Shown here in pieces: positions 1-64,000 of a DNA stretch of 64,000 nucleotides. How positions within the stretch are numbered: position 1 is the stretch's first letter; the number at the start of each line of letters is the position of its first letter. The notes under the pieces are model-generated. The model was not told where the DNA came from, ran no database searches, and saw only the letters and a program-made list of their open reading frames with translations. The stretch covers positions 6,081,415 through 6,145,414 of the forward strand of contig OZ025870.1 in the NCBI GenBank assembly GCA_964019415.1, read 5' to 3'. The translations under genes and the position numbers were made by a program. The DNA is from Ianthella basta. Its lineage: Eukaryota > Porifera > Demospongiae > Verongiida > Ianthellidae.

Positions 1-2460
1 TAGAGGGTGAGGCCCTGGAAGAAATGCTCACTATGTGGACACCCAGCAGTCATTCAAGGGTGAGACTACAGATGATTCCGAATTCCTTGATCAGATTGGC
101 TTATCATCATCCCCACCATATGAGGTGGTTCTGGAGATGAATGGGAAGAATGTGAAAATGGAGATTGACACAAAGGCTGCAGTATCCATCATTTCGAGCA
201 AAACGCAGAAAGCACTTTTCCTGGTGGCGAACATAGCAAAAGCGTCATTAAAGCTTCACAGTCTCACCTCTGAGCCTGTACCACTGTTGGGGCAGATGGG
301 CATGCAGGTCAAGTATGGGGAGTATGTTGGCAACCACACCCTCTACGTGGTTGGGGGCAGTGCTCCATGTCTGTTGGGCCATGATTGGCTGCAAGACATC
401 CGTCTCAACTGGTCCAACATCAGGACATTGTCAGCTCATAATAGTTTGCTGACACTCTATCAGCCGAACCAGAAGCATGCTGAAGTTTTCCAGCAGGAGC
501 TTGGTACCATCAGAGGGTTCAAAGCTCAGCTGCACCTGAAAGACGGAGTCAAGAAACAATTTCGTAGACCACGTTCTGTGCCGTTTGCCATTAAGGAGAC
601 AGTTGGCAAAGAAATTGATCACCAAGTAGAGAATGGTACACTGGTCCCAGTGGAGCATAGTGAATGAGCAACCTCAATTGTGCCAGTTCCAAAGAAAGAT
701 GAAACCATTAGTATTTGCAGAGATTTCAAGGTTACAATTAATACCCTTTGCCCTAGCCCAGTGAGCATTTCGCTTTTCTGACAGGTGGTCAGATGTTCAC
801 CAAATTAGACCTGTCTTCAGCATACCAGCAAATGACTTTGGACGAAGAATCATCCAAGCTCGTTACCATCAATACCCACAAGGGATTATTTTGGTATGTT
901 AGACTCCCATTTGGTGTAGCCTGGGCCCCAGCAGAGTTCCAATGCACAGTGGATGCCATTTTGAAGGGTATACCACAGGTAATCTGCTACCTGGATGACC
1001 ATCTCATCACTGGCCAATCAGATGCAGAACATATGTCCAACCTGGAGACTGTGCTGGAATGACTCCAAGAGCATGGAGTTAGACTGAATGAAAGGAAACG
1101 CCAATTTTTGGAGGAGGTAGTGGAGTATTTGGGGCACAGAGTAGATGCACACGGAGTGCATATCTCAGCAAAGAAGCTGACAGCCATTGCTGAAGCACCG
1201 AAACCATTGAATGTGCAGGAGCTCTGATCGTTCCTTGGCTTAATCAACTATTATAGCAAGTTTTTCCAGAATATGGCAACCATGTTACATCCACTCTACA
1301 TGCTTCTCCGGGAAGGTCAGCCTTGGAGATGGTCGCAGGACCGCAATCAGGCATTCAAGAAGATGAAGCTCACGGTAGCGCCAGTGCTAGTGCACTATGA
1401 TTCCAAGCTTCCATTGCGTTTGGCAAGAGATCCATCAGCTTATGGTGTGGGAGCAGTCATCTCGCACGTCTTGCCTGATGGATCGGAACATCCATTTGCT
1501 TTCACGTCTCAAACCTTGTCAGCTAGTGAGCGCAATTATTCACAGGTAAAGAAAGAAGCTCTTTCGCTGGTTTTTGGAGTTCCTAAGTTTTACCAATAAT
1601 TGCACGGCCGTCGTTTCACACTGGTGATGGACCACAAGCCACTAACAACTATCTTGGGATCAAAGCAGAGCATCCCAGCACTAGCAGCAGCTTGCATGCA
1701 GCTCTGCTTCAATCGGCCTATTCCTATGACATCCTCTTCCGGCCTACAGGTTCACATGGAAACACGGATGGTCTTTCCCGTTTGCCACTTCCAGATGATT
1801 CATTGTCCAGCATCCCCAACAATGCTACCATATTCAATTTGGCTCAAATTCAGTCGCTGCCAGTCATGTCATCTGACCTGGAGGCTGCCAGCCAGAGTGA
1901 CCTGTGTCTCGTGCACCAGCCCCTATTTCCCCTATTGCACAATCACAGGAACGGCTAGCATGCGAGACTAAGAGACCTGCTGTTGAGTGGAATTCTGCGG
2001 TACGTGAGACAAGGGTGGCCACAGCAGGTTCCAGTGATTCTGCACCCATATTGGCTCAAGAGAAATGAGCTAACGGTGGAAGAAGACACAGTATTGTGGG
2101 GAGTTAAGGTAGTGGTGCCCAGCAAGTTGTGCAAACGTGTTCTGAATGAGCTTCACCAGGGACACCCAGGAGTGGTCCAAATGAAAGCCTTGGCTCACAG
2201 TTATGTGTGGTTGCCTGAGTTGGAGGGAGAGTTAGGAAAACAAGCACGGTTGACAGTTTGTAACTTTCGAGATGGACCCTAGTGGGTTCCTGGGGTCATT
2301 GTCAAGGCGTTGGGGCCACTGAGGGGGTTGGGGGGGGGTCGTTCCACCAGCAATTTCTATGGCTGAGGCAGAGACTCAAATTGCTTTTACTTCGCCAAAT
2401 GCTGCACATCCCAGACGCAAAGTGGCGATGAGTCCACCAGCGCATCTCCTCCTGGTGACC
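1..2460 (+). pseudogene. Decayed Ty3/gypsy retrotransposon pol (protease, RT, RNase H, partial integrase)
   Basis: Read in order on the + strand: a retropepsin-like segment (about 130-420) where the usual DTGA active site reads DTKA; RT start (about 520-760); RT palm with the YLDD catalytic box (about 790-1060); RT thumb and connection (about 1063-1300); an RNase H-like segment (about 1400-1700); and an integrase zinc-binding motif with paired His (about 2110-2230). After that the frame jumps to an integrase-tail-like segment, so the integrase catalytic core is missing. In-frame stops occur near 665, 1060, 1226 and 1597, and there is a frameshift near 1720, so it cannot be active. The element begins before the window, and no LTR pair could be defined. 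It lies downstream of the last visible KIF21 exon on the opposite strand, so it may sit in that gene's next intron. Family call is from motif order; clade not assigned. Confidence 0.88.
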
Positions 2461-3010
2461 TGAGTGTGACAGTACAACGTTATCTGCAACATGATTGTCA
2501 TCCGCCCAACTGCTGTGGTTTTTGACTATGTGTTAACTAAGGGGAAAATAGATGTGGTGTTTGATATGCTTAATATTTTTATGTTTATTAGTGCAGCAAT
2601 CTTGTGTTGTATTAATATGCATGTCCACCTGATCGTTGTATGCATACATGCACGTGTGGCTATTATTACATTATTACTAATTACTGATTATTAGTGATCT
2701 TGTGTTGTAGTTGTATGCATGTGCATGTGATTTTTGTACGCATGGTGCACGTGTGTTGAGAATTAATGTTTGCTGCCATGTGAAGAGTGCATTCCTTCGT
2801 CAATTTCCTGTCTGCATCCACTTGATCGCTTCCTATCCAGAACATCCCAACACACACAGCACACACACACACACATTGCTACAGTACATAGCACATGATG
2901 CATCGTCTGTGCACAGCTGTGTACACACAATAGACTCATTCTGCTGGACTGATGCTGGACTATGCACTCAGGGTGGAGGGCTAGCATTCTAGGCTGGGAA
3001 GTGTACGTAC
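2461..3010. other. Non-coding stretch between gypsy relic and KIF21 exon 25
   Basis: AT-rich sequence followed by short CA-rich tracts (about 2850-2875). I looked on the - strand for the remaining WD40 exons of the kinesin gene and found no WD- or GH-containing open segment with splice signals. It is therefore read as the start of intron 25, or as the region downstream of a truncated gene. Confidence 0.5.
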
Positions 3011-24396
<21,386 letters not shown>

Positions 24397-26153
24397 CTTT
24401 CTGAGTCCTTCTTATCAGCCTTACTTCTTCTCCTTCTCTTGTAGTCTCCAGCCCATGCACTCGCCCTCTCCCCTACAGACGGTCTCGCTGAGAACAAATG
24501 CGCAAATTAAGTAGCCGGCCCGCCTTTCACAGAAGCGATACACTTATTTATACTACAACAAAGGGTGTGTTGTGTATAAAATGTCCACTTGGCAATAGGT
24601 CGACCAGTAAAGACAAGCCAGAGCTCTTCCATCACTTGTTCGTTGCTCCTATACTGTTACACAGGTGCAATGTGCTGCTGTGCTATATTTCGTAAAGAGA
24701 GAATATCAAGATACTTCCAGAGCAGACCTGATGCATAAGCATGGTCAGGCATGATGCACATGCTTTGAAGCGGATAATTCGATTGGTTCGTTATCACGTG
24801 CAAATGTCACGCGACTAGGCCACTTCCCAGAACCAGCATGTTGCTGAGTGTGCTGTGTAGCCTACCATTGATTGACCAAAGCCCTGAATTCGGCAAGACT
24901 TCAATAGCGAATGTAGACTGTTACTTTGTCTTAAGTAAGTGACATTTGATGTGGAAGACCACGGCTATGACATAAGCCGTGTGTCTAGATATTTTACTAG
25001 GGGGGAGGTTCAAGTATTCGATGTGGGAGAGAGCATGGGTTAAATGCCACCCATCCGATCATACTAATTTAAATGTTGTGATGGGTTGCGTCAAAACGGC
25101 CATTCAAACAGTCTGTGCTTGGGAGCCAAGAACTTGGTAGTCTCGTACCTTGACCGTCGCCGCCCAAGGGGGGGGGGGGGCAAAGGGGTCTGGGTACGAG
25201 ACTAAGTACTTGGCAGTCAAGTGGACAGGTATTGTATAGCTTGGTCCATGATGCTTGCAATCTAGGTTGAATGCCTTAGAATAGAACCGAATCACTGGGC
25301 TATACGCATCTGAAGCTTGATTCGCAATAGACCTAAGGTCCAGCCAAGGTTAAGCTTTGGGGTAGGCCATTGCCTGATGAGACGTGAAACTGATCATTGC
25401 TGTTCCCACTTCTCTTCCACCCCTGCATAATAAGGAAACTTGAGTGTAACTGCCAGACTATCGTGCACCTCACCAAACAGTAACTGTTTTGCTCATAGTC
25501 TGTTTTATCATGGCAACACCCTAGAATGTATGATTCAATTAAATAGGTGGCCCAGTTTGTTGCGTATGTGATATGTGTGTGTCGCATTCACAGAAAGTGC
25601 ATCCTTGCATTGTCCTATTTCACTTGATGCCTCTACCTTTTGTAGTATTTGAAAGACCGAACTTGCTTACGTATTCATTCATGACACGTGAGGTAAGTGA
25701 AAGAGGATGTGGTAGGTTACTAATGGCTAAACTGCATAGTTTGTGTTATTTATTAGGTTATGCAAATGACCCTAATAACTTTCTCATTTTCATGATTGTT
25801 TTCAATGTTACCAAGAGTAGATAAGAGATGAGAGTATGCAACCGTGTATCCCACGTGTATAACAGCATTTTCTAGAATGACGTTGCAACACATCACACAT
25901 GGGCACGGTAACGCTACTTAACCCTATAGGCTTGAACTTTAAACTTCGCACTATGCACTCAGTACACGGAGTTAAAGTGGCGGCACACGGAAACTAAATG
26001 ACTTAAGCCAAGTGCAAGCTCTTTGCAGCGTTGTCACTGCCAGAAAGGCGAAGATGATGTGAGGATAGTTCGACGCTGTCTCTGAGAATACCAAGGGTTC
26101 TTCTTTTGCCAGTTCAAGAACATTTGCAAGTGTGTACGGACGAAGAACACAAA
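24397..26153. other. Upstream region of KIF21; no gene recognised
   Basis: This should hold the KIF21 promoter and 5' UTR (just above 24396). I see no TATA box at a convincing distance. The only structured element is a 70-bp foldback at 25138-25207. Open frames are short and lack recognisable domains. Confidence 0.5.
25138..25207. mobile_element. 70-bp foldback element (TAGTCTCG family)
   Basis: Left arm TAGTCTCGTACC and right arm GGTACGAGACTA surround a loop with a run of 13 G. ACTTGG occurs just outside both ends (25132-25137 and 25208-25213), a possible 6-bp target duplication, the same length as at 58193-58771. Confidence 0.7.
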
Positions 26154-26421
26154 ATGGAGGAAGACGACGTGAACGACGAGCTTTCGCATGCTGTAAGGCT
26201 TAAAGATTACTTATTTCCCCTCTACCACGGTAGCAATTTGAACAAGAGTCCATAGACTAGTACACAATGTGACATTGGGATTAGGTGGAATGCGAGTGAA
26301 TACGCGCAAACTTTAACAGTTGATTGCAGGCATCAGGCGCTACAAGGAGACAGGAAAAGCAAGCCAGGTATGAAGTCCAACCACTGCTCTAGGTCCTCTG
26401 AGAAAGGCAGCCTGCTTCAAG
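26154..26421 (+). CDS. Possible first exons of an unrecognised small gene
   Basis: Three short open segments can be joined in phase with usable splice sites: 26154-26192 (ATG, 13 codons, GTAAGG donor), 26330-26366 (TTGCAG acceptor, GTATGA donor) and about 26393-26421 (CTCTAG acceptor, GTTTGT donor). The conceptual N-terminus is acidic, then basic (MEEDDVNDELSHA..., RRQEKQA). I could not extend it convincingly, although two further open segments with acceptors lie at about 27091-27170 and 27265-27325. No family recognised. It may be chance. Confidence 0.22.
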
Positions 26422-28569
26422 GTTTGTAGCAAAAGAAAACAGCTCTTAAACTGTGCCAATTTCTGTGGCGAGTAAACTCGTCATTTGCGCTTACCTGTAT
26501 ACAAATTTATGACGAGTAAATTCATCATCCACGCCTAAATGGTTAATATTCTGATGTAATGGATGAATACGTTGACTCGATCCTCCAGTCTGTACGTACT
26601 CAGCATTGATTGTGATGCTCTTCAGTTTGTTAGTTGGGAGTTTCAACGATGTTCAGGACCAGCTGGTTGACTGTCTCCATGTGTGACATGTTGCTGCGTC
26701 ATTTTAGAAAAATGCTGTTACGGGTGGGTATACACGGTTGCACATTCTCATCTTATATCTACTCTTGCCGTTTCACAGTGTACTCACTTTTGTTCAATTT
26801 TCAAAACTATTGTTGGAAACTGCATAGATCCCATTGTCATGGTAAATGGTGTCTAAACACTGTTTCTAAATGTCGTAAAAACCCCAGCTGTCCTTTCGCT
26901 CCGTGGTCTCTTCCATCCAGCTGTGCTCTATTTTGAACGTGCGACAATCGTGCCTTTGCTCTAAATATCAATTTAGAGCATGGGCATAACTTAGGCCCTT
27001 GGTCTATAGCAGAGAAACTGCAGCTGTGATAACAATAGTAACGCCACAACATATGATGCACAGGTTGCCCAGCTTACTTGTTTCATCGTGAAACAGGATA
27101 AAGCAACAATCTGGCTACGAACCAGAACCAAGAAAGGAACTGGTTACAAGCTGGGAACAGGCTTTGGTTAAAGGACACTGCCCTGGGAAACGCTGTGGTT
27201 GATGTGGCTGAAGGTGAGTAAGCTTACGCCTAGCTGATGCACTTCATTCACTGCCGACCTGTAGGAAGCGTCTCCTGCGAAATGACCAACCCAAGTTGAG
27301 ACCAAAACTCATCCATTGTCAGAAGTACGTAGCTAACTGCTTCTGGAAGACGCATGATGACTCAAGTACGAGTAGGTAAACTGGTTTGCTGCCGGCTCCT
27401 TGCCCAATCATATGGGAGAACGATGGACGTTGCTGCTTCTTAACTTTCGCAGCCAGTATGCTGGTTCGCATACAACAAAACAATGACATATCATTATGAG
27501 CATATCACAAAACAATGGCATGAAGAACACTGTTCATAGCATTGCACTCTGGGAATCAATTGAAGTTCATTATCGTAACATGAAAAGTTGCAGACAGCTG
27601 TGTAGTAGCAACCAGAAATAAGCCAGCATGGCCAGCTGAGCATTTTCAGTACCATAAAACTTTGTGAGCTTTGAAACTTTCATTTTGACATGTATGAGAA
27701 ATGTGTTATTAATTATTTTACTTAAAATTAGAGCCTGTTGCAGAACTGGAGGTGTGTTTGCCACCATTTCCCAGAAAACTCTAAAGCTAGCTAAACTAGC
27801 TAAACTGGCCGCTACGGGCTTTTTCTTTGTCAAGGTATTGTGCATTAGCTGTGGGTATCATATCTACAGGGAAGTGTACAGCACCAAGTACTGGAATACA
27901 TTTCGTGTGCTTCACCGAGTAGGAGAAGGTCCACAGCAGTAGCCATTTAGCTTTGATCTGTGCTACTCGTAACCAGTAATTTCAATTTTGGACAATATTT
28001 CCATAGGCAACACTGCTTTGCTAGGTGCAATTTCCATTGTTAGATACTATTTCACGAAGTGTGTTGACGCAGTACCCTAGTAACCATTGCCGAAATTGGA
28101 TGTCTACATGAATTATTTTAGAGTCAATTCGCAATTTCAAGGCAAGATCATGGAAAGTTGGCAATAATGGAATTTGAAAGTATGCAGTAACATTTGCTTC
28201 ATGCAATAAAAGCCACTTTGTTGTGTGGTAGCCTGACCATTCATCACAAAGGCAAAATTGTATGAGAAGTGGATGTACACATCCTCTTGTTTTGTCAGTT
28301 TCGTAGCAAAGCCTCAAGAAGACTAGTTCATCATCTGCTGAGCTAGCCTGCGTGTAGGACTTCTCGTCGGTCATGGAAACTGCTTGCCAAAGAGAACAGT
28401 AATAATCCAGTATCTCAAGTACAATACAACAATTAAACCCAATCAATCAGCATCATACTTCCTATATATATATATATATGTGCACATGCAATTGTCTGAG
28501 GAGAACAAAGAATATCTGATGTTTGCTGCCATAATCATAATTCGCTGACACATAATAAGATTTACAGTA
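26422..28569. other. Stretch without a supported gene
   Basis: Mixed AT-rich sequence. A 141-codon open frame on the - strand (28021-28446) has no recognised domain, no flanking splice signals I trust and no family resemblance. A few possible small exons on the + strand are noted with the 26154 entry. Nothing else stands out. Confidence 0.4.
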
Positions 28570-29020
28570 CTGATTAGAAATACTGTACCATAGTGAGTGC
28601 GTTCAGACTGCACCTACGTGCGAGCAGCGTGTGGGTACGCGCGAGTAAGCGCAAAGTTAACACTTCAATACGTGTAAAAGGGCCGCTGTTTCGTCATCGC
28701 TCTGACGTCATAGTAAAAATGGACGCAGGCGGCAGCATCTATGCGCAACTAGGTAATAGGTGTTAATGCCTTGTACGCAATGACGTAGCGAACGAAACTT
28801 AATACAGAACGAAGATGCATCGTATCTGATCGAGCGTCGACGGCTTTATGTCAATTTCAGAAGAGAAAAGCCTGTTTAAAAGCCCTTGCCGTTACAAGAA
28901 TTTTGTATAAAGAATTGTGCTTACAAGTGCGCGTAACTGCGCGTACCCGCATAACACGTACGTGCACGTGCAGTCGCCAGCGTTTGGTGTGCGGTTTTAT
29001 GGTATAGTATTTCTAATCAG
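28570..29020. mobile_element. 451-bp MITE with TA target duplication and long subterminal inversion
   Basis: Ends read CTGATTAGAAATACT then G/A then TACCATA, 22 of 23 bases matching in inverted orientation, with TA immediately outside both ends (28568-28569; 29021-29022). Inside the TIRs a CpG-rich zone (GGGTACGCGC, TACGTGC) recurs inverted, so the arms extend imperfectly for about 100 bp each. The non-coding interior and TA duplication fit a Tc1/mariner-like MITE. Confidence 0.88.
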
Positions 29021-29335
29021 TACAGTAGAGTGACATCTCACCACCACCTAATGTATAGTCTTCCAAACGGACCTTTACACCTTCTGCCACCATGCACCAA
29101 GTTTGGTTTGGAGTTTCTTGCTGGAGTTTGACAATATTGCTTCGGTGCATTGCACAAAAATGACGAGTGAGCGGATTGTGTGAATTTGTACATTAAGGCA
29201 GTGATCACATTCCCTATGGTAGATGATGCACAGATCTGTCCTCCATTGTGCTGTCAGTTAACTGCCTGAGGATCATGTGAGCAGTGACGAGATTCCAGTG
29301 AAGGCCCTGATTTCCTCTGGCAATGGGGCAGAGTG

Positions 29336-29510
29336 CACTGTAAAAACTAAGTAGCGAATGTCACTAACAAAAGTTAGTGAAACTCTTGCCGCATTAGTCA
29401 CTAATATTTGAGTAGTGAAGGTCACTAACTTTTTAATTCACTACTCTTTACTGGTGAACGTCACTATTGAATATTGGTGAGATTCACTAACAATATGTAG
29501 TGATACAAGT
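29336..29510. mobile_element. Possible hAT terminal and subterminal repeat region
   Basis: Begins CACTGTAAAAACT, a hAT-like terminus, and then carries at least six scattered copies of CACTAAC or GTTAGTGA-type words in both orientations over 150 bp. Clustered short subterminal repeats are known as transposase-binding sites in hAT elements. It lies about 200 bp beyond the stop of the hAT reading frame at 29711. No matching end was found beyond 33077. Confidence 0.5.
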
Positions 29511-29710
29511 TTCAATTGTACAGACACACTTTTACACCTTTCAATATTCTGTCATTTCAATGTCTATGTGGTCACAGCTTCAAGTATTTAAACTCATAGC
29601 ATACAGAACTTACACAAGGCTACTGAAAAAGGTACAGTATTAAACTGAATTTGCTAATCAAACTGAAAGCATACAACACTTACACAAAAAGCTACTGAAA
29701 AGGTTCAGTA

Positions 29711-32700
29711 TTAAAATTTTCCAAAATAGTTCATGCAGCGGCTGTTTGCTGCCACAAAGTCCTTGGCAACCGAAGTCAGATTTAAAGATTCAGTTTGTTC
29801 TGAATGCACATAAAGTAGGAACAAGTTGTTAAGTCGCTGCTGAGTCATGGAAACTCCTCAAAAAGGTCTTTATTTGACGAAGGGAAGAGAAAGACCTCTT
29901 AGCAGTAGCACTTGTAACAGGGAATGTGAGGTACGCCCAGATCAGTTTTTCTACTTCGCTGAGCATGTCCCTGACAATGGTACTTTGGTTGAGTGTGTCA
30001 GCAAGTGTCCGCACATTCGTCACTTTCTTTACACTGACAGCAATCAATCAATCAATCACCACAGCTTATCTCCTATGCAGGAGGTCGCCGCTATCTTTAC
30101 AGTATTTAAAAATTTATGTCATAGTTCAGTGTAACATCTACGTATGCATAGTCTATAGTCAATATGTAGTATTATTCAAATCTGTAGCTAGAAACTGTCA
30201 ATCCATTTCTTTCTAGGTCTTCCTCTTGGCCTTTTCCCTGCAATTTCCTCAGTGTACACCTTCACTAATCTGTTGTCTTCCATCTGCTCCAGCTTCTCCT
30301 TCCATGCTCTTTGTTTCCTTTTTACTTTCTCCATCGCCTCCTCTTGTCCAACTGCCTCTCTCACATCTGCATTTCTTACTCGGTCCATTCTTGTCACTCC
30401 TTCGACTCTTCTCAAGTAAGCCATCTCTGTTGCCCCTAGTCTGCTCTCATGTCTCTTCATCACTGTCCATGTCTCACTGCCATACAGCATGGTTGGTAGC
30501 ACTATCGCATTGTACACCCTCATCTTCGTAGCTTTCTTCAACTCCTTCCTTTCCAACACCTCCTTCCGCATTGCTCCTATTACTCTGGCTGCTGCTCCCA
30601 CTCTCTGTTGAATTTCCTCTTCACATGTCCCATCTGCACTCAGGATAGCTCCTAGGTATTTCATATTCTGCACTTGTTCTATCTCTTCCCCATCCACACA
30701 CACTTTGCATTCTTCTCCTTTCCTACTAACCATCATCACTTTAGTCTTGCCCCAATGTATCTTCATTCCCCAGTTACTCATTGCCTTCTTCAACTCCCTC
30801 AAATTTGCCTCCATGTCCTCCTTCCTCTCTGTTAGTAGCATCACGTCATCTGCAAATAGCACTACACCCACTTCAGTAGTTGACATCTTCACACCTCCAA
30901 CAAAATTCTCCATTCCTTCCCTCACTATCTTATCCATGAAGACATTAAACAGCCATGGTGACATGACACAGCCCTGCCTCACTCCTTGTGTTATTGGGAA
31001 CCAGCTTGACAATTCATCCTTTACTCTGACACACCCTTCACTCTTCTTGTACAATGATCTAATGGCCCTCAGCAGTCTTCCCTTCACACCATATTCCTCT
31101 AGCACTTTCCATAACTTATCTCTACCCACCCTGTCATACGCCTTTTCCAAATCCACACATGCCATCACCATCTTCTTGTTCTTCTCTATCATCTTCTCAC
31201 TCAATTGTCTTATGGTAAAGAGCTGATCTGTGCAACTTCTGCCCTTTCTAAAGCCCCCTTGAGCCTCAAGTACCTTGCTCTCTGTCACGCTTCTTATCCT
31301 TTCATCCAGTATCCTCGCATAGGCCTTGCTTGGGATACTCAGCAGGCTTATGCCACGGTAGTTCTCACACTTTACTTTGCTTCCTTTCGCACGATTACAG
31401 CTCGTCGCCAGTCTTCTGGTACTTGTCCATTCTCCCATGCAAGGCTCATTATCCTATGTAACCACTTCACCACTACAGTCCTTCCAGCTTTCAACATCTC
31501 TGCACTAATTCCACATATACCTGGTGACTTTCCGTTTTTCAGCTTCGATATGGCCACTTCTACTTCCTCAACTGCAATTGGTGCCCTCTCTTCTTCATCA
31601 AGTTGCACCTCCCTATCTACTTGGTTACCATTCTGGCCTTGGGCATCTTCTTGCAGTAAGTCACTAAAATAAGCCTTCCATCGGTTACGAACTCCCGCAT
31701 CATCTACTATCAACTGGCCACTCTCATCACATATTTTCCCAGCTACATCTGCTTTATTTTCATTACACATGCGGACCCTACTCCAAAACCTTTTCTGATT
31801 CTTTTGAAAGTCATCCTCTAGTGATCTGCCAAGCTCAATCCACTCCTCATTTCTTGCTTGACAGCAGTACCCGCAAAAACACTGCTGACAGCCTCTGGCA
31901 ACATCAGCAGCTGGACTTTCAAACGAGCAAGATCGATCTTTCCTTGAAAGTATTTGACAACAGATTCTGGGATTTCTAACATATCCTCACCATTTGCAGC
32001 ATCAAGCAGCAGTGATTCCACCACACAGACAAAGGCAAGATCAGATTGATCAAATCGCTTCTCTACTTCACCGCCAGCATTGTCGAAAGCTTCGAAGTAG
32101 GCTTGACGATACTTCTCTTCGGGAGATGTGTAGGGGTGTGGCTGGGTTCCTTCATCAAATCTCCTGGGTACTCTCCGGGGACAGGGTAGGACAGGTTCAT
32201 CAGTCTAACCGCTTGACGACTTTAAACATCCTGGTAAAAATCAGTGAAGGCTGCCTCACTTCACAATGAAGTATAATGTGATGTCAGGAGCTGAGCACCT
32301 CTGGTTCCTTCAGCAACAGCTGTGTCCTTTGCCTGAAGGTTTGTTGAGAACTGCTCAGCTGCAGAGAAGACCAAATGTGCAAGCTTCAAAATCGTCTGGC
32401 CACATATGATAACGATCTCATTGATGATTTCAGGAGAGATGTAGTCCCGCTTTTCAGCCATGAACCCAGTGGTGCGCAATCTTTAGCTTGCAGCAGAAGC
32501 AGCTGGTATAGGTTACCCTCAAAAGCAGCACTGTCTTCATGGTGACCACGGAATGGCAAGCCCTGTCTGGCCAAAGAACGAACACACTCCAGTACCTTCA
32601 ACATCATGGCACGATGGTTCTTCTGGTCTGCATCATGCTGCCTACTCAGTTGCGCTGCAACATCTGTGGTGCTGGACTTGGCAGCAATCTTCATCATTGC

Positions 32701-33077
32701 CTCGCGGTGCATTTCACTCTTTTCATGCTCAGCGAATCGCTGCAGAGCTTTCTTCCATTGGAGAACCACCCTTCTACAAATGACGAATTGTAGCGCTCGG
32801 AGAAGGTCACCAAGTGCTGGCTCCTTGCATTGCAGCACACTTGACAAAAGACTTTGTATGAGGATTTGCACACGCTGATCCACGGGTGTTTTGTATACCA
32901 GCTGGGTTGAATAGATCTAGAGTACGATGTCTGCTGCCCATTTGGAGTTTTGGATCCTTCCAATTCCTTAGGTTGATGGGAGACAGCATTGACATGGAAA
33001 CTGCAAGTTTGATCCCTTCTACTCCTGGTTATGCTTGGATTCACTGCAGTATGGCGTATTGTAATGATTTTCTTCAA
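29711..33077 (-). pseudogene. hAT transposase (TTF-zinc-finger/ZMYM1-like), broken and split by a LINE
   Basis: Segments on the - strand, in order: an N-terminal zinc-finger part (about 32720-33077) with a VFCQVC cysteine pair and, in another frame, HEKSEMH; a DUF4371-like core with RQGLPFRGH and YISPEIINEI (about 32270-32720); and a linker with EVEKRFDQSD (about 31867-32060). The frame is then interrupted by the LINE at 30043-31858 and resumes as the C-terminal hAT dimerisation block (AYLTFPVTSATAKRSFSSLR, about 29840-29960), ending with an FGKF tail and stop at 29711. At least three frameshifts separate the parts, so it is inactive. The zinc-finger type and dimerisation block point to the hAT superfamily, near proteins annotated as ZMYM1-like. 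Confidence 0.88.
30043..31858 (-). mobile_element. 5'-truncated LINE (non-LTR retrotransposon) inserted in hAT
   Basis: Encodes a reverse transcriptase of the LINE type: NYRGISLL, GFRKGRSCTDQLF, the FADDVMLL catalytic box and a C-terminal RGRPRKKW block, with the stop near 30188. A frameshift at about 31390 separates the N-terminal RT portion from the rest. The endonuclease end is absent, as expected from incomplete target-primed reverse transcription. The 3' end is a short (ATCA)n tail at 30043-30058, read as (TGAT)n on the element strand. The 8-bp TGACAGCA occurs at both junctions (30035-30042 and 31859-31866). Clade not assigned; the simple tandem tail is reminiscent of RTE-like elements (inference). 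Confidence 0.92.
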
Positions 33078-34955
33078 TTTCTACGCAAACACTTTTCCTA
33101 ATAATGAACCTTTGCTGACATTTTGGCCGCGATGTTGTGGCCTTAATCAGAGCATATACTGAGTAAGAACAATATGGCATGTCACTGAAGTATAGCCATG
33201 CAGGTTGGCTAGCATCTGTTGCTGCTAACATCATAGGGATCAAGTGATGTCACCTCAACTTCTATTCATTTGCATCAGTGTACCCTCAGCATGCTTTGTT
33301 TAAGTATGACCTATGTAAGGATACAGCAGCACAACCCCAAGCTGCCCTCCTCGGTATCCGTTATCACTGCCAGGATTGCAAACAAGAGCATCTGTGCACC
33401 ATTGATTTCCCGCAATGTTGAGCATGTGTAAACACTGAGAATAGTCTGATTGTCCTCACCCATCCCTCCTGCAACCACTACTAACGCATGCATTGTGTAT
33501 AGTAACACCAGGGTGTAGTTGCATGGTGGCCACAGGTGGCATAGTTCTTGTTACCAACCTTGTCCAGTCCACGAGCTGACAGGATGGTGATGGTACTGGG
33601 TGATGCTTCTCCCCCTATGAGAACTACCAGGCTCTTGATTGAGACACCTTGACTCTTGTACTGTGTGGTGGGTGGGTGGCAGTGTACTCAATGTGCAATG
33701 ATTCACATTTCATACCTGCACTCAACAAGCTGAATCAACATCACCACACAAGCTCAATCCCCCCACAGACTGATGTACCCATGTGCTTGTATGTTATGCT
33801 TCTGACTTCAAACGTGCTCCATCTCCATATCAAGATCTCCATAATCTTAGGGCCGCAGCAAGAGATTTGACCTCGCTTTCATCCATAGGCACTGATATCT
33901 GCCTCCTTAACCTGAGCTTGGTGGGGGATGATTGAATCTGCCATATTCTCTAGCCTATAATGTACCTGCTTATAAACCACTTTGGTGGCATGGGGTGGGG
34001 GCTTGTCCACTGAAAGGGCCATCACACCTTCACTATTGCTGATGACATTGTCCAAGTCCATGGAATGGTTGAGCAACTTGTATGTGCTGCTGGCATGCAC
34101 ACAGACATTCTAGTGTTCAACCGCGCCCTGCTGTTTGCGACTTGAGCTCTGTGAGTCATAATGAGATCCTTGATAGACCACCAAGTGTAACTTGACAGGC
34201 TAAGGATATTGTACACCTCATACAGTGGACATCTCAATGAATCATCTGCAGCCAAAATTGAGCTATCTTATGGCTGCCAACCTAATACAACAGCACCTAG
34301 ATCGCCATTTAAGTTTCCCATGACACTTTATCAATCAAATGCTATCGTCACTCAGTTACACGTGTTATCTGTCGAGTACAGGACAACAGGAAAGGAGTCT
34401 GTCTTCAGTTAGTGCTGGTACGACTTGCATTCACTATTTAGCAGTGGATGCTCATAGAATCTGTATGCATGCAAGAATTGGAAGCAGAAAGTGGGCTACA
34501 TAACTCAGGGATATGAAGGAGTTAAATGGTATTTTGAATAATGTAGGCAAGAAATTGAATAATGTTGCATTTTTGCAGTTGGGCACAAAGACATTGTAGC
34601 ATATGGAATTTGAAACCCAACTCCCAATGCATATAAAACTATTTATTTATTATATTTATATTATGCCTTTGCACTTTCAAAGCTTCTTTCTGCATATTTC
34701 TGAAGTCTATTAATCTATCGATCCAAAAAAAAGATGATTCGCTTTACATATCTTCAAATTGGCAAACAGTTGGAAAATCTCCTAATAGATGAAATTGTTC
34801 TATGTTTTATGCTTCTTTGTGCTTGTATGTATACAAGCCATTTTATCACTTAGTGTTTACTTCTTGTGTGTGTAACAGTGATCAGCTGTTACTTTTCCTT
34901 CCTTCCTTCAGAAATTGCACTGAAAGGCAGCCAGCAATAATTATCACTTGTCTTC
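33078..34955. other. Gene-poor stretch upstream of the DEAH-RBR gene
   Basis: No recognisable coding segment. Probably contains the promoter and 5' UTR of the gene at 34956. A pyrimidine-rich CCTTCCTTCCTTCAG ending at about 34912 could be a splice acceptor for a 5' UTR intron, placing the start codon 44 bases into the last UTR exon (inference). Confidence 0.45.
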
Positions 34956-37900
34956 ATGGCGGAACAACAGAGAACTCCTTCCAAGCCAAACAAAACTTCA
35001 GTGCATTTTCAAATTGAAGAACGCACAACTAAGGAAACTTTTGTGTCCTATTTGTGTGGGATCTTATCGCTATCTCATTTACGTCTGACAAGATGGGCTC
35101 TTGATGAAAATGGAGTCATTTTGGCAGAAGCTGAATTTGAGAGCCTAAGTAAAGCGAAGCAGGTTGTGAAGGTACTGAGCAAACGAGGGAAGGGATTTGA
35201 AGCATCCCTTCAGGAATTCACATTTCCATCTTTCATCTCCAGTATTGACAATTTCAAGGAAAGCATTCACAAGAAAGAGCAACAGCTCACCGTGGTCCAC
35301 AGCCAGAAATTGGTGAATTTGAATGAACAGCTGATGGCCTTGAAAATCCCCAAGCGTTGCTCTCCTGAAGAGTTTGTAAGGCTCAACCACAAAAAGCAAG
35401 TTGTCCAGGAGAAGGTTACAGAGTGTGAAAAGCAGCAGCTAGAATTCACCAGATACTGTGAACGACTGCATCCAGAGCTTGAACACCTGAAGTCATCAGT
35501 TTCAAAAGCAAGGAAGGTGGTGGAGAAGAATCTTATGACAATGCGGAAGAACTTCGGCCGTGAGTGCTGTAGATTCGCTAAAGCTCTGCCAATTTATGCA
35601 AGAAGACAAGAAATTGTTGAGATAGTGTCACGTCAGCAAGTGACCATTCTCATTGGTGAGACAGGATGTGGAAAAAGCACCCAGCTAGTCCAGTATCTCT
35701 ATGATGCAGGTGTAGGTAGTGGAGGGCTTATTGCGTGCACTCAACCACGCAAAGTAGCTGCTGTCAGTCTCGCGAAGTATGTCAGTGAAGAAATGGGTGC
35801 TAGGTTGGGTGTAGAGATTGGATATAAGGTTGGCATGCAAGGTGGCAGATTTTCAGAGCACACTCAGCTTGTGTTCATGACTGACCATGCTCTGCTCAAT
35901 GAGTGTGTGGAAGACAGAAACTTCACCAAGTACTCATGTATTGTAGTTGATGAGGCTCATGAAAGAAGCCTTCAGACTGACATTCTCCTGGCACTTATTA
36001 AACAGTGCTTGCCACATCGCCCAGACCTAAAGGTCATCATTACGTCAGCTACCATCGACCCTCAGCAGTTTATTCAATATTTTGGAACAGACGACCCAAT
36101 TTTGAGAGTTTCGGGGAGAACCTTCCCTGTGAGTGTAATCTGGAACCCCCTGAATATTCCAGATTTGCCTAGTGACACAGGCTATTGCGATAATGCAGTC
36201 AAAATGGCAGAAATTATTCACCATGAGGAAGCTGCAGGTGACGTGCTAGTTTTCCTAACTTCAGCTGCTGAAATTGATCGTGCTTGTGTAGCCATGACAG
36301 AGAGAGTTGGAGACACAGCAGTAGTGCTGCCACTGCATGGAAAAATGCAGCCTGATGATCAGCAAAAGGTTTTCCAGGTTTATGGCTTGCGGAAAATTGT
36401 CTTTGCTACAAATGTAGCTGAAACATCTGTCACTATTCCTGGTGTGAAGTACATAGTGGACACTGGTTTGGCGAAGGAACTCTTTTTCAATCCGAAAAAG
36501 AATATGAACTCTCTCGAAGTTCGGCCCATTAGCAAGAGCTCAGCTGAACAGAGGAAGGGGAGAGCAGGACGGACCAGCGAGGGAAAATGTTATCGACTCT
36601 ACAGCATTGAAGTTTATGCCGCAATGACTGAGAGAACTGCACCTGAGATTTTGAGGGTGCATCTTACTCATGCAGCTTTAAAGCTCTTTCAGCTTGGGGT
36701 AGGTAACATTCTACATTTTGACTTTGTAGAAGCTCCTAGCCAGGATGCTCTGTGCAAGGCCATGGAGACACTTGAGTTTCTTGAGGCGGTGAAGGACAAT
36801 GAATTGACCGATCTTGGTAAGCAAATGGCCGTATTGCCTATCGACCCTCAGTTCGCCAAAATTCTTTTTCTAGGAGCTGAAGCTGGTATTGGTCATGAAG
36901 CTGCCATTTCTGTTGCCATGTCGAGTTGTGGAGGAGGTGTCTTCTTTCGGAGTGACGAAGTGAAGGAGGAAAGTGACAAGAAGAAGATTCAGTTCTGTCA
37001 CCATGGGGGTGACCAAATGACAAACCTCAATGTATATTGGAAGTGGTCCCAGGAGAAGAAGGAGGATCGCAATAGGTGGTGTGTAGATAACTATGTCAAT
37101 GCTAAGACAATGCGATTAGTAGAGGAGGTAGTAAAAGAGCTCAGGGTTATCTGTGAACAGCAGTTTAAGATCATGCTGCATGCAAGAATTCCAGATTTGC
37201 AGTTGGCGGAGGAGAAGCTGCCAAGACTGTACTTCAAAGTTTTCATGCGTAACATCAGTGTCTTCCTTGGTCACGAACGAGTTGGATATGTGACTAAAGA
37301 CCTTGCTGGTGAGGCTGTGGTAATCTTTCCAGGCTCAGCCCTTCCTACACTAAATGATTCTCCTCAATTTCTTGTCTTTGAGAAGACCCTGAAAACGTCA
37401 CAGCATTTTCTCTTGCAGGTGACTCCAGTCAAGGAGGAATGGGTGGAAGAAGCTGTTGCTGCTAAGCAACTCTCTGCCCACCCAAATGATACCTTCAAGC
37501 AGTATTTTGTGTCTCCAGTCCGTGTTCCACGTATTGGACAAGAAGTCTTCAGACTTGCATTCTTTGGCAAGGGAAAGCTGCAACAACTGAAGCAGAATCT
37601 CAGCCATACCTGCAATGATACGCCTCACACTTTCATTATTCAGAAAGACAGAGCTGCAGTGTGTCTGTACAGTCAGGCTCAATACCACGTAGCAGCGAAG
37701 ACAATGATTGAAGACATTGTGAAAGGTGTCAGAACTGAAATGAGAGTGAAGGTGCTTGAATGGGGAGTGACACGCAAGGAAGATGATGTTCGGATTGTCC
37801 TAGGAGCAGGAGGCTCCATTCAGAGCATAATGATGCCAGATGAATATCGCACTTTGATTGTGAAGGGACAGCGCAGTGAAGCTTGGACAAGTGAGTTCAC

Positions 37901-39920
37901 TGGCCTGTTATCCAGTTATGGTAACATTGCCAGTGTCAACCTTCGAGCTGATATGTCATCAACTTTTGTCACATTCTGCAATCCCGATGATGCTGCAAAG
38001 GCTTACTCAGCAATCCAGCCTCTTCTAGAGGAGGGAATCACAGTTTATCCATCTATGAAGAAATCCAGTGGAGAAAGCTCTCAGTTCACAGTCAGAGTTG
38101 AGTGGTGCCGGAGAAAAAGGCAAAATTTTGCTTTCTTAACATTTGAATCACCTGGAGATAGCTTGATAGCCCTGGCCAGTTTATCCTCTCTTATTGTTGC
38201 CGGATCAATTCTGAAGTTCCGCCCTTCCAAAGATGGGCAGCCCCAATTATTTGTCACTAACGTTGGCCAGCAAGTCTCTGAAGAAGCCCTTAAACAAGCT
38301 GTGGAGTTGCGACTCCAGGCATATGACATCTCTGTTAAGGCAAAGATTGGTTTAGAGAAAGGTTACCCAACCACACCAGAGCAATTGCAAGCCTATAAAC
38401 GGCAGTTGGACACTGTCATATCGCGGTATGCAACCAAAGGACAGTACACCATTGACTTGAAATCACCACAACTTCACCATCCCATGCATTTGGCTTTTGT
38501 ACATTTCCACAACCCTGAGGAAGGCCACAGGACATTGACTGAGCTCTGCCATGAGCAAATTGGCGATAATTTTCTGCAGGCAAAAGCTTGTCTGTCTTCC
38601 TCTATCAGCTATCCTAAGAAAGTTTTTGCTGCTCTCAAAGACACCATTGATGAGGCCATGGACGAGATTCGCCGAATGCACAATGGCTCAGTGGCAGTAA
38701 AGGTACTAGACTCACCAAGTCATCCTACCAATTTGGTGAAGCTGACTTCTAATGATGTCCATGCATTCATTCAGGCTAAGAATTTGCTCAACGCTGTTTT
38801 GCAGCCAGATACTATTCAGTGCTCATCACCTGAGCTCCAACAGTACCTCCTCAGGAAAAGCACACGAGAAGAGTTGGAAGCCATCGGCACTGAAACCTCT
38901 ACGTTCATCACTGCAGACCTCAGAATGATGACAGTGAACATCTATGGATCCGAGGGAAACTGCACCCAAGCTAAGGTGGAGCTGAAGAGAAGAATTGAGG
39001 CAAAGATTCAGCCTGGTGTAGTATGTCATACCATTGAATTGAAGGCCCCTGGGAGGCCCCCAGGGTTAATGAAATTCATTGTGTCCAAGTTTGGAACTGA
39101 CTTGAGCTCACTGCTGGAAAGAGAGGGTGTTAGTGATGCAACCTTGGATGCACGCCGGCACATTCTCACACTGTATTGTACAGAAGAATCACTCAAATCA
39201 GTGCAGGAGCTGCTGGATAACTTCAGCTCCAGCACACGTTCGCAGAACCCAGCAATGCAGTCACCCGATGAGGAAGACATCACCTGCTGTGTCTGCTACT
39301 GCCCTGTGGAAGAAGTAGCAGAGCAGTGTCGACTAGAATACTGTGGGCACTTGTACTGCTTGGACTGTGTCCAGGTGCAGATTTCACCCAATGCAGTCAC
39401 CTTTCCTATCACTTGTGCAGCTGAAGACTGTGGACAACCATTTGTTTGGCATGATTTTGAAAGTCTTTTCAAGAGGACAAAGTACAGATTTGAAGTTCTG
39501 CTGAAGTCGTCTCTTCAAAGTTACATCCTTGCTCATCAGAAGGAAGTGAAGAGTTGTCCTACGCCAGATTGTGATATGATTTACAAAGTGTCCACAGCTG
39601 AAAATGGACGTCCTTTCCTTTGTTCTCATTGTGGAGTGCGTATATGCACAAAATGCCACGTACAATACCATGATGGGCTGTCATGTGCAATGTACATGTG
39701 TGGAAAGGATTCAGATAAAGATTTTGAGACATGGCTGAGACAGGATCCAGACAATCGCAAGAAATGCCCAAAGTGTACAACCCCCATTGAGAAGATTGAA
39801 GGATGCCAACGCATGACTTGCAAGTGTGGTGCTCACATTTGTTGGTATTGCTTAAGCTACTTTCCAAACTCTCAACAGTGCTATGCCCATTTGCGGACGT
39901 CTCATGGAGGGTTTGCATAG
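34956..39920 (+). CDS. DEAH-box RNA helicase fused to an RBR E3 ubiquitin ligase, single exon
   Basis: 1,654 residues in one uninterrupted frame. Order: N-terminal helical region (about 60-215); helicase core with GETGCGKS (about 233-240), TQPRK, DEAH (332-335), SAT (364-366), TNVAETSVTIPG and QRKGRAGRT (about 530-538); HA2/ratchet (about 610-700); OB-fold (about 755-835); RRM-like modules (about 965-1025, 1042-1110, 1094-1195); KH-like segments (about 1240-1425); and an RBR module with RING1 (about 1445-1490), IBR (about 1530-1575) and RING2 (about 1603-1650). The presumed catalytic Cys of RING2 is the Cys in IEGCQRM at residue 1617. It would unwind or translocate on RNA and attach ubiquitin through a thioester relay. 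The closest architecture I know is the plant DEAH11/DEAH12 group and similar unnamed invertebrate proteins. The start has G at +4. No introns, unlike the neighbouring kinesin. A possible ATTAAA poly(A) signal is at 40031. Confidence 0.93.
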   Translation: MAEQQRTPSKPNKTSVHFQIEERTTKETFVSYLCGILSLSHLRLTRWALDENGVILAEAEFESLSKAKQVVKVLSKRGKGFEASLQEFTFPSFISSIDNFKESIHKKEQQLTVVHSQKLVNLNEQLMALKIPKRCSPEEFVRLNHKKQVVQEKVTECEKQQLEFTRYCERLHPELEHLKSSVSKARKVVEKNLMTMRKNFGRECCRFAKALPIYARRQEIVEIVSRQQVTILIGETGCGKSTQLVQYLYDAGVGSGGLIACTQPRKVAAVSLAKYVSEEMGARLGVEIGYKVGMQGGRFSEHTQLVFMTDHALLNECVEDRNFTKYSCIVVDEAHERSLQTDILLALIKQCLPHRPDLKVIITSATIDPQQFIQYFGTDDPILRVSGRTFPVSVIWNPLNIPDLPSDTGYCDNAVKMAEIIHHEEAAGDVLVFLTSAAEIDRACVAMTERVGDTAVVLPLHGKMQPDDQQKVFQVYGLRKIVFATNVAETSVTIPGVKYIVDTGLAKELFFNPKKNMNSLEVRPISKSSAEQRKGRAGRTSEGKCYRLYSIEVYAAMTERTAPEILRVHLTHAALKLFQLGVGNILHFDFVEAPSQDALCKAMETLEFLEAVKDNELTDLGKQMAVLPIDPQFAKILFLGAEAGIGHEAAISVAMSSCGGGVFFRSDEVKEESDKKKIQFCHHGGDQMTNLNVYWKWSQEKKEDRNRWCVDNYVNAKTMRLVEEVVKELRVICEQQFKIMLHARIPDLQLAEEKLPRLYFKVFMRNISVFLGHERVGYVTKDLAGEAVVIFPGSALPTLNDSPQFLVFEKTLKTSQHFLLQVTPVKEEWVEEAVAAKQLSAHPNDTFKQYFVSPVRVPRIGQEVFRLAFFGKGKLQQLKQNLSHTCNDTPHTFIIQKDRAAVCLYSQAQYHVAAKTMIEDIVKGVRTEMRVKVLEWGVTRKEDDVRIVLGAGGSIQSIMMPDEYRTLIVKGQRSEAWTSEFTGLLSSYGNIASVNLRADMSSTFVTFCNPDDAAKAYSAIQPLLEEGITVYPSMKKSSGESSQFTVRVEWCRRKRQNFAFLTFESPGDSLIALASLSSLIVAGSILKFRPSKDGQPQLFVTNVGQQVSEEALKQAVELRLQAYDISVKAKIGLEKGYPTTPEQLQAYKRQLDTVISRYATKGQYTIDLKSPQLHHPMHLAFVHFHNPEEGHRTLTELCHEQIGDNFLQAKACLSSSISYPKKVFAALKDTIDEAMDEIRRMHNGSVAVKVLDSPSHPTNLVKLTSNDVHAFIQAKNLLNAVLQPDTIQCSSPELQQYLLRKSTREELEAIGTETSTFITADLRMMTVNIYGSEGNCTQAKVELKRRIEAKIQPGVVCHTIELKAPGRPPGLMKFIVSKFGTDLSSLLEREGVSDATLDARRHILTLYCTEESLKSVQELLDNFSSSTRSQNPAMQSPDEEDITCCVCYCPVEEVAEQCRLEYCGHLYCLDCVQVQISPNAVTFPITCAAEDCGQPFVWHDFESLFKRTKYRFEVLLKSSLQSYILAHQKEVKSCPTPDCDMIYKVSTAENGRPFLCSHCGVRICTKCHVQYHDGLSCAMYMCGKDSDKDFETWLRQDPDNRKKCPKCTTPIEKIEGCQRMTCKCGAHICWYCLSYFPNSQQCYAHLRTSHGGFA

Positions 39921-42900
39921 CTAGGTTTGTACTTCTAACATTTCAGACAGATTTCACAATTGTTTAATACCATGTAGTTGAACTAACTATCTCATAGTCT
40001 TTTTATTTATTGTGTACTTCATACGAAGCAATTAAACACTTCCTTTAACAATTCCTGTTATGTGTTCGTAAGATGAATATAATTATTTGCAGTTGATCAT
40101 GATTGCGATGCATTCATGAGTCAATCTAAATTTAGTGGATAATTATGCGTACATATATAAACATAGCATTAAATTGCATTGAACAGCATGTATATATGAT
40201 GGAAAGCTTTCAGTAACTGCAGCAGTCACGGCATGCAAACTTCACAAGACTTAGTATAATTACACATAAGTGATGGCAGTATATACGTAGATTTTGCAAA
40301 GACGCATGCATTATATACCTGCAAGAGCATGATGATCATGAGTATGTGAACGTGCACAGGTCATTGAAGCAGCACTGATCATGATTCATGTACAAACAGC
40401 CAGAGCTTCTGATGTGTATGTATAATTATATATAACATGGCTATAATTATTTGCAATAGCACTAGCTATACTTATATATCGATCTCTCCAGACATGCTTG
40501 AACATAATTTTTCTTTATATATATAATTATGGTAATACAATGGCATATGCGTGATTGATCGATAATTATATGCAGAATGATAAATCACTTGTCATTATTG
40601 TGTATATCAGGATGTTATATATGGTATGATTGTATCACGGCATATCCCAAAATGCTGTTGCATTTCACAATGTCATATTGCATGCATCTTCTGTCTCACC
40701 AAACACACAAGCAGTTCAGCAAAGGGACTGCTTTCATCTTCTTTCCCTGGAAGGAATTCCATGACATGAGTGCTTGCATCAAAGCCTACTCCTTCTGTAC
40801 TAGTTACGAGGAATCAGCTGAGTCCATGGCCAATTGGTAGAAGGTGAACCGTCCCAAGGAAGAGTCTTTAAGCAGCATGGTGTGCCGCTCTACCTTCAGT
40901 GGCGTCTTCCAGCTTGCTAACAATGTGATGTAACTTGATGTTTGGACATTCATTCAGTTCTTCCAGCCAACAGATGGAAGCAAACACTCTGTGATGATAA
41001 GCTGCTTGATGCTGGATCATGGCCAGCTTCAAAACTTCTTCCTTATAACACTATCTTCACTACGGATGGAAGTGACTGGGGCTACTGCATGCGTGGACTG
41101 TTGCGGTTCTATAGGAACTGGTCCTGCAGAGCGACTAATGGCTTTTATAGAATGTGATGTGGTATTGCTCTGGGGCTGAAGAGACAATACGGACTAGTAC
41201 ATGAGTAATCGTAGAGAGAGGTTGGAGCCACAGTCCTGCCTCCCCTTGAAATGAATGAAAGGTGCACACAAAGACGGACTGGGTAAGACTCCAATGGTCT
41301 AAAGCAAGGAATATCATCAAAAAACTGCTGAAAGAATGCACTGATGACAGTCCAAAGTCAATTGCAATTCTGGTACTGGTTGCAAAGGCTGTAGCTAAAT
41401 GTAGCCATTTGAAATGCACGTGTAGGGGAATTCCGTCAGTAAGTCTAGCCACCAAAAATCAGCTCAGCTAAAAACTGTCTCCAGGAGGAACCACTTTGAT
41501 GATTCAGTGGATCTTAGAATATAATTTCATTTCGTTAGCCAGCTACCCTGCATTCAGCTAGCTAGCTAGCTAGAATGTACTCACTATTCTGTTTCCATAA
41601 TTATGCATGTGCCTTATGTTATATAGTGCAACAGCAATGCATCTCACATGGTATAACATAGCAACTGGACTGCATTGTTATTCACTGCAATTATGCAAAC
41701 GTGCATGTCTATTGTGTGCCTATAACATAGGCACACAATATTATATATACCTAGCTATAAAATTATTTTGTGTCTAAATGCCATACATGCATGCACACAG
41801 TGTGTTAAGCAAATCAAGCATAAATAACAAACAGGCACATTTATATAACTTAGTCACACATATGCAGTCTACGAATGTGTGGTGTCTGTATATTTGTGCC
41901 CAATTCGAATTCAGGGAGGAGTTAGCTATAGGGTGATCCACAGCAGATCCATAAAGGGAGCACCAGTCCTGAAGTATTATGAGAAATCAGGCAAGATTAG
42001 TGACCTGGATTAATCCTCTTAAAGTGTTACTGTTTAATTTATTACAATTTTCTTTATTGCACTTAAGGAATGTCTGCATGTCCACTCAATCCTTAAACCC
42101 CTGAGAGCTGGATGGCATTTCATGGTTTCTCAGGGAAATAGCGAAGAAAACGTAGACATAAATGGACACACAAACTATTAATCTTGATTATACTCTTGAC
42201 TAGTTATATTAGCAAACATAATTTTAGTAGTTCAGTATAGTAGCCATGTGTCATACACACTAAAGCAGCTAGGCTAAGCTAATGCTGCAGTTACTGGCCA
42301 TCCATGTGTTCCTTGAAGTCCTTCATCACAACACGTTGCATTTCATGAAAGGTGAAATCGCTATATCTGGTAGAAATTCATCAATCACTGCTGTGCTAGC
42401 CACATAATCAAAGTAGGGCCACTGGGTGAAGTCATTAGTGCCATACTGGTATCACTGAATGGTGGCACAGTAGTCGTCAGTGTAGTTCCACAGCTGGTGG
42501 GTCTGGAACCAATTTGGGGAGATCTATGTTACATCACTCTTCTTTACATCAAACTACTTCAAAGGCACAGCATCATTGTGGTCTGTGTGCTTATTGAAGG
42601 TCTTGATGGCCAAGCCACAGTGAAGCTATAGTCTGGCCCACTAGACTGTCCCTTAAGTGCCTGGTAGGTGTGGAAGGGAAGGGAATATAATATGTTATAC
42701 GGTCGAATTGGTGTTCATTCAAGATTTCATAACATTGTTATAGCAAATGGAATTAGTGAATGGGTGGGTGTGGGTGTTGTGAACAATTAAGTCAGATGAC
42801 AGGAGTATGCACAGCTAGTGCTGAAGGCACTATAGCCCTAGGCCTCCTGCTTCACTGATATACACGCATGCACAGTATATACTGTATGCATCCACACAAT

Positions 42901-43740
42901 CATATAGTTGCTGCGCTCAATCCATGTCTCAGATCACATTGCATTATAACATCAAACATAATAATGAAACTTGCTAAAGCAACAAACATATGTATATAAA
43001 TAGCACAAGCTACTTGTATAATACCAAACAAGAACCATTAAACATGAGTACTAGTATAACAGTACTGTGTATAGTCACGGTTGTACCATCTCAGCCACTA
43101 AGCACTTCGCTTCACACGTTTGGTAGGAGGTGGCAACTGTTGAATATCAATGCACGGCACAAGTAGTGGAGACTCTGAGAGCAGGCCTTCGGGCATTGGC
43201 AAGTGGCTGAGAATGTTGTAGTCTCACAGGAAGAGGGATTTGCCCTCAGTAGGAACTGACAATATCTCAGTTCCAAAGTCGGTAGTGTAGATAGCAATCC
43301 TGCGATCATACTTCCCTACTGTGTGTGTAGGGCCACTCGCAAGAAGATGGCCATAGGAGCGCAATGTCCACTGCATTAATTTTTGAAAATTGGTCTTTGC
43401 CCAACCAGCTAGGAGAAAGAGCGCCTCAGTTTACGTCACGGAATAGAGGAGATTGGCGAACTCCTGCAATTACGGCGCCACCCACAGTGATATGCTCAGG
43501 GATTGTTTAGTTGTCAGAATCAACGCCGATCACATCCAGAGAAGGTTGCTGGCAGAGGGGGATATGTCATTTAAAAACTCTAGATAGCATGTTATATGTA
43601 CATGACAAGAGATGAGTAACCTTTACATGTATCTATTTTTAAGGCTTGCTGATGACTGTCTTTGTCCTTATTCCAATTTAAGGAATCATTCTTACTTGTG
43701 GTTCATGACATTGTGTTGCACGCTGGAATTTTAACAGTCG
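39921..43740. other. AT-rich intergenic stretch
   Basis: Very AT-rich sequence with many ATAATTAT and TATATA words and dispersed short open frames. Segments at about 40690-41160 and 41260-41470 have some open frame but no recognisable family; they could be old transposon debris. A piece at 42625-42690 (GTCTGGCCCACTAGACTGTC) resembles the foldback at 45327-45445. No gene supported. Confidence 0.45.
40031..40036 (+). terminator. Possible polyadenylation signal (ATTAAA) of the DEAH-RBR gene
   Basis: ATTAAA lies 111 bases after the stop codon, in an AT-rich 3' flank. It is the first such variant signal downstream. No cleavage site can be confirmed from sequence alone. Confidence 0.45.
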
Positions 43741-44050
43741 TCTTCTTCTATCAACATCACTATCATATACCTGTTTAACCAGTCTACCACCATCCAATTC
43801 TCAAGGTTCTCCTTCCACTTATTTTGCCTTTCCTTCATCATGTCCACCAGTGGCTGCCACTTGTCCCAGTGACTCATGAATATTCTCTCATTTCTCACCC
43901 TATCAAATTTTGTAACCCACTCTATTCTTCACAGACACATCATTTCGCACGCCTGCAACCTACTTATGTCCTCTTTTACACTGTTCACATTTTGCTGCCA
44001 TAGAGAAGTGTAGGTACTACCACTGCATTGAATATCCAAAGTAGGTTTCC
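43740..44050 (-). pseudogene. LINE reverse transcriptase C-terminal relic
   Basis: On the - strand, frame pieces read NAVVVPTLLYGS, a DRVRNERIF segment and KWKENLENWM, matching the C-terminal part of the LINE at 30043-31858 (NAIVLPTMLYGSETW, DRVRNADVR). Several stops and shifts are present, so it is an old fragment of a related element. Confidence 0.7.
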
Positions 44051-44962
44051 TTCTTCAATGCCCTCCATTCTATCAGAGGAAGTTGAAGACATACATTCCT
44101 CTCGCAATAATTACAAAATTAATGCCATGCATAATATATGTGGACATACAATGTACATTTGTGTATGGCCATATGCTATACATAATTATTGTGCATGTGC
44201 CTGTTGTACAATTTCCACTAAACTAGGTGTGGGGGTCAGGTTGCTGATAATAAAGCACAAGGCAATTTTTAAAGCTGAGGGTCTCATTGCTGATAAAGCT
44301 TCATGCTTTATCAGCACGAAGCCTTGAGCCATAAATTGCATAAAACCTTAAATGATATAGAGTGACGCGCGGGTGGACGGTTGCCTTTCTGTCTTCCAAT
44401 TTCTGATTGCATCATCTGCGAGCCTTATTGAGGATCATTCTGTCGTGTCATCTGTAATCCGAATGGTTGATTTCATATTAACTTGCCATGCATTCTGGTC
44501 AGAAGGAAGGAAGATGAAGCGCATAGTCATAGCAGCAGTGGGCCAAGCGCTCCTCCACTGGTGAGAAGACTGTAAATGAGCCTTGATAGAACAAGCCCAA
44601 GCTGTGCTTTGTTCTTTTTCACCTTGGAAGAACAACTAGCTATATTCTGCCGTTGTTGCTGTCCCTTTGGCTAGCTGGCTAGCTAATGCAAAGATGTCCA
44701 CTTAAACTGCAAGTTCAAGTGACGCAAAATTAAAGGGACTAGTGAAGCACCTTCCCTCTGCTGTTGGAGCACTCGTTAGCAACTTTCAGAAGCGAAGGAT
44801 GGGTAGCAGGCTAGGCTTTCATTATGAAGCAGCAAAGTCACACTTCAGCAGAAATGAAGGCGAACTTTTGATATTCGTGATCTCAGTAGAGCACACTTGA
44901 CAGGATCCACCTTTAAAAGTGTAAGGAAGGAAATTGAGTGCTTGCATTTCTTGTTATAATTA
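44051..44962. other. Stretch without recognised features
   Basis: Short open frames on both strands without domains. A short perfect inverted word, GATAAAGCTTCATGCTTTATC, lies at about 44292-44313. No gene supported. Confidence 0.4.
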
Positions 44963-45267
44963 CCGTATAGCGGGAAAATTTCGTGAGGTTTAATGTTCGC
45001 GATTTCACCAAATTCGCGAAATTTTTCTTCGCGAATTTTCTCCACCCATCATTATAATTATATGCAAACGTCATAATAAGATGGCCGCGGCGTAGCGCAG
45101 AAGTGGGTTTAGCTATTCAAGTGCTATCTTACGGTTCTGTGCTCAAACATTCCCTTCAACTAAGTAGTTTGCCTGCCAAAGAGATGTTTTGGAGGTTGGA
45201 AATCGCAAAATTAAAACCGCGAAATGTTTGGTTTTGAACGAAATCGCGAAATTTTCCCGCTATACGG
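44963..45267. mobile_element. 305-bp MITE, CCGTATA family, TA target duplication
   Basis: Terminal inverted repeats of 21 bp (CCGTATAGCGGGAAAATTTCG) are perfect, with TA on both outer sides (44961-44962; 45268-45269). The interior is full of TTCGCGAA words. Its outermost bases are shared with the element at 52239-52774, suggesting one superfamily with different interiors. Confidence 0.88.
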
Positions 45268-45326
45268 TATAGTGTTCTTTATTGCACACTAGTGTTTTTT
45301 AACTTCCATAAAGAATGGCCATAGAG

Positions 45327-45445
45327 CACACTGCAGTCTGACCTGCTAGACCGTCCCGTAAGCGCCCGGTAGGCGCGGAAGGGAAGAACGGGCGTTTACA
45401 GGATGATCTAGCAGGCTAGATGGGCTGGGAACGAGACTAGACTAA
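45327..45445. mobile_element. Foldback element, CTGCTAGA type
   Basis: Left arm AGTCTGACCTGCTAGACCGT and a right arm whose complement reads ATCTAGCCTGCTAGATCATC, both followed inward by GTAARCGCCCG. The right end runs into GGGAACGAGACTA, the TAGTCTCG terminus. It relates to the segments at 21996-22100 and 42625-42690. Confidence 0.6.
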
Positions 45446-45465
45446 AGGTTGACTAGCAGGGTTAA

Positions 45466-45562
45466 CTAGTCTCATATCCAGCCCACTTCCGTCCGCCATT
45501 TTGACAAAGGCGCAGATCAGAAGTTTTTTCCGCACCTTTGTCAAAATGGTATGAGACTAAAG
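45466..45562. mobile_element. Small foldback element (TAGTCTCA type)
   Basis: The arms TAGTCTCATA and TATGAGACTA, and CCATTTTGACAAAGG with its complement, are palindromic around a 30-bp centre. The left arm has about 19 extra bases (TCCAGCCCACTTCCGTCCG) absent from the right. Confidence 0.7.
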
Positions 45563-46655
45563 ATTGACGGTGAACGTGTGCCCGATGTACTGTAACTTGA
45601 CACCGCCAATGATATAGCTACCTACCTATTCTGTAGAGTTCATGCTCATTACCTGGCACTTCTAGTTTCCTTGTAGCTACATGGAACTAGCTATTTAATT
45701 GTACATAATTATTTGGATGCTGAGAGAGCAGTGCCCAAAATCGGCAAGCCCTGAACTTCCCAATTGGCAGAACACGGCCGAGGCGCTTCTGCTCTTCATA
45801 TAATGCACATTCCCATGGTAACCTGCAAACATATAAGCCTCCATTGATTGCAGAATTATGAATGAAGGTACAGGTCATGTAATGAATGACGTATAAATAA
45901 TATGCTTTGCAAAATCTGTATGCATGCTAATTAAAATAATATACTGTATTCATTCTAGCTACATCTCACATCATTATTATAGGCTCAATTGAAATGTTCC
46001 TTGCTTCATAATGTACACATGGATGTTTTGGATGCTACAGACACTACAATATACCTTCCTGCTTCGCATTATATAACAAACAAACATAGATATCTATACA
46101 CCTGTGCACGTTATGAATACATACTCCTGTACATGATATATCTCACAATCAGTGCATAATATACCTCATACACATTTAAAATAATGGTCTGAACAAGTAA
46201 TTTGCATAATTATACCATAGTTGCATCATATAATTTTACAAAACACCAAGAGTTATACATAACTATATTATCATGAACACTAGTAAAGTACTACGCATAT
46301 AATCATAGTCACTGCTGTACCGTCCCAGCCACTAAGCATTCTGCTTCACATTCTTGTTATTGCCGTGGTGTGTTCATGAGAAGAATAATGACGTTGATCA
46401 TAATTTATGCACGAGTAGATTTGTGTTTATAATGTTACACATGACCAAGTCATACGTAGATGCGCAGTACATGCAGTGTTTTATGGGCATTTATATGTGA
46501 TCTTTCAGCCCCCTCCCGCACAAGAACAAAGGCCTAATTGGAAAAAAAATGAATATTTATAAATAGGCAAATGATGAGAGCTTTAATACCACGGCAAGCA
46601 CATTTCCGCCGGCCGGGCCATGCATTCCAACCACCGGCCCGCATGTTCACTATAA
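45563..46655. other. AT-rich stretch without recognised features
   Basis: Repetitive AT-rich sequence with numerous TATAATTAT and CATACAT words and no open frame of interest. The last part (46570-46655) leads into the first Helitron-like unit. Confidence 0.4.
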
Positions 46656-47185
46656 TCTATATATATAAAGAAGGATTGAGCAGAACGGTTGTTCGCGAAG
46701 TCCTCCCGCGAGAAAAGACGCATCGACACCAAACTTTCCCAGATTACGGACGCCACACCCGGTCTCGATCTAAGGGGGGCGACATGCGCGAAGAAGCCCC
46801 TGCCGAGGAGCGCGCGGCGAAAAACCTCCAAACGAACGTCCGCCATATTGGATTTACGGAGAAAATATACGGTTTTCCGCGCACGCTCCTATGCTGCCAA
46901 TACAAAAGAAGAACCCCAACCGTTGTTCGCGAACTCCTCCCGCGAACGTCGACGAAACGTGCCCAAACGTTTCCAGCCGTGTCACGCTGTACCTCACATC
47001 AATATAAGGTGGTAGACGTGCAAAACAGCTGCTGCTGAGGAGCGTGTGGCGAAAACCTAGGATGAACCGACCGTCGGCCATCTTGGATCTGCGAAAAACG
47101 TACAGGGCGCACTAGACCCCCCTACAGAAAGCACTCGACCACTTTTCAGTATACAATGGACCCTCCTACAGGGCCTTGCAGCTAT
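46656..47185 (+). mobile_element. Non-autonomous Helitron-like unit H1 (3' end damaged)
   Basis: Starts TCTATATATATAAAGAAGG after an A, the classic Helitron 5' terminus. The body has two diverged halves, one starting near TTCGCGAAGTCCTCCCGCGA and the other near TTCGCGAACTCCTCCCGCGA. At the 3' end the GGGCCTTGCAGCTA segment remains, but the hairpin (GCCGAAGGC) seen in other copies has been deleted and CTAG has become CTAT. Overlapping open frames of 60-155 codons are by-products of the GC-rich unit. Confidence 0.78.
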
Positions 47186-48366
47186 AACATATAATTATGT
47201 TAGAGGTGTATACATTAATGAATGCATTGCACCCTTCAGTGCACATGAATACATAGCAGAAAGTAATTACAGTGAATAGTGGTACAATGCATGAATGACG
47301 ATGGCTGCATGGTGTGCAAAATAATATTCACTTTCATAATATACGCTACAAGGTAGTAACTGATGCTTCACAGACTTCCTGAAAGTATTCATGCATGCAT
47401 GCATGTATGTACACGTGTATACTGAGCATGTGTACACTTCAAAGCATGCAGCCTATATCCTATCAATGGGCTACTGTCTTAGCTGTGGCTTAGACTGCGC
47501 ATTGCTGTGCATGTAAATGTTAGTTAAGATCATCTGGTTACATTTTGGTTGCCATTAATTTTTGTGAAATTTATGAATCAATGGGGAATATTGAGTGTAA
47601 GCACAGCAATAGAGGCCCAATGGAAGGGGCTCTTCTAGGTCTGTAAACTGATAGGATAGTGTCCAATCACAGACACAATCAGGGCTGCCACATCTGAAAA
47701 CAGTGAAACAGCAAAGGGCACAAAAGAAAGGTGGTTCTGCCAGGACTTGAATCCAGGGCCTCTGGCTTTAGGCAACAGTGCTTTAGCCACTGAGCTATGA
47801 CACCCCATGGCAACCACCCCCCTCTGTGCCCTTGCATTGGCTTGCTCTAAGCGATTCTGATAATTTATATGTTCCCTTAACTTTCAACAAAATTTATAAA
47901 TATGCATGCTGTAAATTTATTATCGTCACCATCGTTCTCTCCATCTCTCAATATTTAGGCCATTTAGAAACAGTAGAAGCTATATACGTATACATTCCCA
48001 TGATGTCTGTGTATAAATGTGTGTATGTGTGTGCGTATGTGTTGTGTGTGTGAGTGTGTATGTGTGTGTATGTGTGTATGTATATGTGTGTGTATGTGTG
48101 TGTGTGTGTGTCTGTGTATGTGCATGTGTGCGCGCATGGTGTGTATTCTGCAATATTCAGTTTATTAAATGTACTGTAGCAGTTTGAATTCTTTAAAATA
48201 TGCACCAGGCTGTATACACAAGGAGTGCATGGAAACCTATAATCATCAGTGTTACATTTTAGCACGGAACGGCTATTGGCCTACATGCATCCTGTTGTGG
48301 ACATGCTCAGCTCTTTGCCTTTGGGCAGGTCTCTCCGCGGGCTCGGCGTATGCCAGCTGACCGGAC
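47186..48366. other. Spacer with SINE-like relic and TG-rich tract
   Basis: Contains the tRNA-like SINE at 47640-47812, an irregular TGTG/TATG tract at about 48008-48140, and, at 48315-48360, an inverted fragment matching the 3' region of the Helitron unit H4 (CAGCTGGCATACGCCGAG read on the - strand). No gene. Confidence 0.6.
47640..47812 (-). mobile_element. tRNA-derived SINE or decayed tRNA
   Basis: On the - strand, from 47812: GGTGTCATAGCTCAGTGGCT carries a good Pol III A box (TAGCTCAGTGG), and about 40 bp later GATTCAAGTCC is a near-perfect B box. The intervening stems do not form a proper anticodon arm and the acceptor stem pairs poorly, so it is not a functional tRNA. A non-tRNA tail follows to about 47640. 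No second copy was found in this window, so SINE status is inference. Confidence 0.55.
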
Positions 48367-48543
48367 ACGTGCTAAAATAAGCTGCTGCCGAGGAGCGTGT
48401 GGTGAAAACCCAGGATGAACCGACCGTCGGCCATCTTGGATCTGCGATAAACGTACAGGACCCCTCTACAGGACGCACTAGGCCACTTTACAGTTTACCC
48501 TCTTATATACAGGGCCTGCCGAAGGCGGGGGCCTTGCATCTAG
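48367..48543 (+). mobile_element. Truncated Helitron-like unit (3' half only)
   Basis: Begins within the second half of the unit (ACGTGCTAAAATAAGCTG) and ends with the 3' hairpin CCTGCCGAAGGCGGG, a GGCCTTGCAT spacer and the terminal CTAG at 48540-48543. The very next base starts the following unit. Confidence 0.8.
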
Positions 48544-49527
48544 TCTATATATATAAAGAGGTAATGAGCAGAACGGTTGTTCGCGAAGTCCTCCCGCGAG
48601 CAACGACGCATCGACGCCAAACTCTCCCAGATTATGGACGCCACACCCGGTCCCAATCTAAGGGGGGCGACGTGCGCGAAGAAGCCCCTGCCGAGGAGTG
48701 CGCGGCGAAAAACCTCCAAACGACTGTCCGCCATATTGGATTTACGGAGAAAATATACGGTTTTCCGCGCACGTTCCTATGCTGCCAATACAAAGAAGAA
48801 CTCCAACCGTTGTTCGCGAACTCCTCCCGCGAACGTCGACGAAACGTGCTTAAACGTTCCCAGCCGTGGCACGCTGTACCTCACATCAATATAAGGTGAT
48901 AGACGTGCTAAAATAAGCTGCTGCCGAGGAGCGCGCGGCGAAAACCCAGGATGAACCGACGGTCGGCCATCTTGGCTCTTGGAAGAAAGTATGCCGTATC
49001 CTAGGCGTTCGCGCAGGTGCGAGGATGATACCCAAGCTATATAGCGCGATGCCGAAGCGGAGAAAAAGGAAAGGGGGTTGTCTCACACACAGAAACCATC
49101 AGCTTCTTACAACTATCCGTTGTTTGTCTACGGTGATCTTCCATGTAAATTGCATGCACACATGGTAGGTCAGTCACACTGATCACCAGGCCAGCCTGGG
49201 CTATCCTTTGCCAGAGCATACATGACCATCCAGTGCATGCGAACTTCTCCCGCGAACGTCGACGAAAAGCGCCCAAACGTTCCCAGCCGTCGTACGCTGT
49301 ACCTCACATCAATATAAGGTGGTAGACGTGATAAAATAAGCTGCCGCCAAGGAGCGCGTGGTGAAAACCCAGGATGAACCGACCATGGGCCATCTTGGAT
49401 CTGCGAAAAACGTACAAGACCCCTCTACAGGACGCACTAGGACCTCCTACAGGAAGCACTCGACCACCTTACAGTATACACTGGACCCTCCTACAGGGCT
49501 CGCCGAAGGCGGGGGCCTTGCAGCTAG
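48544..49527 (+). mobile_element. Helitron-like unit H2 (984 bp, composite)
   Basis: 5' end TCTATATATATAAAGAGG directly after the CTAG of the previous unit; 3' end hairpin plus GCAGCTAG at 49520-49527. It contains the two-half body to about 48985, then about 255 bp shared with unit H4 (TTCTTGGAAGAAAGTATGCC; later TACAACTATCCGTTGTTTGT), then a second copy of the second half (from 49241). It is thus a fusion of two 3' regions. Confidence 0.85.
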
Positions 49528-50053
49528 TCTACATATATAAAGAGGTAGTGAGCAGAACGGTTGTTCGCGAAGTCCTCCCGCGAGCAACGACGCATCGACA
49601 CCAAACTTTCCCAGATTGTGGACGCCACATCCGGTCTCAATCTAAGGGGGCGACGTGCGCGAAGAGGCCCCTGCCGAGGAGCGCTCGGCAAAAAACCTCA
49701 AATCGACCGTCCGCCATCTTGGATTTACGGAGAAAATATACGGTTTTCCGCGCACGTTCCTATGCTGCCGATACAAAAGAAGACCCCCAACCGTTGTTCG
49801 CGAACTCCTCCTGCGAACGTCGACGAAACGTGCCCAAACGTTCCCAGCCGTGGTACGCTGTACCTCACATCAATATAAGGTGGTAGACGTGCTAGAATAA
49901 GCTGCTGCCGAGGAGGGCGTGGTGAACCGACCGTCGGCCATCTTGGATCTGCGAAAAACGTACAGGACCCCTCTACAGGAAGCACTCGACCACTTTACAG
50001 TATACACTGGACCTTCCTACAGGGCTTGCCGAAGGCGGGGGCCTTGCAGCTAG
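49528..50053 (+). mobile_element. Helitron-like unit H3 (526 bp)
   Basis: Starts TCTACATATATAAAGAGG immediately after the H2 CTAG, and ends with the GCTTGCCGAAGGCGGGGGC hairpin and CTAG at 50050-50053, followed by T. It is the most complete simple unit: two diverged halves, 5' TC, and a 3' hairpin about 10 bases before CTAG. No Rep/helicase coding sequence, so it is non-autonomous. Confidence 0.88.
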
Positions 50054-51174
50054 TATAATTATATAGCGCATTCCTTGTAAGGCTTCACTCTTATTCAAAG
50101 AGTATGATTGTACTCTATTTAGGGATGGTACAGGGTGTTTCGAATTCGTAATATGTACATAGGTATAGGAATGAAATCACGAAAAGCGCCAAAAGAAGGC
50201 TGGCTAATTATAAGGTTAGATACCAACTGTTCTTACACTAAACTGACCTGGAAGGCAAGCGAATATGGTATATACGTCGTGATCAGCGAGAAAATGACAC
50301 CAGAAAACATCCATGTTCGTCTTCATATTTTTCTTCGCCAGCTGTAACCGACAAACAACTTTAGCTATTGAACCAATTCGAAGACGAACCTACTGCAAAT
50401 TAACTGAACTGCATTCTTTTGTAGGTTATAATTAGAAATCGCGTGTCACTCGCTACGGTTACCGGGTCTGTCCGGAGACGTTACGCGCAAGACGCCATTT
50501 TACAATGACGTTACGACCGACAGTTTTCCGCTCACTGTTCCTTCAATGTCTGTTCAATACCCTCACAAGACTGTTAGATGTCTGTTCGAAGACGCATACG
50601 AGAGAAACATCGGTTAAAGTTAGCTTGCGCGTTGTTTCAAAGAAGATCCGTGATCATGCCCATCCCGCCATTTTTCATTACTACTCGGTTAGCTTCCAGT
50701 TGCCGTTTCTAAATATTTTCGGTAGCCTAGCGCGGAAAGGTGCTGATATGACGAGCTCCAGGAATAGGGTCCTATATGTATATACCTGTACCGATGTCCC
50801 GTGGTTGCAACTTAGCGTGTGCATGCTTGCACACCATAGAAATGCACAGAAGCTACAATTTGTGACGTTCCGTTCGTCTGGTAGCGCCCTGAGACGATTA
50901 GAACTCGCTGGGGGGAATCAATGTCGCTTCGCCGAACAAGAGGACAGGATTATTCATCGACAACACTACAAAGATCAATCACTACAAGCATGCCTAAGGA
51001 AACAGGTAAACATACAATGAGAATACAAATCACGCATACACCAAACATCAAAGGAAATACACGTGAGCATCAAGGTAAGTCCTACACTATCCATGCACAC
51101 AGCCAATCATATATACACGCAGCACATCATGCACAAAGCAAGTACAGAGCATAAACGAACACAACTTTGTCACA
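50054..51174. other. Spacer with weak coding potential
   Basis: Two + strand open frames (50135-50347, 70 codons; 50505-51020, 171 codons) have no recognised domains. The longer ends near a CAG/GTAAAC splice-donor-like site (about 51006). It could be an exon of an unknown gene or chance. Not called as a gene. Confidence 0.3.
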
Positions 51175-51448
51175 GAATTAATAAAAGTTGTCTACAAAAA
51201 TAGTAAGGATGTAGGGATGGCACAAAAAGTACAGAAACGTACATGTAGCTATAGGCTGTTACACGGTGGAGCATTAACCATCGTCCCGGCCCTACATTCA
51301 GGGATGTAGGACTATAATTATAAGGTGTGACATTCTTGCACATAGGGACCATGGTTAATGCCCCACTGTGTAACAGCCTTTACTTGTTTCTGTACTTTTG
51401 TGCCACCCCTACATCTTTACTATTTTTGTGAAAAATCTTTATTAATTC
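51175..51448. mobile_element. Near-perfect palindromic element, arms about 110 bp
   Basis: The left arm runs from GAATTAATAAAAG through ACAAAAATAGTAAGGATGTA and AGGCTGTTACACGGTG to GCATTAACCAT. The right arm is the reverse complement of nearly the same text with scattered differences, leaving a centre of about 50 bp. The RNA would form a long hairpin. No coding capacity; target duplication not determined. Confidence 0.82.
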
Positions 51449-51482
51449 TAGTATTTTGTAACTTGTAAGATAATGCTTGTAC

Positions 51483-52164
51483 TAGCCTCGTTCCCAGGCC
51501 GTCCGAGTTAATTAGCGCGGGGGCGGAAAGGACGGCCTGGGCACCACTGTTCCCGCGTCCCCCCAAAACTGGGGGGGCGCCGGAAAACTTCGTATATGTT
51601 CCCGTAATCTACGTGTAGAAGAGTATAGGTGAACCATGAAATGGACAGCTGGGAAACGCTCAGAATAGTCGGAACTGGTCCAGTTTGGGTAGAAAATTAC
51701 CGACGTTAGTCAGTTTGCCGAGATACTTCGATATGCGGTGCCAGTGATTTTCAAACACTGCGCACGGGACTGACGGGAGCAAAGCAGTCTCGCTAACGTC
51801 GTCTGGATCTATTACGGCTCGCGGTAAGGTTGTGCGCCGACCATTGCATACATGTGAGCCTGTCTGACTCTCCGCTTCGTCCCAGAATAGCATTTCTCTG
51901 CTATTGTAAGCTTAGCCATTCCTGCTAGCTGCTACGTATGCGAGTGCAAAGGGATATCCACAGCGAGGAAGCTTCCAGAAGCCGCGCTCTTCGCGACAGC
52001 CTTGCCGTACGTCTTCTCTAAGGCAAGGCAGGCAAATAACTAGAGCTAAAGCTCTTACAAGCTAGTTATTTGCTGGAAAATCTTCGCGCATGCGCAAACA
52101 GTGGTTCCCAGGCCGTCCTTTCCGCCCCCGCGCTAATTAACTTGGACGGCCTGGGAACGAGGCT
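51483..52164. mobile_element. 682-bp foldback/MULE-like element with 10-bp target duplication
   Basis: Inverted arms of about 70 bp begin AGCCTCGTTCCCAGGCCGTC, and each arm folds on itself (CCCAGGCCGTCC with GGACGGCCTGGG). ATGCTTGTAC occurs on both sides (51473-51482 and 52165-52174), a 10-bp duplication typical of Mutator-like elements (9-10 bp). The interior has a 77-codon - strand frame (51660-51893) and a CpG-rich segment; no transposase. Confidence 0.85.
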
Positions 52165-52238
52165 ATGCTTGTACATGCATGGAGGTCACTTCCTGTGACG
52201 TCACGGTAAACGGCCGCGGCCGTAGCCAAAAACTGATA

Positions 52239-52774
52239 CCGTATACGCTTTAACTTTTGCCGTTCGCGATTTTTCAGGATTTTCGCGTTATCTTTGCGGT
52301 TGTAGGGTCTTAGCCTGGCTAGCTATCCCCTCCCAATGCACGGGAAGAAAGTGAAACGATCCAGTACCTGAATACACGTGGCCTTGCAAACGCTTTATCA
52401 ACTGATGTCACTTCGGGGCATTATAGATAAACGCTAATGAATATTCGCGTCGTGCGAATCGTCGCATCCAATGATATTTGCAGTGCAGCTGCTAGTGAAG
52501 AGGAATCTTCATGGTGTTGTTTCTTCGTGTCCTCTGAACTCTGACGCTATTGGTGTTCTCCATAGCCTCGGTGGAGGGCGGCTCTTAGCCGCACGATCAA
52601 GTTGCCGCCGCGAATCGCCGGCATTTTGCAATTTTGTGACGTAATCGTACAGTGACCTTTGCATGCTCGACCTGGTCTAAATTTTCCCGGGGTGAAACTT
52701 TCGCGAATCCCGGATGGCTGCTAAACCGCGAAAACCGCGAAAGTTTAACCTTGCGAAAGTTAAAGCGTATACGG
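52239..52774. mobile_element. 536-bp MITE, CCGTATA family, TA target duplication
   Basis: Ends CCGTATACGCTTTAACTTT, inverted at the right end, flanked by TA (52237-52238; 52775-52776). CGCGAA/TTCGCG words are abundant near both ends. Shares the CCGTATA terminus with 44963-45267. Confidence 0.85.
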
Positions 52775-53454
52775 TATTCGCCCCTGATCCCAAGATGAAC
52801 AGCTGCTGACCTACATGACAACCGTGAAGTGATTGAGCGAGTGTCCGATTAAGCTTGGGGAGAACCTGTGAACAACGTACATAGGCAAAGTACTTTGCTT
52901 TCGGTGAGTGAACATGAAATCAACGGTCATTTTCAGATTATAACGTCTTATTCTCGGTCCGTCAGATTTTGGTGTGGGATCTATATTATGGTTCCGTATG
53001 GCGGTTATGTGGATGGTTAGTGTGTCCATTAAGTCGTGTTCTATCATGATATCTCTCTTTGCAGGTGAAAAATCTGTCCTCTTTGGGGTTCTCGCAGGCG
53101 TGTAGGTGTTTACGGTCCTGTTTGGTTGTGGCGCGTCGTTTACCAGTAGCCTGGTAAGTGGGCTTTGTCCCGGTGGCGTTTTATGTCCTTCGTAGCCTTG
53201 GTTGTACTGGAGACAGTGTGTTTGTATTAGTGAACAGTTGTGTGTGTGGTGAGATTTTACGTTTTTCTGTTGTGTGTAGTGTGTATTGGCCCAAATGCTT
53301 AGGGATTTTGAGATCTGTAGTTACAAGCTAACCTGCCATTATCGACAACTTTTCATGCCTTGAACTGTAACTCAGCTAGCAAACATTGCAGAAGCTTGAT
53401 GCTTGTAGAAATTAAACTAAACAAGCCATCATCTCACTCAACCATTTTCAAGCC
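52775..53454. other. Spacer, no recognised gene
   Basis: TG-rich sequence around 53080-53290 and a first copy of a diverged segment (about 53295-53454, containing CCATTATCGACAAC and CTGTAACTCAG) that recurs after the next element. Confidence 0.4.
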
Positions 53455-54386
53455 ATCGCATGTGGGTTATGTCCACTCTGTTTACACAACGTGAACCTTG
53501 TGGTATTCGCGCCTTGAGGTGTGAAATTCCTGTGTTGCTATGGCAACGCCTGCGCTGCATGTGATGTGCGCGTGATTGAAGAGGCCTGTGCAATCAAACG
53601 TCATATCCGGTGATGGCAAGAAACGAGCTTTTAGGGGACAACAAAGAGTTCTGGTAAGAGTGAATCAAAGATGAAATCTTCACCGTTCTTAAACTTTGAA
53701 AATATCAAGGTTTCATAGCTTTTTGCGAATGAATCCTGCACTTCGAACACGGCGAACGTGAAATGACGTCATAGCCATGCTTCCGTTTTGTATTCCATAT
53801 ATGGCATGTCACGAGATTGTCGTGTGACTGAAGCATTTCGTGATGGCAGAAATGAGTTTTGCAGTAAATCGACTTCCCGACTTTGAAGGACACCAGCCCT
53901 TTGCACGATGAGACCAGATATCGAAACTTAAGGATGCTTTACAACTTCTCCATGTGACCGCTTTTAGTACGAGGTTCCTATCGTGAGTTATCCAGTGCCA
54001 AAGGTTCGGCCGCGAAGGAAGAATTTAGTTTTCGCGATGTAACTCTGCACCAGAAGGGTTTATCAAAAGCGGTCACATGGAAAACTTCGATGATGTGATT
54101 GTGCATGGTTCTGTGTAATTTCATTCGCTTTTAGCCTCTTCCACGAAGTCGATCGGCGATTTTCTGCGTTTTCATAGGTACTCTTGTCGGCGGCGAGTCT
54201 CCGTCAAGGAAGCCGTCAATGAAATACTTGTTGTGCAGAATTGAAGTACAGGAATGCAGCTTCAATTACATATACAGCTTGCTTTGTGCAGATTCTATCT
54301 GCAGGAGAAAGAGCAAAGAATACGAAGGTAAAAAAAGGTCGAAAGTCGGCCCGCATTGTTTACATAGGACATAACCCACATGCGAT
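53455..54386. mobile_element. Inverted-repeat element of about 930 bp
   Basis: Ends share ATCGCATGTGGGTTATGTCC in inverted orientation (left from about 53455, right ending about 54386), followed inward on both sides by a GTTTACA word. Inside, CCATGTGACCGCTTTTA (about 53951) and its complement (about 54065-54081) form a second nested inverted pair. No transposase frame seen. Confidence 0.65.
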
Positions 54387-55652
54387 AGCATAAGCTACCA
54401 ATTATCAACCGCTTTTGTACCTTGGAGTGTAACTCAGGCGCTGAGGGTCGTAGAAGCTTCATTCTTGTGGCGAAAGATAGCTGATTGCCCTGCTGTCTGG
54501 TCCAGCCATTTTGAAGCTATAACTACATTTATTGCCTAAGTGCTCACCATTTCCGTGGACCCAATGATTGACCAATTATCAACCAGGTGTACCAATTATC
54601 GACCGCACATACAAATGCCTATACCAATTATTGACCAATTCTCATAAATTGTTCAGTAACTTCACTTCGTAACAACCCAGCAATCTGGGATTTGCCAGGA
54701 TTGGAGACCAAGGTGGGCCACGTCTGTGTAGCAGATTTTGAGAGTAAAGCAGGTACTGTTCGCGAGTTATATTGCATTCAGGAGGGATGTGTGCGCATTT
54801 GGTTTTGCACCGGTTCGTGCAGCTACGATATTCTTGTAAAGAAGTCTTTCCCTTTCTTAAAACGAATGGCTAACGCTTACCAGAGTCTAAGGGAAGCCTT
54901 CTATCAACATGCGAAGGTCCCTCACTCTGTATACGGTTCCATAAATGCCCGCGAACTATTGTACACCTCTGCGCTCGTTTCAGGATACTACCAGTTGATA
55001 ATTGGCAGCTTATGCTAACTAGATTCATTGCCCAAGTGCTCACTGTTTTTCTGTGGACTCTTGACCAGACATACCAATTTGTCGCCCTACGCCGAGCATA
55101 TATAAACTTTTGACAAAGTTGTGTTTGTGATTATGTTACTGTGTTATTGCTGCTGTGTGTATTGTGCATGATTGCTGCATCTTGGATTTATCTTGTTGCT
55201 GCATGGCTGACTTGTGTTTTTTGATGGTATGTGCATGTGTGACTTGATTGTATTTCCTGTTAATGTTTACTGTATTACTGTGCATGCTTGGAATTGTTTG
55301 ATTTTTTGACATTTTGTTGTATGGCTTCATGTCATGCCTCCAGTGGTATGTCGGTATGTATGTATGTATGTTTATACAGACCTGTTTGAATCGCTTGTCC
55401 ACACCGCGTACCGGTATCCGGTAAGCGCTTGCATGATTATTATTATACGGATTCCTACACATACTTACAGTATAATTGCAAAATCTAGTGTTAGCATAGA
55501 TTGTGAGCTAGAGATTTTATACAGCAATACTGCTCATGTTTATGTATATAATACCATGATTTTGACTCTGTTACCCGTGCCCGGTGTGGACAACCAACCA
55601 AAAAGGTCTGTATAATACGTTACCTGAGGTGTAGTATAACTGTGCTTGCATA
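54387..55652. other. Spacer with ACCAATTATCGACC-type repeats
   Basis: Repeats of an ACCAATTAT-CAACC/CGACC word occur at about 54388-54640 and again near 55070. A 108-codon + strand frame (54692-55018) has no recognised domain. The last 300 bp are AT-rich with ATGTATGTATG. Confidence 0.4.
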
Positions 55653-56718
55653 TCTATATATATATAAAGAGAAGTGCAAAACGGTTGTCCGCGAAGTTCT
55701 CCTGCGAGCGATCACCAATAGAGACCAAACTTTCCCAGATTAGGGACGCCACACCTGGTCTCAATCTAAGGGGGGCGACTTGCGCAAAGAAGCTCCTGCC
55801 GAGGAGCGCGCGGCAAAAGCCTCGAATTGACCATCCGCCATCTTGGATCTACGGAGAAAATATACGGTTTCCGGGCACGCTCCTATGCTGCCAATACAAA
55901 AGAAGAGCCCCAACCGTTGTCCGCAAACTCCTCCCGCAAGCATCGACGAATAGCACCCAAACGTTCCCATTCGTTGCACTCTATACTCCGTCTCAACATA
56001 AGGTGGTAGACGTGCCGAAAGAAGCTGCTGCCAAGGAGCGCACGGCAAAAACCCAGGATGAACCAACCGTCGGCCATCTTGGTTCTTGGAAGAAAGTATG
56101 CCGTATCCTAGGCGTTTGGGTTGTTTTGCCATGACGATCAACAAAGCCTGAGGCCAAAGTTTGACAGTCGCTGGGCTATACCTTGAACCACCCTGCTTTG
56201 CTCATGGTCAATTCTACGTGGGTTGCTCAAGAGTTGGCTGTCCTATCCACCTTTTTATTTATGCACCTGGTGGTGAGACCAGGAATGTTGTTTATAGAGA
56301 AGTACTATAGCAATAAACATCAGCATGTAGCTACACAGTAGCATTGATTGATGTCTTTGTACACATAGAGCTTTCCTTTGTACATATAATTATAGCATTT
56401 CTTTAAATTTGTACATTATAATTATAGCTTTCCATTGCAGAAAGTCTGCATATATACACACAGGAACCATCAGCTTCTTACAACTATCCGTTGTTTGTCT
56501 ACGGTGATCTTCCATGTAAATTGCATGCACACATGGTAGGTCAGTCACACTGACATCACCAGGCCAGCCTGGACTATCCTTTGCCAGAGCATGCATGACC
56601 AGCCAGTGCATTACTAGCTGGGGCCTGAGTAGCAGTGGCATTACCAGCCTGTGTTCGACCAGCTGGCATACGCCGAGCACGCGGACAGACCCGCCCTTCG
56701 GAGAGGTCTGTCCGCTAG
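55653..56718 (+). mobile_element. Helitron-like unit H4 (1,066 bp, alternative 3' end)
   Basis: Starts TCTATATATATATAAAGAG after an A. The two-half body runs to about 56075, then a different 3' region follows, including a block shared with unit H2 (about 56460-56610). It ends with a 9-bp stem, GGACAGACC paired with GGTCTGTCC, closely followed by CTAG at 56715-56718 and T. It has the same 5' end as H1-H3 but a different terminator hairpin. Confidence 0.85.
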
Positions 56719-57177
56719 TTATTATAATAAGCATAACGCACATTTTTGTTGTTCGGGATAATCTCCTTCAATTCTGGACAAAACGGCATGAAACATGGTA
56801 GGATTACGAATAGGCGTGCTGTGAGTAACCTCGCCGAGCCTAAATTTGGTTTAAGGTCATTACGTCCAAGTTCTTGCCACTTTTATGGTCGCCGCCATAT
56901 CTAAGAAATAGGAAAAAGATCGCGTTTCGTTGTGCACAAACTCCTTCAATTTTTCCCCAATCTTCACCAAACTTGGAAGAGTACATCATGGCAATACGGG
57001 GGGTGACCTAAGGTGGTTAGTGCCTTCGACGCTGAACTCCTTTGAACGAAATGGATTAACATGAGTAAATTCTGTACGCACGGAGTTGTACGGAATGCTC
57101 CCAATTAAATGAACGGTTCTGATTGGTTAAGCGCTCAAATTTCAAACGTTATCCTGGGAACCCACCCGAAGGGCGGG
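56719..57177 (+). mobile_element. Helitron-like 3' segment directly after H4
   Basis: Starts at the base after the H4 CTAG and ends with a CCACCCGAAGGGCGGG hairpin, a short spacer, CAGCTTG and T. The hairpin and spacing match Helitron ends, but CTTG departs from the CTRR rule and no TCTATA start is present. It may be a truncated third family or a degraded copy. Confidence 0.5.
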
Positions 57178-57648
57178 CATTCAGCTTGTTTATATAATAA
57201 TGAATCGACAGAAGTTGATTGAAGATAGGGAATTTATATTGTTGGTCATTCTGTTTGCCTCTCTCACGCCGGAGGGATCGAGGGAAGGACTTTGAAACTG
57301 GCTTCAAAACGTCGCTCTGCGTGGAGCATAGGCATCTTCTACCTTCAAAAGTTGTAGAACAGACAGCCAAACCACCTCTGGTCTGAAGGCGTACAGGAAG
57401 TAGTGGATTATTACCTCACAGTCGGCGACTCGGTTCACACGCCACTTTTAAGCATGGCCGCCCTGTTGAAGGACTTCAGTTCTCTGTCTCAGTGAAGTGA
57501 CGGAGCAACGTAGAACTTGGTGAGCCCCACGAATTCTGTACAATACCATTTGGTAACAGTCTATAGCTTTTAAAGCTTAAGCGCCGCACAGTTACCCTTT
57601 GAAATTTCCTCCAGATGATGCGCATAGTGCAGTCGAGCAAACTGCCTT
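57178..57648. other. Spacer without recognised features
   Basis: No coding segment or repeat that I can support, apart from short open frames. Confidence 0.35.
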
Positions 57649-57746
57649 CTGCCCAACAGAACTCTAGCGCTACAATGCTTGCGGGTGTGCTGTAAAGCTA
57701 TCTGTGTGCCCTCCATCCATGTCCCTCTCCTCTCGTCCATGTCTTT
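57649..57746. repeat. 97-bp direct repeat, copy 1
   Basis: The segment starting CTTCTGCCCAAC and ending CTCGTCCATGT recurs at 58309-58405 with about three substitutions, 660 bp away. Copy 2 lies inside the foldback element at 58193-58771. Confidence 0.85.
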
Positions 57747-57786
57747 TAGAGAGCATGTTGGTATGCTTGCATGTGTGTATTTAGCG

Positions 57787-57951
<165 letters not shown>

Positions 57952-58192
57952 CAACACTAAGAATATGCAAACTGTATATTAATTACGTATGTGTGTATGT
58001 TAATGTGCGACTGCACATGTGTTTCAAATGATGTGTTAGTCTATTCATGGCTGCTTTAGTCATTCGTTTTCATTCGTACTTATGAAGTGTATTTTCACTT
58101 GCGTGTTAATGAATTATGCAAAACTAGCAGGAGACCAGCGGGCTTCTGCTATGGCTAGTCGCACAACAGCGAGTCGGGCCCAGGCTGATTCG

Positions 58193-58771
58193 TAGTCTCG
58201 CGTAGCCCCGTAACTTCTTTCCCCCCAATTCTTAAATTATGACGTCATCCCTATACCATTTTTGCTCTGTGCCCCACGGAAGTTGGGGCTCGTTAATATG
58301 TAGTTACTTCTGCCCAACTGAACTCTAGTGCTACAATGCTTGCGGGTGTGCTGTAAAGCTATCTGTGTGCCCTCCATCCATGTCCCTCTCCTCTCGTCCA
58401 TGTTATGATAATGTTATTCAGTTAATCAATAAAATTGTGTTGGCTACGCGAAGGTGTGATCGGCCATTCAATCAATGATGGCAGCGACTTTGAGAGACTT
58501 TATACGCATGTTAGCAGCCATTGCTTGATCTTTTAGAATCACCTCTTTCAAGGATAAGCAAAATGAAGCGCTGACAGCATTTTTGAGAATCCCTACCCAA
58601 CGTGATTTTGAATAACATTATCACTGTGGTAACTGCATATTAATGAGCTCCAACTTCCGTGGGGCACAGAACAAAAATGATATAGACTGTTGACCAGACC
58701 CTTCCTCCCCTACTGATGAAGTCATAATATAGAAATGGAGGAGATAAAGCGATCTGGGCTACACAAGACTA
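58193..58771. mobile_element. 579-bp foldback element with 6-bp target duplication
   Basis: Arms of roughly 100 bp: the left begins TAGTCTCGCGTAGCCC, the right complement begins TAGTCTTGTGTAGCCC; both contain TCTGTGCCCCACGGAAGTTG. GATTCG lies immediately outside both ends (58187-58192; 58772-58777). A nested inner pair, GATAATGTTATTCA/TGAATAACATTATC, sits in the loop, with copy 2 of the 97-bp repeat (58309-58405). Confidence 0.85.
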
Positions 58772-59606
58772 GATTCGAAGAATCTGCGCTGTTAGCAACA
58801 GAGGGTAGCTGCTATGATGACGACCAAGTTTCATTTGATTGTTTGACAGTGGCGAATCAAACCGCCCAATAACTGGAAGTCAAGGAGCGATTATTAATAA
58901 AATGGCCATCAGCCGTGAACGCAAAACTGGGAATTGAAGGATATCTCTTCAAGAACTGCAAGACAGGCAATTTCAACCCGTGAAGGACACTTCTGAAGCC
59001 CCATTTTATAATCCCTGAGAGTTTGGTGGCGCCTGAATCTCGAACGAACAGACCAACAAACGAACTGAATTATAATAGATTTGCTGCAATACCTAGTGTT
59101 GATAACACTGCAATGACCAGAGTTGAATTTTCACTCAAAGTTTTTGTTCCCCTGCACAGAAGAAATGGGGAATGTTAGTAGTGCAGAACAGCAAAAAGGA
59201 TCAAGAGAATGAATTCAACAATGAAGATACGGTATGGCGGTGAATATACAATTGAGATGGTTCAGCTCAAATGAAACGGCTGCCAGTTGGCCTGGTGAAG
59301 ACAGAAGATTTGCGTTCAAATAATTTGCACTTGCCCCAGATTTAGCTGTACATCTAGGTCACTTGTCAAATACTCCAAATTTGAGCCACACAGTTTCGAT
59401 GACGCCTACAAATAGTTCAGTTCTGCATTACAACCATTTGAATTTTAAACATGAAGGAAACAGAATGGTTGAACTGAATGCCTAAGTTGGGAAATATGTT
59501 TATATGGATAAGCTTGCATGGTAAAGTTAGAGTGTGTGATTTTGTATTGGATCGTAATCTCAGATCCTGACTCTGCCCCACATCACCAACTAGTGCTACT
59601 TTGCTG
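58772..59606. other. Spacer without recognised gene
   Basis: No recognised coding segment. Ordinary AT-rich sequence preceding the MITE and gypsy relic. Confidence 0.4.
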
Positions 59607-59755
59607 CAGTGGAATGTGTTTAAGATGGTCACTGTGTTAGGCAGCCACCTCTCTAACACAGCCAGGCTCGTGGCCCCAAATGGCGCTAAAGCATTATAAT
59701 CTACCTCTGTAGAGCAGCTACGTACCTCTTTGTATAGGTCAGCTAGAACTGACAT
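59607..59755. mobile_element. CAGTGGAACC-family MITE, degraded copy
   Basis: Starts CAGTGGAATGTGTTTAAGAT, contains CACTGTGTTAGGCAGCCACC and CACCTCT-type words, and loses its right terminus near 59755, where it abuts the gypsy relic. Same family as 8003-8163. Confidence 0.75.
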
Positions 59756-59759
59756 TGGC

Positions 59760-62530
59760 TGGTCGAGGAGTAAGATAGAATTGATTCCTTAAAACCACTC
59801 CATAGGGTGTCTGGACGATGTAGAATTTTGGAGTGTTTGTTGGTTCAGTGACGCATCCCTGATCAGTTTGATTGTGGGTGTGTACCCATAGTGCTTCTTC
59901 TGATTGCAACGACTCCTGCAAATGGATTTGATAGTGATGATCATAATCAGTCTTCTAGTAGTCATCTAGTTCCCCGTCTTTCTATTGAAACACTGGGAGA
60001 TATGGCCATGGATGAAAGTGCTAGGTGCTGTGGGTTCTTGCTTGGCATCAACAATTCAGCTGGGCTGTACCCACACCAGGGTAATGGTGTACTCCTGTAG
60101 GCCAGCAATGCTGAATGTGGATCTGATGACTTGGAGAGAAGTTTTTTGACAGTCCTGACCATCCTCTCTCCTAGGCCATTTACTCTGGCTGCTCACTGTG
60201 TGGGAAAAACTGTACTGTTGGCTGAACTTTTAGAATTCCTGTGAACTGTATTGGGGCTCATTGTCACTTACCAATGTAGTGCGTATGCCAGGTTGAGAGT
60301 CCTGATGACTTAGGCAAAAGCTATGCTGGATAGTGTTTGGATGTCAGCATGTCTTGAGAAGTAATCCACGTGTCTTGCCATCCATCTAGAAGTGTAGAAA
60401 TGAGTGGTTGTCTTGGAGCTTGTGATGCCTTGCTGCATTCTAGGCACTTGTGGATGAGGTCCTCATGTTGTTGTTTGACTCCTGGCCACCAAATTGAGGA
60501 AGTGGCTTGCAGTGAGAACTTAGTGATTCCCTGGCATCCAATGTGGACCTTATGCAATGTCATTTGAAGACTTTGGGGAACATCAATTCAGTGACGATGG
60601 AGGAGATGCTTCTCGTTAACCCATAACACACAATACAAAACTCCCTTGCTGCACCCCAGTTGTGAAGTTAAATGGCAGCTCAAAAGAATATTTTCTTGCA
60701 AGGATTTTTGGAGTTGTGGACCATTTCCATAGCTCATATGGCGAAGACAAGCAGCACACTGTTGTACCTTGACATCAACGATGATTCATTGACCCTTTCA
60801 AGCCTTGCGCGCACAGGTTATGGTTTCCAGCAAGCAAGACAGAGGTGAAAGATACTGTTTGTGCATTCTAAGCCTTTTTCTGTGATCTATATAAATGGCC
60901 AAAGAAATTAAGTGCTTGACATGGTTGTGTTCAAGGCTGAACATCCACTCTGAAGCCTTTGCTCACAGATTGGGCTATAGGCTATGCGAGGAAGACGGTC
61001 TGTGTGTTCACATTAGCCTTGGCAGATGTTTGTGCCCCCCAAGTACTGACAGAAACCAGTTAAGATTGTCCACAGAAGGTGCCATCACTGCTTTGGTTGT
61101 CCTGTCTTTTCTGTCAGAATCTTTTACCTATGTAATATCCCTGTAAGTAACGCCCTCCGCCATGACATACAGTGGTCAGCCACTGTTACCTACTAACAAT
61201 ATAGCAGTACAGCAACATGTTGGATAATTACATGTGTTAAAAACCTCATGAGCAGTAATTGAATGGTTGAATGTTGGTTTTTCTAATGTTATAATTACTC
61301 AGTTACCACCTAGGTACCTTGCTCTCTTCTGCCACCAGACCCACAGGCAGGTGAACAGGGCTGATGGGGTGGTGGCAGCTTGATCTGGACTTCCTCAGGC
61401 ACATCCCCGCTGGGAGAATGAGGGAGAAGCTGATCAGCGACTTAACCATTCCATTGTTACCCACTAACTAACTCATGAACATTTTGTGCTTCATCCGTGG
61501 CTGAAGGGTTAAGAGTTAGCTCTCCTTGTACAGACCAATATTTGTCACATTGTCTCTGGTACTTGTCAGTTTTTTCGGCCATCCGTTCCAGTGAGTTGAA
61601 TGAGTTTGGCACAAACTGTGTCAGCAGGCTGTGCAGTGCAATACTCTTGCAGGCAGTCTATGCTTCTGTCAAGGTTGACAGAAGCATGATGTTGATGAAC
61701 TGCTTGATGCAGTGGGTCGGAAGATCAGTAGATGCAGAGAGTGGAACACATGATAGTGCATTGGCAGTGTAGAGCACCTTACTGTGCAGGCACATAGCAG
61801 ATGGAGTAGTTGAACCGCATGAGTCGCAGGTGATGAAAGTGGAGAATCCTGGGTGTCTAACAATCTAGTTGGGTCTGTCTAAGCAATGCAATGGGGGACT
61901 TGTGGTCTAGCTCCAACTGGATCTCTTTACCCAAGATGTAGTCTTCAAGCATTTCACATGCCCAGACCAGGACCAGAGCCTCTTTCTCAATTTGAGAGTA
62001 CCTGCATTCTGTCTCAGTCATAGACTTGGACACGTGGACAACACTTCCACACTTCGTCATGTCATTGGAGAATAACAGCTCCCAAACCGTATGCAGATGT
62101 GTCTGCTAAGGTCTTGGTGCATCTTGGCTTACAGTACTAGCTTGGTGGGGCGTTCCAACTCTGCTGTGACTGCTTCAAAAGCTTCATCTTGGGCTGATCG
62201 CCAGAGCCAGGCTCGTTTGCTGCCAAGAAGTTCTCAGAATGTTCAGCTATCATGAATGAGATTTTGTCAAGCTAGTTTGTAATACCCATGAAGCGCCATG
62301 GCTCCAACTAGCTAAAGCTAACATCACATTGTCTTTTTGGCAATGGGTTAATGTCGCAAAGCACACTCTTGTTTGGTTGGCAGCAATCTGTGCAGATACT
62401 GAGAACACCTGATTGTTTGGGACCATCGCTATCACTCCATTGTGGGCTCCTCCACCGGTAAGATAATCCATGACGACCACCATAGCCCAACAGGGTATCA
62501 ATCAAATTAAGACTTTGGGCCGATGACAAG
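59760..62530 (-). pseudogene. Decayed Ty3/gypsy retrotransposon pol, second copy
   Basis: Read on the - strand from 62530 down: an RT N-part with ICTDCCQPNKS and NPLP (about 62330-62420); a deletion of much of the RT palm; an RNase H segment (about 61860-62060) with SQIEKEALVLVWACE; a connector with an ADALSR-like LYTANALSCVP (about 61740); the integrase H2C2 and SIWWPGVKQQ segment (about 60390-60560); an integrase C-part with ALLAYRSTPLP (about 59990-60150); and a tail (about 59765-59900). Many stops and shifts; inactive. It differs from the element at 1-2460 in wording, so it is probably another family. LTRs not identified. Confidence 0.85.
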
Positions 62531-64000
62531 CCACAGCTACATTACTTACATCAGGTTTGGATGAATGATGGCTTAGCTAGGCTTAGCCACCCTCTGGGCT
62601 CTGCGGGGTACCTCCTGTGGCTCACACAAGTGACCGGGTGAGCATGCCTCTGGTGCCTGACTGGTGGACAGTTTTCCAGTCATGCTACACATTAGTAAAT
62701 GTTAATGTGAATGTAAACCTAACATAGTCGTCACAATTTTGCCACATCTACAATACAATAACATTATTGAAAAAGTGCAGATAACATTCATAATTATTTG
62801 CATAGCAAACAGAACACCATGCCACAGTCACAGGACAGAAGACAGCGAAGGTGAAGTGGGATGATGTTTGGGACTTCTGAAACTAGGAAGCATCATATCT
62901 AGTTTTGCACAGCTCCTACACAGTCTCCATTGAAGAAGAGAAAATTTCTATGGCTTTGACATTAATTTTGTCCTCAGCCATTATATTGAACATGAAGCAG
63001 CAAAATTGGCCTGCGAAATCATAAAATCTGCCATTTCTGCTTAGGTGTGAACAACCCATCAAGTTGATGTTCATTTTTGACATGGTATAACTCCAGTCTT
63101 AGTCCTATGGGCCTCAGAGGGGTAATTAGTTGGATAGTGGCACTGCCAGAGCTGTCGATGATCAAGTGCAACTTAGCTTCTATTGCAAACATGGAGACCA
63201 GAGTGTAATTAAAGAAAGTCCTGAACATTTTGATTGTATGCTGTCAATGAGTGTTTGTCTAAATGATTAGTTATCTGTCATTATCAGTTGATCCCCTTTT
63301 GACTATATTTCAGTGTTCTATAATTCATGCAAGAATAGAATGATCCACTATAAACGTGGTAGCTGCCGAAATCGACAATAGTAACAAAGGTTGATATTGG
63401 CACTTTAGCCTTCCCCTATGCTATCTTGTTTGTTGCCAGAATATTGTAGCGATAGGTGTGTTGCATGGTATACTGTACATATACAACATAGATAAAGATT
63501 AGTAAGGCATTTATGTAACCCTTCCTAACCAAAGGGTCAGGAACAATTGCATGCATTGACATGTGCATGGCTGAACTACAGTTATACTCCAATCAGATTA
63601 CAGGAAAGCCCATCAACACCCGAATCTTATAATAGTGCACGTTACTGTTAATAAATTGTACTATATTGTATCAGACAGCACAGTACTGCTGTCTATGTAG
63701 GGATGGCCGTGGTTGTTTGTATGCTGTAATACAAACGAAAATAGCACTATTCTGAACAGAAGCAAGGAAGGAATGTTGTACAGTTTGCAGAGCTAATTTT
63801 ACTTCCAAGCGCCAGTGCGCCCTAGTTTAGAAAGCGTCGTCGCCTGTTTCCATGTTTCATCTTCTTATTCTTATTCATCTCCGTCAGCTCTAGCTCACTA
63901 ATGCCATAAAGTAGCAGAATAATTTGACTGCATTTCTTCTGCCCGTTCCCATCGTTGGTGCCTTTTGTAGGTTAGAAACCATTGTGTGCAAGTATCGCTC
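62531..64000. other. End of window; no gene supported
   Basis: Might include upstream parts (gag or protease) of the gypsy relic; one - strand frame at 63019-63228 could be old coding sequence but has no clear motif. The last 500 bp are ordinary AT-rich sequence. Confidence 0.35.

Follow-up and report, generated by a model that had tools for sequence, protein, structure and literature searches.

The locus analysed here raises two questions: what kind of protein is encoded by its very long open frame, and how this frame, devoid of coding introns, came to be present in three copies. The window (the whole stretch of 64,000 nucleotides that was analysed) corresponds to C3:6081415-6145414, C3 being the contig, and the genome searched comprises 209 Mb in 96 contigs. 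The gene is almost certainly an animal member of the Helicase subfamily (Plant I, DEAH11/DEAH12) of RBR ubiquitin ligases. It is an intact, ordinary member of a known, sparsely studied family, to which a small local duplication is the only addition; the novelty resides in the presence of two intact copies and a pseudogene within 97 kb of one contig. The best explanation is probably that of a working Helicase-subfamily RBR ligase, locally duplicated at the DNA level, that would act by the mechanism proposed below.

Domain organization of the open frame

The copy present in the window, called copy A, shows the following features, all of them on the + strand:

34956..39920, +, single open frame of 1654 residues, DEAH helicase-RBR ubiquitin ligase (copy A)
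34995..35210, +, N-terminal RRM-like region of beta-alpha-beta-beta-alpha-beta order, residues 14-85
35223..35582, +, predicted long helices, residues 90-209 (helices 90-128 and 137-209; pLDDT of the block 75-96)
35577..37469, +, DEAH helicase core, HA2 and OB-like region, residues 208-838 (phmmer, Pfam)
37860..38012, +, RRM, residues 969-1019 (RRM_1, 33 bits, cut-off 20.7)
38109..38273, +, possible further RRM, residues 1052-1106 (phmmer match to PUF60, E 0.026, not significant)
38832..38987, +, possible first KH, residues 1293-1344 (KH_DEAH11_2nd, 22.6 bits, cut-off 27)
39030..39230, +, KH domain of the DEAH11 type, residues 1359-1425 (KH_DEAH11, 63.5 bits, cut-off 27)
39285..39431, +, RING1, residues 1444-1492 (Cys/His positions; aligned to ARIH1)
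39555..39686, +, IBR, residues 1534-1577 (Pfam IBR, 48.5 bits, cut-off 24.3; best stretch 1516-1577)
39765..39905, +, RING2, residues 1604-1650 (EGC aligned with GGC of ARIH1)
39804-39806, +, codon of the catalytic Cys1617 (alignment to ARIH1)

The single frame of 1,654 codons described in an earlier note on this DNA was recovered at exactly the same coordinates and strand. Its ATG lies five codons into an open stretch that measures 1659 codons from stop to stop. A chance open frame was ruled out, the longest one in 30 Markov-generated windows being of 244 codons.

The full set of DEAH motifs previously claimed is present: GETGCGKST (Walker A, residues 234-242), DEAH (332-335), SAT (364-366) and QRKGRAGR (532-539). 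The Pfam families that reach their cut-offs are KH_DEAH11, Helicase_C, IBR, DEAD, RRM_1, AAA_22, HA2_N and HA2_C, while OB_NTP_bind, KH_DEAH11_2nd, IBR_1 and IBR_2, together with some chance-level rows, stay below them. The NCBIfam matches to HrpA/HrpB all fall below their own cut-offs. Among solved structures, the helicase core (about residues 208-838) matches DHX8, Prp22 and Prp43, and the phmmer match of residues 208-838 to DHX8 (6hys_A) has an E value of 1.2e-128.

With respect to the RNA-binding modules, the profile search that had been proposed for the RRM/KH and RBR folds recovered RRM_1, KH_DEAH11 and IBR over their cut-offs. A second KH and a further RRM are possible. The RRM shows an E-H-E-E-H-E order at residues 966-1032, in a predicted model with pLDDT below 55 there; the model of residues 841-1424 is poor (mean pLDDT 39) and was used for strand and helix order only. 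The model of the N-terminal region gave no Foldseek match at E <= 0.001, its rows mixing RRM with ACT-like folds. In VIA the first two rows are RRMs and the remaining ones are tied.

The complete RBR with a catalytic Cys1617 was also confirmed, by the IBR profile, the Cys/His positions and the alignment to ARIH1. The ARIH1 match among solved structures covers 196 of the 214 residues queried (residues 1441-1636), and the CPKC...EGC stretch ends at C1617.

Membership of the Helicase subfamily

Copy A combines a DEAH core with HA2, a C-terminal RING1-IBR-RING2 with its catalytic Cys and a KH of the DEAH11 type, which sits between the helicase and the RBR (Pfam KH_DEAH11). The likeness to DEAH11/DEAH12 that had been noticed is borne out by KH_DEAH11, which occurs in a single frame with the helicase, the RRM and the IBR. 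The KH_DEAH11_2nd profile scores 16.4 bits in the second intact copy (copy C), also below its cut-off. No match to KH_DEAH11 was found in 14 control genomes.

Proteins with separate parts of this architecture are known. DHX8/Prp22 and DHX15/Prp43 resemble copy A in the helicase core, HA2 and OB-like region (residues ~208-838) but, to our knowledge, possess neither an RBR nor a DEAH11-type KH. ARIH1 (HHARI) has an alignable RING1-IBR-RING2 with its catalytic Cys in line with C1617; however, we know of no helicase in ARIH1, and its Ariadne domain is absent from the Pfam list of copy A.

The Helicase/Plant I subfamily is old. According to excerpts of PMC2904391, it occurs in unikonts and bikonts and has been lost repeatedly in animal lineages; the Arabidopsis DEAH11/DEAH12 proteins described there share with copy A a DEAD/DEAH helicase and a C-terminal RBR. 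Copy A also carries the Pfam KH named after DEAH11. Two soybean members, as described in part of PMC3904995, are longer than 1700 residues and contain DEAD, helicase C and HA2, the latter common to copy A, with the RBR about 750 residues away; in copy A, the RBR follows the helicase core at a distance of about 600 residues. The same source cites the presence of the subfamily in animals. Unlike the plant members, with which the comparison is by description, copy A is an animal gene of 1654 residues and one coding exon.

The excerpts seen of the plant literature on the subfamily give no molecular function. AT5g10370 is labelled as a Helicase RBR in that literature, and such At numbers (AT5G10370) are presumably paired with the names DEAH11/DEAH12. 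A canola gene similar to AT5G10370 appears in PMC7064481 among blackleg-resistance candidates, a listing that does not amount to a functional test.

Two contig collections were scanned with six exact peptide patterns, which catch close relatives only. The viral_contigs and genome_contigs sets yielded 3 and 24 pattern-matched stretches, respectively, and none was a relative by tblastn. An IMG/VR contig found with a RING2-based pattern was dropped, since its best tblastn match to the protein had an E value of 0.12.

Three copies on one contig and their origin

Three full or large-part matches to the protein (A, B and C) lie within the 97 kb mentioned above. The relevant features are:

34897..34911 of the window, +, pyrimidine tract and AG resembling a splice acceptor, present in all three copies (A, B and C)
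22640..40167 of the window, no strand assigned, block shared with C3:6194872-6213712, which carries copy C (blastn)
~C3:6174030-6179048, copy B, decayed pseudogene, interrupted by stops and frame changes that fall mainly in the first third
C3:6208483-6213465, copy C, intact, 1660 residues

KH_DEAH11 gives three matches in the whole genome, one per copy (4 candidates scored), and 3 of the 27 IBR rows correspond to the copies, the others lying elsewhere. The remaining genome matches come from remote DEAH helicases and RBRs, whose identity over short stretches does not exceed 57%. Copies A and C are identical at 1550 of 1654 aligned residues (94% protein identity). Copy C has the same Pfam families as copy A (residues 1-1659 of 1660 searched), its RRM passing for the whole protein but not as a single stretch alone.

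Copies A and C diverged under purifying selection. Over 1654 codons, dS is 0.135, dN 0.031 and omega 0.226. None of the 17 windows, each of 100 codons, reaches an omega of 0.5. By region, it is 0.12 in the helicase, 0.16 in residues 841-964, 0.24 in the RBR, 0.27 in the RRM region, 0.34 in the N-terminus and 0.39 in the KH. Branch values estimated by parsimony are 0.19 for A, 0.23 for C and 0.41 for B (1192 codons, those alignable with two pieces of B, with the B stop codons dropped and 11 ambiguous codons excluded). Copies A and C appear to be working genes, and B seems to have decayed after being constrained for part of its history. Two apparently working copies here accompany a dead one, in a subfamily for which losses from several animal lineages have been reported. 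It is conceivable, though improbable, that the working copies read different RNAs, as the nominally higher omega values of the KH and N-terminus with respect to the helicase might suggest.

The high identity between A and C and their long common block could also mean that the assembly kept two haplotypes of a single locus next to each other. This reading is very unlikely: no A-C matches of at least 200 bp were listed beyond the block ends (about 5000 N being unsearchable), pseudogene B sits between both copies, and the A-C dS is the value given above.

The earlier note had suggested retroposition, since the frame is intronless. The A-C block is broken by gaps into pieces of 88.5-96.6% identity (blastn matches of at least 200 bp). 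The blastn match of B to A starts 83 bases ahead of the ATG and ends 17 past the stop, the likeness by alignment extending somewhat beyond these limits on both sides. Because homology runs past both gene ends, the copies most likely arose as DNA, and retroposition finds no support in them. The acceptor-like site precedes the ATG by 44 bases and hints at a candidate 5' UTR intron; if this putative acceptor is used, a retrocopy of the spliced message would carry no such upstream DNA, an argument that bears on the copies and not on their first ancestor, which lies outside the comparison.

For that ancestor, a start as a retrogene, in which the message of an intron-bearing gene was reverse-copied and integrated at this site, would agree with the coding frame without introns and with a reverse transcriptase frame at 30191-31453 (- strand), although a nearby reverse transcriptase says little. 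We consider this origin unlikely. Copies B and C likewise show no coding intron and have flanking DNA in common with A upstream and downstream, and the acceptor-like site is conserved across the copies. In addition, no further KH_DEAH11 match that could represent an intron-bearing parent was found in this genome, and the distant DEAH helicases, which match in short pieces, do not qualify as a parent carrying RBR and KH. A clam DEAH12 gene served as a single-copy marker, and its fragment from draft genomes (2.9 or 3.9 kb, both lengths being stated in the part of PMC8765752 seen) could be compatible with long exons in the family.

Proposed function and genomic surroundings

We infer RNA binding, ATPase activity, ligase activity, substrate and pathway from the families to which the domains belong. 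The RRM and KH modules would hold an RNA, along which the DEAH core would move, or which it would remodel, using ATP. The RBR would accept ubiquitin on Cys1617 from an E2 docked at RING1 and transfer it to a protein on the RNA, or to the ligase itself, so that stalled or faulty ribonucleoproteins would be marked. The mechanism as a whole is offered tentatively, at a little short of an even chance. A coupling of RNA handling to ubiquitin transfer would be reasonable and not new: the subfamily is already described in PMC2904391, whose reference list includes a 2006 paper with a title that connects ubiquitination to RNA metabolism.

Ribonucleoprotein quality control is our first choice among pathways. 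The protein might also be imagined as an RNA sensor of antiviral or immune defence, with ubiquitin as its signal, given its RNA-binding and ligase domains and the local duplication with pseudogene formation, both of which are often shown by immune genes. Nevertheless, such a role has only a small chance of being correct: omega ranges from 0.12 to 0.39 by domain, with no sign of an arms race, and no functional study of an animal subfamily member was among the matches listed in the open-licence literature. Antiviral sensing is considered weaker than quality control because no domain has an omega near 1 and nothing else speaks in its favour. The gene by itself leaves the view of the family unchanged; two intact one-exon copies in one animal would be simple to clone and to remove from the genome.

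Regarding the surroundings, no Rfam or tRNA match was found within the window, and a Pfam search of ten frames selected from its 253 gave a family in two, one of them below the cut-off. The reverse transcriptase frame (RVT_1, 150.5 bits) falls in 28498-33265, where the block of copy C has no match of at least 200 bp. A Gag-like aspartyl protease frame is found at 11-664 (+ strand; 26.1 bits, slightly below the Pfam cut-off of 28.2). A tandem array of 82 copies of 21 bp occupies 16685-18410, inside two open frames that are 659 and 666 codons long. It is adjoined by kinesin-like motor motifs (18518-20163, - strand); since these motifs are about 15 kb from the ATG, to place the frame "next to" a kinesin gene, as previously done, was loose wording. 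Another tandem array, with units of ~162 bp and identity above 99%, lies at C3:6204589-6206375, some 2 kb upstream of copy C. Elsewhere in the genome there are 34 Wnt matches, all above the cut-off, which mark the genome as that of an animal, Wnt being specific to animals; a cluster at C16:1991483-2026924, entirely on the - strand, suggests tandem Wnt genes.
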